Of a stretch of 64,000 bases of DNA, positions 1-64,000 are shown piece after piece. Below the pieces are notes generated by a model. That model made no database searches, was not told where the DNA came from, and saw only the letters and a program-made list of their open reading frames with translations. The translations under genes and the position numbers were made by a program. Every line of letters starts with the position of its first letter. The first letter of the stretch is position 1. This DNA is from Methanosphaera sp. BMS. GTDB lineage: Archaea; Methanobacteriota; Methanobacteria; Methanobacteriales; Methanobacteriaceae. The stretch spans positions 1,984,001 through 2,048,000 of the forward strand of contig NZ_CP014213.1 of NCBI RefSeq assembly GCF_003268005.1, written 5' to 3'.

Positions 1-728
1 AGATAAGACATTGATTCTGACAATATTATACCAATAGCAGGTTCATGTGGTGATAAACCAAATCCTAAGAAAGTAACACTTGATTCATGCATAATTGCAT
101 GAGGAAATACCAATAAAGTACCTACAAATACTTGAGATAATACTAAAGGCAGTATATGTTCTTTTGCTATCCATAACTTACTTTTACCAAATTTTCCTGA
201 TAAGGCAACATATTCAGATGTGTTAATTTGCATTATCTCCGCTCTCAACACTCTTGTTAAATTAATCCAGTGCGAAAATGCCACTGCCATTGTGACTCCA
301 AAAGCACCCTTTCCTAATGCGATAGATATCATCATTATTAATAAGATATGAGGTATTGATGCGAACAAATCAATTAACCATGCAACTACTTCGTCAGAAA
401 GTCTGTTTATACTTGAAATGAATGCCAGTATAACTGCAATAATACTGCTTATTATAGAAGCACCCAATCCAATGATTATACTTAAACTTAAACCTTTTAC
501 CGTTCTTATGAACATGTCCCTACCCATCCAGTCAGTACCAAAAATATGCTCAAAGGATGGGGGTTGCATTTTTATAGCAAAATTTGTGGGTAAATTTGCA
601 TCAATCATTAAACCCGATACAAAAATTATTAATAAAGCGAAAGCTGTAAGTCCTATGGTTAATAATGTTTTTTGTCTTAGATTTAATGAGCTGAATAAAC
701 CTTTATTATACCATGGCAGTTCAGTCAT
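1..728 (-). CDS. ABC transporter permease, DppC/NikC type (partial)
   Basis: Second inner-membrane permease of a family-5 (dipeptide/oligopeptide/nickel) importer. The gene reads leftwards and leaves the window, so only about 242 N-terminal residues are visible. A hydrophobic segment follows the first 18 residues. Near residues 180-205 there is the permease cytoplasmic loop (EYVALSGKFG then about 10 residues to ILP), the 'EAA' loop that docks on the ATPase. The ATG lies inside the end of the upstream permease gene, with an 8-bp overlap (ATGACTGA), so the two are translationally coupled. The ATPase genes are expected just beyond position 1. The substrate cannot be read from the permease alone; nickel or peptide are both possible. 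Confidence 0.9.
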   Translation of the reverse strand, partial: MTELPWYNKGLFSSLNLRQKTLLTIGLTAFALLIIFVSGLMIDANLPTNFAIKMQPPSFEHIFGTDWMGRDMFIRTVKGLSLSIIIGLGASIISSIIAVILAFISSINRLSDEVVAWLIDLFASIPHILLIMMISIALGKGAFGVTMAVAFSHWINLTRVLRAEIMQINTSEYVALSGKFGKSKLWIAKEHILPLVLSQVFVGTLLVFPHAIMHESSVTFLGFGLSPHEPAIGIILSESMSY

Positions 729-1716
729 CGTCAACACTCCTTATTCTTGGATCAACATACTGATAAATTATATCAGCAATAAAGTTTCCCACATATACAA
801 AAATTGTACTGACTATTACAATTCCCAATAATAAGGGTACATCTGATCTTAATCCTGCCGCTACAGTTGCCTGACCTATTCCAGGGTATGCAAATACCTG
901 TTCAACAAGGATTGTTCCACCAAATAATTCATTAAATGATAGGAATTGCAAGGTAATGGCCGGAAGCAATACATTTCTAATTCCATGATTTTTTATCATT
1001 CCCCAAAAGCTTTCACCTCTGGCTTGAGCAAATAGGAAATAATCACTTTTCTTAACGTTGATAAGTTTATCCCGGGTATACATGGTAATGGAAGCAATTC
1101 CTACAACACTTAATGTTATTGCAGGCAATATTAATCTGTATAACCATTGCCAGAAAGTTACAGTATCTGATAATTGTCCGATAGGAACCGATAGACCTAT
1201 AGGGAACCAGCCTAAATATACCGAGAAGACCATTAAAAATACAAGTCCTATCCAAAAGGTTGGTGATGCCTGTAATATGTAACAATATGTTTTAATTATT
1301 TTATCTGTCAATGTACCTTCCTTTGCTCCGGCAAGTATACCTAACCCAAAACCAACTACTGCAGATATTAACCAGGATGTAACCATAAGTGTTAATGAAG
1401 CTGTGAATTTTTGCATGATTACTTCTGTAACGGGTACTCTGAATATTAATGAAAAACCCATACTTCCGGAAGCCAGTGTCTTTAACCATCCTAATACTCT
1501 TTCAGATAAAGTTAAATCTGTACCCCAATAATGTCCAATGATAGCTAATTGCTCTTGACTAACTATCCTTTGACCAAGATATGCTTTAACAGGATCTATT
1601 GGAGATAATTGAATCATAATAAAACTAATAGAAGCTATAACTATCAGTAAAATGATTAATCGTACAATTTTAAATCCTAAAAATTTAGCTAATTTTTTGT
1701 TATTAATTTTAATCAT
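721..1716 (-). CDS. ABC transporter permease, DppB/NikB type
   Basis: First permease of the same importer, 331 aa, the normal family length. An N-terminal membrane segment (about residues 15-37) is followed by the periplasmic region typical of DppB/NikB (SPIDPVKAYLG) and a block of membrane segments. The ATPase-docking loop is visible around residues 228-255 (DYFLFAQARGESFWGMIKNH, then LLPAIT). It lies 95 bp downstream of the binding-protein gene on the same strand, separated by a strong hairpin, and overlaps the next permease by 8 bp. This order (binding protein, B, C) is that of nik/dpp operons. The start follows a short AAGAG-like ribosome site. Confidence 0.92.
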   Translation of the reverse strand: MIKINNKKLAKFLGFKIVRLIILLIVIASISFIMIQLSPIDPVKAYLGQRIVSQEQLAIIGHYWGTDLTLSERVLGWLKTLASGSMGFSLIFRVPVTEVIMQKFTASLTLMVTSWLISAVVGFGLGILAGAKEGTLTDKIIKTYCYILQASPTFWIGLVFLMVFSVYLGWFPIGLSVPIGQLSDTVTFWQWLYRLILPAITLSVVGIASITMYTRDKLINVKKSDYFLFAQARGESFWGMIKNHGIRNVLLPAITLQFLSFNELFGGTILVEQVFAYPGIGQATVAAGLRSDVPLLLGIVIVSTIFVYVGNFIADIIYQYVDPRIRSVDDD

Positions 1717-1754
1717 CTCTTAAAATCTATTTAAAAAAAGTATTTGAAATAGTG

Positions 1755-1789
1755 AAAAAAAATGATGATTTATTTATAAAATAAATCAT
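1755..1789 (-). terminator. Hairpin with T-run between binding protein and permease genes
   Basis: A perfect 11-bp stem (1765-1775 with 1779-1789, loop 3 nt) lies in the gap after the binding-protein gene. Read on the minus strand it is followed by a run of eight T residues. This would let part of the transcripts end after the binding-protein gene and so give more binding protein than permease, a common arrangement in ABC importers. It could also be an mRNA-stabilising 3' end. Function inferred from structure only. Confidence 0.5.
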
Positions 1790-1811
1790 TAAAATATTTT
1801 TTTAACTATTA

Positions 1812-3419
1812 TTATGTAGTTGCATTTACACGTTTCCAATCGTAGATGTTACCCCATATGTCTCCACCGTGTGGATAAATAAGGTGTGTGTCAGGGGATA
1901 TATCTAATGAATCATCTACAAAGTATGTGTAATCCATTGTAGCAATCCATAAATATGGATAATTAGTGTTAGCTTGTTGTGAGGCTTGACTCCAAGTACC
2001 GTATGAACTGTTCAAGTCTTGACTCATGGCTGAATTAATTAAATTATCTACACTAGAATCATTAAGTATTTCAGGATTATCATAACCTTCACCTGCTACT
2101 TCTGAATCATATTGATGTTGAATTGCATATGGATCTGCTGAACCGAATCCCCATACTACTGCTACTTGACTACATGCTGGGTAGATTTCATCCCAACTTT
2201 TACCTTCTGGAGTAATTTCAATACCAAATTGTTTGGCTTGTTCTGCTACTGAAACTGCTATTGCTTGTCTTTCAGTTGCTTTAGAATTATAATATATAGG
2301 GAATGATGCTTTGAGTCCATCTTTTTCTCTTATTCCGTCACCATCAGTATCTTTCCATCCGGCTGCTTCAAGTGTTGATTTAGCCTGATCTACTTGTCCA
2401 TCTTTTATAGTGGAGTCATATGCCCATGGTAACTGATTGGCAACACCTGTAGTGGTTATATTTCCAAATCCATTGAATGCACCATCCAATAGTTGTTGTC
2501 TATTTATTCCTACACTTAGTGCTTCTCTTACTGCTGGATCTCCTGTTACATTGTTACCATATGAACGGTTTTCTGAACCTATTTGTAGTCCATCATCCAT
2601 TTGTGTTGGTAATGAGATTCCACGAACATCAATTGAATCAAAAGATTCTAAATGATAACCTTCTACTGATTCATTTGCATAGGATACTGGAACTTCTGCA
2701 ATGTCAACTTCTCCTTTTTTAACTGCTGCAAATGCTGCATCGGAGTCAAGGAAAAGGTTGGTAATCTTTTTGAAGTACGGTTTTTCACCATAGTATTCAT
2801 CGTTTCTTTCAAGGATGAACTGCTGTCCTTTGTCCCATTGTACCAGTTTATATGGACCTGAACCTATAGGATTCTGACCATATGATTCATTGTTATAGTT
2901 GGCTTCAGGAACTATTCCAACATCGGTTAACTTGTTAATGAAAGTTGAATCTGCTTTATCAAGAGTGAATACTACTTTGGTATCACCATCTGCTTTAGCT
3001 TCTTTCATTGAACTTAAATCTGCACCTTCTCCAAATTCTTTTGCAGTATTATAGGAGAATGCTACATCTTTAGCCGTTAATTTTGATCCGTCGGTGAATT
3101 TTACATCGTCACGGATATTTACCGTGTATGTCTTATAATCACCGGAGATATCATAATCGGTTGCTAAATCATTTACAAAACTGTTATTTGCATCTCTTTT
3201 TAAAAGAGTACTCTGTATCAACGGTTCCGTACCGGAGTCGTGGTAACCCCATCCGTGCATAGGGTCAAAACCGTATTCCGGTTCTTCACCGTGAGCGGCA
3301 ACACAGGCTACCAATTCATCTTCGGCATGTGCCGTGTTTGAACCACCTAAAGCAATTGCAGCTATGGCGGCTACTGCCACGACAGCTATAATTGCACCTA
3401 TTATATACTTTTTATCCAT
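1812..3419 (-). CDS. ABC transporter substrate-binding protein, family 5 (NikA/DppA-like)
   Basis: Extracytoplasmic solute-binding protein, 535 aa. The first 33 residues form a signal or membrane anchor (MDKK, then a long Ala/Ile/Val core, ending near THAHA-like SNTAHA). No lipobox cysteine is apparent, so anchoring by an uncleaved N-terminal helix is possible. The family-5 hallmark is clear: TVNIRDDVKFTDGSKLTAKD near residues 100-119, IGSGPYKLVQ and the RNDEYYGEKPYFKKI block near residues 185-215. It starts the importer operon, with both permeases downstream. The substrate is not certain: the fold fits nickel, peptides or other small ligands, and no ligand-specific residue can be assigned by eye. 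AGAGGAT precedes the ATG as ribosome site. Confidence 0.9.
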   Translation of the reverse strand: MDKKYIIGAIIAVVAVAAIAAIALGGSNTAHAEDELVACVAAHGEEPEYGFDPMHGWGYHDSGTEPLIQSTLLKRDANNSFVNDLATDYDISGDYKTYTVNIRDDVKFTDGSKLTAKDVAFSYNTAKEFGEGADLSSMKEAKADGDTKVVFTLDKADSTFINKLTDVGIVPEANYNNESYGQNPIGSGPYKLVQWDKGQQFILERNDEYYGEKPYFKKITNLFLDSDAAFAAVKKGEVDIAEVPVSYANESVEGYHLESFDSIDVRGISLPTQMDDGLQIGSENRSYGNNVTGDPAVREALSVGINRQQLLDGAFNGFGNITTTGVANQLPWAYDSTIKDGQVDQAKSTLEAAGWKDTDGDGIREKDGLKASFPIYYNSKATERQAIAVSVAEQAKQFGIEITPEGKSWDEIYPACSQVAVVWGFGSADPYAIQHQYDSEVAGEGYDNPEILNDSSVDNLINSAMSQDLNSSYGTWSQASQQANTNYPYLWIATMDYTYFVDDSLDISPDTHLIYPHGGDIWGNIYDWKRVNATT

Positions 3420-3475
3420 TTTTTTATCCTCTTTATATATTGAAAATAAATTTAATTAACATAAATATTAAAAGC

Positions 3476-3515
3476 AGTATTACACATGTTGATAGACATC
3501 ACAAATAGTAATACT
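3476..3515. promoter_or_regulatory. Operator-like inverted repeat GTATTAC-N24-GTAATAC
   Basis: Perfect 8-bp arms (agtattac at 3476-3483, gtaatact at 3508-3515) lie 57-96 bp upstream of the binding-protein start, where a regulator would act on the importer operon. The half-site resembles the GTRTTAC type of half-sites reported for NikR in some prokaryotes, but the 24-bp spacer is longer than those known to me. A second copy with a 25-bp spacer lies at 7250-7290, on the other side of the inserted element. Regulatory role is inferred. Confidence 0.45.
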
Positions 3516-3653
3516 TATTCTTAAATTAATGTTAATGATTATAGTTATATTTTTATCAGATATATAAATATTACTTTTTTAGCAATGTCGTCAGGTTAAG
3601 ATTTTGTCATGACTTATCTCTTCCTAAGAAATAATAATATTCTTTTTTTTCTT

Positions 3654-5075
3654 TTAATATGTTAGTTTATATTGTGTTTGTAAGTATCTGCGTGGTGTTA
3701 TTTTTTTTCTTTCGTATTTTCGGGGTTTTTTAATTTTATTGGGTGCTGGTGTGCATTTTTTAATTAAATTGTTGATGAAATTTTTATTTTTTGTTGAATC
3801 TAATATTGCTTCGAATAGATCTATTTTGAGTCTACTGATTAAATTAGATTGATTTACATCATATTTGTCTTTTTTTCCTTTTTTCCTCATTTTTTGGTTT
3901 ATGATTAGATTTAAGTATAATCTTGAATAGCAAAATACGTTATATATTAGAAATGTTGAGTAGATGTCTTGTTGTATTCCGATTTCTGTTTGTGCTGTGT
4001 AATTTTGTATTTGAAGTCTTTGTTTTAGTGTTTTGTATGTGCATTCTATTCCCCATCTTGCATCATATATTTCTTCTAATTGTTCTTTACTCATTGTTTC
4101 TTGTGGTAAATTTGTTATTAAGGTTTCAATTTCACCTGTTTCTAGTTCTATATTCACGATTCTTAAATTCAATGAACTAATTATATTCATTTTTTGTTTA
4201 AGATAATTGCTTTTGAATTGGTTTCGTCTCATTTTATCTAGTTCTATCTGGACTATTTCATCATCAGAAGTCATACATTCACGTTCTCCAATGTATGTGT
4301 CTTTTCTTAGTCTTATAACAAAATAACTGTGCATTTCTATTATTCTTACCATTAATTCTATGGAAGTATAGCCTCTATCAAATATAAATATGGATTCTTC
4401 AGGAATTATTAGTCTTCTACACTTTTCAAGGTTTCGATGTATCAGAGTATGTTCTCCAACACCTCTTCTTCCAATTAATCCATCGATTATGAAATTATTT
4501 AGAACATCCACAACTCCTGAAAATATAACATTAACCTTTTTATCGTAATTTTCTTTAAATCCAAATTCTTTCAAGGTTAACTTTTTATTTGGTAATTCAA
4601 ATCGAGATCCATCACCAGCAAATAAACGAAATCCATAAAAAGTTTTAAAGAATGGATTTATTTTATTTCTATTTAAATAACCAATATTTCTCAAATAATT
4701 AAGACTAATTCTTTTAAACACATCCGGATTAATATTAATTCTCTGTTCTGAAAAACTTTGTTTACTATAACTATCAACACCATCTTCAACGTACTTCAAA
4801 TGAGTATCAATATTATTCTGAATAGTTTTTCGTTGATTAAACAAAATATGTTTAACATAATCACCAAAACCCCATATACGATTACGAGTAAAAGCAGAAT
4901 CATTTAAAACATGCTTTCTAAAATCAATACACTCGGATTCTATAGAATCTTTAATGAAGGAGTATTTAAAACTATCATTTTCATAGGAACAAACTTCATT
5001 AATTCCATCAAAAATCAAAAAATAAATTAACAACTTACAACAACATAATATTGAGGGGAGGTATTTTCGTTTCAT
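3654..5075 (-). CDS. IS4-family DDE transposase
   Basis: Transposase of the outer insertion sequence, 473 aa, apparently intact. The catalytic triad can be placed: first Asp in FAGDGSRFE (about residue 153), second Asp in IFDRGYTS (about residue 228), and the Glu in YDARWGIECTYKTLK (about residue 340), which also satisfies the Y-(2)-R-(3)-E-(6)-K signature that defines the IS4 family. The C-terminus is lysine-rich and basic. A GAGGGG ribosome site lies about a dozen bases before the ATG. Because the second element sits near the far end of this IS and not in the gene, the transposase is uninterrupted and could be active if its promoter (5076-5387) works. Confidence 0.93.
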   Translation of the reverse strand: MKRKYLPSILCCCKLLIYFLIFDGINEVCSYENDSFKYSFIKDSIESECIDFRKHVLNDSAFTRNRIWGFGDYVKHILFNQRKTIQNNIDTHLKYVEDGVDSYSKQSFSEQRININPDVFKRISLNYLRNIGYLNRNKINPFFKTFYGFRLFAGDGSRFELPNKKLTLKEFGFKENYDKKVNVIFSGVVDVLNNFIIDGLIGRRGVGEHTLIHRNLEKCRRLIIPEESIFIFDRGYTSIELMVRIIEMHSYFVIRLRKDTYIGERECMTSDDEIVQIELDKMRRNQFKSNYLKQKMNIISSLNLRIVNIELETGEIETLITNLPQETMSKEQLEEIYDARWGIECTYKTLKQRLQIQNYTAQTEIGIQQDIYSTFLIYNVFCYSRLYLNLIINQKMRKKGKKDKYDVNQSNLISRLKIDLFEAILDSTKNKNFINNLIKKCTPAPNKIKKPRKYERKKITPRRYLQTQYKLTY

Positions 5076-5387
5076 AATATAATATATCCCCTCTTTTATT
5101 ATATAAACCTATCATATACCATAAAATAACAAATAAAAATAGTACTACTTTTAAAAAATACATAAAATTGATAAATATCAAAATAACAAAAAATAAAAAC
5201 CAATAAACAACCTATTAAATAAATAAAATAACCATAAATAAAATAACAACAAATACAAAACAAATATTTATTTAATAAGCAAAAATATAATTAAATTAAC
5301 CTTAATTCTAATTTTAATAATAAATAACAATTTATGATAAAAATCAATAATAATCAACAAACTATTAATGATTTTAATCTATAAAAA

Positions 5388-7195
5388 GTTGCTGTTGAAA
5401 ATCAGGTTGCTTAAATCAGAAATTAAAGTATTATTAAAACTTTAATTAGAAATTATTGCATAAATTAATCTTTATTTTTTAATCTAAAAATAACAAACTC
5501 TTTTTATTTTGAATTGATAATTATATATTTGTTATTCATTATTTTAATAGTTTTAGGTAAGTTTTTATAATATTTAATTAGGGCTTTGTTTAAATTATTA
5601 AAACAGTGATTTATATCATTATTTATTAATATTGTGATAAATATTAAGTCTATTATAAATATTAATATTGTTTAGAATGTTATTTTTGAAAATAAGGTTG
5701 TATAAATGTTTATATAATGTGTGGAGTAATATATATTATTATGAAGAAAAATACAAACTCCACATATAAATGTTTGAGTGAACTTCCATTTATTTTTTGT
5801 GGTCCCTCTGGTGATGTAGAAGTTTACGAAGATATCAATCCCGAATTAATTGAACACCTCTTAGTTATCTGTAAAATATGTAATAAAAAATTACGTATCA
5901 TAAAAAGAGAAACTATTTGTCATGTATGTAATAAACCTCTTACACGTAATGGATATAAGTCTGATTATATCAACAATACAGATGAAATACATTTACAAAA
6001 ATATAACCATAGAAAATGTGAAAACAGTAGTTGTATGGCTTCAGCAAAATCTATTAAAGAAAAAAATTGTACGTATACTAAATCAGTACAAGAAAAGAGC
6101 GTATTGATTAATTTGGTTAATTATGAATCATATGAGAAAAAATCAGAGGAAATAGCCAATCAAATGGGTGCAAAACCCCACAGATCTACCTTGTTCTATT
6201 ATCATAAAAAATACTCAACAGAACTCTTCGAATATTTAGAACACCTACAATTCAAAAGAATAAAAGAACTCGATATAAAAGCTTCCGGCATATATTGCTT
6301 TGACGAACAGTACGTCTTTGTAAATAAAAAACTATATTTAAGACTTACATTGATAGATTACCATAATAAACTTATTATAGGCGATTTTCTTGTATGTGAA
6401 GAAGATTACAATAACCAAACCATACAAGAATTCCTAGAAGAATCATTGAAAGATCAACCAGTTGAAGTCATAGTTACTGACGGACGTAAAGGATACAAAA
6501 GCATAATAGAAGCAGTAGGAGCAATACAACATCGATGCTTCTTCCACATAATGCAAAACCTCATGACACCACTAACCAAATACATAAACAGAAAAAACAG
6601 ACAAATCAAAACACTAGAAGGAAAAATCAAAGATAATAAAGAAAAAATAGCAAATATCAAGGCAGTAAAAAAGATTTATACAGGAAGAACACCATATTCA
6701 GACAAAAAAACAATAAGACAAGAAAAAAGAATAAAAAAATACGAAAACAAAATAAAAGACTACAAAAAAGAAATCAAAGAAATAGAAAAGGAACTCAAAA
6801 AAATTGACAAACAAAAAGAACGAGTACATAAAATATGGGAATCCAAAACATTCAAACAAGCAAAAAGAAGATACGACACAATACACAACCAAAAAGACCA
6901 ACTAAACCCCATAATAGCATCATTCTTAGATAAAATAGAATCCAAATTAGACGTAATGCTAAATCACCTAGAAAACGAATCAATACCAGCAACAAACAAC
7001 AGAGTAGAAAACTACTACAGAACAACCCTACCAAGATGTCAAAAAAGAATATACAGAACACTAGAAGGACTAAAAAGAAGAATACGAGAACAACAAATAC
7101 GATGGACACACAGAAACATACTAAACCAAAACACACCACTCAACTACCAAACCACATACAACTAAAAAAAAAACAACCTCATATTCAACAGCAAC
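5388..7195 (+). mobile_element. Second insertion sequence nested inside the IS4-type element
   Basis: A 1808-bp element bounded by imperfect inverted repeats: 5388-5412 and the complement of 7171-7195 agree at 22 of 25 positions and share the outer 12 bases gttgctgttgaa. A 7-bp direct repeat, ataaaaa (5381-5387 and 7196-7202), flanks it as target duplication, though such an AT-rich word is weaker evidence. Its single gene fills most of the element on the plus strand. It entered only about 15 bp inside the right terminal repeat of the host IS, which may have spared the host transposase gene. The left 330 bp (5388-5716) hold no gene. Confidence 0.85.
5717..7165 (+). CDS. DDE transposase with N-terminal zinc-binding region
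   Basis: Transposase of the nested element, 482 aa. The N-terminus has paired cysteines (CKICNKK near residue 52, CHVCNKP near residue 68), probably a zinc-binding DNA-recognition domain. The catalytic core shows an Asp in CFDEQYVFV (about residue 194), an Asp in IVTDGRKGY (about residue 255), the HRCFFHIMQN block typical of MULE/IS256-like cores, and a Glu in NNRVENYYR (about residue 433). Between the last two lies a long Lys/Glu-rich coiled-coil insertion (about residues 295-385). The family name is not certain; it is distantly like the decayed transposase at 55827-57028. An alternative start is the ATG at 5741; neither has a clear ribosome site. Confidence 0.85.
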   Translation: MCGVIYIIMKKNTNSTYKCLSELPFIFCGPSGDVEVYEDINPELIEHLLVICKICNKKLRIIKRETICHVCNKPLTRNGYKSDYINNTDEIHLQKYNHRKCENSSCMASAKSIKEKNCTYTKSVQEKSVLINLVNYESYEKKSEEIANQMGAKPHRSTLFYYHKKYSTELFEYLEHLQFKRIKELDIKASGIYCFDEQYVFVNKKLYLRLTLIDYHNKLIIGDFLVCEEDYNNQTIQEFLEESLKDQPVEVIVTDGRKGYKSIIEAVGAIQHRCFFHIMQNLMTPLTKYINRKNRQIKTLEGKIKDNKEKIANIKAVKKIYTGRTPYSDKKTIRQEKRIKKYENKIKDYKKEIKEIEKELKKIDKQKERVHKIWESKTFKQAKRRYDTIHNQKDQLNPIIASFLDKIESKLDVMLNHLENESIPATNNRVENYYRTTLPRCQKRIYRTLEGLKRRIREQQIRWTHRNILNQNTPLNYQTTYN

Positions 7196-7249
7196 ATAAA
7201 AATAAAAATAAATTTTCTTAACCTGACGACATTGACTTTTTTAGACAAT

Positions 7250-7290
7250 TGTATTACTTTTTATCTAATTATAATGGTAAATGTAATACA
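7250..7290. promoter_or_regulatory. Second operator-like inverted repeat GTATTAC-N25-GTAATAC
   Basis: Arms tgtattac (7250-7257) and gtaataca (7283-7290) repeat the 3476-3515 pattern almost exactly. Before the insertion the two sites would have stood roughly 75 bp apart in one intergenic region between the importer operon and ilvB. The IS has now moved this copy 3.7 kb from the importer promoter, 156 bp upstream of ilvB. Function is inferred. Confidence 0.4.
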
Positions 7291-7445
7291 TAAATTAAAT
7301 TAATTAATAGATACAATTCCGATAATTTAATTGAAATATAATAATGGTTGGAAAAGCCATGGAAAAAATTAGAAAATCATCATTAAATATAATTCAAAGT
7401 AACTACAAATGTATATACATTATATAAACTTCAAGGTGTTTTAAA

Positions 7446-9116
7446 ATGAAAGGTAGCAAACTATTAATAGATAAACTAAAGGAAAATGGAGTGGATACAA
7501 TCTTCGGTTACCCTGGAGGTGTACTGCTTCCATTCTACGACGCACTATGCGAATCGGATATAAATCATATACTTGTAAGACATGAACAGGCTGCAGCCCA
7601 TGCAGCGGACGGATATGCAAGGGCATCCGGTAGAGTCGGTGTGTGTTTGGCTACCTCAGGACCTGGAGCAACAAACGTGACGACAGGAGTTGCAACGGCG
7701 AACATGGACTCATCACCGGTCGTAGTACTTACCGGACAGGTTCCAACCGCCGCTATAGGTACGGACATGTTCCAGGAAGTAGATACGATAGGAATAACCA
7801 TGCCCATATCAAAGCATAACTTCCAACCTAGAAGTCCAAAAAGAATAGCCGAAGACATTGACAAGGCATTCTATATAGCTTCAACAGGCAGACCGGGACC
7901 CGTAGTGATAGACCTTCCCCGCAACGTACTGGAAGAGGAAATAGATATAAGCTCATTAACCATAAACACTGACATTCCAGGATACAAGCCGACAAAAAAA
8001 GGCAACCTCAAACAGATCAAAAAGGCGATAAACGTAATCAACCAATCAAAAAAACCCATTATAGTAGCAGGTGGAGGAGCTATACTAAGCGACTGTGGTA
8101 AACAGCTCTACGAATTTGCAAAGCTAGCCAACATTCCGATAGCAACGACACTCATGGGAAAGGGGATAATATCAGAATATGATGAACTCTCACTTGGAAT
8201 GATTGGAATGCATGGAATACAAACCACCAATAGGGCATTGACGGAGTGCGACTGCCTTATAGCAGTGGGATGCAGATTCTCAGACAGAAGCGTAAGTAAC
8301 GCCACCAAATTTGCACCTAATGCCACGATTATACAGATAGACGTTGACCCCGCAGAGATAGGAAAAACAATACACGTCGACATTCCAATAGTTGGAGATG
8401 CAAAAATAACCCTGGAAGAGTTCATCAACCAAATGGATAAAACGGACAATGCGAACTGGACAAAAGAACTTATCGCAAAAAAACGGGACAACGAAGAAAA
8501 CATATCCTACACGCAAATACCTTTAAAGCCACAGGAGTGCATAAAGGAAATCATGGAAGCTGTAACTGCCGATACTATAGTGACGACCGACGTTGGCCAA
8601 AACCAGATGTGGATGGCACACTACTACAAGACCAGAAATCCGCGGACATTCATCTCAAGCGGAGGACTCGGAACAATGGGATTTGGACTGCCGGCTGCTA
8701 TGGGAGCACAATTTGCAAAACCTGACGCAAATGTACTTGCAATATGTGGAGATGGTGGATTTGCAATGGTATCACAGGAGCTTGCAACGATAAAGGAAAA
8801 CGACCTACCTGTAGTTGTATGCATACTGAACAACCGTTACCTTGGAATGGTGGCACAACTACAGAAGCTCTTCAACGACCACGTATATGCTACGAAACTG
8901 ACTGCAACCCCGGACTTCGTAAAACTGGCCGACGCTTATGGAATTGAAGGCCAGAGAGTCGAGAAAGTGGGTCAGCTGAGAGAAAGCATAGAAAACGCGT
9001 TCAAATCAAGGGAAGCTACCCTGATAGATGTGGCAATAGACCGGGAAGAACTATTGCCGATAGTACCTCCGGGTCAAAGTCTGGACAAGATGAAAATGAC
9101 ATTTGATGAGGAATAG
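7446..9116 (+). CDS. ilvB: Acetolactate synthase large subunit, copy 1
   Basis: Catalytic subunit of acetohydroxyacid synthase, which joins pyruvate with pyruvate or 2-ketobutyrate, the first common step to valine, leucine and isoleucine. 556 aa, full length. The catalytic glutamate is E47 ([19 protein letters not shown]) and the ThDP-binding stretch runs from GDGG at 435-438 to NN at 462-463. The residue after GMVAQ is L472, where nearly all family members have tryptophan (QWQ); copy 2 has the normal Trp. That Trp governs preference for 2-ketobutyrate and is the classic herbicide-binding site. AAGGTG precedes the ATG by 7 nt. The small subunit follows after 2 bp. Confidence 0.96.
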
Positions 9117-9118
9117 AA

Positions 9119-9613
9119 ATGACCAACAAGCACACGATAAGCATACTTGTAGAAAACAAGACGGGAGTACTGCAGAGAATAGCAGGACTCTTTACAAGAC
9201 GAGACTTCAACATAGACAACATCAGCGTCGGTAAAACCTCGGTTGAAAATATGTCCCGTATAACGATTACGACATACGGCGACGACAAGACGCTCGAACA
9301 GATTATAAAGCAACTAAACAAGCTAATAGAAGTAATCAAGGTACGGGAAATGAAACCGGACCAGACAATAAGAAGACAGCTGGCACTGGTAAAAATACAC
9401 GCACCGACAGAAGAGGACAAATCAGAAATAATACAATACACAAACATCTTCAGAGGAAAGATTGCCGACGTTACGCCAAAAACCATCACGGTAGAAATAA
9501 CGGGAAATCCCGACAAGATAAACGCACTCATAGACCTTTTAAGACCATACGGAATAAAGGAGATGACAAAAACAGGGACTACAGCAATTACCAGAGGACA
9601 AAAAACATTATAA
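9119..9613 (+). CDS. ilvN: Acetolactate synthase small regulatory subunit, copy 1
   Basis: Regulatory subunit, 164 aa, that activates IlvB and binds valine as feedback inhibitor. The N-terminal ACT domain is evident ([20 protein letters not shown] at residues 5-24, then FNIDNISVG), and the C-terminal half is of the IlvN-C type ([20 protein letters not shown]). It begins 2 bp after ilvB, with a GAGG ribosome site inside the end of that gene, so the two are co-translated. It is about 93% identical to the second ilvN, far more than the two ilvB copies are to each other. Confidence 0.95.
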
Positions 9614-9723
9614 TCCCCCATCATTTCTATTTTTCAGCTGATAATCAACCTTTAAGCGGGTTAATACTAAATTTTAAAAATTTCATGATTCCATTTAATC
9701 ACTTAAAAAGTAATAAATAAGAA

Positions 9724-9735
9724 GCGATATAAATA
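9724..9735 (+). promoter_or_regulatory. Possible TATA box of the second ilvBN pair
   Basis: The sequence gcgatataaata lies about 75 bp upstream of the second ilvB start in a 193-bp gap that follows the first ilvN. It matches the AT core of an archaeal TATA element and suggests that the second pair has its own promoter rather than relying only on read-through. Many AT words in this genome look alike, so this is tentative. Confidence 0.3.
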
Positions 9736-9806
9736 TAATCACTTATTAATTGGAAGAAAAAAACAATAACCATAATTTTTATCAATCATTTTATAGGAGA
9801 AAAAAA

Positions 9807-11483
9807 ATGAACGGAAGTGAAGCACTACTGAAAAAACTAAAGGAAAATGGTACAGATGTAGTCTTCGGTTATCCCGGAGGGGTACTGCTACCATTATATG
9901 ATTCAATATATGACTGTGACATAAAACACATACTAGTTAGACATGAACAGGCCGCAGCCCATGCAGCCGACGGATATGCAAGGGCATCAGGAAAGACGGG
10001 TGTATGCATCGCAACATCAGGACCGGGAGCAACAAACCTTGTAACCGGTATTGCAACCGCACAAATGGATTCAAGCCCGGTAATAGCATTGACCGGTCAG
10101 GTCGGAACACCTATCATCGGAACGGATGCATTCCAAGAGGTAGATACCATAGGTATAACCATGCCTATTACAAAAACGAATTTCCAGCCAAGAGACTCAA
10201 GTGATGTGCCTAAAATAATAGATGCCGCATATCACATAGCATCAACCGGCAGACAGGGAGTTGTAGTTGTAGATTTGCCAAAAGACGTGCTTGAAAATGA
10301 AGTAACGGATGAGGATATGGATGCAAAACTGGAAATACAGGGATACAAGCCAAATACTAATGGAAATCCAAGACAGATAACGAAGGCTATCCAAACAATA
10401 TTGAATTGTAAAAAACCCATCATCCTTGCAGGTGGAGGTGTAATACTTGCAGATGCATCCAAAGAATTGGTTGAATTTGCAACCAAGGCAAACATTCCAG
10501 TAGCCACGAGCCTTATGGGTAAAGGATCAATACCTGAAGACCATGAACTGTCACTTGGACTATTGGGTATGCATGGACTGGAATCAACAAACAATGCGGT
10601 AACCGACTGTGACTGCCTGATAGCAATAGGCTGCAGATTCTCCGATCGTACAACGGGTAAGGTATCTGAATTTGCATCGGATGCCGTGAAAATCCAGATA
10701 GATATAGACCCGGCGGAAATCGGCAAGAACGTCGACATAGACATACCTATAGTTGGAAACGCCAAGATAATACTTGAAAAATTCATAGGCGAAATCGATG
10801 GAGTCAACCACGGTGACTGGACCAAGCAAATCGTGAGCAAAAGATGGGCATACAAGCCTAAATATAACTTCGGATGCGTACCATTCAAGCCACAGGAATG
10901 CATCAAGGAAATAATGGAAGCCATAACCCCTGAAACAATTGTTACGACCGACGTGGGTCAAAACCAGATGTGGATGGCACACTACTTCAAAACAAAAAAT
11001 CCGCGAACATTCATCTCAAGCGGAGGACTCGGAACAATGGGTTATGCCCTGCCGGCGGCTATAGGAGCACAAGTGGCAAAGCCCGACGAACATGTACTTG
11101 CGGTTGCAGGTGACGGAGGATTCCAGATGGTATCACAGGAACTTGCAACGATAAAGGAATATGATTTACCTATAGTAACATGCATCCTAAACAACAGGTA
11201 TCTTGGAATGGTATATCAATGGCAGGTGTTATACTACAACAACAGGATATCCCAGACAGAACTGGCACCTACGCCGGACTTTGTACAGTTGGCAAAGTCC
11301 TATGGAATAGATGCCGTATCGGTTGAAGAAATAGGTAAGCTTAAAGAGAATATAATGGAAGCATTCGATCAAGGAGAAGCCCGTGTAATAGAAGTTAAAA
11401 TCGATTCGTCAGAACTGCTGCCAATGGTTCCGCCGGGTGAGAAGATTACAAAAATTGTTGGAGAATATAAGCAAGAGGAATGA
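9807..11483 (+). CDS. ilvB: Acetolactate synthase large subunit, copy 2
   Basis: Second acetohydroxyacid synthase catalytic subunit, 558 aa. The start at 9807 follows an AGGAG ribosome site and matches the start of copy 1; an upstream in-frame codon at 9750 would only add 19 non-conserved residues. It has the catalytic Glu in [19 protein letters not shown] and the ThDP motif ([20 protein letters not shown], then NN). Unlike copy 1 it keeps the conserved tryptophan ([13 protein letters not shown]). The two copies look roughly two-thirds identical by eye. Its stop overlaps an ATG by 4 bp, giving tight coupling to the second ilvN. Confidence 0.96.
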
Positions 11484-11488
11484 TTAAT

Positions 11489-11989
11489 ATGACAAAACAG
11501 AACAAACATACAATCAGCATACTCGTTGAAAACAAGACGGGAGTACTGCAGAGAATAGCAGGACTCTTTACAAGACGAGACTTCAACATAGACAACATTA
11601 CAGTGGGAAAAACGGCTGAGGAACACATTTCCCGAATGACAATCACGACATACGGCGATGGCAAGACGCTCGAACAGATTATAAAGCAACTAAACAAGCT
11701 AATAGAAGTAATCAAGGTACGTGAAATGAAACCGGACCAGACAATAAGAAGACAGCTGGCACTGGTTAAAATACACGCACCGACAGAACAGGACAAATCA
11801 GAAATCATACAATACACAAACATCTTCAGAGGAAAAGTAGCTGACGTCACCCCAAAAACCATCACGGTAGAAATAACGGGAAAACCGGATAAGATAAACG
11901 CACTCATAGACCTTTTAAGACCATACGGAATAAAGGAGATGACAAAAACAGGAATAACTGCAATTACCAGAGGACAAAAAACATTATAA
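11489..11989 (+). CDS. ilvN: Acetolactate synthase small regulatory subunit, copy 2
   Basis: Second regulatory subunit, 166 aa from the ATG at 11489, which corresponds to the start of copy 1; an ATG at 11480 overlapping the ilvB stop (ATGA) is possible and would add three residues. ACT domain at the N-terminus and IlvN-C domain as in copy 1. Only about 12 substitutions separate the two proteins over the shared 163 residues, most in one short patch (TAEEHISRM against TSVENMSRI). A pyrimidine run (tccccttttttt at 11990-12001) after the stop is a likely archaeal terminator. Confidence 0.95.
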
Positions 11990-12090
11990 TCCCCTTTTTT
12001 TACAATTTTTTTAAATATTATATTTGAATATGTTAAAAAAGTTATTTCCACCTACAAATGATAGAAAGACTATAACAAAAGAGGTTGATT

Positions 12091-12873
12091 ATGGACAAGT
12101 ATATTATTACTTATTTAGCAATGATAGCAATTTTTTTGATTATGACATTAATATTAAGAGTTTTATATCAAAAACTTAAGAATACAGACATACACATTTT
12201 AAAACCAGAGGAATATTTACCTAAACAAGAGATTCAAACACTCAAACAAGTATTTTATTTAGTCATGATGACATTGTTTGTTATAAATATCTTTTATCAA
12301 GTGGTTGCTCAGGGAAATGATGTGCTGTATTTTGCAGTATTGGATATTATATTGTCCCTAATTACACTAGCAAATATAAGAATACATGATTTAAAATCCA
12401 TTTTAATCGCATTAGCAATCATTCCATATTCCAGTATGGATTATATGATATTTGATGATTCATTTATTATATTATCAGTAATATTATTCACGATTCATCT
12501 GATAGCGTTATTCTATTTTACCATGTATTTCTATAAAAAGTTTAAGCAATTTACAAAATCTCAGGGTTTAAGTTACACCATTCTGCTATTATTTGGAATA
12601 GTATTCTTTAGTTTCATATTCACTTCAATAGTCGAAAGTGTAAACCTGTTGGATTCATTAGTAATGGTATCCAATGCATTTACAAGTAATGGTTATGCAA
12701 TTCTAGGAAGTACAATACCAGGTAAGCTAAATTCAATATTCCTTGTTTGGTCAGGTTATATTCTATCAAGTGTGGGTACTGCCACATTAAGTGTTGGATT
12801 AATGATAAAATATTATAATAATCGATTTGATAAAATGGAAAAAATGATCCAAGAATTAAAAGAAGATAAATAA
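12091..12873 (+). CDS. Channel-like membrane protein, paralogue 1
   Basis: 260 aa, first of three paralogues. About seven membrane segments are visible (near residues 5-24, 54-72, 80-96, 103-120, 125-147, 162-181 and 215-240). Between the last two is a re-entrant-loop-like stretch: LDSLVMVSNAFTSNGYAILG (188-206) then GKL. It lines up with the pore helix, filter and start of the last helix of potassium channels (a TTVGYGD-type filter), with T198-S199-N200-G201-Y202-A203 in place of TTVGYG. A charged tail (MEKMIQELKEDK) follows. No voltage-sensor arginine series is seen. Start at ATG 12091 after GAGGTTGAT. Function unproven; ion channel or a channel-derived sensor are the best guesses. Confidence 0.7.
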   Translation: MDKYIITYLAMIAIFLIMTLILRVLYQKLKNTDIHILKPEEYLPKQEIQTLKQVFYLVMMTLFVINIFYQVVAQGNDVLYFAVLDIILSLITLANIRIHDLKSILIALAIIPYSSMDYMIFDDSFIILSVILFTIHLIALFYFTMYFYKKFKQFTKSQGLSYTILLLFGIVFFSFIFTSIVESVNLLDSLVMVSNAFTSNGYAILGSTIPGKLNSIFLVWSGYILSSVGTATLSVGLMIKYYNNRFDKMEKMIQELKEDK

Positions 12874-13287
12874 ATTCAGCAAATTATAATCCAGACGAGT
12901 TTAATCATAATATTAACCTCTTTATTCTTAATTTTTAAGATGAAAACATTTCTTCATTGGAAAACAGAACACCCCAGAGTGTCAAGAATAAATGCTTTAT
13001 ATTACTACTATGACATGGGGGATAAAAGATAAGAAAAAACCGGGATAACCTCCATAAGAAGAGGACAAAAATACACCATAACTAACCTCCACCTTTTTAT
13101 CATTTCATTTCAAGTTAATGGTTAATATAATCAGGATTAATATAGATGACTGATTTGTTTTGTCTTAAAGGTATTGGGCAGAATCTTATTCTATTATACT
13201 CAGAATAGAAATGCATTGTTGAAACTGCAAAAATGTTAATATCCTTAAATATAAATAGTTAAATAAGAAATAAATTGGTGAAGATTT
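12874..13287 (+). pseudogene. Intergenic stretch holding the remnant of a third ilvN
   Basis: The frame that starts at 12940 reads, after one in-frame TAA at 13030-13032, into a tail very like the IlvN C-terminus. Before the stop it reads RINAL (IlvN: KINAL); after it EKTGITSIRRGQK (Ilv[14 protein letters not shown]). The spacing between the two blocks differs by one residue from the intact genes. No ACT domain or start remains. This looks like the 3' third of a third small-subunit gene, left between the first two channel-like genes. The rest of the 414-bp gap shows nothing recognisable. Confidence 0.65.
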
Positions 13288-14064
13288 GTGGAATTATTGA
13301 CTGAAACTATATTTCAATTTGCTATAGTAATTTCTATTTTTTTAGTTTTAACCATTATTGGCGAATATGCATATAAATTAAAAAATAAATATGGGAAATC
13401 TATAGATGTGAATGAATTATTGCCCGAAGATGAAATTCATAGCTTAAGACAGGTTTTTTATTTAATTTTAATGGCACTGTGTGTTGTAGATATCTTCTAT
13501 ACTTTTATTGGTGATGGAATCGAATTTTTGTATTCCTTTCCAATATTTGATATTGCACTTTCATTATATTTTGCAATAAAAATAGACAAAAGTTCTATGA
13601 AAAATAAGATCATCTGGTTGTTGCTGGTGCCTTATGGAACATTGTGTTTCCTGCTATTCCATACCCATTTGGTAATTTACATGGGTTTGATTCATGTATT
13701 GGTATTCATATACTTTGCCAAACTTAGCTTCGATAAATTTATGGAATATACCAATTCAAATGGTTTGGGAATAACCATAATATTATTATTTGTTATAATA
13801 TTTGCCAGTTTCTTTATAACACAACATGCTGAAGGTGTAAATGCCCTGGATTCTCTTGTAATGATTTCCAATGAATTTACAGGTAATGGCTTTGCCGTTT
13901 TTGGAAATTCAATTGCCGGTAAACTTAATAGTTTACTTCTAGTTTGGGGTGGATATGTCATTTCAGGAGCGAGTGCTGCAACATTAACTGCGGCAATTTT
14001 AATCAAACACTTCAAAAAAAGATTTGCTGAATTAGAAAAATTAATTGAAGGAGAGGATGAATAA
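13288..14064 (+). CDS. Channel-like membrane protein, paralogue 2
   Basis: 258 aa, GTG start preceded by GGTGA. Same layout as the preceding paralogue: an N-terminal membrane helix, the conserved LLPEDEIHSLRQVFYLI block near residues 44-60, further helices, and a pore-like segment LDSLVMISNEFTGNGFAVFG (188-207) followed by GKLNS and a Gly-rich last helix. The filter position reads T198-G199-N200-G201-F202-A203. It ends in an acidic tail. The stop codon TAA shares its last base with the ATG of the third paralogue (TAATG), so the last two are one operon and may form a hetero-oligomer. Function unproven. Confidence 0.7.
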   Translation: MELLTETIFQFAIVISIFLVLTIIGEYAYKLKNKYGKSIDVNELLPEDEIHSLRQVFYLILMALCVVDIFYTFIGDGIEFLYSFPIFDIALSLYFAIKIDKSSMKNKIIWLLLVPYGTLCFLLFHTHLVIYMGLIHVLVFIYFAKLSFDKFMEYTNSNGLGITIILLFVIIFASFFITQHAEGVNALDSLVMISNEFTGNGFAVFGNSIAGKLNSLLLVWGGYVISGASAATLTAAILIKHFKKRFAELEKLIEGEDE

Positions 14065-14867
14065 TGGAAAGTCTACCTGCAATATATCTTATCATTCAAT
14101 TATTGTGTGTAATTGGAGTTTTTGCCTTCCTTGCATATGCCAGTAAATATATTGTTAAAAAGGTTAAATCCAGTTCCTGGTTTAAAAATTCAAAATTTTT
14201 AAATCCTATGGAATATTTTCCTCAAGAGAAAATATTATCTTTAAAACAGCTTTATTACCTGATAATGATACTTGTCTTTATAGTGATTGGTTTATATATA
14301 ATATTTGAGTGGACGGATGGTTTGTTTGCCATTTCTATTTTGGACATTATTATTTCAATATATCTATTTAGTAATATGGGCTGGAATTCTTTAAAAGACA
14401 AGATTATATTCTTTTTATTAATTCCTATTGGTTCTATGATAAGAATATTATTTGGACATAACATACTCATCTACTTTAACATTGTCCACGTTCTTGGATA
14501 CGTATACCTCATCCAAGTTTACTATCGTAAATTTGTGAAGTATACTGAAAATAACGGTTTAGGTATAACTATACTATTATTATATACAATAATATTGGTA
14601 AGTTTCATATTTACAATAATAGTTGAGCAAGTTTCTCCGTTGGATTCGATTGTTATGGTTTCAAATGCCTTTACAAGCAATAGTTTCGACGCTGCCGGAA
14701 AATCAGTGATTGGTAAACTTGATTCATTGGTACTGGCATGGGGTGGTTTTATTTTATCCGGAGTTGGTACTGCCACATTAGCCGCCTCTATTGTAAACAG
14801 ATACGTTGATCGTCAATTTGATGATATGAAAGATTTTATTAAAAATAATAAAAAAGACAACAAATAA
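14064..14867 (+). CDS. Channel-like membrane protein, paralogue 3
   Basis: 267 aa, translationally coupled to paralogue 2. It keeps the family blocks: NPMEYFPQEKILSLKQLYYL (47-66), LDIIIS in a middle helix, a basic YYRKFVKYT before the pore domain, and LDSIVMVSNAFTSNSFDAAG (193-212) followed by GKLDS and WGGFILSGVGTATL. The filter-like position is the most divergent of the three, T204-S205-N206-S207-F208-D209, with the central Gly replaced by Ser and an Asp where potassium channels have the last Gly. A subunit that modifies conduction, or a non-conducting sensor, is possible. C-terminus is Lys/Asp-rich. Confidence 0.7.
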   Translation: MESLPAIYLIIQLLCVIGVFAFLAYASKYIVKKVKSSSWFKNSKFLNPMEYFPQEKILSLKQLYYLIMILVFIVIGLYIIFEWTDGLFAISILDIIISIYLFSNMGWNSLKDKIIFFLLIPIGSMIRILFGHNILIYFNIVHVLGYVYLIQVYYRKFVKYTENNGLGITILLLYTIILVSFIFTIIVEQVSPLDSIVMVSNAFTSNSFDAAGKSVIGKLDSLVLAWGGFILSGVGTATLAASIVNRYVDRQFDDMKDFIKNNKKDNK

Positions 14868-15384
14868 AAACTAACTAACGATTGATGCATAGGAAAATAT
14901 GAGATATAATCAATTAATTCTAAAACAATGAAAAAAATAAGAAATACTGGTTTAGACCAGGATATTCATAATCCCCTCTTCTTTTTTATCCGAGATTAAA
15001 TTCATTGTTAACTATAATAAATTACACCCCCATAAAACTATCAACCAACATTGTTATTATAACATATTCATCCAAATACCTGAAATACAAGTTATTAACT
15101 CCGAGCAAAAACATCCCATTATCAAAATTGAAAAAATATAATAAATTCCTATAAATACATGATTCCATGGTTTTTTTAACTGATGATGAAAATATAATCC
15201 TGTTTTTCAAATAAAAACAACCTATACAATAGATAGTGGCAGTAATTATCCATAACAGATAAAGAAATTATACTTATATTAATATAAATTAAATAATCAT
15301 TTTATATAAGTTACAACATAGATATAAATATATAATATATCTAGATATAAAAATTTTATAAAACTAAAAGGAGTACTCGATAAA
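14868..15384. other. 517-bp intergenic region before ilvC
   Basis: No supportable gene. A small hairpin (ctggt at 14947-14951, accag at 14956-14960) followed by a T-rich stretch near 14975-14987 may end the channel-gene transcript. The last 85 bp hold the ilvC promoter region. The minus-strand frame at 15022-15210 lacks family features and is not called. Confidence 0.6.
15301..15310 (+). promoter_or_regulatory. Likely TATA box of ilvC
   Basis: The sequence tttatataag lies 75 bp before the ilvC start and matches the archaeal TATA consensus closely. Initiation about 25 bp downstream would give a leader of roughly 50 nt that carries the AAGGAG ribosome site. Confidence 0.45.
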
Positions 15385-16377
15385 ATGAAAATTTATTATG
15401 ACGATGACGTCAATACAAACGTATTAGAAGGAAAAACAATAGCCGTAATAGGTTACGGTAGTCAAGGTAGAGGACAATCATTAAACATGCATGACAGCGG
15501 ATTAAATGTTGTAATGGGATTACGTGAAGGTGGAAGTTCATGGAAAAAAGCTGAAGCTGACGGACTTACAGTAAAAACAATCGAAGAAGCAGCAAAAGAA
15601 GCAGACATCATCCACATCTTAATTCCTGATGAATTACAAAAGGACGTATATGAAAACCAGATAAAAGACAACCTTGAAGCAGGAAACACCCTATCATTCT
15701 CACACGGATACAACATACACTTCCAACGTATAAGAGTACCTAAAGATGTAAACGTTACAATGATTGCTCCTAAAGGTCCAGGATCCAAAGTAAGACAAAC
15801 ATATGAGGAAGGATTTGGAATACCAGGTCTAATAGCAGTAGAACAGGACGCTACAGGTGAAGCATTTGATATTGCAATCGAAATGGCTAAAGCAACAGGC
15901 CTAACAAGAGCAGGTGTAATCGAGACAACCTACCGTGAAGAAACCGAAACAGACTTATTCGGAGAACAGGCAGTACTATGTGGTGGACTTACCGCTCTTA
16001 TCAAAGCAGGATTTGAAACACTCGTAGAAGCAGGTTACCAGCCGGAAATGGCTTACTTCGAAACATGCCATGAAATGAAACTCATCATCGACTTAATCTA
16101 TGAAAAAGGATTCAAAAACATGTGGCAAGATGTAAGTAACACCGCAGAGTTTGGTGGACTAACCAGAAGAGACAGAATCATAACAGATGAAGCAAAAGCA
16201 AACATGAAAGAAATCTTAAGAGAAATCCAAGACGGTTCATTTGCAACAGAATTTGCAGTAGAAGGAGCAAGTGCATATCCTAAACTCTACGCACAAAGAA
16301 GACTTGAAGGAGAACTCTTAATCGAAGAAGTTGGTAAAAGATTAAGAACCGCATGTGGATTAGAAAAAGAAGAATAA
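15385..16377 (+). CDS. ilvC: Ketol-acid reductoisomerase
   Basis: Class I ketol-acid reductoisomerase, 330 aa, the second step of valine and isoleucine synthesis (isomerisation and reduction of acetolactate or acetohydroxybutyrate, Mg-dependent). The N-terminal Rossmann motif is [20 protein letters not shown] (residues 20-39), followed by a short specificity loop ([10 protein letters not shown]). The C-terminal knotted domain carries the metal ligands around [13 protein letters not shown] and the helix ending in YETCHE-like [17 protein letters not shown] precedes the ATG. Its promoter is separate from ilvBN but it acts directly on their product. Confidence 0.97.
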
Positions 16378-16406
16378 GGTTATCTTTAACCTATCTACTT
16401 TTTTTA
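16377..16406 (+). terminator. Terminator of ilvC
   Basis: A perfect 6-bp stem (aggtta at 16377-16382, taacct at 16387-16392, loop tctt) directly after the stop, followed within a few bases by eight T residues (16399-16406). Confidence 0.65.
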
Positions 16407-16511
16407 ACTTGAATAACCCCCAACTGATTTTAAAAAAAGTTTTATATAACTATTTTTGGTAAAGATTATATTAATGCAATTTTAAATAAATTGCTTAAAA
16501 AAACGGTAAAA

Positions 16512-16539
16512 TAAGAAAAAAGGTAGGAATAAATCCTAC
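16512..16539 (-). terminator. Terminator of the first adhesin-like gene
   Basis: Perfect 6-bp stem (gtagga at 16523-16528, tcctac at 16534-16539) just past the stop of the minus-strand surface-protein gene, followed on that strand by a T-rich run (complement of 16512-16521). Confidence 0.6.
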
Positions 16540-16552
16540 ATTAAAAATAATT

Positions 16553-18874
16553 TTATGATTCGACTATCAAAGTTTTAACATTCTCCAACCTACCATATTT
16601 ACTTGATATCAATACGGCCGTAATGTTATATGTGCCGGCTTTCATATTAGCAGGCAATGTATACTCAACACTTACCTGATTGTTTATTACCTTAGCATAG
16701 ATAACCTTACCGTTAGAGTCCTTGACTGTTTTACCGTTGATTTTAAATACCACCTTACCACTATTAACCGGTACTGGTGCATGAATAGTGGCAGTTAACG
16801 TAACTGTACTTCCAACGCTTGTCCGAACACTAGAACTAGCAATACTTGGATTATTTGAAAAAATGTTAATGCTTACCTTTTGACTGGTTATTTTATCACA
16901 ATCTGATGAACCAGAATAAATTGCTTGAATAGTTGCATTAGGAATATTCCATGATTCCGTTATTGTGTAATTTTCAATACTTGCAGTTCCGTTTACTACA
17001 TTAGCATAGATTACCTTACCCTTTGAATCTTTTAGTGTTTTACCATTAACTTTAAATGATACTTTACCTTTGTTAACATTGCTTGCCACTTCATCATTAT
17101 AATATAATGTGGATGATACCGTTTGATTTAATCCAAGACCAAAATCAGTTATATCTATTTCAAACGTGTAGCCAATTATTTCTACTGGTATATTATTCTG
17201 TACTGTATTATTTTTAGGGGCTAAAACCGCCCTACTTCCAGTATGTTTAGTAGTAATTAACGTATTGTTTTCAATCTTATTGTTTATACCATTCAGATTA
17301 GAGGAGTTAGTTACTTCAACTGCATAATCATGACCTACGACATTTATCGTATTATTCAATATATTAGCATTATTTGAGGATTTTATAAGTATTCCACGAC
17401 CATTTATGGATGTTATTGTATTATTCATCATCACAATAACTTCTGAAGTAAATAATGTATATAATCCAGTATTTATTGCTTCCAGGTAATCTGCTGTTCC
17501 TTCTGATCTGTTATGTGTACCATTGTTTATTATATGGTTATCTGCAATAGTAATATTTGATCCTATTGCACCTATACCCATAGGTGTACGACCCGTGATA
17601 TTGATAGTGTTACCACTAAGATTTGTATCACTAGTACCATAAATCTCTATACCATATATCTGTCCGGCAGAACCTACTATCGTATTATTCACAAAGGAAT
17701 TGTTATAAGGATGATTACCTGATGAAGAATATGCACCACCACCATAACTAAAGTCCAACATCTCCAGTCCATATGCCACTCCTGCATTTCCCCATGGAGC
17801 AGAACCATAACTGGCTGTTACATTAACATGGTTATTGTTTACCATATTGTTTTGGAAACGCACCATTTCCAAATTAACACCAGCTGAATAGGTCTGTGAA
17901 GATATGCTTATATTATTATGGGATATGGTATTATTACTGCTTCTTACCACTATACCATAAGCATAACCTGTGGCATTATGCATGATAATAGTGTTGTTTG
18001 TCAAAGTAGTATTTGACTTCATAAGATAGATTCCAAACAAGGAGTAATGTGTTCCACTACTATGTCCACTTGAAATTATTTCAATAGTATTGTTTCTTAA
18101 AATACAGTCATTGGCATTAATATGAATACCATAAGCGTCGGGTGTTTTAGGACCGGTTTCCCAGTCAATAATTGTTTCCACAAATCTGCCCCTGATAAAT
18201 GAATTTTCAATTGTTGTACGACCAACAATTCCAATAAGATAACCATAAGCAACATTGTCCTTATCCATATCTATGGAAACATTACGTAAAACGCAATGTT
18301 GAACATTATCGGAGATTGTGAAATAATCAGTACCCGTGTATTCGTTATTATAGGTAACATTAAAGTTTTCCAATGTCAACGTTTTAAAATTACTGGATAA
18401 AAGCACTTCCATATTAGTTAATGCTAAATTTCTATCAGAAGTAATTGTTAGTGATCTGTTTAGAAACTTTTCACTATTTTCATCTAATCCAAAATAATTT
18501 ACATTATCAGGGAAATATTGCAGATTCAATACCAAACTATTATTTGAATTAATTATTCCTTTTCCAATAAACATTTGTTTACCCATAACAGTAAAATAAT
18601 TTTTATAGTTATTTTGGGTAATGTTCACATATTCAACAGGAACACTCTCCTCATCAGACTTAATATTTTTTGGAGAATCTTCAAATGTTGTAACTGTATT
18701 TTCCGAAGCTATATCATCACTACTTGAATCAATGGCCTCATCCACATATTCTTCTTGTGCTGACTGTTCTTCGATATTTACCTGGGTCTGTGAATCGTCA
18801 ACTGCATAACCGACAGACACTAAAAAAACAAAAACAATCATAAACAAGAAAAATTGCTTAATATATATATTCAT
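16553..18874 (-). CDS. Adhesin-like surface protein, 773 aa
   Basis: Secreted adhesin-like protein of the kind abundant in gut Methanobacteriales. Start set at the ATG at 18874, which follows GTGAT by about 5 nt and leads straight into a signal peptide (MNIYIKQFFLFMIVFVFLVS, ending near VGYA); an upstream ATG would add MCDY. A Ser/Glu/Asp-rich linker follows, then from about residue 115 to 560 many short Asn-rich turns (NNTI, NNTINI, LRNNT) typical of right-handed parallel beta-helix repeats. The C-terminal 200 residues hold two Ig-like domains marked by VSFKVNGKTLKDSKGKVIYA and VVFKINGKTVKDSNGKVIYA. Numerous N-X-S/T sequons suggest glycosylation. Paralogue of the next gene. Confidence 0.9.
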   Translation of the reverse strand: MNIYIKQFFLFMIVFVFLVSVGYAVDDSQTQVNIEEQSAQEEYVDEAIDSSSDDIASENTVTTFEDSPKNIKSDEESVPVEYVNITQNNYKNYFTVMGKQMFIGKGIINSNNSLVLNLQYFPDNVNYFGLDENSEKFLNRSLTITSDRNLALTNMEVLLSSNFKTLTLENFNVTYNNEYTGTDYFTISDNVQHCVLRNVSIDMDKDNVAYGYLIGIVGRTTIENSFIRGRFVETIIDWETGPKTPDAYGIHINANDCILRNNTIEIISSGHSSGTHYSLFGIYLMKSNTTLTNNTIIMHNATGYAYGIVVRSSNNTISHNNISISSQTYSAGVNLEMVRFQNNMVNNNHVNVTASYGSAPWGNAGVAYGLEMLDFSYGGGAYSSSGNHPYNNSFVNNTIVGSAGQIYGIEIYGTSDTNLSGNTINITGRTPMGIGAIGSNITIADNHIINNGTHNRSEGTADYLEAINTGLYTLFTSEVIVMMNNTITSINGRGILIKSSNNANILNNTINVVGHDYAVEVTNSSNLNGINNKIENNTLITTKHTGSRAVLAPKNNTVQNNIPVEIIGYTFEIDITDFGLGLNQTVSSTLYYNDEVASNVNKGKVSFKVNGKTLKDSKGKVIYANVVNGTASIENYTITESWNIPNATIQAIYSGSSDCDKITSQKVSINIFSNNPSIASSSVRTSVGSTVTLTATIHAPVPVNSGKVVFKINGKTVKDSNGKVIYAKVINNQVSVEYTLPANMKAGTYNITAVLISSKYGRLENVKTLIVES

Positions 18875-19004
18875 ATAATCACACATCCAATTATTCTAGA
18901 AAGATATTTCTTATCTTGTTAAAAAAATATACTCATAAAAAATCATCATAAAAAAATAAATATGAAGAATAATAACATTAAAGGACAAATTTTATAAAGA
19001 AAGA

Positions 19005-19025
19005 AGGTGAGGATTTACCTCATAA
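19005..19025 (-). terminator. Hairpin after the second adhesin-like gene
   Basis: Stem tgagg (19008-19012) with cctca (19018-19022) 40 bp past the stop; on the minus strand a moderately T-rich stretch follows. Weaker than the other terminators noted. Confidence 0.4.
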
Positions 19026-19063
19026 TTCTTCAATATAAAGGATTATCCGTATTATTTATTATT

Positions 19064-22000
19064 CTAGCCTGTAACTGTCAATGTTTTAACATCCTCTAAT
19101 CTACCATAGTCGCTACTGATAAGTACGGCGGTTAAAGTGTATTCTAGTGCTTTCATATCACTTGGTAATGTATATTCTACATTAACAGTTCCATCAGTAA
19201 CTTTTGTATAAATGACTTTGCCGTTAGCGTCTTTGACTGTTTTACCATTTATCTTAAATACTACTTTACCGTTGTTAACTGGTGTAGCAGCTGTGACAGT
19301 AGCAGTTAATGTAACTGTAGAACCTACAGTTGCTTGAACATCCTCAGTTGTGATTGTTGGTTCTTGACTTGTAACTGTGATTGTTTCTTTATCACTATTT
19401 AATTTTCCAATATCACCAGAACCTGAGTATACTGCTTGTATTGTAGTACCTTCTTTAGCCCAATCCTGTGGAACTTCATAACCATCAATAGTAGCAACAC
19501 CACCAGTTACTTTAGCATAAATTACCTTACCACTAGCATCTTTAAGAGTCTTACCGTTTACTTTAAAGGATACTTTACCTTTGTTGATATCGTTTGCTAC
19601 TTCATCACCATAGTAAATACTAGCACTAATTGTAGTGGTACTGCCAACAGTGAATTCCGTTGTATCTACCTTTAGTACTGGTTCAACAACTTCCACATAT
19701 GGGTTCTGTTCAACAACATTGTTGTTACCTGTGGTAATGACAGTAGCATCACCTTCTGCTAATTCAGTTGTAAGGGTATTGTAATGCACAATGTTATTAT
19801 CACCAATAAGATTTATAGTGTAATCTCCGTTCATAATGTTTATCGTGTTATTTTCAATTATAGTATCATTAGTTGTTAAGTTCATTCCCGGAACATATCG
19901 GACATTTACTTCATTGTTTATGAAGTTTAATTCTGTTATATTTCCGGCAAAAATCGGACTATATTGATAACTACTCATTGATGAATCTTTTTCCATGCTG
20001 TCAATTGAAAAGGCATTATTAAGGAAAGTTACATTCTTAGAATGATAGAAGAATACTGAGTATACATGCCAATCATTTGCATCCATATGGAATACATTAC
20101 CTCCACCCAAATCAATATTAACTTCATCAGTATGCATATAGGGTTGTTGGCTGATTGTGAATTTACACTCCTCTACATTGATGTTTTCTCCTACAATATA
20201 TATAGCTGAAGCTTTAGCAGTTTCACCTTCAACAATAGGTACAAAGTATTCACTATTACATATTCCAGCTAAGTCTCCGGGACATGTGAAGGTATAAGTA
20301 CAGTTTTTAAGTGTGATATTGTTTCCAACTAATCCTAAAGCTGGCATTCCCTTAGTATTGTCTGTGAATTTTTGTGCAATATTTAAATTTTCATATGTGA
20401 GTGTTTTCCAGTTTCCTGATACTTTAAGTCCTTTGAAAGTAAATGATGGATTACTAATCACGAAAAGATTTATATTTTCTTGATTATTCATTGTAAATAG
20501 GACTTCAGCATAATTACCTGGAGAAGCGTTCACATATATTACAAGATCAGTTATTTCATAGTTTAGTTCATTTAACTTAGTTGTGTATGCATTAGTTAGT
20601 CCACGGAAAACCATGCTAATAACATTTGATTGTGATAATACCATTACTGCTGTTCCATTAGAATATATTGTTAAATCATTTTCACCATTCAAACTGTATT
20701 GATCTACTATTTCAACGGTAGAATCTGATTTCATATTTTTTGAACTTCCGGATAGCGATGCACCTCTTGTTGGAACACAGTTTGGACAATTACCATTACA
20801 TGATTGATAATATCCATAATATGGATTCTGTAACAATGAGAAGGTATTTCCTCCACAATTATATGTTGTGTATGCTCCATTGATTTTAAGAGTACCACCG
20901 ATATTATCTTTAAAGCAACTATTTGGTTTTGATACTGTTATCATTTGACCTGTCTGGGTATTTGAGTGGTAACGTACATTGTTTTTAACTGTGATTGAAT
21001 TTATAAATGTGTTGCTTGTTACATTACTATGTCCTGCAAAATTACTTGTTCCTGTGAAATAATTATTTTCAACTACACTATAGTTTCCACATAGGAATGT
21101 TGCACCGTTATATAAATTATTGTAATAGTACTTGTTTCCTTCATATACTGTTTCGAAGTCATCATCTTCTAATTCTATTATTTCCACATCATAACTTCCT
21201 TGCCAATTAGTAGTTATTCCCGTACCACCATAATAAATATCATTATGTTCAATAGTATTGTCTGGGCCAGCTATTGCTATAGCAAAACAGGTATTAACAG
21301 GAGTAGTTGGTCCAGTTAAAGTATTGTAACTTATAGTATTGTGACGATTTGTTACTGTTGGGGCTGGGTTGGTATTGTAGAAGTATGTGTTTAAATATAT
21401 TAGATTTCCAACACTACCACTACCAGTAATTACATTATGATCAATAAGACAATCTTCAGCATTGGTTAATGCTATTACACTTATACCACCATTATTATTT
21501 ATATTAAAGTAATTATTAGTAACTGTTATATGTGTAGAACCTTCACGTAGGGCAAATATACCTGTTCCTTTACCACAAGGTTGATTTGCTGTAACTGTTA
21601 TATGATCAAAGGTTATATAATCTGCATCCAATACAAATATTTGACTGTTATGGAATTGCATATAACTTATAGTAGAACCTGATGCTCCGCTAGTGAAGTT
21701 TATGGAAGTCCAATGTTCTATAATATCTGGTTCATAACCGTTACTTGTATTCAAGTCAATAGTATTATTATAATCACTAGTTAATGTTATAGGAACATTA
21801 ATAATATATGAATGTTCATTTCTTGTTATATCTGTATTAATTTTAATTGTTTTACCAGAATATTCACTTTTAATTTGATGAACTCCGGGAGATACTACGG
21901 TAAATAACGTATCAAAGTTATCACCAGTTCCATCATTAGTTACTATTATTGGGTCATTTTCATCGCTTTTAACGCTTTTTGTTTCTTTTATTATTTTTTG

Positions 22001-22186
22001 ATTATTATCTTCACTTACGCTTGCAACTGCCTGTGTGTCAACTGTTGATGTAGTGTCAACTTCAACAGCATCTGATACATCTGAGCTTGCACTAGCAGTA
22101 TCATCAATATCTGCTGCTACTGCCACACTCATACCGGCAATCAACAGTGCTAAGAAGATAATCATATATCTACTATTTTTTATCAT
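19064..22186 (-). CDS. Adhesin-like surface protein, 1040 aa
   Basis: Large secreted surface protein. The ATG at 22186 follows a strong GGGAGGA site by 7 nt; the signal peptide is MIKNSRYMIIFLALLIAGMS to about AVAA. A Thr/Ser/Asp-rich spacer is followed by two beta-helix blocks (about residues 85-430 and 500-820) rich in NN and N-X-S/T turns, interrupted by a cysteine-bearing segment (CNGNCPNC, near residue 465) that could bind metal or form disulphides. The C-terminus carries two Ig-like domains closely similar to those of the neighbouring paralogue (KVNGKTLKDASGKVIYAKV and FKINGKTVKDANGKVIYTKV). No membrane anchor or sortase-type signal is seen, so the Ig-like domains may bind the pseudomurein wall. 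Confidence 0.92.
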   Translation of the reverse strand: MIKNSRYMIIFLALLIAGMSVAVAADIDDTASASSDVSDAVEVDTTSTVDTQAVASVSEDNNQKIIKETKSVKSDENDPIIVTNDGTGDNFDTLFTVVSPGVHQIKSEYSGKTIKINTDITRNEHSYIINVPITLTSDYNNTIDLNTSNGYEPDIIEHWTSINFTSGASGSTISYMQFHNSQIFVLDADYITFDHITVTANQPCGKGTGIFALREGSTHITVTNNYFNINNNGGISVIALTNAEDCLIDHNVITGSGSVGNLIYLNTYFYNTNPAPTVTNRHNTISYNTLTGPTTPVNTCFAIAIAGPDNTIEHNDIYYGGTGITTNWQGSYDVEIIELEDDDFETVYEGNKYYYNNLYNGATFLCGNYSVVENNYFTGTSNFAGHSNVTSNTFINSITVKNNVRYHSNTQTGQMITVSKPNSCFKDNIGGTLKINGAYTTYNCGGNTFSLLQNPYYGYYQSCNGNCPNCVPTRGASLSGSSKNMKSDSTVEIVDQYSLNGENDLTIYSNGTAVMVLSQSNVISMVFRGLTNAYTTKLNELNYEITDLVIYVNASPGNYAEVLFTMNNQENINLFVISNPSFTFKGLKVSGNWKTLTYENLNIAQKFTDNTKGMPALGLVGNNITLKNCTYTFTCPGDLAGICNSEYFVPIVEGETAKASAIYIVGENINVEECKFTISQQPYMHTDEVNIDLGGGNVFHMDANDWHVYSVFFYHSKNVTFLNNAFSIDSMEKDSSMSSYQYSPIFAGNITELNFINNEVNVRYVPGMNLTTNDTIIENNTINIMNGDYTINLIGDNNIVHYNTLTTELAEGDATVITTGNNNVVEQNPYVEVVEPVLKVDTTEFTVGSTTTISASIYYGDEVANDINKGKVSFKVNGKTLKDASGKVIYAKVTGGVATIDGYEVPQDWAKEGTTIQAVYSGSGDIGKLNSDKETITVTSQEPTITTEDVQATVGSTVTLTATVTAATPVNNGKVVFKINGKTVKDANGKVIYTKVTDGTVNVEYTLPSDMKALEYTLTAVLISSDYGRLEDVKTLTVTG

Positions 22187-22764
22187 GAGTTTTCCTCCCA
22201 TTCATTATTTATGAGCATTTGCCCATTGTTATTATCGGTAGAAATAATAAATTTTTCATTTTTAAAAATATTTCTATTTAAGATTAGAATTTACATAATT
22301 CTACGATAACATATAACTTAATAATAATTATATAACTGTATTAATAATAAAATAATTAAGAGATTTACCACTTAAGAAATAAATATCATCTTAAAAATTA
22401 TCAAGTTATATTTTATTATTTTTTTTCACTATATAATATACTTTATTATAATTATTTTAAAATAAAGAATACTTACTTTATTTATCCAATTAACGTGATT
22501 ATCCGTTTATATCACAAATATATTTGTTTAACATTTCATGAAAATCATTATACTATTTTAGTTAAAATTTCTAACCAATCCCATATAAGTTATATTCTAT
22601 TAAACACGTTTAGAATGTATACATTATCTGAATTGATTCATTATTTTTTTCAAATTAAAGAATTGAACTTCGATGCTGATATTTGATTTGGCTTCCAACA
22701 ATATTAATTACTATTTCCTTTAAATATTTAATTAGGAAATAAGATTTTTAAGGATTTGTTATTT
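22187..22764. other. 578-bp intergenic region between divergent genes
   Basis: Extremely AT-rich. Contains the promoters of the 1040-aa surface protein (minus) and of the marker 12 gene (plus). A plus-strand frame at 22495-22686 has no ribosome site or family features and is not called. Confidence 0.6.
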
Positions 22765-23775
22765 ATGAACTACTATATGGGTATGGATCATGGGACAACT
22801 GCCGTCAGTTTCAACATCATAGATGAAAATAAAAAACAGGTTGCTTATTTTAAGCTTAATAGAGATAAACTATCAAATAATGAAGTTAACTTTAAAGATA
22901 CGCTAAGTAGATATGTTGACTATAAAGACATCGGGTTACTTGCCATAACTTATGCTATGGGAGATAACATTAGTAAAATCACCCCGATAGAAAAAGTAAA
23001 GGATAGGGGCATTAAGTCAATCGAAGGAGCCGGAAAGGTAACCGGTGGTGGAAGTAACGTATATGCGGAAATTGAAGAGTTAAAAATCCCATCGGTAGTT
23101 ATACCCGGGATGCATAGAGATAGTGACTTTTTAGATAAGCGATTCAGGGCATTATACTCCCACTGTGCCAGTAGCGAGAAGGTTAGCCTATCATACTATG
23201 CATACATGAAATATAACTTCAAAAACATGATAATAGCGGATATCAGCAGCAACAGCGTGTGTATATTAGTGGAAGATGGAGCAATCAAAGGAGCTATGGA
23301 TGCTTGTATCGGTGCCTGTGGATTTATCCATGGACCCTTGGATTTGGAGATGATAAGAAATATCGATAGCGGTAATAAAACTGCTAACGAATGCTTTTCA
23401 CATGCCGGAATATCTAAGATAGCACATGTAGATGACAAAGTCACCAATGTCAAAGACATGATTATCAAAAATGCAGTGAATGAGGATGAAGATGCCCTGC
23501 TTGCAATTGATTCATTGGTAACAAGCGTAGTTATGGAAATATATGGACTATATGGAATAAGTGAAAAGGAACTTGATGCTATTGTACTTACCGGTTCCGG
23601 TGGAACAATGACAAAGCCTATTGATATCAGCGGTAAAATAAGTAAAAAGATAGAAAAGATAGCACCGGTATATGTGATGACAGAAAAAAGTGGTGCTATA
23701 GGAAGCAGTCTAATAGCCTACGACATAGCAGTCAACAATAAGAAAAAGATATTGGGAATAGAAGTTGTTGATTAA
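22765..23775 (+). CDS. Methanogenesis marker protein 12
   Basis: Conserved methanogen-specific protein of the sugar kinase/Hsp70/actin-type ATPase fold. The N-terminal phosphate loop is visible as MGMDHGTTAVSFNI, and a second nucleotide-binding loop near the C-terminus as IVLTGSGGTMTKPI. About 336 aa, the family's usual length. Its exact role is unknown; occurrence with methyl-coenzyme M reductase suggests maturation of methanogenesis enzymes or cofactors. The ATG at 22765 is preferred over a TTG at 22756. Its stop codon overlaps that of surE, which converges from the other strand, by 4 bp (ttaa at 23772-23775). Confidence 0.85.
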   Translation: MNYYMGMDHGTTAVSFNIIDENKKQVAYFKLNRDKLSNNEVNFKDTLSRYVDYKDIGLLAITYAMGDNISKITPIEKVKDRGIKSIEGAGKVTGGGSNVYAEIEELKIPSVVIPGMHRDSDFLDKRFRALYSHCASSEKVSLSYYAYMKYNFKNMIIADISSNSVCILVEDGAIKGAMDACIGACGFIHGPLDLEMIRNIDSGNKTANECFSHAGISKIAHVDDKVTNVKDMIIKNAVNEDEDALLAIDSLVTSVVMEIYGLYGISEKELDAIVLTGSGGTMTKPIDISGKISKKIEKIAPVYVMTEKSGAIGSSLIAYDIAVNNKKKILGIEVVD

Positions 23776-24545
23776 TCTTCCAGCCACTTTGACAAATCAA
23801 CATCAACACCCATATCCGTTGATATGGCTGTAATTGACGGTTGGTTCAATACACGTAATGTGTGTACATCACTACCCCTCTGGTCATCACTGATTAAATC
23901 CCCTATAATCCAGTAATATGGATGACCATACGGGTCTATTCTCTTTTCTACATCAGTCGTATACATCCTATCTGCAAAGGATGATTGTATTATCTCATCA
24001 CTGTCAGGGTGAGCCGGAATATTCAAGTTAAGAATATTAACCCCCTCGGGCATTCCATGCTCTATCACTTTTTTTACAAGCGTATTGAGAATACTTATAC
24101 AATGGGAATAATCAATCTTGTTAACCCCGTCTTTGAATTTAAGTTCCTCATGCTTGACCTGTAGGCTAACTGCTATGGCAGGTATACCAAAGTGTGCAGC
24201 TTCAAAGGTTGCACCTAATGTACCGCTTGTGGTAATGGATCTTGACAGGTTTTCACCAATATTAATACCTGATATAACCAAATCAGGTTCATCATCCATC
24301 AATCCCTTACTGCCCAATATTACACAATCTGTTGGTGTGCCTGTAACGGCATAGGCATCCGTACCATCATCCAAAGTCATTGGCATTGCACGCAATGCTT
24401 TCATTAAAGTTATTGCATGACCTACTCCACTTTGCTGAGTTAACGGTGCAACTACAGTAGTTTCACCCAAGTCCTTTACTGCATCTTTTGCTGCTAAGAC
24501 ACCATTGGAAGTTACCCCATCATCATTTGTTATTAAAATCTTCAT
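23772..24545 (-). CDS. surE: 5'/3'-nucleotidase SurE
   Basis: Metal-dependent nucleoside monophosphate phosphatase, about 257 aa. The start at 24545 gives the canonical N-terminus MKILITNDDG with the paired aspartates that bind the divalent ion; an upstream start would add eight unconserved residues. Other family blocks are VVAPLTQQSGVGHAIT, VTGTPTDCV and VISGINIGENL, followed by SGTLGATFEA. Probably survival or nucleotide-pool salvage. Converges on marker 12 with a 4-bp overlap of the stops. Confidence 0.95.
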   Translation of the reverse strand: MKILITNDDGVTSNGVLAAKDAVKDLGETTVVAPLTQQSGVGHAITLMKALRAMPMTLDDGTDAYAVTGTPTDCVILGSKGLMDDEPDLVISGINIGENLSRSITTSGTLGATFEAAHFGIPAIAVSLQVKHEELKFKDGVNKIDYSHCISILNTLVKKVIEHGMPEGVNILNLNIPAHPDSDEIIQSSFADRMYTTDVEKRIDPYGHPYYWIIGDLISDDQRGSDVHTLRVLNQPSITAISTDMGVDVDLSKWLED

Positions 24546-24738
24546 AAATATATTTTTATATTTAATCAATAATCAATTTGATTGTTTACATTAAATATGA
24601 TTATCAGAAGTAGTATTAATAATAATAAAAATCAGCCCGAAAAAAATTACTTTTAAGTATATTGAAATACATAATATAAATCATAATTAATCTAAGATAT
24701 GAATTATAATAACAAATATTTTTTAAGGAGGGTTAAAG

Positions 24739-25623
24739 TTGGAAAAAGAACGATTAGTTAAATTTGTAGCCACAATCATGGAAGAAAATGGTTTTGAAGT
24801 AATAACAAATTATGCAGTAGCCGATCACGTCATAGATATCTACGGAACTCTTCAAACCAATTCGGGAGAAGTTGGTGTTGTGGTAGCATGTAAAAACTAT
24901 GAAGAACCATGGACCATTGGTATTGATGTTCTTAAAGAAATGGAAGTTGCAGCCAGATTAGTTAAAGCATCAAAGATCATAATATTCACGACCAGTAGAT
25001 ATAACCATGGAGCAGCCGTATATGCCCAAAGAAGAAACATAAAGCTAGTTGATAGGAAAGGTTTATTAAAGATTGCTCAAAACTACTCTAAAAAACGAAA
25101 CATCGTAACCGAAGAAGATGCTTATGAAGAAGAGATTTATGAAGAAGAAGATCCAATATGCATCGAAACTGATAATGCAAAACCTGCACTCTTATATCCA
25201 CAGACCAATAGAACTACAAATAATACACATAGAATATTCCCGACCGGATTTCATAGAAATAACAACAATAGAACCACAAATTACAGAACCAATACACTTT
25301 CAAATACTCATAGAACGTTAGATGCTGGAAGTATCAGAAACCCCGTTAAGTTTAATGTTGATTTAGAGAATCTTTTCGAATTCTTTAAAAATCATAGTAC
25401 AATATTCCTATTATTGTTAATAATATTATGTACTCTCATAACGTATGCATTAAATGTTATAACCGTTGGTCCATATACGGGTGTTGGTAAAATATTATCA
25501 TGTGTAATCTTATGTTATGGTGGTGTTGCATTAATAAATAAGAATTTATCAGATATTCTATTCAAAGGAAGTGTATTATTCTTTATCTCAATAATTATTT
25601 CCATATTTACCGCAAAATTATAA
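24739..25623 (+). CDS. Membrane-anchored Mrr-type restriction-endonuclease-like protein
   Basis: 294 aa, TTG start after a strong AAGGAGG site. The N-terminal 125 residues form a PD-(D/E)XK nuclease-like domain of the Mrr type: HVIDIYG near residue 31-37 and VVVACKNY near residue 50-57 place the Asp and Lys, though the middle acidic-X-Lys motif is EVGVVVACK rather than the classic QCK. A low-complexity Asn/Thr/Arg-rich linker (about 150-205) follows, and the last 75 residues hold three membrane segments (STIFLLLLIILCTLITYAL and two more). A nuclease tied to the membrane suggests DNA surveillance rather than a classic restriction-modification pair; no methylase is nearby. Confidence 0.75.
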   Translation: MEKERLVKFVATIMEENGFEVITNYAVADHVIDIYGTLQTNSGEVGVVVACKNYEEPWTIGIDVLKEMEVAARLVKASKIIIFTTSRYNHGAAVYAQRRNIKLVDRKGLLKIAQNYSKKRNIVTEEDAYEEEIYEEEDPICIETDNAKPALLYPQTNRTTNNTHRIFPTGFHRNNNNRTTNYRTNTLSNTHRTLDAGSIRNPVKFNVDLENLFEFFKNHSTIFLLLLIILCTLITYALNVITVGPYTGVGKILSCVILCYGGVALINKNLSDILFKGSVLFFISIIISIFTAKL

Positions 25624-25909
25624 AATCAACTACCCTCTACTATTTTTTTTAGATTAAATAATCAATTATAAATTATTTTTTTTCAAATATATTATCCTCT
25701 ATTCATAATGAAATTTTAAAATAAGACAACAGCATTAAAAAAGTGATAGTAAAGCAATTGGTTAATTGAAAGCATATTATTAAGAATTATATCAATCTAT
25801 ACAATATTACGTGAACTATTATTTAATATAAAGGCTATCAAAAACAGAAAGCATATAAAATCATAAACCTAAAACAATCTTAGATAAAAATAGTATTGAT
25901 ATAAAGTAA

Positions 25910-25981
25910 TGGGCCGGAGGAGATTTGAACTCCTGATCCCCTCCTTGTAAGGGAGGTATCATACCCCTAGACCACCAGCCC
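25910..25981 (-). tRNA. tRNA-Val (anticodon UAC)
   Basis: Full cloverleaf on the minus strand: acceptor GGGCUGG with CCGGCCC and discriminator A, D-arm GUCUAGGGG, anticodon arm CCUCC-CUUACAA-GGAGG with UAC, and T-arm AGGAG-UUCAAAU-CUCCU. CCA is not encoded. About 280 bp without genes lie on either side. Confidence 0.97.
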
Positions 25982-26261
25982 AGATTAAAAATAATACATG
26001 TCATTAAGACACTATACAATAGTATATTACTCATAGTATATAAATGTTACTATTTTTCCATTCCATTTATTGGAATGTTTAAATCATATTAAGCCTACGA
26101 ATGTATTACAATGAATATCCATGATAATACAAAATTCGAAAAGAATCAATTAATATAATATTGAGAAAAAATTTAAAATATTATAAAAAGTTATATAATT
26201 TAAACAAGAAAATATTATATAACTATAAATTAAAATAAAATAAAATTATGAAGGAAATAAT

Positions 26262-27182
26262 ATGGCATTCGATGAAAGCGGAAAAATTTGGTTCAATGGA
26301 GAATTAATAGACTGGAAAGATGCTCAAATACATGTATTATCACACGTTGTTCACTATGGAAGTAGTGTATTTGAAGGACTTAGATGTTATGACACCGAAA
26401 ATGGACCAGCAGTATTTAGACTTAGAGATCATATGAAAAGATTAATTAATTCAGCTAAGGTATATAGGATAGACATTCCATATGACTTAGACGAATTATG
26501 CGAAGCAGTTAAAGAAACTATACACATCAATAAATTAAAATCATGTTATATAAGACCTATAGCATTTAGAGGATATAACGAATTGGGTGTTTATCCATTA
26601 AACTGTCCTGTTGAAACCGTAATTGCTGTTTGGGAATGGGGTCAGTACTTGGGTGAAGATGCATTGGAACAAGGTATTGACATTTGTACATCAACATGGA
26701 GAAAAATGGCACCTGATACCATGCCTAACATGGCAAAAGCAGGTTCAAACTATATGAACTCACAACTTGCAAAGATGGAATCGGTTGCAAACGGTTATAA
26801 GGAAAGCATTGTATTAAACTACAACGGTGATGTTGGAGAAGGTTCAGGTGAAAACCTATTTATGGTAGAAGATGACATAATCTACACGCCAGATATAGGT
26901 TCATCCGTACTTAATGGAATTACAAGAAACAGTGTTATACAAATAGCCAAAGACTTAGGATATGAAGTAAGGGAAGAACGTATACCAAGAGAAAGAGTTT
27001 ACACTGCAGATGAACTATTCTTTACAGGTACAGCTGCTGAATTATCCCCTATAAGATCAGTTGATAAAATACAAATAGGTAAAGGTAAACGTGGCCCTGT
27101 TACTAAAAAGCTTCAGGATAACCTATTTGACATAGTAAACAATAAAGTTGAAGACAAATATGGATGGCTGGATTTCATATAA
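26262..27182 (+). CDS. ilvE: Branched-chain amino acid aminotransferase
   Basis: PLP enzyme, fold type IV, 306 aa, that makes the final transamination to valine, leucine and isoleucine from glutamate. The PLP lysine is K159 ([11 protein letters not shown]), and the family signature blocks [13 protein letters not shown] (31-43) and EGSGENLF follow; [11 protein letters not shown] near residue 255 is the phosphate-side loop. AAGGAAATAAT precedes the ATG. It completes the pathway begun by the ilvBN copies, ilvC and ilvD in this window, though each has its own promoter. Confidence 0.96.
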
Positions 27183-27649
27183 ACTAATTTCAACTATTTT
27201 TTTATTTTTTTTATCCTAAAAGAGGGATATGCAACCCACTCAAATGACTAATTTTTTTATTACTTTAAGAGACGTGAAACAAATTCTGTTCCAGGGTTCT
27301 TTAGCATTATATCTACCAATCCTATATTTAATAGGCATTTTCTTAAAAAAAATATAATTCATTTTTATCAGATTCATTAATAGACCCTTTTATGACATGA
27401 TTTTATCAAAGTATAATGTTTCCTGATTTCGGATGGAATTAGCCTTTGAAATTTGTCATATATCTTTGTTGTAGTTAGTATCATTTTCTATTGCCAAAAA
27501 CAAACAATAAAAAAATTCACAACAGGATTTAATAATTCAAAACAGTTATATATTGTTTAGAAAATATTATAGTATAGAGCATTATTTAATAGATAAAAAA
27601 AACATGTGACTATAATCTTATATTGCAAACAGATTAAGAGGTGATTTTT
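27183..27649. other. 467-bp intergenic region before uppP
   Basis: AT-rich, no gene, RNA or clear repeat recognised. It starts with T-runs after ilvE (27198-27213) that probably end transcription, and closes with the uppP ribosome site. Confidence 0.6.
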
Positions 27650-28480
27650 TTGTTAGATTTACTTTCAGCTATCATTTTGGGTGCTGTTCAGGGATTGGCT
27701 GAATTTTTACCGATAAGTAGTTCGGGACATTTGGTAATAGTACCGGCATTACTTGGAGTTGAAACAACCTTAGCATTTGATACCGTGTTACATATCGGTA
27801 CATTGATTGCCATATTCACATTCTTCTGGAAGGATATAATTGATCTTATTAAGGGATTTATATTGAGTTTAATAGATTTATCAGAAGGTGTGGATAAGTT
27901 TATAGGAGGATTGAAGAAGTCTCCACAAAAAAGGTTTTCGTGGCTAATCATCGTCGGTAGTATTCCAACAGCATTTATTGGATTATTCCTGAAGGATGCT
28001 ATAGAAAGCATTTTTAGAGGAACATTATTTGTAGGTATATTCCTGATAATTACAGGACTTCTGTTATATTACTCAGAAAGACAAAGACATGGTACAATAA
28101 AAGAAGATAGAATGTCCTTTGTTCAAGCAATAATTATTGGTATTTGTCAAGGTTTAGCTGTTTTACCGGGTATATCAAGATCAGGAGCTACAATTTCATC
28201 CGGTTTATGTCTGGGATTAGAAAGGGAATATGCTGCCCGTTACAGTTTCCTATTATCAATACCTGCAGTTTTAGGTGCTGGTGTTTTACAGATAAAGGAT
28301 ATTGCAACTATTGACGTTTCATTTATCGTGCTAATTGCAGGATTCTTATCCTCTGTGATATTCGGATATCTTGCAATAAAGTTACTTATGAAAATGATTA
28401 AAGGTTGGAGCTTAAACATCTTTGCATTTTACTGTTGGATTGTTGGTATATTAACAGTGATATTCTCAATAATAGTATAG
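27650..28480 (+). CDS. uppP: Undecaprenyl-diphosphatase-type polyprenyl pyrophosphatase
   Basis: BacA/UppP family membrane enzyme, about 276 aa, that dephosphorylates polyprenyl diphosphate to recycle the lipid carrier for glycan and, here, pseudomurein or S-layer glycan assembly. Diagnostic motifs are EFLPISSSGHLVIVP near residue 18-32 and PGISRSGATISSGL near residue 175-188; about seven hydrophobic segments are seen. The TTG at 27650 is placed after a strong GAGGTGAT site; the GTG at 27641 is part of that site and cannot be the start. Confidence 0.93.
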   Translation: MLDLLSAIILGAVQGLAEFLPISSSGHLVIVPALLGVETTLAFDTVLHIGTLIAIFTFFWKDIIDLIKGFILSLIDLSEGVDKFIGGLKKSPQKRFSWLIIVGSIPTAFIGLFLKDAIESIFRGTLFVGIFLIITGLLLYYSERQRHGTIKEDRMSFVQAIIIGICQGLAVLPGISRSGATISSGLCLGLEREYAARYSFLLSIPAVLGAGVLQIKDIATIDVSFIVLIAGFLSSVIFGYLAIKLLMKMIKGWSLNIFAFYCWIVGILTVIFSIIV

Positions 28481-29463
28481 AGAGTGTACACAATTATAGG
28501 TATAGAACATAATTATTCTTTGACTCTTATTTTCTTTTCTTTTATTTTTCAATTGTAGACACTTATTGTCATATTACTAGTTTTTCTTTTAGTTTCCAAG
28601 ATTATGTATTTACCATCATGGTAGCATCGTGAAGTCACTATATATTATAATAGTTTCCATTTGTAATATATCATCATTGCATCTGAATAAATCTTTAAGA
28701 CCTATACAAGCATTTTACCTGAAACACTTTTAAATAATGTGTACACCCAAATAACATTGTTCCCACAAAACATACACCCCTTTTGAACCCACAAAACAAG
28801 ACCGTTCCCACAAAAAGCAACATCAAATTTAATAATGTACCCCCAACAAACAACTGTTCCCACAAAACATACACCCCTTTTGAACCCACAAAACAAGAAC
28901 GTTCCCACAAAAAGCAATATCAAATTTAATAGTGTACCCCCCAATATACAATTGTTCCCCCAATCAATACAATCGCCTTAATATTCAAGTCACACACTTT
29001 TAAGTTACCCCTCAGATGATTAAGATATATGTATTTAATCTTCGTTGAATTAACCTTGATGACGTGTTCTAGTTCTTTTCTATTGGATTGAAAGACAAGT
29101 TCATCAGTTTTATAGTCTCCATAGTTTAGTGATGTTTGATTTTTTGTGTGCGAATCTTGGTTCTGCATACACATTTTGTATTTGTATTTTTTCTTGTCTT
29201 TCTGGCATGTGGATGTGACGTTTATTTTCAATATTTTTCATTCAAAGTGTTGGTGATGCTATTTTAAAAAGAGTTTCTTCTTTCGGAAAAAAGTTCTAAA
29301 AAAAGAAAAAGTATAAATTTAGTCACACCTAAAAATATTCATATTGAAAAAATAATAAATAAAATTACAGCAAAATACAATTATTTTCCCATAAAGGTTA
29401 TGAAGCAGATAATTATATCAAACTACTAAAAAAACATGAAAACAACTATACAAAGGTGATACA
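28481..29463. other. 983-bp region without a convincing gene
   Basis: The left part is AT-rich. The middle carries the 96-bp tandem repeat described separately. The right part (28926-29231, minus strand) holds a 101-aa frame with no recognisable domain and no ribosome site; it may be a degraded gene but is not called. The final 200 bp, very AT-rich, contain the promoter of the methyltransferase gene. Confidence 0.55.
28741..28970. repeat. 96-bp tandem repeat, about 2.4 copies
   Basis: Units begin at gtac at 28741, 28837 and 28934 (spacing 96 and 97 bp). Copies one and two share long perfect stretches, including gttcccacaaaacatacacc and ccacaaaacaag; the third is truncated after about 35 bp and diverged. 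Within a unit the word gttcccacaaaa occurs twice. The strand shown is strikingly rich in C and A and poor in G, unlike the surrounding AT-rich DNA. Confidence 0.85.
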
Positions 29464-30156
29464 ATGGGATTTTTTGACAACATGCGTAAACCACAAGGAA
29501 AACTTGGAAACATACAACTAAAATCAATGAACAAAGAACACACCCCCGTTTCACTATGGGGACTAAAGCACTTAAACATAAAATCAGATGATATAATATT
29601 AGATATCGGTTGTGGTGGTGGAATAAACATAAATAGAATGGCAAAAGATGCCAAAAAAGTTTATGGTATAGATTACAGTATAGAAAGCGTTAAACTATCC
29701 AAAAAAGTAAATGAAAAATTCATTGAAGAACAAAAAGTAGAAATCATTGAGGGAAATGTTGAAAAACTACCCTTTGAAGACAATACATTTGATATAGTCA
29801 CGGCATTTGAAACAGTTTATTTCTGGCCAAATATCGAAAAATGCTTTGGTGAAGTAAAAAGAATCCTGAAACCGGGAGGAACATTTTTAATCGGACTGGA
29901 AACAAACGGATCAGATAATTTCATAATGAAATTCTGGAAAAATTTCATAGATATGGAGACATATAATGATAAAGAAATCACAACTTTTCTAGAAAATAAC
30001 AACTATGCTGAAATTACTGTTTATTTAAGGGATGGAAAGAACAAAAAAGAGATAATTAAATCAAACGGTATTGAAAAAATTGTAGATGATGACTATGATA
30101 AAGCATCATTTTCAGATAAATTCCTGCAATGGATGACAGTAGTGGCAAGGAAGTGA
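29464..30156 (+). CDS. Class I SAM-dependent methyltransferase
   Basis: 230 aa. SAM-binding motif I is ILDIGCGGGININRM near residues 44-58, motif II YGIDYS near 69-74, and the post-motif acidic stretch EGNVEKLPFEDNTFDIVTAF near residues 100-119 is typical of Methyltransf_11. The acceptor cannot be deduced. An AAAGGTGATACA ribosome site precedes the ATG. It is followed after 4 bp by a second, unrelated methyltransferase, so both probably modify the same or sequential small molecules. Confidence 0.88.
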   Translation: MGFFDNMRKPQGKLGNIQLKSMNKEHTPVSLWGLKHLNIKSDDIILDIGCGGGININRMAKDAKKVYGIDYSIESVKLSKKVNEKFIEEQKVEIIEGNVEKLPFEDNTFDIVTAFETVYFWPNIEKCFGEVKRILKPGGTFLIGLETNGSDNFIMKFWKNFIDMETYNDKEITTFLENNNYAEITVYLRDGKNKKEIIKSNGIEKIVDDDYDKASFSDKFLQWMTVVARK

Positions 30157-30160
30157 AAAG

Positions 30161-30961
30161 ATGAATAATTATGAAGGTGTAGAAGATACACTGTTTATAC
30201 CACTGACGGCAAGAATTAATATTTCAAAAAGATTTCCAGAATATTTTTATGATAAAAAAGCGTTGGAAATGGAATATTTAATAAAAAACAGCTCTATTGA
30301 AAAAAAATCATCCGAATATACATTGATGGCTTCTGTTTCAAGAAATTATAATTTAGACGAAATAACACAAAATTTCATAGATAAACATGAAAAATGTAAT
30401 ATCGTCAATTTAGGAGTAGGTCTTGAAACATCATATTTTAGACTCAACAGAAAAGACTCATTGTTTTATGAAGTCGATTTGCCTGAAGTGATTGACCTGA
30501 GACAAAAATACATTAAAGCAGGTGAAAACGAAAAATACATAAAAGGAGACTTATTTGAACTAGAATGGTGTAATGAATTAGATACAAGCATTCCAACACT
30601 AATGATAGCCTCGGGAGTTTTCCAGTACTTCCATGAAAAGGACATACTATCTTTCATCGAAAATATTAAAAGTATTTTTGAAAAAGCAGAACTGGTATTT
30701 GATGCAACAAACAAATTCGGAATAAAATACTCAAACATTTATGTCAAAAGAACAGGTAACAAATCGGCTTTAATGTATTTTTATATAAAAAATCCAAAAG
30801 AATTTGCAAAAAAATGCAATTGTGAATTAATAGAATGCAGAGGATTTTATAAGGATGCTTTGGGATTGCTTTCAAAAAAATTAGGAATATACACTAAAAT
30901 ATCAATGAAAATAGCTGATAGACAAAAAAATGCAATGATAATAACTCTTAAAATATCTTAA
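30161..30961 (+). CDS. Leucine-carboxyl-methyltransferase-like O-methyltransferase
   Basis: 266 aa protein of the LCM/TcmP O-methyltransferase family. The signature blocks are IVNLGVGLETSYFRL (about residues 86-100), the SAM motif of this family, followed by FYEVDLPEVIDLRQKYI (about 107-123) and LMIASGVFQYFHEKDI, all in the family order. The N-terminus (LTARINISKRFPEYFYDKKA) matches the substrate lid. Members act on carboxylates or polyketide hydroxyls in many organisms; the substrate here is unknown. Probably co-transcribed with the preceding methyltransferase. Confidence 0.85.
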   Translation: MNNYEGVEDTLFIPLTARINISKRFPEYFYDKKALEMEYLIKNSSIEKKSSEYTLMASVSRNYNLDEITQNFIDKHEKCNIVNLGVGLETSYFRLNRKDSLFYEVDLPEVIDLRQKYIKAGENEKYIKGDLFELEWCNELDTSIPTLMIASGVFQYFHEKDILSFIENIKSIFEKAELVFDATNKFGIKYSNIYVKRTGNKSALMYFYIKNPKEFAKKCNCELIECRGFYKDALGLLSKKLGIYTKISMKIADRQKNAMIITLKIS

Positions 30962-31344
30962 ATATAATCAAAAATAAACATTTACGAATAATCAGAAATC
31001 TAAAATCAGAATACATACACCAAATACGCAAAAAGAAGTATAAATAAAGAGTGCCAAGTCCAATCCACAATTTTAATCCAACAAGTACACTTCCGGATAT
31101 AGACAATACAATATTATAAAAGCATTAAAGGCCAATACACGATGAAAGAATGAAGCAACACAAAAAATACATATAATCTATGTCATGGAATAAAAAAAGA
31201 AGCAACAAAGTTAAAAAAAATGAAATAATAAACAGGATACGTGTGTTGACCGGATTACTTAAACTCCAACAATGTCGCATCCTTCATATATAAAAGAAAA
31301 ATACGTGGTGTTATCTATAGCACTGATTGTTATGGGCAGATGTT
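30962..31344. other. 383-bp intergenic region between converging genes
   Basis: AT-rich; no gene or RNA recognised. Its right end carries the hairpin over the stop of the Kae1-Bud32 gene. Confidence 0.6.
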
Positions 31345-31360
31345 CTAAAGATATCTGCCC
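31334..31360 (-). terminator. Hairpin spanning the Kae1-Bud32 stop codon
   Basis: A GC-rich perfect 8-bp stem (gggcagat 31334-31341, atctgccc 31353-31360) includes the last codons and the TAG stop of the minus-strand gene. There is no T-run behind it, so it may protect the 3' end of the mRNA rather than end transcription. Confidence 0.45.
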
Positions 31361-32958
31361 CTTGATTCTATTTCTTCTATTTTTTTAAATACGTCATTAT
31401 TATCATAGCCTTCAATGAAGTAATTGAACAATTCCTCATAATAGTCAGGCACTATTGTTGTGAGTGACTTCTTAAATACCAACAGGTCAGTTCCCTTATC
31501 CTCTATGAGATTACTATACCTTCCCAGTCCAAAATCGATAAATACTGGCTTTTTATTGTCAATCAATATATTTTCTGTTGTTAAGTCCCCATGTATTATT
31601 TCTCCATCATGTAATTTTGAAACGTCCTTGCCTATCAAGTTAAATAATTTCTGTAAATTGTTCTTATCATCGGCGTTTATTATTACATCATGCAGCTTAG
31701 TTGCGTTGATTTTTTCTTCTATTATAGACTTGTTTTCCAAATCGATGGAATAGATATATGGTGTTTTTACTCCAAGCTCTTTGGAATCGGATATTAACTT
31801 GGCTTCCTTTTTGGTTCTTTCAAGTCTTAATTTATCATCCAGTTTACTGTTTCTGTAATTCTTCTTTAGTCTATGTTTGATTATGACTTCCTTATCATCC
31901 CACATAGCATCCAGTATGTCTGCTTCTGCTCCCTTGAATGATATGTTTTTGGGTAAGGTTATGCTGGTTGTTGGAATATCCTTAATCCAGGTTACGTTAA
32001 CTTGGTCTGTCCTATACTTTGGATTGATATAACTGTTTTCTATACCGGATAATTCATCTGTATATGCAAGCAGTCCTAGCCTTGCTATCATAGACCCGTT
32101 ATCACCACAGTACTTCATAGGCGGCATGTAGAAATCAACGTAGTGTTCATCACACATTACTTCAAGCATACTTCGTAGCTTCCTGTTAGCGGCTACTCCA
32201 CCACACAGTAAGACCTCGTTTTTGTTTGTATAGCTGAGAGCCCTTTCGGTTACCTCACACAGCATTGAAAAACATGTTTCTTGAAAACTGTTACATACTA
32301 CATCCAAGTCCACTCCCTGGTTATACTTGTTGATAGCACTGGTTAATATTCCTGAAAATGACAGATCCATCCCCTTAACTACATAGGGCAGTTCTACTGA
32401 TTCATCGGTTTTTTCTGCGTGCTTTTCTACTATTGGACCTCCAGGATGACCCAGTCCTATGCTTCTTGAAAATTGGTCAAGGCAGTTTCCTATGGCTATG
32501 TCCAATGTTTCACCTATTATTCTATATCTGCCAGCCTCGTAGCTGATTATTTGAGTATTTCCTCCACTGGTATATAATGTCACCGGATTTACTGCCCCAG
32601 TTGTTAACTTACCTATTTCAACGTGTCCTATACAGTGATTTACACCTATCAATGGTACGTTAATATGTTGAGATAAACTTCTAGCGGCTGTTGCCACGGT
32701 ACGTAATGCCGGTCCCAGTCCGGGTCCTTTGGAGAAGGATATTAAATCAATATCATCCAATGACAGACCAGACTCATCTAATGCATCATTTATTAGTGGA
32801 ACTATGTGTTCTGCGTGAAAGTTAGCAGCATCCCTTGGATGAATGCCACCTACTTCCGGATATAGTTGGTCGCCACATGTGGCCAATATATTTCCGTCAC
32901 TATCCACTATACCAATACCTGTTTTTTCAGCCGTTCCTTCAATACCTAAACAAATCAT
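31345..32958 (-). CDS. Kae1-Bud32 fusion, KEOPS tRNA threonylcarbamoyladenosine enzyme
   Basis: 537 aa bifunctional protein. Residues 1 to about 325 are Kae1/TsaD, which transfers threonylcarbamoyl to A37 of ANN-decoding tRNAs; the metal-binding histidines are H108 and H112 (NHCIGH) and the sugar-kinase-type loops SGGNT and GGVAANRKLR are present. Residues from about 335 to the end are the small kinase Bud32, with IHGDLTTENILI and IDFGLGR as catalytic and metal loops. The fusion is standard in several Euryarchaeota including methanogens. Start follows GGTGA. A GC-rich hairpin sits over the stop codon. Confidence 0.97.
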   Translation of the reverse strand: MICLGIEGTAEKTGIGIVDSDGNILATCGDQLYPEVGGIHPRDAANFHAEHIVPLINDALDESGLSLDDIDLISFSKGPGLGPALRTVATAARSLSQHINVPLIGVNHCIGHVEIGKLTTGAVNPVTLYTSGGNTQIISYEAGRYRIIGETLDIAIGNCLDQFSRSIGLGHPGGPIVEKHAEKTDESVELPYVVKGMDLSFSGILTSAINKYNQGVDLDVVCNSFQETCFSMLCEVTERALSYTNKNEVLLCGGVAANRKLRSMLEVMCDEHYVDFYMPPMKYCGDNGSMIARLGLLAYTDELSGIENSYINPKYRTDQVNVTWIKDIPTTSITLPKNISFKGAEADILDAMWDDKEVIIKHRLKKNYRNSKLDDKLRLERTKKEAKLISDSKELGVKTPYIYSIDLENKSIIEEKINATKLHDVIINADDKNNLQKLFNLIGKDVSKLHDGEIIHGDLTTENILIDNKKPVFIDFGLGRYSNLIEDKGTDLLVFKKSLTTIVPDYYEELFNYFIEGYDNNDVFKKIEEIESRGRYL

Positions 32959-33095
32959 AGATTCACCATGTTATCAAATTCTCTTTAAAAAAGTTAATAT
33001 TTATAAAAAAATCTTAAAATTTTCTTCATAAGTATATTATATTAAAAAGCAATATTTATTATTATACTTAGTAAAAATAATTAGAGGAAATAAAA

Positions 33096-34172
33096 ATGGT
33101 AGACAACGTAAAAATATTCGGATCAGACAAAGTACTAAAAGAACTTGAAAAATCAGAGAACATGTTATTTGCATGTGTACTTGGTAACACAGCGGTATCA
33201 AAAATCGAGGGAATAAGCGGAGCAGGTGGATCACCTGAAATGACACCATACACTCCGGCATTAGACGTGGAGTTAATGCTGAGAAATGAAGCTTTAAGTC
33301 TTCCGGAAATTGCAATAACAGAATCAGATGAAGTACCAGCACCAACACCTGGTCTATTGACAAAAACAACATATGAACTATTGAATATGCCATTTGTAGC
33401 AGTTAGTGCAGGTCTAGAAGTAGAACCTAAAACATCATACATCAGCTTAAACGGTCAGCCTGGTGGAGACTTAAGGGAAGGAAAAGGTGTTCCAAATCCA
33501 AAGGAAATCTTTGACAACGCGGTTGAATGCGGTAGATTCCTATCACAAATAGCAGATCATTTAATGATTGGTGAATCAACACCGGCAGGTACAACTACAG
33601 CACAGGGAGTATTAACGGCACTTGGTTATGACGTGGAAGGAAAAGTAAGTGGATGTATGATTCATAATCCTCATGAACTAAAAACAAGCGTTGTAAATGC
33701 GGCATTGGAAAAAAATAATGTCAAGGCTGGAGACTTGAAAGATGATGCATTTAAAGCTGTGGAAATTGCCGGAGATCCTACAATCATAGCAGCAGCTGGT
33801 ATGGCAATAGGCAGTAGTGTACCTGTTACCCTTGCAGGTGGTACTCAGATGACAGCGGTATTAGCAGTTATCAAATCAATAAAACCAGACTTTGACTTCT
33901 CAAATATTGCAATAGCAACAACAGTATATGTAGCTAACGATGAAACATCAAACATATTGGATATTGTCAATCAGATAGCTGATGTGGCAGTGTATGCAGC
34001 TGATCCTAAAATGGAAAATTCATCAAACCCAGGACTTGCCAGTTTTGCACAGGGTTCAGTTAAAGAAGGAGTAGGTGCTGGTGGTAGCGTATTGTATGCT
34101 TACTTAAATGGAATTACCCCAGAGGAATACCTTGCAAAACTTGAAGAATTAACAGCAAAAGTATTCGGATAA
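33096..34172 (+). CDS. cobT: Archaeal CobT-like nicotinate-nucleotide dimethylbenzimidazole phosphoribosyltransferase (UPF0284)
   Basis: 358 aa. The archaeal CobT family activates the lower-ligand base for cobamide assembly. Features include KIEGISGAGGSPEMTPYTPA near residues 35-54, the Gly/Pro-rich LNGQPGGDLREGKG near residue 117-130, and LMIGESTPAGTTTAQGVLTA near residues 152-171, which is the conserved phosphoribosyl-binding segment. AGAGGAAAT precedes the ATG. Fits with cbiB, cbiG and cobJ further along. Base specificity is not predictable. Confidence 0.88.
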   Translation: MVDNVKIFGSDKVLKELEKSENMLFACVLGNTAVSKIEGISGAGGSPEMTPYTPALDVELMLRNEALSLPEIAITESDEVPAPTPGLLTKTTYELLNMPFVAVSAGLEVEPKTSYISLNGQPGGDLREGKGVPNPKEIFDNAVECGRFLSQIADHLMIGESTPAGTTTAQGVLTALGYDVEGKVSGCMIHNPHELKTSVVNAALEKNNVKAGDLKDDAFKAVEIAGDPTIIAAAGMAIGSSVPVTLAGGTQMTAVLAVIKSIKPDFDFSNIAIATTVYVANDETSNILDIVNQIADVAVYAADPKMENSSNPGLASFAQGSVKEGVGAGGSVLYAYLNGITPEEYLAKLEELTAKVFG

Positions 34173-34317
34173 GATTTATCCACAATAACCCTCCCACATA
34201 ACCTTTTTTTTAATTTATAATATCTCATCCACGTATTAGCAATATTATCTAAAATGTAATTTACTTTAAATATTTTTTAAAAGAAAAATTTTTTTACTAC
34301 AATATACATATATACAT

Positions 34318-34878
34318 ATGATTGATATGAGGGTAACATTTATTACTGGTAACGAACATAAAGTTAAAGAGGCAAGAGGTATTTTCGAAAAATTCGGTAT
34401 AGAAGTTGACCATGAAAATCCAGGTTATCCGGAGATTCAAGGTTCAATTGAAGAGGTTGCGGCATATGGAGCAAAGTATGTTGCTGACTTACTTGATAAA
34501 CCGGTTATAGTAGATGATACTGGCCTATTTATACGTGCCCTTAATGATTTTCCAGGTACATATTCATCATATGTCCAGGATACTATAACAAATAAGGGTA
34601 TAATAAAATTACTTGAAGACAAACAGGACAGATACGCCGAATTCAGGTCATGTATTGGTTATTGTGCACCCAATTGTGAACCCGAGACTTTTTTAGGCAC
34701 TGTTTCTGGAGAAATTTTATCAGAAGAAAAAGGTAACAATGGATTTGCATATGATCCACTCTTCTATGTCAAAAAATACGATAAGACATTCGGAGAGCTT
34801 ACTACTGATGAAAAGAATGAATGTTCACATAGAAGAATATCAATGGAGAAGTTTGCCAAATGGTATTCTGATAGATAG
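34318..34878 (+). CDS. rdgB: XTP/dITP diphosphatase (RdgB/HAM1)
   Basis: House-cleaning nucleotide pyrophosphatase, 186 aa, that hydrolyses non-canonical purine triphosphates to monophosphates. Motifs: [12 protein letters not shown] at the N-terminus, [20 protein letters not shown] (about residues 65-84) with the catalytic acidic pair, FAYDPLFY and SHRR near the C-terminus. Two possible ATG codons, 34318 and 34327, the second giving the family-typical MRVTFITGN; no clear ribosome site precedes either, so a leaderless start is possible. Confidence 0.95.
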
Positions 34879-34987
34879 AACGTTTAAAATAGAATAAATT
34901 GTTATATTATATGCTAATAAGGTTATTTAAACTGATTTTTTAATGTATAATATAAAATACTCAAATAAACTAATGGAGATAAAAAAC

Positions 34988-35389
34988 ATGGCAGAAGCAC
35001 CAAATTGGGTAGAACAAAGCCCTGAAGAAATTGAAGAAATCATTACAAAATTATACAAAGAAGGACAAAGTACCAGTCAAATAGGTATTACATTAAGAGA
35101 CCAATATGGTATTCCAAGTACAAAAGTAGTAGTTGGAGAAAAAATTACAGACATATTAAAAAGAAATGGTGAAGACTTCGAATATCCTGAAGACTTGCTT
35201 AACTTAATTAAAAGAGCTGTAAACATAAGAGAACACATGGAAGAAAACCCTAAAGATCTTCACTCAAGAAGAGGTTTAATGAAAATTGAATCTAAAATCA
35301 GAAGACTTGTAAAATACTACACCAAAAACAATGTTCTTCCTGAAGGATGGAGATATGATCCAAAAACAGCAGCACTCCTTGTTAAATAG
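34988..35389 (+). CDS. rps15: Small ribosomal subunit protein uS15
   Basis: 133 aa archaeal S15. The ATG at 34988 follows GGAG and gives [20 protein letters not shown]; the longer frame would add 15 unlikely residues. The archaeal N-terminal extension (ASTQIG-like [16 protein letters not shown]) and the core helix with [20 protein letters not shown] near residues 89-108 are diagnostic. Gene order S15 then RecJ-like protein is familiar from Methanobacteriales. Confidence 0.97.
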
Positions 35390-36722
35390 GGCTGATGATG
35401 CTTGTGATCTTATAAGATCACATATTGAAAAACAGCACGTTGTGAGAATTATCTCTCACAATGATGCTGATGGACTGACATCTGCCGGAATACTGGCTAA
35501 TGCCATTACAAAGGCAGGTGGTAGATTCCATGTTACGATATTACCACGTCTTAGAAACAGTAACGTTAAGGAACTTACTAAGTCAAGGTATAAATTATTT
35601 ATTTTCTCAGATATGGGTAGTGGATGCTTAGATAGTATATCAAAGTTAAAGGGTGATGTTGTAGTAGCAGATCATCATCAGGTTCCTGATGGTGGTGACT
35701 ATGAGATAGAATCCGAGAATAATACTATGATTCATGTAAATCCGCATATTTTTAACATAGATGGAACCAAGGATGTTAGTGGTTCAGGACTATCCTACTT
35801 ATCGGTACATGGCTTTGAATATTATGAATTAGCCGGTCTTGCACTAACAGGTGCATATGGTGATATGCAATTTAAGAATGGTCCAACAGGTATTAATAAA
35901 CTTATTTTAGATGAAGCCGTCGAACATGATACGATGACTGTTAAGGATGACTTGAAATTGGCATATGCTAATAGTCAGAATTTACAGAAATCTCTTTGTT
36001 ATACATATACGCCTGTTTTAAATGAATTATCAGGTGATATGGACAAGTGTGGTGAATTTTTAGATAATTTGAATATTCCTAGGGATAAACTGTTAAGTCA
36101 ATTATCACAGGATGAATATGATAAACTTAAGAGTGAATTAACCAATATCAACGAGGACATCTATGGCAAAGTGTACCATATTCCCAACATAAGGAAAGAA
36201 CTATCAAATATTGAAGAATACTCTAATTTATTAAACGCTTGCGGTAAGAACAAGGAGTATACCGCTGCCATAAGTATTGAATTGTCCAAGTATAATCAGA
36301 TGGATTATGCACTTAGGTTACTATCCGATTATGCAAATACCATGCAAAAGGGTATTGAGTGGATTAAGCGTGAAGGAAGTGTTGAAAAAAGTCATATTCA
36401 ATACATCTACACAGAGGACAAACAGCAAAAGCAGGTGGCAAGTGCCGTTAGCAGCATAGGTATTGAATTGGGTATACTGCCGGATAAGCCTATTCTAAGC
36501 TTGATGAAAATGGATAATTTAGTTAAAGTTTCATCCAGAACTACTGACAATATGGTCAACAAGGGAGTTAATTTAGGTCAAATAATGAACCAAGCATCAA
36601 ATAACTTTAACGGTTCAGGTGGAGGTCATAACATAGCCGCCGGTGCAACTATACCATTTGACCAGATGGATAATTTCATTAACCTGGTTAATGAAATGGT
36701 TGAATATCAAATAAAACAATAA
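35355..36722 (+). CDS. RecJ-like DHH family single-strand nuclease
   Basis: About 455 aa from the ATG at 35355, which overlaps the S15 gene by 35 bp; a TTG at 35379 is a close alternative. N-terminal DHH phosphoesterase motifs are [16 protein letters not shown] and [13 protein letters not shown]; the C-terminal DHHA1 motif is [13 protein letters not shown]. Archaeal RecJ homologues of this kind degrade single-stranded nucleic acid or act as GINS-associated nuclease at the replication fork. The overlap with S15 implies co-translation. Confidence 0.9.
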
Positions 36723-36734
36723 CAAGTGATTATT

Positions 36735-37937
36735 ATGCAACTTACTAAGTATGAAGAAGATATGATAAATGGTGAATATGGAGAAGCTAAAGCAGAGTGT
36801 ATGGAAATTCTTGTAAGTTTAGGAAAGATTTATGATGCTGAAAAAATGATTCCGATTACATCAGCTCAGGTATCAGGAGTAAGCTATAAGACAATTGGAG
36901 ATGCAGGTCTTGATTTTGTAGTGGATTTAGGAAAAAAGGCTGATATCTGCCTTGAATGTATGCTAAACCCTGCAGGTGTAGACATTGAAAACTGGAAGGA
37001 ACTGGGCTTTAGTGAAGAATTTACTAAAAAACAGATTGAAATTATAAAAGGATATGAAAGCATAGGAGTTATGAGCACCTGTACATGTACACCATACCTT
37101 ATAGGAAATACACCTATGTTAAACGATCATATAGCATGGAGTGAATCATCCGCAGTATGTTACGCCAATAGTGTTATTGGTGCACGAACAAACCGTGAAG
37201 GTGGACCAAGTGCACTTCTTGCCGCTATAGTAGGCAGAACACCATATTACTCCAATCATATCAAGGATAACCGTAAGGCGGACATGATATTTAATGTAGA
37301 TTATGATTTTAAGAATGAATCTGAAATCGGTGCATTGGGCTATTATGTAGGTCAAATTGTCAATGATAAAAAACCATACTTTAAATTAAACAATAATCCG
37401 GGCAGAAATAACCTTAAATTATTAGGTGCAGCACTTGCATCCAGTGGTGCAGTGAGCATGTATCATGCAGAAAACATTACCCCTGAATATGAGTTTGCCA
37501 AAAATCATGATAACTTTGATGAACTGGAAGTATTTGAAGTTGATGAAAAAATCATCAAGGACAACATTGAACAGTTGACCACTACCGATAAGACACCTGA
37601 CCTGGTTTGTCTAGGTTGTCCTCATGCATCCATCACCGAAATACAGAAGGTTGCAAAACTTCTTAAAGGTAAAAAATTATCCAAGGATTTATGGATATGT
37701 ACATCAAAGGCCATCAAATCAATAGCACAGCAATGCGGATACCTTGACATTATTGAAGAAGCAGGTGGAAGGATAGTATCTGATACATGTATGGTTGTTG
37801 CACCTGTTGAGGATTTAGACTATGAGGTTATCGGAGTAAATTCTGCAAAGGCTGCAAATTATGTCCCAAACATGTGCAAATTGGATGTTGTCTATGACAC
37901 ATGCGAAAATTTAATTGATAAAATTATCAAACAATAA
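36735..37937 (+). CDS. Aconitase X catalytic (large) subunit, probable phosphomevalonate dehydratase
   Basis: About 400 aa, DUF521/AcnX large subunit. In archaea this subunit with a small DUF126 partner dehydrates 5-phosphomevalonate in the modified mevalonate pathway to isoprenoids, the precursors of membrane ether lipids. Iron-sulphur ligand cysteines are likely in STCTCTPYLIG, LVCLGCPHAS and SDTCMVVAP. The conserved block NSVIGARTNREGGPSALLAA is present. The GTG at 36726 belongs to the ribosome site (GTGATT), so the ATG at 36735 is the start. The small subunit is not in this window. Confidence 0.82.
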   Translation: MQLTKYEEDMINGEYGEAKAECMEILVSLGKIYDAEKMIPITSAQVSGVSYKTIGDAGLDFVVDLGKKADICLECMLNPAGVDIENWKELGFSEEFTKKQIEIIKGYESIGVMSTCTCTPYLIGNTPMLNDHIAWSESSAVCYANSVIGARTNREGGPSALLAAIVGRTPYYSNHIKDNRKADMIFNVDYDFKNESEIGALGYYVGQIVNDKKPYFKLNNNPGRNNLKLLGAALASSGAVSMYHAENITPEYEFAKNHDNFDELEVFEVDEKIIKDNIEQLTTTDKTPDLVCLGCPHASITEIQKVAKLLKGKKLSKDLWICTSKAIKSIAQQCGYLDIIEEAGGRIVSDTCMVVAPVEDLDYEVIGVNSAKAANYVPNMCKLDVVYDTCENLIDKIIKQ

Positions 37938-38011
37938 TTATTCTAAAATTATGCAAAATATAAAAGTAATAAAAGATATATCTATAAATATCAATTTTGG
38001 GAGGTAAGCAT

Positions 38012-38260
38012 ATGGCTGATGAAGTACATAAAGAAATTCTAAAAACTATATCTGTCCTTATGACTACTGCATTTGCTTTTGTAGCTGGTTCTGCTTGGAA
38101 TGGAGCTATTGAAGCATTAATTACACAAGTTATTGGAGAATCAGGTTCTGCAGTTACAGGAATGTTAATTTATGCTGTTGTTGTAACTATAGTTGCAGTT
38201 GTAGTAACCTTATTCATAGGTAGATTAGTTGGTAAAGCAGGAATCGATATAGACGAATAA
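38012..38260 (+). CDS. Small two-helix membrane protein
   Basis: 82 aa, start at 38012 after a strong GGGAGGT site. Resembles the DUF5654 family of small archaeal membrane proteins: a short amphipathic N-terminus (MADEVHKEILKTISVLMTT), a first hydrophobic segment with FAFVAGSAWNGAIEAL, and a second long helix (about residues 50-73), closing with an acidic tail. The FVAGSAWN motif is conserved in the family. Role unknown. Confidence 0.75.
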   Translation: MADEVHKEILKTISVLMTTAFAFVAGSAWNGAIEALITQVIGESGSAVTGMLIYAVVVTIVAVVVTLFIGRLVGKAGIDIDE

Positions 38261-38568
38261 GTCTATTCAATTCTTTTTTTATTTTACAAATGAGTATGCA
38301 ACAACCAGGAATATATGCATACTTGTATTTTTAAGCTATTTTATTATTTTAGTATCAGATTCTATTTTTTTTTAAGTTAAACTAGTACTATTTTATTTTT
38401 TACTCCATTTAATACATTTTATCATATTTTATTCCGTTATCAGTGCTTGTTGTATTTTAGTATTTTTATAATTCATTATGATATTTCCTGCATTTGTTTG
38501 TATTTGTTTATATGTATGCAATTTCATAACATCAAATTAATTAAGTATTTACAACAAAGAAATTAATA
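38261..38568. other. 308-bp intergenic region
   Basis: T-rich runs just after the small membrane gene (38272-38284) look like its terminator. Nothing else recognised; the hef promoter must lie in the right half. Confidence 0.55.
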
Positions 38569-40812
38569 ATGAATAACTGGATTGAACATAAATACATAAA
38601 CAAAAATACTATAGAAGGCAGACGCTATCAGCAAAATTTAGCTATGAGTGTGCTTAAAAAAGGAAATACGATGATTATAGCACCTACAGCTATGGGAAAA
38701 ACTGTTGTAGCTGCACTTATAAGTGCTGAAAGATTAAAAAACTATGAAAATAGTAAAATACTAATTTTAGCTCCGAGCAAACCATTGACATTACAACATG
38801 AAAAAAGCTTTAAAACTTTTTTAAACACATCAGTTGTAAGCCTGACAGGAAATGATAAGCCCAACGACAGAAAACAGTTATGGAATGACAATCAGGTAAT
38901 ATGTGCAACCCCACAGACAATAGAGTCAGACATCATCTCCAGATTATATGACTTCAAGGATGTATCGTTAATAATATTCGATGAATGTCACCATGCGGTA
39001 GGATCATATTCATATGTTTATTTAGCACAGAAATATGTTCAACAGGCAAAAAATCAGCTGATTTTAGGTTTAACAGCTTCTCCAGGCTGGGAAGAAAAGA
39101 AGATAAAGGAAGTATCCCACAACATCTATGTAAATGAGATAATAATCAAGAGTGAAGATGACCCTGATGTTGCCCCATACTTTAACCAGATAGAGACAAA
39201 ATGGATTAAAGTAAAACTGACGCCTGAATTACAAGAAGTTAAAAAGTTAATGGATGAAAGTCTTAAGTTAAGATTACAAACGCTAAAAAAGTTAGGCATA
39301 ATAGATTCCATTGCAAAGCCATCCAAAAGGGAAATACTAGTAGAGCAGTCAAGACTTCAGCAGAAAATTGCATCAGAAAGCATGCCTAAAAAAGAATATT
39401 TTACAGGTATTTCACTTTTAACAGAAGTAATTAATATAATGCATTCAAAAGAGCTTCTTGAGACCCAAACATTGAAAACATTAAATAATTACTTTAAAAG
39501 ACTTGAAAAGAAAAAGACGAAGGCTTCAAGATCACTTAAAAATGATTTCAAATTTAATAAGGCTGTTATGCTGGTCCGTCGTTATATCGATGAGGGCAAA
39601 GACCATCCAAAGATAATCAGATTAATCCAACTGATAAATCAGATAATGAAAGAGGACAAGACAAACAAGATAATAGTCTTCAGTCAATTCAGAGATACGA
39701 CAAAAACGATACATGAATACTGTAAGGAAAATGATATTAAATCATTACGTTTCTATGGTCAGGCTTCCCATGATAATGATAAGGGATTAAGCCAGAAAAA
39801 GCAGATAGAAACTATTGAAGCATTCAAACATGAGGATTATAACGTATTGATATCAACCAGTGTAGCAGAGGAAGGTATAGACATACCATCGGTAGACTAT
39901 GTCATATTATATGAACCAGTACCGTCGGAAATCAGGATGATACAAAGAAAGGGTAGAACCGGACGTAAACATGAGGGTGAAATGTTCATCCTGATGACTA
40001 AGGGTACTCTTGATGAATCATACTACTGGTCCAGTCAAAGAAAAGAACGGGCAATGAAAAACAATGTATACAATTCATACAGAAAAAATAATATTACACT
40101 TGAAAATCATGTTGCAGATAAAGAGGACGTGACTCCATACAAGCAGGAATTTACAACAGAAGATGACGCTGAAGTTGTAATCTATGTTGACTACAGGGAA
40201 AAGAATTCAAACATGATGAGGGAATTGGATAAGATTAAATGTGAAATCCGTGTAAAGAATATGGGTGTAGGTGACTATCAGATAACCGATGACATAATAA
40301 TAGAAAGAAAGACTGTTGAGGACTTCTCAAAATCAATAACGGATAAACGATTATACCAGCAGGCAAAGGAATTAGTATCAAATTGCAATCATCCGTTAAT
40401 GATAATAGAGGGAGAAAACATTTATCATACATTCCTACATCCAAACGCAATCAGAGGTGCATTGGCGGCTATAACAATAGACTTTAAGATTCCTGTAATA
40501 CAGACACAGAATGAGACGGACACTGCATTCATGTTAAAAAGAATAGCTCTGCGTCAGCAGGACAAAGATTCTAAAAAAGAGGTCAGTGTAAGAACAAGTA
40601 CCAAACCGGTTATGCTTCCGGAACAGCAATTGTTTATCGTGGAAAGCTTCCCATCAATAGGACCTGTCAATGCCAAGAATTTGCTAAGACACTTTAAAAG
40701 CATAAAGAATATGATAAACGCCAATAAGAAAGAGCTGAAAGAAGTTGAAGGCATAGGTGAAAAGACTGCAAAGAGTATCATCGAAATATCACAAAAAGAA
40801 TTTAATGAATAA
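38569..40812 (+). CDS. hef: Hef helicase-nuclease
   Basis: 747 aa archaeal XPF/FANCM relative that acts on stalled forks and branched DNA. The N-terminal SF2 helicase has Walker A near APTAMGKTVVA (about residue 39-49), the DEAH-box variant FDECHH (about 136-141) and motif VI QRKGRTGRKHEG. The C-terminal XPF nuclease carries VDYREKN and the catalytic IIERKTVEDFSKS, followed by tandem helix-hairpin-helix motifs (FPSIGPVNAKNLL and VEGIGEKTAKSI) for DNA binding and dimerisation. Full length with no disruption. Confidence 0.97.
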   Translation: MNNWIEHKYINKNTIEGRRYQQNLAMSVLKKGNTMIIAPTAMGKTVVAALISAERLKNYENSKILILAPSKPLTLQHEKSFKTFLNTSVVSLTGNDKPNDRKQLWNDNQVICATPQTIESDIISRLYDFKDVSLIIFDECHHAVGSYSYVYLAQKYVQQAKNQLILGLTASPGWEEKKIKEVSHNIYVNEIIIKSEDDPDVAPYFNQIETKWIKVKLTPELQEVKKLMDESLKLRLQTLKKLGIIDSIAKPSKREILVEQSRLQQKIASESMPKKEYFTGISLLTEVINIMHSKELLETQTLKTLNNYFKRLEKKKTKASRSLKNDFKFNKAVMLVRRYIDEGKDHPKIIRLIQLINQIMKEDKTNKIIVFSQFRDTTKTIHEYCKENDIKSLRFYGQASHDNDKGLSQKKQIETIEAFKHEDYNVLISTSVAEEGIDIPSVDYVILYEPVPSEIRMIQRKGRTGRKHEGEMFILMTKGTLDESYYWSSQRKERAMKNNVYNSYRKNNITLENHVADKEDVTPYKQEFTTEDDAEVVIYVDYREKNSNMMRELDKIKCEIRVKNMGVGDYQITDDIIIERKTVEDFSKSITDKRLYQQAKELVSNCNHPLMIIEGENIYHTFLHPNAIRGALAAITIDFKIPVIQTQNETDTAFMLKRIALRQQDKDSKKEVSVRTSTKPVMLPEQQLFIVESFPSIGPVNAKNLLRHFKSIKNMINANKKELKEVEGIGEKTAKSIIEISQKEFNE

Positions 40813-40855
40813 AGTATTAAAAATTTAAAGAATAAATTTATTAGTAGGTCATAGC

Positions 40856-41590
40856 ATGAAGATGATTATAGATAAAAAAAATAGAAAATACATAATTCAG
40901 GATGAGGAATTTCATTGTGAAAAGGGAGTAATACCTAAAGAGGATATAGTCAATGCTGATGTGGGAGACGTACTCCAAACGCATATGGGTAAGAAGTATA
41001 GGGTTATTAATCCAAACATCAATGATTATATTGACTTGATGAAAAGAAACTGTTCAATATTGTTACCACAGGACTTGGGATTGATTGTGGGATTTACAGG
41101 GGTTGGTTACTCATCAAAAATTGTTGAATCAGGAACAGGTGCAGGTAGTAGCTTATTGTTTTTTGCAAATATAGTCGGACCGGAAGGACATGTCTACAGC
41201 TATGAAATAAGGGAGGACTTCGTTAAGATAATACGGGAAAACATTGACGGAACTGATTTTGATAATATAACATTAAATCATCAGGATGTAACTGAAGGAT
41301 TTAATGAAGAGGATGAAAGCATTGATTTGGTATTTCTGGATCTGCCAAGTCCTCATGAAGTCATTAAGGATGCATATAGAATTTTAAAGGTCGGCTCTTT
41401 TATTGCCGTTTACACCCCATATGTCGAACAGTTCCAAAGGGTGTTTAAGGAATTGGAAAGGGCAGGATTTAAGGATATTAAAATAAGAGAAGGTAATGTA
41501 AGAGAATTGGAAATCAAAAAGGGCAGAACAAGACCTAACAGTAGAATGGCTGGTCATACGGGTTATATTACATTTGCAAGAAAGATATAA
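40856..41590 (+). CDS. trmI: tRNA (adenine-N1)-methyltransferase TrmI
   Basis: 244 aa, methylates A57/A58 in the T-loop of archaeal tRNA. N-terminal beta domain leads to the SAM site [20 protein letters not shown] (about residues 89-108), the ribose acidic YSYEIRED and the [15 protein letters not shown] block that is typical of the TrmI family. Follows hef by 43 bp and precedes pyrB by 20 bp on the same strand, so the three may share a transcript. Confidence 0.92.
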
Positions 41591-41610
41591 ACATAGAAGG
41601 TTGTGTTATT

Positions 41611-42525
41611 ATGAGTTTTAATTTGAAAGATATTATATCAATCAGAGATTTTAAGAAAAGTGATGTTGACTATATATTAAATTTGGCCGAGGACATGGAA
41701 CCTATAGCTAAAAGTCAAAAAGTAAGCCATTTGAAAGAGGGAAAACTATTGGGTGTTATGTTCTATGAGCCATCAACACGTACAAGATTATCATTTGAAA
41801 CTGCTATGAAAAGATTGGGTGGTGATGTTGTTGGATTTAATCAGAAACAGGGAACAAGCGTTCAAAAGGGTGAGGTATTATATGATACCGCACAGATAGT
41901 ATCACAGTACTCCGATGCACTTGTATTAAGACATGACATGGAAGGGGCTGCCAGGTTTGTAGCAGATAATGTGGATGTTCCTGTTGTTAACGCCGGTGAT
42001 GGTGCCGGTCAGCATCCAAGCCAGACATTGCTTGACTTATATACCATTAAAAAATCATTAGGTAAACTGAATGATATCAAAATTGCCATTGTTGGTGATT
42101 TGAAATATGGTAGAACTGTTCATAGTTTAGTATATGCCCTTGCGATGTATAACGTTGAGATAATTTTCATATCTCCGGATCAACTTAGAATGCCTGATGA
42201 GATATTGGATGACTTGAAAAAATTAAACTGCAAATTCAGTATTGAATCATCATTAATTGAGAATATTGACAATGTTGACGTTATTTATATGACCAGAATT
42301 CAGAAGGAAAGATTCCCTGATCATAAGGAATACATGAAAGTAAAAGGTCAATATACGATAAATAAAAAGAATTTGGAAAATACTGATACGATAGTTATGC
42401 ATCCACTTCCAAGAGTTGACGAAATAGATTTCAATGTGGATCAGTTAGATAATGCGATGTACTTTAAACAGGCATTCAATGGTGTACCTGTTAGAATGGC
42501 ATTACTTGATTCTATTATAAAATAA
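41611..42525 (+). CDS. pyrB: Aspartate carbamoyltransferase catalytic subunit
   Basis: 304 aa, committed step of pyrimidine synthesis (carbamoyl phosphate plus aspartate to carbamoyl aspartate). The carbamoyl-phosphate loop is [20 protein letters not shown] (about residues 51-70), followed by the [11 protein letters not shown] segment and [11 protein letters not shown] near residue 267. The regulatory subunit gene pyrI is not adjacent. Confidence 0.97.
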
Positions 42526-42648
42526 ACCCACATTTAACTTTTTTTAAAATGATAATTAATTTATGAGTAATTATAATGAAGCATAAGATAATATTATAAA
42601 TAATTAGAAATAAATCTTGATTAACAGTATTTAAAAAAAGGAGGGAAT

Positions 42649-43809
42649 TTAAGTTCTGTAACTTAAAGCATTGTCGATCAAGTCAGTATCACATTGTAAT
42701 GTGATGACATTGGTTCTTCCACGTCCCCTTCCACGTGAAACGGTATTTGCAGAGATTAAGCCTAATAATTCCAGTTCATTGATAAAGTCAAATAGTCTTC
42801 TATAGGATACTTTGTCATTTTTAGCCAAATCCTGATATTTTTCATATAATTTACCAGATGTTATTTCTTCTCTTGACTTTGTTAAATCAGTTATGGCTTC
42901 CAGTACTTTTTGTTGCTGTAAAGGCAATGTCATTATAACATCAATGATTTTATTATGTTCGATACGGTCTTTAGCTTCCTTAACATAACTTTCTTCAATT
43001 ATATCAGATTCCTTTTCATCAGCGATTTCACCAGAAGTCTTAAGTAAATCAAGAGCGTATCTAGCATCACCCTCTTCTTTAGCAGCTAATGCTGAACACA
43101 ATGCTATTACTCCATCAGAGACTGTTCCTTCATTAAAAGACAACTCAGAACGTTCTTTCAGGATATCTATTAATTGTTGTGCATTATATGGTGGGAATAC
43201 TATTTCACGGTCACGTAAGCTGCTTTTAACTCTAGGCTTTATGAATTTTTTGAAATCAACGTAGTTACTTATGGATGTGATTGATACATTATCAGTACGT
43301 GTTAACGTGTATAGAATGTTGTCACCATCATTTTTGAGAATAACATCTATTTCGTCTAATATTACAATTAAAATTAAGTTTTCACCAAGTATGTTCTTTT
43401 TAAACAATGCTCTGAATGTGTTTACGACTTCTGCTTTCGTCCATCCGCGATATGGTACCGGTTTTCCTAATTGTTGACATAATCTTGCCAGTATCTGATA
43501 TTCTGTGTTGTAGTCTGTGCAACGTATGTATTCTATTTTTATGTTAAGGTTTTCTTGTGCTGCTATTTCTTCAAGTTGATTTTTAACGTAGCTTACAACG
43601 GCTGTTTTACCAGTTCCTGTTTTTCCGTATATTGTAACATCTGGTGGTGTTATTTTTTTTAATGCTTCAACCCAATATTGTGCTATTAATTCAAATTTTT
43701 CTTCTCTGTGCGGTAGTTTTTCTGGTACAAAACGATGATCAAGAAATTCTTTCGTTTTGAAAACTGATTTTTTATTGCTTAATTCTACAAATATGTTCAT
43801 TGCTGTCAT
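42649..43809 (-). CDS. cdc6: Orc1/Cdc6 origin-recognition protein
   Basis: 386 aa replication initiator. AAA+ ATPase with Walker A GKTGTGKT (residues 62-69), Walker B VILDEID near 150-156, sensor 1 in SITSISNY and sensor 2 region DARYALDLL; the C-terminal winged helix (about 285-386) binds the origin boxes. It is transcribed away from the repeat-rich origin that begins just upstream of its start, the usual archaeal layout, and the boxes may also regulate it. An ATG three codons later (43800) is an alternative start. Confidence 0.96.
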
Positions 43810-43828
43810 CTCAATAGTTTTTTGTTGT

Positions 43829-44579
43829 ATTTCAAGTAAAAAATTAATTGTAATATTAATAATTCAAGTGAAAAAATTCGATAATATTATATTATATTTC
43901 ATAGTATAAAAAGCTTTAGAGAGAGGGACGTCTATTTCAAGTGTAAAATATATTAGGGTACCCCTGGAATTTTTTGGATAATACGAAAAATTATTTTTAT
44001 AAACACAATTAAATTAAAAAATAAATGTTTATTAATCGTAAAATAATTAAATAAAGAATGTTATTTGATATAATATATAAATAATAAATATATAATAATA
44101 TAATAATTAAATAATAATAATAAATAAATATAATAATAAATAAATAAATATAATATAATAATAATATAAAATAATAAATATAACTAATTGTTTTTAATTT
44201 TTAATTAATTTAATTAATTTTAAAAATTAATATAAAAAGTAATACAAAAATAACTTAACATATTATTTTATTACTTTTTCAATTATTATCTATACATTTT
44301 ACACTTGAAATTTATGTCTATACTTTAAATTGTAATTGTAAGTTCAAAATTTTACACTTGAAATTAATGTCTTATTTTTTTCGATGTGATATATTTTATT
44401 TTTACACTTGCAATATACCTCTCATACTAAAAATTTTCCACATACTTTTTGGTTACACTTGCAATATACCTCTCACTATTTGATTTTTTAAACGACTTAA
44501 ACGTTTACACTTGCAATATACCTCTCACTGTTTATGATTAAATTAAAAAACAGTATTTACACTTGCAATATATGTCTTA
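43829..44579. other. Replication origin (oriC) beside cdc6
   Basis: Intergenic region between cdc6 (minus) and cbiB (plus). It contains, on the cdc6 side, one complete minus-oriented ORB (core atttcaagtgtaaa at 43934-43947 with a G-rich tail at 43918-43928) and two weaker minus copies (43829-43840, 43861-43874). A palindrome gggtaccc lies at 43956-43963. A nearly pure A/T unwinding stretch runs from about 43980 to 44270. Beyond it come six plus-oriented ORBs. This is the layout of the Methanothermobacter origin: opposed initiator boxes on either side of a duplex-unwinding element. Confidence 0.93.
44298..44579 (+). repeat. Six ORB/mini-ORB repeats at about 52-bp spacing
   Basis: The core ttacacttg starts at 44299, 44352, 44402, 44453, 44505 and 44557, i.e. 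spacings of 53, 50, 51, 52 and 52 bp, five turns of B-DNA. The first two continue as aaat..atgtct, the third to fifth as caatatacctctca and the sixth as caatatatgtctta. All lie on the same strand, so initiator molecules would sit on one face of the helix. TTACACTTGAAA-type boxes are the known Cdc6-1 sites of Methanothermobacter. Confidence 0.95.
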
Positions 44580-44641
44580 CTATTTCATTTAATAATATTA
44601 TTGAAAAAATTTTAATATTTAAAAAATCAAAGATAACATTA

Positions 44642-45604
44642 ATGATATCTGAAACTTTAATATACATACTGTCTATTATTGTAATTTCTGTAATTATTGA
44701 TATGATAATTGGAGAAGTACCCGATAAAATTCACCCAGTAATATTCATGGGCAACATGATTTCAAAACTCAAGGATATACTTCCTCCAACAAAATTTTCA
44801 GGACTGCTAATTGTTTTAACGACAATATTTACATTTTCCGCAATTACAGTAATTATATTAATGATAACATCAATGATAAACACTCTGCTATTTATTGTAG
44901 TAGCATCAATAATACTATCCACGACATTTTCAATCAATTACTTAATACAAACTGTCAAAGGAATACAAAATGACTTAAAAGAAGATATAAATAAAGCCAG
45001 AAAATCAATGTCATATCTGGTAAGTAGAAATACCGAAGAATTAACTGAATCCAGGATAACCTCTGCAGCTATAGAAACTTTAACCGAAAATATAACTGAC
45101 AGTGTGGTCAGCCCATTATTCTACACATCTATATTTGGACTATTTCCCTATGGATTAATAACATCCATAGTTGTGGCTGTAATATATAGAGTATCAAATA
45201 CCATGGATGCAATGTTAGGCTACAAAACAAAGGAATTGGCTCAGATTGGTTATATTCCGGCGATGTTGGATGACATTTTAAATTATATTCCCGCTAGAAT
45301 AACAGGCTTATATGTGATATTGGCAGCATTCATTTTAAGATATGATTATAAACAATCATTTGATGTCATGAAAAAGTATGCTAGAAAAACGCCAAGTCCA
45401 AATAGTGGTTATTCAATGTCAGCAGCTGCAGGTGCATTGAATATTACACTAGTTAAAGAAGGAGTTTATAAGTTAGGTTACGGTGATGATGAATTAACCA
45501 GTGATAAAATAACAGAAGCAATATCATTGACTAAAGTTACTTCATTACTATTTATATTGACAATAGTATTCGTTTATATAATATTGATCTTTTTATTGTT
45601 ATAA
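44642..45604 (+). CDS. cbiB: Adenosylcobinamide-phosphate synthase CbiB/CobD
   Basis: 320 aa membrane enzyme that attaches the aminopropanol linker to cobyric acid in cobamide synthesis. The ATG at 44642 gives MISETLIYILSI with the first membrane segment; the upstream frame would reach into the ORB repeats and is rejected. Family motifs: the early P-DKIHPVIFMGNMI, SRNTEELTESRITSAAIETLTENITDSVVSPLF near residues 138-170, and YARKTPSPNSGYSMSAAAGAL in the last third. Lies directly beside the origin, so it is replicated very early. Confidence 0.94.
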   Translation: MISETLIYILSIIVISVIIDMIIGEVPDKIHPVIFMGNMISKLKDILPPTKFSGLLIVLTTIFTFSAITVIILMITSMINTLLFIVVASIILSTTFSINYLIQTVKGIQNDLKEDINKARKSMSYLVSRNTEELTESRITSAAIETLTENITDSVVSPLFYTSIFGLFPYGLITSIVVAVIYRVSNTMDAMLGYKTKELAQIGYIPAMLDDILNYIPARITGLYVILAAFILRYDYKQSFDVMKKYARKTPSPNSGYSMSAAAGALNITLVKEGVYKLGYGDDELTSDKITEAISLTKVTSLLFILTIVFVYIILIFLLL

Positions 45605-45787
45605 TAAACAGGATACTGTTTTTCTTTTTTTATTGTTTTCAGAGTCAATATTTAATTTTAATCATGTAACAGACACCCAAAAAAAGGTTTAATTAATTAC
45701 CCCTATCCATCAATACATTTATACAGTATTTTAAAATAAATATCAAACATCAATACGTTTTACAATTTTACATAACGAGGTTTAACA

Positions 45788-46774
45788 ATGAATATAGCAA
45801 TAATATCCGTTACAAATCAAGGAAAAGAAATATCCGATAAATTATGTGAAGAATTATCTGAAAATCCGACGATATTATCAGTTACACAATATCATAAAAA
45901 TGTTTTCAAGTCAGTTGATGAAACATTCGACAAATGTGATTGTATCATCGGCATTATGGCATCAGGAATCATGATAAGGGCAATAGCTTCACATGTAGAA
46001 TCTAAACTGTCCGATCCTGCGGTACTTCTTGTTGATGATAATGCCAATTTTGTAATCAGTTTACTTTCAGGCCATATGGGTGGAGCAAATGATCTGACAC
46101 AATACATATCATCCATTCTTGATTCGACTCCTGTCATAACCACATCCACCGATGTCAATAATAGAGTTGGTATAGATTCTATAGCTAAACGATATTATTT
46201 CAACCTTGAAAATCCCAAAAACATCAAGTTTATAAATAAAGCATTGGTAAACAATCGTTTGGTAAATTTAACACTACCCCATTCATTGGATTATATCATT
46301 GATGATAATTTAAGAAAGTCATATAACATAATACTTGATAATGATATTAATTATGTCATTGCAGAAATTGACGGTCATGAAGTTATATTACGTCCAAAAA
46401 AGCTTGTCATGGGAATAGGTGCCAGACGTGACATACCAACACAAAAGGTATATTACGCTATAATACAGGCATGTGAAATATTGAAAATACCACCAAATAG
46501 GATTGACTTTTTTGCTACTGCTGATATTAAATCAAATGAAAAAGGCATTTTGGATAATGTGGATAGATTTAACAAGGAACTTATTATAATAGATATGGAT
46601 AGGATTAAGAATTTTGACAATAATGAATGTTCCCATTCTGATTTTGTCATGAAACAATTTGGAGTAAAAGGTGTATGTGAACCCGCATCACTTTTGGCAA
46701 ATGATAACAATTCGCATTTAATCTTTAGAAAAACGGCTTATAATGGTGTTACAATAGCGGTATCAAGTAATTAA
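45788..46774 (+). CDS. cbiG: Cobalt-precorrin-5A hydrolase CbiG
   Basis: 328 aa, opens the delta-lactone of cobalt-precorrin-5A and releases acetaldehyde in the anaerobic corrin pathway. N-terminal domain with IIGIMASGIMIRAIA and the conserved SLLSGHMGGANDLTQYI (about residues 91-107); the C-terminal CbiG-C domain starts at VMGIGARRDIP and ends with AVSSN. Same strand as cbiB, 183 bp apart. Confidence 0.95.
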   Translation: MNIAIISVTNQGKEISDKLCEELSENPTILSVTQYHKNVFKSVDETFDKCDCIIGIMASGIMIRAIASHVESKLSDPAVLLVDDNANFVISLLSGHMGGANDLTQYISSILDSTPVITTSTDVNNRVGIDSIAKRYYFNLENPKNIKFINKALVNNRLVNLTLPHSLDYIIDDNLRKSYNIILDNDINYVIAEIDGHEVILRPKKLVMGIGARRDIPTQKVYYAIIQACEILKIPPNRIDFFATADIKSNEKGILDNVDRFNKELIIIDMDRIKNFDNNECSHSDFVMKQFGVKGVCEPASLLANDNNSHLIFRKTAYNGVTIAVSSN

Positions 46775-47494
46775 TTATTTCTTTTTCATTATTTTTGTTT
46801 GAGGTGGAAATAATATAAAATAGTTAACAAAATAAGTCAAAAACTTTAAATTATACATAGAATAATCAAACATCTTCATTTCCATCAAACTTAATAGCAT
46901 TGATTTATTAACTAATAATGTTATAACAAATGAATACACAAACCAGACCTTAAACTATCTAAGTAATTACCGTACCTATGGTAATATATCAAGTACTCTA
47001 ATCAGAACATATCCCCAAGACAGGACAATTCTCACTACATTAATAACATTGGCAAGCTGATCAATATGCGAATTACCTGACATATGCATATAATTTAACA
47101 ACCATTAGAAGTGAGGAAACATTAATCATTGTTGGAATAAACTATGACATGATTAACCACATACAATATAATGATTTGGAAATGATTATTAAACACTGAA
47201 AACACGTCAAATAAATACTTATTTAATATCCAATCCTGACAAAATTACCAGAAATGGCAAGAATATGCTTAAACGAAAAGAATGAAAGAAACAAAAAACG
47301 AAGAAGGTTTACTTGAAAACCTCATCTCCCACAATTTTTTAAACTGTCTTTTTATCAAATAGTAAAAATATATAACATATTTCAAATAAATATATGTATA
47401 CTATTAAATAAATTTACGAATAAATAATTTTCACATTTAATGGAAAATCAAATCATATTTATCATTTTAACAGAAAAATAAGGGAAGTGGGATT
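46775..47494 (+). other. 720-bp region with a possible gene relic
   Basis: No intact gene. From about 46868 to 47055 one frame stays open (NNVITNEYTNQTLNYLSNYR) but lacks a start; from about 47050 to 47205 a second frame reads on (QADQYANYLTYAYNL, then IIVGINYDM) and ends in a TGA. The switch looks like one frameshift in a former gene. Product unknown. The right 280 bp are AT-rich and include the UPF0147 promoter. Confidence 0.35.
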
Positions 47495-47764
47495 ATGGCA
47501 AATGAGATTATGAGTAACCAACAAATATTTGATAATTGTAAGGAAATATTATCACAGATAATTAATGATAATAGTGTACCACGTAACATTAGAAAGGCCG
47601 CTGAAAATTCAAGTGCATTACTTGATAAGGATGAAGAAGACACCATCAAGGCAAGTACTGTAATATCCATATTGGATGATATAAGTAATGATCCAAACAT
47701 ACCAATTCATGCAAGAATTTTAATTTGGAACATACTTAGTGAACTTGAAAGCGTTAAAGATTAA
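47495..47764 (+). CDS. UPF0147 family protein
   Basis: 89 aa, all-helical small protein widespread in Euryarchaeota. The conserved central segment [16 protein letters not shown] and the C-terminal [20 protein letters not shown] are recognisable. Function unknown; the fold resembles helical repeats that bind other proteins. GAAGTGG precedes the ATG. Its 3' end overlaps that of the converging aldolase gene by 11 bp. Confidence 0.87.
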
Positions 47765-48326
47765 GTACATGAGTAATATATTGTGTTTTAGCTATTCCTT
47801 CTATATATTCACATAGAAGTGTAGCTTCATCAATATTTTTTCCAACACATATGACTCCATGGTCTTTCAACAGGACTGCATCCTCATTTTTAAGCATATT
47901 GCTGGCATTATCAGCTAATTTTTTACTACCAGGTGGGTAATAATCAACTTCTTCTATGTATTCACTTGTTATTTCACCAAATCCTTCCAGTCTAATCAAT
48001 CTTTTATTGCTGAAAGCGAATGCTGTTGCATATGGTGAATGTACATGAACGACACTTTTTATGTCATCTCTTTTTTTATATATTTCGGTATGTAATGTTG
48101 TCTCCATTGATGGCTTCTTGTCATCATTTGTAGTATATGACAAATCTTCAATCTTTACCTTTATTATGTCCTCATAGCATAATGATTTAAAATCGGTTCC
48201 TGAAGCCGTGATATAAATGTAATCCCCATCCATGATGCTTATGTTTCCGGCTTTTCCTATTATCATATCCTTATCATAGATATGATGTGCGGTATTTACT
48301 ATATCTTCAATTATTTCATTGTTCAT
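47754..48326 (-). CDS. Class II aldolase (FucA-like)
   Basis: 190 aa from the ATG at 48326, preceded by AGGAG; the earlier ATG would overlap the upstream stop and place the ribosome site inside the protein. Zinc ligands are the two histidines in [12 protein letters not shown] and the histidine in [11 protein letters not shown]; the phosphate loop GKAGNISI and ASGTDFK are typical of fuculose-phosphate aldolases. In methanogens such enzymes split sugar or pterin-like phosphates, or feed ribulose or lactaldehyde metabolism; the substrate is not certain. It follows the DP1 gene closely and is probably co-transcribed. Confidence 0.85.
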
Positions 48327-48339
48327 TTTTATCAAACTC

Positions 48340-49806
48340 CTATTCATTAAAATCTAACAGTTGCAGTGCTCCATGATTTATCACGGGTATTTGTCCACAT
48401 GTCGGTACAATGTTATATATCTTCTGGAACTCGGTTTGCTTCTGGAATGTTCCGGAGTTAATCATGTGAACTCCCTTATATTTTGTATGTGAATTTATAT
48501 GAACATGACCTGTATGTAATATGTCAGGAACATCTTCAATTACCATATAATCCTCAAATTCACTTGCAAGTGGTGTTCTTTCACCATATATAGGTGCAAG
48601 ATGTCTTTTTTCCAGCAATAGTTTCATTATCTTATCCGTATCTGCATGTGTATATCCGTTGAGTGCCATTACAATGTCGTCAAAACTTCTTCCATGGTAT
48701 ACCTGTACTTTAATGTTATCCAAATTCATGATACATGGATTGCTTACCATTTCAATGTTTTTCTGATTACATAAATCTTTAGCATACTTTTCTGTTATAG
48801 CAGGCTGCGGTTCTGCAAGTCTGGTAGCATCATGGTTTCCCGGCGATAATATTATGGGTATGTCACTTACGTCTCCAAGTAATCTTGCGGCTTCTTCATA
48901 TTGCTCATATATGTCTTTTATTTTCAATTCCTTTTCCTGGTTAGGATAAACTCCTATTCCATCCACTAAGTCTCCACCGATTACCAGGTATTTGACGTCA
49001 TTAGCTAAATCCTGTTGTTTTTCATCACCATAATTACCGTTTATCCATTTTATGAATCTGTTAAATGCCTTTTCATCAAACATTTTACTTCCAATGTGTA
49101 CATCTGATATGAATACTATTGAAAAGTCCATTGGCTTATCCACTATTCTTCTTTGTATGCTTGGATGAACTATTTCATCAGCCCTTATCAGGGAACCGTT
49201 ACTGCTTCCTGATACGCCAATGACTTCATCTTTAACCAGTGTTGATGAACTTTCATACAAATCTTCCATATCCTTAAGTATTAAAACCGTACCTGTACCT
49301 GTTGGGTCTTCTATTTCAAGTATTCTATGTCCGTTTTTTGTATTGTTTATATTGTTTATTATTCCTATTGAATTCAGGTTTTCTATATTTGCCTTTGCAT
49401 TTTTCAAGTCAGTTATCTGTTTGAATTCTGGATTTTCCTGTATTATTTTCTTTAGTTTTGTAAATCTGTCGTTGAAGTACTTGTTTAAGTCGTTGATGTC
49501 TCCGTCGGTGTATGATTTATTACTCACATCCAATAATATTTCGTAAGGGGTTTCTTGATTGGCTCTTATTTCTCTTGTTTTGGGATTTTCTTTAATCTCT
49601 TCATGTATACGTTGTTTTTCATTATCCTGGTAGTCACGTATCGTTTGTGTTGTAATCACATACTGATCGTTTTCATTCTCTTCAACATATTCAATCAATT
49701 CGCTAATAAGATAATCATAATCATTATTACCTTTTATTTCTGAAAATGCATTGTTATTTATTAGTAATTCGGCTTCCTGAAATTTTTTTATTATTTCGTT
49801 TGACAT
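48340..49806 (-). CDS. polB: DNA polymerase D small subunit DP1
   Basis: 488 aa exonuclease subunit of the archaeal replicative polymerase D. The C-terminal calcineurin-like phosphoesterase domain carries ISDVHIGS (about residue 232), [11 protein letters not shown] (about 277), SPGNHDA (about 322), VYHGRSFDD (about 370) and [10 protein letters not shown] (about 427), the metal-binding motifs for 3'-5' proofreading. The preceding OB-fold is around residues 165-215. N-terminal 110 residues hold helices that contact DP2 or PCNA. The large subunit is not in the window. Confidence 0.95.
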
Positions 49807-49949
49807 AAAGATAACCCCTATTTTTTTAGTATATTATTTTGTTTATACTTAATCATTATTAATTATATATTAATATATTATGTTAAACTTAAATTAATAT
49901 AGGATAAAAAAAATTTAACGATAAAATTATTTATATAGTTGGTGAAGTA

Positions 49950-50552
49950 ATGAGTAGAATATTAAAAATACTTCTTTTTATTATAGCTATCTTAGCGTTC
50001 TTTGAAGTAGGATTGTTTGTTTCATATACTGTTATTGCATCTGAACCGGTTAATCCTGTTGATATAATATCCATGCAACTTGATCAGGGTTCTCGTTTTA
50101 TCAATTCGTTAACTGGTGAAAAAAATTTGAATCAACAGGATACATTAAACATAACTAATAAGGAAAATGTTGCATTGATTTTAAATAATCAAACTGGTTT
50201 AAGTGTTAATTTGGATTCGTTAACTGCTAAGGTTTCAACTAGTCAAACAGGTAATCAGACAGTTACAATTAATGCTATAGCTTCAAAGGATTCTCAAAGT
50301 ACTGGTGGAGGTGCAATAGTTATACTTCCTGAACAGACTTACAGTATATCTGCGATTGCTACAGGTGAGGTTTATTCCAATGGAAAAGTTAAAATAAACA
50401 CCACTACCATTGAATTAAAAGAAAGAATTGTATTGTATAATCAAAACAATGTAACATCATCAAAAAATCAGTCAATTGAATCTTTGGTTAATTATACTAA
50501 TAATTTAACTAACAACACTACAACTAGTAACCAATCAAATAATAGTCGATAA
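49950..50552 (+). CDS. Hypothetical secreted or membrane-anchored protein, Asn/Ser/Thr-rich
   Basis: 200 aa, not recognised. A single hydrophobic N-terminal segment (ILKILLFIIAILAFFEVGLF, residues 4-23) could be a signal anchor. The middle (about 75-160) alternates polar and hydrophobic residues like a beta-sandwich, with VALILNNQTGLSVNL and EQTYSISAIATGE. The tail is rich in Asn, Ser and Thr with more than eight N-X-S/T sequons (NVTS, NQSI, NYTNNLTNNT), so it is probably heavily glycosylated outside the cell. Role unknown; LEA-type or surface scaffold are possibilities. Confidence 0.7.
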   Translation: MSRILKILLFIIAILAFFEVGLFVSYTVIASEPVNPVDIISMQLDQGSRFINSLTGEKNLNQQDTLNITNKENVALILNNQTGLSVNLDSLTAKVSTSQTGNQTVTINAIASKDSQSTGGGAIVILPEQTYSISAIATGEVYSNGKVKINTTTIELKERIVLYNQNNVTSSKNQSIESLVNYTNNLTNNTTTSNQSNNSR

Positions 50553-50749
50553 GACTATTTTTAAATTTTTTTTAATCAATAATTAAATTTTAATTTACTA
50601 TTTTTACAGATTTTTAAAATGAATTTTAGATAATTAATAAATATTATTAGCAATACATATTTATTAAGGAATAAAATAACTCAATATTAATTTTTTCGTT
50701 TATATGTAATAAATCATAATAAAATATCTTTAACATAAGGGGAAATAGC

Positions 50750-51847
50750 ATGATAAGTTTAATAGGAATAGGTTCAAAAAGAGAACACATAACATTAAAA
50801 GCAGTAGATAAAATAAAGGAAGCTGATGTAATCATATCATATCATCCATATTTGGAAAACATACAGGACTTGCTTGAAGGAAAAGAAGTATTAAGTCGTG
50901 GTATGGGGGATGAAATGGAAAGAGTGGAATTGGCTATAGAAATGGAAAAGGAAGGAAAAAAAGTAGCAATAATAAGTTCAGGAGACCCTGGAATATATGG
51001 AATGGCCAATGTATATTTCCAAATAATAGACAAATACAGCGACCTGGAATTTGAGGTTGTCCCAGGTGTAACAGCGGCAACATATTCAGCCAGTGCACTA
51101 GGAGCACCATTACATGACTTGGCAATAATAAGCCTAAGTAATTTATTAACTCCACTTGAAGAAATCCAGCGTAAAATAAAACATGCAGCCATAGCCGATT
51201 TGGTAATAGCATTCTACAACCCAAAAAGTAAAACACGTACTGTTCCATTTGAAACTGCATGTGACATATTGGTTGAAAACAGAAACCCTGAGACACCCGT
51301 AGGTATAGTAAAAACGGAAGGAACCGATACAATAACACAGATATGCAAACTTAAAGACTTAAAGGATCAGGATATACACATGTCCACAACGATAATCGTA
51401 GGTAACTCAATGACCTATGTCAAAAAGGGAAAAATGATAACTCCACGCGGATATAAAATGAATGCAAAGTTACCTGAACAAACAGAAGCCTTCTATGAAA
51501 GATTCTTCAATGGTGACATTCAGATAGGTAAAAACCTGGACTGTGAATACTTCCCATGTCATGAAGACCAGGAAAACTGTACATTCTGTTACTGTCCATT
51601 CTATCCATGTGCCGATGGATCAACAGGTGGAAAATGGATTGAAGACAAAAACATATGGAACTGTAAGGATTGTAACTGGATTCACAAGGATGACGTAGTC
51701 GATTTAACACTTGACTACATTAAAGAAAACGTAAAGTCAATGGACGACTTTGATAAAAAGAAAAAGCAATTATTAAAATTCCGCAGAGCAACAATCTACA
51801 AAACAAGAAATTTGGATTTCCAACGTAATTATGATCTGGAAGAATAA
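50750..51847 (+). CDS. cobJ: Precorrin-3B/cobalt-factor III C17-methyltransferase fused to a cysteine-rich domain
   Basis: 365 aa. Residues 1 to about 245 are the corrin C17-methyltransferase: LIGIGSKREHITLKAVDKI, ISYHPYLENI, the SGDPGIYGMA SAM loop (77-86) and VVPGVTAATYSASALGAPL (103-121). Residues about 260-315 form a compact cysteine-rich domain with cysteines at 265, 270, 277, 280, 282, 287, 305 and 308 (CEYFPCHEDQENCTFCYCPF), like the small cysteine-rich family known as a separate protein beside cobamide genes. The extra domain may bind metal or a cluster and help in ring contraction or cobalt handling. Strong AAGGGGAAAT site. Confidence 0.92.
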   Translation: MISLIGIGSKREHITLKAVDKIKEADVIISYHPYLENIQDLLEGKEVLSRGMGDEMERVELAIEMEKEGKKVAIISSGDPGIYGMANVYFQIIDKYSDLEFEVVPGVTAATYSASALGAPLHDLAIISLSNLLTPLEEIQRKIKHAAIADLVIAFYNPKSKTRTVPFETACDILVENRNPETPVGIVKTEGTDTITQICKLKDLKDQDIHMSTTIIVGNSMTYVKKGKMITPRGYKMNAKLPEQTEAFYERFFNGDIQIGKNLDCEYFPCHEDQENCTFCYCPFYPCADGSTGGKWIEDKNIWNCKDCNWIHKDDVVDLTLDYIKENVKSMDDFDKKKKQLLKFRRATIYKTRNLDFQRNYDLEE

Positions 51848-51918
51848 TCCTTCCTTTCATAATCTATTTTTTTAGTCTTTGACAAAACATAAAACTATAA
51901 AAAATTATATTCGCTCAT

Positions 51919-51935
51919 GACCCAACTGGTGGGTC
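51919..51935. terminator. Hairpin between converging cobJ and ferredoxin-like gene
   Basis: Perfect 6-bp stem gaccca (51919-51924) and tgggtc (51930-51935) with loop actgg. No T-run follows directly. It may be a bidirectional mRNA end or a protein site; an ORB-like box lies 70 bp further. Confidence 0.35.
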
Positions 51936-52028
51936 TGAACAAAATTCAACCTTAAAAAATATTCAAAACCTATTTTCACAGACTCATTCTTTAAAAAATA
52001 ATACACTTGAAATGTATGTTTGAAAAAT

Positions 52029-52907
52029 TCATTTGTCATTGATTTTCACAAGACTGTCAATCTTATTCAAGACACTTTCAACATCTACATTTTCATAGTT
52101 TAATCTCAAAGCATTTGTAGGACATTTCAATGTGCACTGACCACAGCCAATACAGACATCATGATTGATACTTATTTTATTGGTATAACTTATGGCATTT
52201 GAAAAACAAACATCAATACATTTTTTGCATGATATACACTTATCGTAGTCCATTGATATTGATACGCCAGGAAGTTTATAGAAATCTTTCTGTATGCCAT
52301 CACTTAAATTAGGATAGACCTTCCATAAGCAGCAACAAGGACAGCAGTTACATATCGTCAACAGCTCATCACCCGGTCTTACGTTCATCCATAAACTATC
52401 CATCTTATTTCTGCCGACAATATGGACAAGACCCTCTTCATCACATTTATCAATATGATCTATGGCTTCCTGTTGACTAACAGGCCTGCAATGTCTACGT
52501 GAAATCTTCCTGGTGGTCTTACCAATGAAAATACATCCCAAATCTATAGGATAATCCTCACAATTCGTACTACGTCTACATAGACACTTGTTCATAATCA
52601 CAATGTCATCCGATTGTTTGATTATGTTTTTTATAATGTCCGTGGGTGTGATGACCTTATCCACTATCTGAATGTTCTTGTTAATTTCAATAGTACTGAC
52701 GGTGGTCTTATTCTTATTTGATTCAATGTTTTCTTTAGTCATAGACTTATCGTTAGGCACAAAATATGTTCCGTCACCCTCAAAAACTACTTTTGAAATA
52801 ATCTTATCCATAATTTTCGATTTTCTGGATAAAGCGGCTACCTTGAATCTGAGACCGAAAATATATTTCACGACAAATATACTAACATCTATAAACCTGA
52901 TTTTCAT
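52029..52907 (-). CDS. Ferredoxin-like 4Fe-4S protein with extra cysteine motifs
   Basis: 292 aa. The C-terminal part has two classical 4Fe-4S ligand sets: CISCKKCIDVC (about residue 224-234) and CIGCGQCTLKC (about 252-262). Before it are further cysteines, CLCRRSTNCEDY (about 109-120) and TICNCCPCCCLWK (about 185-197), which could bind another cluster or metal. The first 100 residues lack cysteines. Such proteins occur in many anaerobes and methanogens and may act as redox partners for reductive activation of corrinoid proteins or related enzymes, but no partner is identified here. Confidence 0.8.
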   Translation of the reverse strand: MKIRFIDVSIFVVKYIFGLRFKVAALSRKSKIMDKIISKVVFEGDGTYFVPNDKSMTKENIESNKNKTTVSTIEINKNIQIVDKVITPTDIIKNIIKQSDDIVIMNKCLCRRSTNCEDYPIDLGCIFIGKTTRKISRRHCRPVSQQEAIDHIDKCDEEGLVHIVGRNKMDSLWMNVRPGDELLTICNCCPCCCLWKVYPNLSDGIQKDFYKLPGVSISMDYDKCISCKKCIDVCFSNAISYTNKISINHDVCIGCGQCTLKCPTNALRLNYENVDVESVLNKIDSLVKINDK

Positions 52908-53012
52908 AGTTATCCTTAATATTTTTTTAATACAAGTGCATTCTTAGTTTACTATATTTATTTCAATATAAATGTATTTTATCTTTTAAAAAATAAAAAA
53001 AATTATTGGAGG

Positions 53013-53891
53013 TTATAATTCAACATTCATCTTTGCTTCATAAACTGTTATGGCTTCTCCTTTCATAACGGCCGTTAAATAATCTCCACAATCCGTTACC
53101 GTAATATCCAAGTCACCGCCTGATAGGTGAGCATGTACATGTTCGTTGAGCAATCCCTGTTTATATCCTAGAAGTACACAACTGGTTGTACCTGTACCAC
53201 ATGCATAGGTAAATCCTGCTCCACGTTCCCATGTCAATATGTCAATCTCTTCAGGACTTAAAATATTTACAAAGTGAACATTAACCTTTTCAGGAAATGC
53301 TTCATGACATTCTATACGTGGACCATAAAAGTCAAGGTTAATATCATCAATATTTGTATCTGTAAAACATACTGCATGAGGGTTTCCAACACTTACCGCA
53401 CTCATTCTTATCTTTTCACCCTCAACATCAACCTCTTCATCTATAAATTCCGTAGTATTACCGCTAGGTGCAACGGCAGGTATTTCTTCAGGTATGAAAA
53501 ATCCTTTTCCCATGTCTATTTCAATGTCTTTGACAGTATCATCTACAACGGTTAATCTTGCCTCTTTTATATCTTCCATTGTCTCTATTTTCATTACATC
53601 CTTTTTAACAATGTCCTTGTCATATACAAATTTGGCAAGACATCTGATACCATTTCCGCACATTTGTGCTTCACTACCGTCACTGTTGAATATGCGGAAT
53701 CTTATGTCGGCCTTGTCTGACTTACATGCAAATACCACTCCATCTGCACCGACGTTAAATCTTCTTGTACAGATAACTTCACTTAACTTATTTTTTGATT
53801 CTTCAGGTATAACCTCATCAATGCTTTCGTCAATTACTATATAATCATTACCCAAAGCATGCATTTTTGTAAATTCTATTTCTTTAATCAT
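53013..53891 (-). CDS. dapF: Diaminopimelate epimerase
   Basis: 292 aa, interconverts LL- and meso-diaminopimelate in lysine synthesis. The two catalytic cysteines are C78 ([11 protein letters not shown]) and C231 ([10 protein letters not shown]), in the two mirror-image lobes. The conserved N-terminus [15 protein letters not shown] is intact. The ATG overlaps the lysA stop by 4 bp (ATGA), so it is translated with lysA. Confidence 0.97.
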
Positions 53892-55177
53892 TTTAATAAC
53901 CTTGTTGGTACTTCCTGTCCTATTAATAGGTCGTTGAAGTTTTCTCTTCTTCTTATTATATCTGATTGATCTTTATTTACCAGTACTTCTGCCGGTCTTG
54001 GCCTTGAATTGTATTGTGATGCCATACTGTAAGCGTATGCTCCTGCATTTAATATTGCAAGCAAGTCTCCTTCTTCAAGTTTAGGCATAGGCCTGTCTCT
54101 TGCAAACAGATCTCCACTTTCACATAGGTTTCCGGCGATGTCTATTTCTTCGGAGTTTTCTTCGTTCATTTTATTGGCTACAACTATGTGGTGGTATGAT
54201 CCATACATTGTTGGTCTAAGTAGCGTTCCGAATCCACAGTCTACCCCTGCAAATTTACGGTAGCTTTCTTTTATGTTGTTTACCCTTGTAAGTAACACTT
54301 CACTGTTTCCCACTAGGAATCTTCCAGGTTCAATGTAGAATGATGGACTTCCCATATCATATTCATCTAATTTTGCTTTGAATAATTTGATGATGTCAGT
54401 GGTAAACGTTTCAAGGTCCAGCTCGTTTTCTGTAGGTTCATATGGTATACCAAATCCTCCACCGAAATCTAGGAATTTAAAGTCAATACCAACTTCCTGG
54501 TGTACACGACCGGCTATGTCCATCATGGTTTCTACTGCTAACATGAAGGGTTCTGATTCAAGTATTTCTGATCCTATGTGTGAATGCATACCTATAGGTT
54601 TAAATCCTAAATCTATAGCTTTTTGATATACTTCCACGGCTTCATCTTCCCTTATACCAAATTTACTTTTTGGTCCACCTGTGATACAGTGTTCATGATG
54701 GCCTGCTTCAACCATAGGATTTACTCTTATTGATATTTCTTTACCTTCGCTTCCTTCAATTTTACTTAATCTTTCCAGGGCTGAAATACTATCTAGGTTT
54801 ATTGTAACACCGGTTTCATGTGCATATTTTAATTCTTCGTTTGTTATGTTATTTCCTGTATAAACAATTCTGTCCGGTGTAAATCCTGCAAGTAATGCGG
54901 TGTATATTTCACCAGGACTTACTGCATCAATGTAGCTTCCCTCATCGAGTAATATTTTTAAAACGGCTAATGATGTATTTGCTTTAGCTGCATAACACAT
55001 GTGTAGATTTTCATATTTGCTGCTGAATGCCTGGTATAATTTTTTGTAATTATCCCTAATTTTTTGTTCATCAATCACATATAATGGTGTATTATATTTT
55101 TCTGCTAAATCATTAGCATCAATATCACCTATCATAAGATGATTGTCTTTTGTTTTTAAATTAAAATCGTATGTCAT
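53888..55177 (-). CDS. lysA: Diaminopimelate decarboxylase
   Basis: 429 aa, PLP enzyme that makes lysine from meso-diaminopimelate. PLP lysine is K65 ([10 protein letters not shown]); [10 protein letters not shown] and the phosphate loop [10 protein letters not shown] are visible, with the dimer-site cysteine and tyrosine in [13 protein letters not shown] and [20 protein letters not shown]. First gene of a lysA-dapF pair. In Methanobacteriales lysine also goes into the pseudomurein peptide cross-links, so the pair serves protein and wall synthesis. Confidence 0.97.
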
Positions 55178-55336
55178 AATATTGATTCCTTAATTAGTTG
55201 ATTATTATATTAGTTTAAAAAAAATAGTATTCACATACTCAAAAAAAGTTCTTTTTTAATAATATGATTTTTATCTTTAATATAGTTTTTCTTATTTTTT
55301 TTCATTTTAAAAAAATGATGTTTGAAAATGATATTA

Positions 55337-55412
<76 letters not shown>

Positions 55413-55652
55413 AATTTAAAAATAGTATTCTTATATAACAATATATGTCATAGCTTATATAATTATTTTATTGATTTATTATTTTGACTAATTCACCATA
55501 TTATTGTTTATAAACTTATTATTTAGATATATGTCCTTGATTTAATAAATAACATTATTAACACTATTGTTTTTTCAAAAGTTTCATATGTATCATGCAT
55601 TGTCTTATTTAAGTAAATTAAGTCATTTAATCATTTTTCCTATGAATGTTAT

Positions 55653-57072
55653 CTTGACTGGATAGTGTCAACATCTGTGGGTATGAATTTCATATTACAA
55701 TTTAGTTATAAAAGTATGAAGTTAGGTTTGATGTTATAAATTTCTTTTTTATCGCCCCTCGCGGGCGTACTTAAAAAAAATAGCTCATAAATAGGTTTAT
55801 ATAGTAAAAAGGAGAGATATTATATTATGAAATTCGAAAATAACTCTCCTATTAATATTTATGAATTACAACAATATAAACTTGACGGTTATTTTGATGA
55901 ACTACATGAACAGAGTAGCCGAAAAGAATATATAGAAGATAAAATTGAGAAATTAGATTCTAATTTAATAGTCTGGAAAGTAATAATATGTATCATTTGA
56001 AACAGAAACGGGTTTATTGTCCTGAATGTTATTCTAAATATATAAATGAAAAAGGATACTACTCTAGAAGTTTATTACTTATGGATTATGGTCTTGTTGA
56101 TTGTAAAATTAAAAGATATAAGTGCAAACATTGTAGAAAAGATTTTTCAGCAGACATTTCTTCTATTGTAAAACCTAATTTTACCGTGTCAAATGAAGTA
56201 ATGAACATTGTAGAAGAATATTACTCAATTGACTTTACAAGTGTTAGAAAAATCAGAGAATTCTTTGAAAAAGTACATGGGATCAATATTTCCCATCAAG
56301 AAATTCAAGACATTCTAGTTGATTATCATATCCATTTTAATCCAAATATCAAAGAATACTCAGGATATTATGCATTTGATGCGTTATGGATAAAAATAAA
56401 AGAGATAATGATAAATACGTGTTTTTATTAGCATTAGTAGATGTATGTCACGATACTATTGTAGCTTATAAAGTTGTAGAACATGAAACGGAAGAAGAAG
56501 TACTGAATTTTCTCAAAGAAGCCACATCAAATCAAGATCGAATAGCCATTACAACAGACTAAACCAGAATATATGTCCCCCATCAATGCTTTAGGATTTA
56601 AACATCAATTTTGTAAATTCCATTTTAAACAAAATAACAATAAAATTATTAGAAAATACGTTAAAGATAACAATCTACCTATTGAAAAAATAAAAGAATG
56701 TAAAAAGTTTTTACCAGAATTATATGAAATATATGAAGTAGAAACTCAAACAGAAGTAGAAAAAATCGTGAAAAATCTTAAAAAGAAAATAAATGAGTTT
56801 CCAGAAGTTATTCAATATATTATTAATGAAAAATTAGCACCTTATTTTAAAAACTTAACATATTTCCTTGAAAATACAAAAATCGAAAGCACAAGTAATA
56901 TTATTGAAAGAATTTTTGAAGATCTTGCTCAAAAGCATGTGAAGAAATATTATAAAACTTTAAATGGATTTTTATCAAGATTTAACTTAAAATTAAAGCG
57001 ATGGGATGAGAGAAATGCGATTTACTAAAATGATGTGAAAATATCCACACATCTTGACACCACCCTTGACTG
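55653..57072. mobile_element. Decayed insertion sequence with perfect 8-bp target duplication
   Basis: The 8-bp direct repeat cttgactg at 55653-55660 and 57065-57072 frames a 1404-bp element (55661-57064). Its ends are imperfect inverted repeats: both carry gtgtcaa followed by a tgtgg-type stretch (55665-55692 and the complement of 57036-57060). Inside is a frameshifted transposase gene. A GC-rich hairpin near 55753-55769 (cgccc, loop ctcgc, gggcg) precedes it and stands out in the AT-rich DNA; it may block read-through from outside. Confidence 0.85.
55827..57028 (+). pseudogene. Frameshifted DDE transposase
   Basis: The frame starting at the ATG at 55827 reads a helical N-terminus and breaks near 55985. 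The next frame (from 55988) continues with a zinc-binding region (YCPECYSKY, YKCKHCRKDFSA) and the first catalytic Asp (YYAFDALWIK), then shifts again near 56395. A third stretch carries VFLLALVDVCHDTIVAYKVV up to the second Asp (AITTD) and meets a stop made by a further 1-bp loss near 56563. The last part (from 56573) has the HQFCKFHFKQN block and the catalytic Glu in SNIIERIFEDL. At least three frameshifts, so not functional. Distant relative of the transposase at 5717. Confidence 0.88.
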
Positions 57073-57198
57073 AAGTAAATATATTTTAACTTAAAATGAC
57101 AGATAATATATAGTGTAATGTTATAATTTAATTATTATTAAAATTACAAAGCATTAGAATTATATGATAATCGATAAATTTACAGGACATGATTTTTA

Positions 57199-58848
57199 AT
57201 GAGAAGTGACAATATTAAAAAAGGAATAAACAGAACTTCCCACAGGTCTTTACTTAGAGCTTGTGGACTAGATGATGATGACATGAAAAAACCATTTATC
57301 GGAATAGCAAACAGTTATACTGATATAGTACCGGGACATATCCATTTAAGGGGATTGGTTGATGTTGTTAAGGAAACAATCCGGGCCGAAGGTGGAGTTC
57401 CATTTGAATTCAGTACAATGGCCGTATGTGATGGAATTGCAATGAACCATGAAGGTATGTATTTTTCCCTTCCGTCAAGGGAAATAATAGCAAACACGGT
57501 TGAAAGTATGACGATGGCACATCAATTTGATGCGTTAATCTTAATGCCTACCTGTGATAAGGTCGTACCTGGTATGCTTATGGCAGCTGCCAGATTAAAC
57601 ATACCTGCAATTGTAATTACCGGTGGACCAATGATGCCCGGTAAATTCCATGGGGAAATAGTTGACTTCATCAACGTAACAGAAGCGGTAGGTGCAACCC
57701 AATCTGGTAAAATGTCAGAAGAAGATTTGTACGAACTGGAAAGATGTGCTTGTCCGGGTGCAGGTTCATGTGCAGGATTATTCACGGCAAATACCATGGC
57801 ATGTCTTACGGAAACATTAGGTATGAGTCTTCCTGGATGTGCAACGGCTCACGCAGTTAGTGATAGAAAAGTTGAAATAGCTAAACAATCCGCCAAGGCC
57901 ATATTCAAGTTATTAGAAAAGGATATTAAACCACAGGATATAATGACACAGCAAGCTTTTGAAAATGCAATCATTGTAGACTTGGCATTGGGAGGGTCAA
58001 CCAATACAACCCTACACATACCGGCAATAGCTCATGAAATAGCCGATCTTGATGTAAGCATTGACTTATTCGATAAGTTAAGCCATGAAGTACCATACAT
58101 TTGCAGTATACGTCCTGGTGGAAACAATCATATGATTGATGTTGAAAACGCCGGTGGTATTCCTGCGGTAATGAAAAACTTGGAATCCAAACTACACACA
58201 GATTGTGTTACATCAACTTCAAAAACCATACGAGAAAATCTTGAAGAAGTAGGTGACATAAACTATGATGTCATTCACACGATTGATGACCCTGTACGTA
58301 CTGAAGGGGGAATAGCAGTTTTATATGGTAACATAGCACCAAACGGCTGTGTAATAAAACAGGGAGCCGTTAACAAGGACATGCTTGTACATTCAGGTCC
58401 ATGTAAGGTATATAACTCCGAAGAGGAATGTGTAACTGCAATAGAAAACGATGAAATAGTCGACGGCGATGTGGTTGTTATAAGATATGAAGGTCCTAAG
58501 GGTGGTCCTGGTATGCGTGAGATGTTAAATCCTACAGCAGCCATAATGGGACGTGAATTATATCATGTGGCACTAATTACCGATGGAAGATTCTCCGGTG
58601 GTAGCCGTGGACCATGTGTAGGTCATATATCACCTGAAGCAGCAGAATTCGGACCAATTGCAGCCATAGAAAATGGTGACGTGGTATCAATAAACGTACC
58701 GGAAAGAAGCATAACACTTGAATTGACTGATGAAGAAATAGAAAAACGTTTAGCTGACGTAAAACCGGCAGAACGTAACTTAAAAGGATGGTTAAGACAG
58801 TATCAACAATTGGCTACATCCGCTGACAAGGGTGGAGTACTAAAATAG
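57199..58848 (+). CDS. ilvD: Dihydroxyacid dehydratase
   Basis: 549 aa, third step of valine and isoleucine synthesis, and also pantothenate precursor supply. Cluster cysteines are in [11 protein letters not shown] (about residue 117) and [19 protein letters not shown] (about residue 180-197), with C-terminal metal-site motif [21 protein letters not shown] (about 466-485) split here as [15 protein letters not shown]. The start ATG follows no strong ribosome site. The decayed insertion sequence ends 134 bp upstream, close to its promoter. Confidence 0.97.
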
Positions 58849-58893
58849 ATGGAATAATATTATTCCATATATTAATATTTTGGGGGTGTGTTC

Positions 58894-59391
58894 TTGTCAA
58901 AAAAACGTAAAAACAGGGAAAAAAGGCAGAAAAAACAAAAGCAACAAGAGGCAAATAAAGACAATACTAGTTTAGCAAGGGAGATAGCTAGTTATGCAAT
59001 TATAGTAATAATAGCGGTATTGCTAGCGGCACATTTAAATGTAGTTGTTTCAGGTAGTATGGAACCGTCATTTTATAGGGGAGATATAGTAGCTACAGTT
59101 AATACAAATACCTATGGAATACAAGAATTCAACCCGGAAACTGATGTGAATGAAGGCGATGTTGTAGTGTATAATGCAACGTGGTATAAGGAACCTGTAA
59201 TACATAGAGTGATAGATGTCCAGATGATTAACGGATCGAAATATTTCACAATAAAGGGAGATAACAACAATAAAGAGGACCCGTACCTTGTTCAGCCAAG
59301 TCAGATACGTTCAAAGGTAATAACTGTGGGGGGACATCTTGTTGTAATTCCAAAGATAGGATATGTTACTTTGTTATTTAGAGGTCTATAA
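58894..59391 (+). CDS. Archaeal type I signal peptidase
   Basis: 165 aa from TTG 58894, after a GGGGGTG site (58882-58888); the GTG at 58888 lies in that site. A basic N-terminus (KKRKNREKRQKKQKQQ) precedes one membrane helix (about residues 30-50). The catalytic serine is in VVSGSMEPSFYRGD; like the ER and archaeal enzymes, the general base is a histidine (PVIHRVIDV), with aspartates in IKGDNNNKED. It cleaves signal peptides of exported proteins, such as the adhesin-like proteins in this window. Confidence 0.93.
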   Translation: MSKKRKNREKRQKKQKQQEANKDNTSLAREIASYAIIVIIAVLLAAHLNVVVSGSMEPSFYRGDIVATVNTNTYGIQEFNPETDVNEGDVVVYNATWYKEPVIHRVIDVQMINGSKYFTIKGDNNNKEDPYLVQPSQIRSKVITVGGHLVVIPKIGYVTLLFRGL

Positions 59392-59408
59392 TTTCATGGA
59401 GGTAAAAG

Positions 59409-61091
59409 ATGTATTCAAAATTAAAATTAGAAATAATAGAGTGTATAGAAGAAGCTTTAGTAAAGATGAAGATTAAATTGGATGATGAATTAGTATTGGA
59501 ACAGCCACCATCACCTGATATGGGTGATATATCAAGTAACGTGGCATTCTTATTGGCACGTAAACTTAAGAAGTCACCGGTTGAAATAGCTGCAGAAATA
59601 AAGGATAATATACAATTGCCGTTATATTTCAAGAAAGTTGAATGTCAGGGTCCATACTTGAATTTCTTTATTGACTACACGTTATTTACCACTAAAATTC
59701 TTAATTACATAGATAAGGGTTATGGTGAATTACCTGAAAAGGATGAGACGATACTGCTTGAACATACCTCGGCGAATCCTAACGGTCCGTTACATGTAGG
59801 ACACCTGAGAAATGCCATTCTTGGTGATTCATTAAAAAGGGTGCTTCAGCATGCCGGTTATAAGGTTGAATCACAGTACTACGTTAATGATATGGGTAGA
59901 CAGATTGCCATTATAGTATGGGGTATGGATAAGTTCCATTTCAAATTGGATGAGGATAAGAAAATAGATCATGCCATAGGTGAAGTATACTATAAAAGCA
60001 ATAAAAAGCTGGAGGAAAACCCTGATTATAACAGTCAAATCGATAATATACTAAGAAAATATGAGGAAGGTACTGATCAAAAGTTGATTGACTCCTTTGA
60101 ATCTGTCGTTGAACATTGTCTTGATGGTATTAAACAGACATTAAAAGAGTTAAACATTAAAATGTCATTATATAAATGGGAAAGTACATTCCTAAGAAAC
60201 GGTTCTGTGGACGATGTGCTTGAAAAGCTACAGCCATTTACCATCAAAAAGGACGTATTGTACCTGCCCCTTGAAAATTATGGCATAGACAAGGAGTTGA
60301 TTCTAAGACGTTCAAACGGTACAAGCTTATATGCTACAAGGGACTTGGCATATCATCAATATAAAACAAAAAACAGCGACATTACTCTTGACATATTAGG
60401 TGCTGACCATAAGCTGGCTGCCAGTCAATTAAGTCAAGCATTAATATTAAGCGGTAACCGGGCACCTGAAGTGGTATTCTATGAATTCATAGATTTACCT
60501 GAAGGTTCAATGTCCACAAGGCGCGGAGTATTCATATCGGTTGATGAATTTATAGAAGAATCAATCAATCATGCCAAGGATGAATTAATCAGTCGTGATT
60601 TGGGCTTAACCGATAAACAGATTGATGAGGTATCAGAAAAAATTGGTGTTGGTTCAATAAGATTCTATATCAATCAGATATCACCTGAAAAAAGCATCAC
60701 ATTCAAGTGGGAAGAGGCATTGAGCTTTGAAAGGGGTTGTGCATCCATTCAATATGCCCATGCAAGAGCATGTAAATTACTCAATAAATCTGATTATGAT
60801 GAGTATGAGGATGTAAGATGTGATTATAAATTGGAGGCTGAGGAACAGGAATTGGTACGTGAATTGGCAAGATTCACGGAAGTTATCAGACAATCGGCTA
60901 AGGAATACAGGGTACATCATTTAACCGAATATACCTTATCATTATCCAAGGCATTTAATAAGTTCTACAAATCACAGCAGGTTATTGGTTCAGATCATGA
61001 AAAGGTTAGGTTAAAACTTGTCGACGCTAGTAGAATAACACTCAAAAACTCCTTGAAATTACTTGGAATTAAAGCTCCTGAATACATGTAG
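59409..61091 (+). CDS. argS: Arginyl-tRNA synthetase
   Basis: 560 aa class Ia synthetase. N-terminal Add1 domain for the tRNA D-loop (about residues 1-100), catalytic HIGH motif as HVGH in ANPNGPLHVGHLRNAILGD, the YVNDMGRQ block, a degenerate KMSK loop GSMSTRRGVFI, and the C-terminal anticodon-binding helical domain (from about residue 440). Begins 17 bp after the signal peptidase with GGAGG, so the two probably share a message. Confidence 0.97.
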   Translation: MYSKLKLEIIECIEEALVKMKIKLDDELVLEQPPSPDMGDISSNVAFLLARKLKKSPVEIAAEIKDNIQLPLYFKKVECQGPYLNFFIDYTLFTTKILNYIDKGYGELPEKDETILLEHTSANPNGPLHVGHLRNAILGDSLKRVLQHAGYKVESQYYVNDMGRQIAIIVWGMDKFHFKLDEDKKIDHAIGEVYYKSNKKLEENPDYNSQIDNILRKYEEGTDQKLIDSFESVVEHCLDGIKQTLKELNIKMSLYKWESTFLRNGSVDDVLEKLQPFTIKKDVLYLPLENYGIDKELILRRSNGTSLYATRDLAYHQYKTKNSDITLDILGADHKLAASQLSQALILSGNRAPEVVFYEFIDLPEGSMSTRRGVFISVDEFIEESINHAKDELISRDLGLTDKQIDEVSEKIGVGSIRFYINQISPEKSITFKWEEALSFERGCASIQYAHARACKLLNKSDYDEYEDVRCDYKLEAEEQELVRELARFTEVIRQSAKEYRVHHLTEYTLSLSKAFNKFYKSQQVIGSDHEKVRLKLVDASRITLKNSLKLLGIKAPEYM

Positions 61092-61424
61092 TGATATTAT
61101 AATCATTTACATCATCCTTTTTTTATTTTTTGTCATTTTTTTTATTTTTTATTTTTTTCTCGGAATCATTTTATTTTTCATTATACGTCGGAAGTATACT
61201 TCCGTTATATATAAAACAATATATATTATTTTCACATTTTTATTTAACTTTTTTTAGAATTTTTTAATTTCCACTATATGATTTCACACACTTTTAAAAA
61301 TAATATTGTATATTTTTAATCATTATTATTAAAAATTATTCAATAACTATTTATATTAAATTAAACAAAAACACAAAATAACTTATAAAATTGTATAATA
61401 AATGAACAATATGGAGTTAATATC
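61092..61424. other. 333-bp intergenic region
   Basis: Starts with long T-runs after argS (61118-61158), a probable terminator. A 16-bp perfect palindrome cggaagtatacttccg lies at 61189-61204, roughly 220 bp before the next start, and could bind a dimeric regulator. The rest is AT-rich, with the promoter of the next gene. Confidence 0.55.
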
Positions 61425-64000
61425 ATGGTAGCATTTGAAAGAACAAAATGTGGTATTGAACAACTGGACGAAACCTTGGATAACATACGATTAGGAGACA
61501 ATGTAGTTTGGCAGGTATCCAACCTAAAGGAGTTTTCATACTTTGTAAATCCATTTATCAAACAAGCATTAAATGATAAAAGAAATCTCATATACATCCA
61601 CTTCGGAAAACATGAACCTATTATACCAATGACAGAGGATGATATAAATAAACTAAAACAGGAAAAAATCAATTCAACCACTGAATTTACAATGATAAAA
61701 CGAAACGGGATAAAAATTTACGATGTAGACCCGAAACAATTCGAATCATTCACCTTGGAAGTACACAACATCATCAAAAAAGAGGGATGGGATGCATTCT
61801 ACGTATTTGACTGCTTATCGGACTTGCAGGAAATATGGTCAACAGACTTGATGATGGGAAACTTCTTCAGAGTAACATGTCCATACCTATTTTCACTCGA
61901 TACAATAGCATACTTTCCAGTAATACGAGGAAAACACTCATTTGAAGCAATAGCAAAAATACGAGAAACAACACAGTTATTCTTAGACATATATTCAAAT
62001 AATAATGATGTATATATCCATCCAATAAAGGTATGGAACAGATACTCAAAGGAAATGTTTTTGGGACACAAATATGATCTTAGAACAAAAGAGGTAACAG
62101 CACTAACCGATGGAATGGAAGTAAGTAAATTTTACAAGGTAATCAACTCATCCAACATGAATGAACAAAATACGGATAGTTGGGAAAGATTTTTTACAAA
62201 AACAGAACTTCTGCATGAGAGTGGAGTAGACATATCTGACAAATGTGACATGATGTGTAGCATGATGATGGCCAAAGACAAAAAGATGTCGGACAAAATC
62301 AAGGAATACTTTGACTATGAGGACTACATGGCCATATACAATAGACTCGTCGGAAGTGGGATGATAGGTGGAAAGGCATGTGGAATGCTACTTGCCAGAA
62401 AGATAATAGAAAAACAGAAACCGGAAATATTTGCTAACTTTGAACCTGACGATTCATTCTACATCGGCTCAGACTTGTTCTACACATACATAGTATCCAA
62501 TGATTTGTGGAATATACGCGTAAAACAAAGAAGTAAGGAAGGATACTATGAAGCAGGTAAAAAATTGGAAGAAGGACTTAAAAACGGAACATTTTCAGAT
62601 GATATAAAGGATAAGTTCATAAGAATACTTGATTATTATGGACAAAGTCCTATAATAGTCAGATCAAGCAGTTTTCTTGAAGATGGATTTGGAAATGCAT
62701 TCGCTGGAAAATATGAGTCAGTGTTTTGTGTAAACCAGGGAACACTGGAGGAAAGATTAGCGGCATTTGAAGATGCTGTAAAAACAGTATATGCCAGTAC
62801 AATGAACATATCCGCACTTGAATATAGAATATTAAACGATTTGGATGATAAGGATGAACAGATGGCATTGCTTGTTCAAAGAGTATCCGGATCATATTAT
62901 GGCGATTATTTCTTCCCAACAATAGCGGGTGTAGGATTTTCATATAGCCCATACTCTCCAACGCCCGGAACAAATCAAAATGATGGAATGCTTAGATTGG
63001 TAATGGGATTGGGAACAAAAGCGGTTGACAGAACACAAAAGGATTATCCGAGAATAATAAACCTGAATAAGCCGCATGCAATAGACCGCCCCGATATTGC
63101 CGAAAGACACAGGTACTCACAACATTACTTGGACGTGCTTGACATAAAAGACATTTCAATACATGAAATTGCAGTTGATGAGGGATTAGAGGTACTGCCA
63201 AGATATGGAAAAAACACGGTTATAGAACATGACTGGGATGCTGAAAGTAGACTAAAGGAAAGAGGCCAGTACAGGGATGTTGTATTTGTAAACTGTAACG
63301 GAATAGTAAACAATGACGAATTTATCAAAACGATGAAGATAATACTCAAAACACTGGAAACGGCCTATGACTATCCTGTTGACATTGAATACACGGTAAA
63401 TATAGGTCAGGATAAGTCATTTGTAATAAATCTGTTGCAGTGCAGACCACTACAGATTTCTACCACGAATGAAACTATTGAAATTCCATCTGATAGGGGA
63501 AAAACGTTCTTCCATATAGAATCAGCATCCATGGGTCGATCCAGGATGGAAAACATAGAGACACTGGTATATGTCAATCCACATGACTACTACCAGTACC
63601 CATATGCTAAAAAAAGTTCAATAGCAAGAATAATCGGTCAAATCAATGAATACTGTAAAGAAGGTAATAAAAAATCAATGTTGATAGTACCCGGACGAAT
63701 AGGTACATCATCACCTGAGCTGGGAATACCGGTGGCATTTGCAGAGATAAGTCAGTTTTCTGCAATATTGGAGGAATCATATAGTCAGGTAGGATATGTG
63801 CCTGAATTATCCTTTGGAAGTCACATGTTCCAGGATTTAGTCGAGGCAGATATCTATTATGGAGCATTATTCGAGGATGAAAAAACTTTATCCTATAATA
63901 AGAATCTTCTCGATGATTTTGCAAATAAATTACCTGAAATCAACACAGAATTGGACGATGAAATCTATGACATGATTAAGGTAATTGAATTTGATGACGA
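61425..64000 (+). CDS. PEP-synthase/pyruvate phosphate dikinase-like protein (partial), with KaiC-like N-terminus
   Basis: Open to the window end for about 858 residues, with no stop. The first 250 residues resemble a KaiC/RecA-type domain (CGIEQLDETLDNIRLGDNVV) but lack a Walker A loop: where GXXXXGKT is expected the sequence reads VSNLKEFSYFVNPF. From about residue 312 the ATP-grasp nucleotide domain of PEP synthase appears: GMIGGKACGML, then IIVRSSSFLEDGFGNAFAGK (about 409-428) and LLVQRVSGSYYGDYFFPTIA. The phosphohistidine and PEP domains are not seen and may be absent or outside. Could be a non-classical kinase or transferase; reaction uncertain. Confidence 0.8.
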   Translation, partial: MVAFERTKCGIEQLDETLDNIRLGDNVVWQVSNLKEFSYFVNPFIKQALNDKRNLIYIHFGKHEPIIPMTEDDINKLKQEKINSTTEFTMIKRNGIKIYDVDPKQFESFTLEVHNIIKKEGWDAFYVFDCLSDLQEIWSTDLMMGNFFRVTCPYLFSLDTIAYFPVIRGKHSFEAIAKIRETTQLFLDIYSNNNDVYIHPIKVWNRYSKEMFLGHKYDLRTKEVTALTDGMEVSKFYKVINSSNMNEQNTDSWERFFTKTELLHESGVDISDKCDMMCSMMMAKDKKMSDKIKEYFDYEDYMAIYNRLVGSGMIGGKACGMLLARKIIEKQKPEIFANFEPDDSFYIGSDLFYTYIVSNDLWNIRVKQRSKEGYYEAGKKLEEGLKNGTFSDDIKDKFIRILDYYGQSPIIVRSSSFLEDGFGNAFAGKYESVFCVNQGTLEERLAAFEDAVKTVYASTMNISALEYRILNDLDDKDEQMALLVQRVSGSYYGDYFFPTIAGVGFSYSPYSPTPGTNQNDGMLRLVMGLGTKAVDRTQKDYPRIINLNKPHAIDRPDIAERHRYSQHYLDVLDIKDISIHEIAVDEGLEVLPRYGKNTVIEHDWDAESRLKERGQYRDVVFVNCNGIVNNDEFIKTMKIILKTLETAYDYPVDIEYTVNIGQDKSFVINLLQCRPLQISTTNETIEIPSDRGKTFFHIESASMGRSRMENIETLVYVNPHDYYQYPYAKKSSIARIIGQINEYCKEGNKKSMLIVPGRIGTSSPELGIPVAFAEISQFSAILEESYSQVGYVPELSFGSHMFQDLVEADIYYGALFEDEKTLSYNKNLLDDFANKLPEINTELDDEIYDMIKVIEFDD

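Follow-up and report, generated by a model that had tools for sequence, protein, structure and literature searches.

The K+ channel filter TxGYG is among the most conserved sequences of membrane biology, and a locus of the methanogen Methanosphaera sp. BMS, where three neighbouring genes encode K+ channel-like proteins with other residues in its place, raises the question of what these proteins are and whether they act together. The window analysed here comprises 64,000 nucleotides of the 2.87 Mb genome, and in it genes A, B and C (Table 1) are flanked by tandemly duplicated ilvB-ilvN and by ilvC. A sequence-only reading of the window had described three paralogues with altered filters, two of them joined by TAATG, and both observations match the sequence exactly; it had further proposed a triple cluster encoding a hetero-oligomeric channel of new selectivity or a channel turned sensor. 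For gene A, the ATG start preceded by AGAGG was preferred to an in-frame TTG upstream at 12085, and gene B starts with GTG, preceded by GGTGA. A promoter scan returned a number of sites no higher than in shuffled sequences. The ilv genes around A-C were weighed as a hint at function and set aside, since only the near-identical genome G112 (98.8% DNA identity) shares this neighbourhood and the other loci read differ in theirs. The two ilvB-ilvN copies (7446-9613 and 9750-11989) are 91% identical over 489 bases at the small-subunit end and 72% identical in the large subunits, a pattern suggestive of gene conversion at ilvN or of recent selection there. Downstream of genes A-C, two large ORFs lie on the minus strand (16553-22201), the first of them encoding 777 aa with a signal-like start and NNTI-type repeats, comparable to methanogen adhesin-like proteins.

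Table 1. Positions in the window of the three channel-like genes, the B-C junction and the pore elements.
Feature	Position	Strand	Remarks
Gene A (P0001), channel-like protein	12091..12873	+	260 aa, filter TSNGYAI, deep family branch
Gene B (P0002), channel-like protein	13288..14064	+	258 aa, pair member 1
Gene C (P0003), channel-like protein	14064..14867	+	267 aa, pair member 2
TAATG, B stop / C start overlap	14062..14066	+	
Gene A pore helix LDSLVMVSNAF	12649..12681	+	AlphaFold helix 186-198, sequence
Gene A filter TSNGYAI	12682..12702	+	Sequence
Gene B pore helix LDSLVMISNEF	13846..13878	+	Sequence
Gene B filter TGNGFAV	13879..13899	+	Ser to Gly at second filter position; TGNG clade of 23
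Gene C pore helix LDSIVMVSNAF	14640..14672	+	AlphaFold helix 192-204
Gene C filter TSNSFDA	14673..14693	+	Central Gly to Ser, acidic residue next; TSNS clade of 23

Single window proteins had no significant match in Pfam, NCBIfam or the PDB, a PDB search with the family profile returned no relative, and the family stayed below the gathering score of Pfam Ion_trans_2 (one of 62 members matched, at E 0.57). The link to K+ channels was therefore made through canonical relatives, TTTGYGD channels of sister genera among them. When the family profile A1, built from 62 members, was run on the 1344 ORFs of the collected loci, the only non-family matches at E<=1e-3 were canonical K+ channels with filters TTTGYGD, TTTGFGD or TTVGYGD, the best at E 3.5e-14. 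BLASTP with one such TTTGYGD channel (L072) reached window protein C at E 4e-8 and protein A at 6e-6, and hhalign aligned A1 with A2, a set of 18 canonical channels, over 194 columns at 98.5% probability and E 2e-15. A2 in turn matched KvAP at E 8e-27 over S1-S6 and also KcsA, and the canonical channels L072, L076 and L048 fall into Pfam Ion_trans_2 at E 1e-13 to 1e-15. Homology to established 6TM P-loop tetrameric cation channels thus extends over S1-S6, and at the level of sequence we regard descent of the family from K+ channels as settled. The S3 Pro, the first filter Thr and a Glu at the top of S5, whose position we take to be that of the FAEA Glu in Shaker-type channels, are invariant across the family and the canonical channels, of which the window's genome itself encodes three.

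AlphaFold modelled protein A from family rows only (pLDDT 84.8) as an N-terminal helix followed by six TM helices, with the pore helix given in Table 1. Protein C, modelled from an alignment of 132 rows with canonical channels among them, reached pLDDT 91.6 and pTM 0.86, with S0 at residues 4-36, S1 at 54-81, S2 at 87-104, S3 at 110-130, S4 at 136-162, S5 at 167-188 and S6 with the tail at 215-265. The topology of S0 plus S1-S6 is common to the three paralogues, and both models place a pore helix and a re-entrant loop between S5 and S6. Among the PDB folds retrieved by Foldseek for the protein C model, the best 50 were all tetrameric cation channels; superposition on KcsA gave 2.3 Å over 95 columns at probability 1.00, with Foldseek E values of 0.17-0.5 that are not significant alone. 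The kinship to K+ channels claimed earlier is thus borne out by hhalign, BLASTP and the modelled pore helix and loop, and the homology detected leads to canonical K+ channels rather than to an unrelated transporter or enzyme family. The loop charges fit a cytosolic position of the S0-S1 loop, the S2-S3 loop and the C-tail. The S4 core holds on average 0.9 Lys plus Arg and no gating charges, which sets the family apart from voltage-gated channels.

All 153 full-length family members carry the filter T[SG]N[GS][YF] (107 TSNG, 23 TGNG and 23 TSNS) and none the K+ signature T-x-G-[YF]-G-D. Compared with TTVGYGD, the second Thr has become Ser or Gly, the second Gly is nearly always absent and there is one residue fewer, while the replacement of the filter Val by Asn, first noticed in the three window proteins, is invariant in the family. 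The first filter Thr and the Gly of the S6 GK/GR lie 13 residues apart in family members and 14 apart in all 20 canonical relatives compared; in 36 members an earlier GK (as in AAGKSVIGK) had been scored at 8, and their true distance is also 13. Hence one residue was deleted close to the second filter Gly or to the Asp, and the gap-free alignment of the pore block to K+ channels had been mistaken. The lack of the central Gly in protein C was read correctly: a Ser stands there in all derived C-type proteins, which also have a constant Asp/Glu after the filter aromatic residue. Conservation within the family peaks in the pore helix, filter and S6 (mean entropy 0.84-0.85 bits versus 1.1-2.3 in the other segments), and the family's genes are under purifying selection, with dN/dS of about 0.13-0.21 when near-identical genomes are left aside. 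Taken together, the conservation in 153 of 153 members, its concentration in the pore and the purifying selection argue that the motif did not arise by chance, and judged by its sequence the filter is a maintained one and not that of a decayed pore.

The family was matched in 90 of 139 Methanobacteriaceae genomes and, by profile, in 88 of 152 genomes of the phylum; outside the phylum, the search covered close relatives. Among the genomes searched, full-scoring members were confined to four Methanobacteriaceae genera (g1, g6, g9 and g10), and the weak matches in g7, g8, g14 and g16 are canonical channels, or presumably so. The viral contigs and plasmids searched held no family relatives, and as far as these collections show, the family is not phage or plasmid cargo; nor did the channel proteins fit any known defence model of PADLOC. 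Phylogenetically, the TSNS genes group in a clade of their own with support 0.999, and the TGNG genes in a second one with 0.939. Gene A sits on a deep separate branch with its G112 counterpart as sole companion. A further 71 genes, all with TSNG filters, are unpaired.

Adjacent B-C pairs were found 40 times, always in the same order, with C starting 2 bases past the last sense codon of B (the TAATG type) in 26 and overlapping B in 14. Both clades are nearly confined to such pairs. All 22 complete derived pairs, which are not independent observations since the joint Gly/Ser change probably arose once and was passed on to all 22, have TGNG first and TSNS second; the other 18 pairs are TSNG plus TSNG, mixed ancestral/derived pairs number 0 of 40, and the two unpaired derived genes both lie at contig ends. 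As gene order has it, the conserved unit is the B-C pair and not the trio: an equivalent of A is usually absent beside B-C, and at one locus (L160) a similar trio has a different first gene. The triple cluster thus has to be given up as a unit, and the hetero-oligomer proposed for it stands in part, with indirect support for B and C from the fixed order and the joint filter change and with none for A, whose branch is deep and separate. The strict pairing of TGNG with TSNS suggests a B-C hetero-tetramer with non-canonical cation selectivity, and two subunits that share a pore would be predicted to change their filters together. In a B2C2 pore, the Asp/Glu of the C-type proteins would contribute a pair of acidic groups to the outer mouth. 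Heteromers cannot be a requirement throughout the family, since many of its members are encoded by single genes.

The ancestral TSNG-TSNG pairs of rumen Methanobrevibacter follow RyR-domain and/or kinase-Hsp70 genes on the same strand at 13 of 13 loci with a readable upstream flank, operons that are related by descent and not independent and that all hold ancestral-filter pairs, unlike the pair in the window. A representative operon runs FHA-HTH, Ser/Thr kinase-Hsp70, calcineurin-like phosphatase, RyR, RyR, B, C, MATE, and at L179 a TIR-RyR fusion lies within the same gene run. No derived TGNG-TSNS pair with a readable flank, the window's included, was found in a RyR/kinase-Hsp70 operon; TIR-RyR, kinase, FHA and Hsp70 genes are present in the window's genome at 187-201 and 222-237 kb. 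Some members have genes for other cation transporters, TMEM175 or TrkH, as neighbours. TMEM175 is found at three loci; a short TMEM175-type gene at L090/L183 and full-size TMEM175 genes at L123 and L125 precede family members. In seven genomes of genus g9 (L137, L142, L143, L144, L146, L151 and L152) TrkH lies directly upstream of a single-gene member, and a gene for a heavy-metal P-type ATPase is convergent behind it.

Several observations were made alongside. The genome of the window has a canonical 6TM K+ channel gene next to the Hsp70/RyR cluster (L172:5200-5985, at 185 kb), where Methanobrevibacter carries the B-C pair. TIR-RyR fusions are encoded at L172:15843-19130 (about 195.8-199.1 kb of the same genome) and at L179:9440-12649; in these gut methanogens they lie among kinase, FHA, Hsp70, AAA/ClpB and phosphatase genes, which together look like a TIR/RyR signalling system of archaea. 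Archaeal Ser/Thr kinases of about 1170 aa fused to an Hsp70 domain are encoded at L181:10657-14148 and, as identified by BLAST, at L183:9218-12742.

We propose that A, B and C are P-loop cation channel subunits derived from a 6TM K+ channel of Methanobacteriaceae, and that B and C mix in one pore that is neither restricted to K+ nor voltage-gated, a reading to which we assign slightly better than even odds (about 0.52). Each subunit would begin with S0 and an S1-S4 domain devoid of gating charges, continue through S5, pore helix, filter and S6, and end in a long helical tail in the cytosol; four of them would surround one pore, in which B and C, as products of overlapping genes, are most likely mixed. 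With the second Gly and one residue lost, Val changed to Asn and, in C, the central Gly changed to Ser with Asp/Glu to follow, the filter should no longer offer four regularly stacked K+ sites; it would be wider or lined by side chains, and would pass Na+ or mixed monovalent cations and not K+ alone. Opening would not be by voltage, and the kinase/RyR genes beside ancestral pairs make a cytosolic signal more likely. Precedents exist in TPC2, where a filter Asn sets Na+ selectivity (PMC6424560), and in the Na+-selective (class I) HKTs, which are marked by a Ser for a filter Gly (PMC7918770). Both are analogies, since TPC and HKT architectures differ from that of the family.

Retained K+ selectivity, with the shortened filter building K+ sites of another geometry, seems rather unlikely to us. 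It could appeal to the first filter Thr, the GY of A and of some B-type proteins and the pore architecture, all of which are kept, and to TMEM175, which is K+-selective in the absence of a P-loop filter (PMC7176437); nevertheless, the loss of the second Gly and the Asp with the deletion of one residue, the invariant Asn, the Ser in all derived C-type proteins and the three canonical K+ channels already in the genome argue against it. The proteins might instead conduct no ions and act as partners or sensors, joining a canonical channel or RyR proteins and transmitting a signal through a change of conformation, which we think unlikely. The 13 ancestral operons and the presence of canonical 6TM channels in the same genomes would suit such a role, whereas the high conservation of the filter, with 0 of 153 decayed variants, is that of a working pore, and most members are encoded alone and not next to a canonical channel.

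It is likewise doubtful that A, B and C form separate homotetramers in what would be merely a tandem duplication. The near confinement of the B and C clades to pairs, their fixed order, the overlapping stop and start and the joint filter change weigh against this, although the 71 unpaired TSNG genes must act alone or with distant partners and gene A branches away from B and C. That the proteins are not channels, and belong to an unrelated membrane family with a chance pore-like motif, is scarcely credible: the blank Pfam, NCBIfam and PDB sequence searches would agree with it, but it is contradicted by the full-length HMM, profile-profile and BLASTP homology to canonical K+ channels and by the fold.

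A mixed, non-K+-only B-C pore can be extended into a scheme that we put forward as a long shot. The heteromeric archaeal channel with its new filter would in its ancestral form be the membrane effector of TIR-RyR second-messenger and kinase-Hsp70 phospho-signalling, a TIR-made ADP-ribose-type signal would act through RyR proteins to open the B-C pore, and the derived pair of the window would have left the operon and changed both filters at once. Through their link to RyR, TIR-RyR, kinase-Hsp70 and TMEM175 genes, the ancestral pairs provide a candidate signalling-to-channel pathway of archaea that can be put to the test, one that concerns abundant rumen and gut methanogens. The family is a large monophyletic set of K+ channel descendants in which the filter was replaced once and then kept, and in whose paired subclade adjacent subunits changed Gly and Ser at complementary positions; it can serve as a natural experiment on the change of pore selectivity and the origin of hetero-tetramers. 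No description of it was found in the open-licence literature, in which these gut methanogen membrane proteins, their K+-selecting sequence swapped for another that is strictly kept, would thus be new.

Among known systems, the Trk/Ktr/HKT proteins (SKT) have in common with the family that the central Gly is the only one left in the filter, and one pore loop of the Na+-selective HKTs has Ser there, as C does. Membership in SKT was rejected, as these have four M1-P-M2 repeats in one chain and the family one per 260-aa chain. TPC2 shares the filter Asn and, if B and C mix, the arrangement of two filter kinds around one pore; the eukaryotic TPCs are set apart by their two 6TM repeats per chain, against one pore repeat in the family, and membership was rejected on this ground. 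The pore helix, loop and inner helix of KvAP, KcsA and NaK are folded like those of the family, which differs in filter sequence and length, lacks voltage sensor charges and has no direct sequence match to them. Closest are the canonical 6TM K+ channels of Methanobacteriaceae and sister families (L072, L076 and L048), whose filters are TTTGYGD or TTVGYGD in place of the one-residue-shorter filter of the family, whose pore helix has WF/WY where the family has VM, and which are without the extra S0 helix. These channels have in common with the family the homology over S1-S6, the GlyLys/Arg at the start of S6 and the long helical tail, and in the nearest of them, L072, most S4 charges are absent, as in the family itself.
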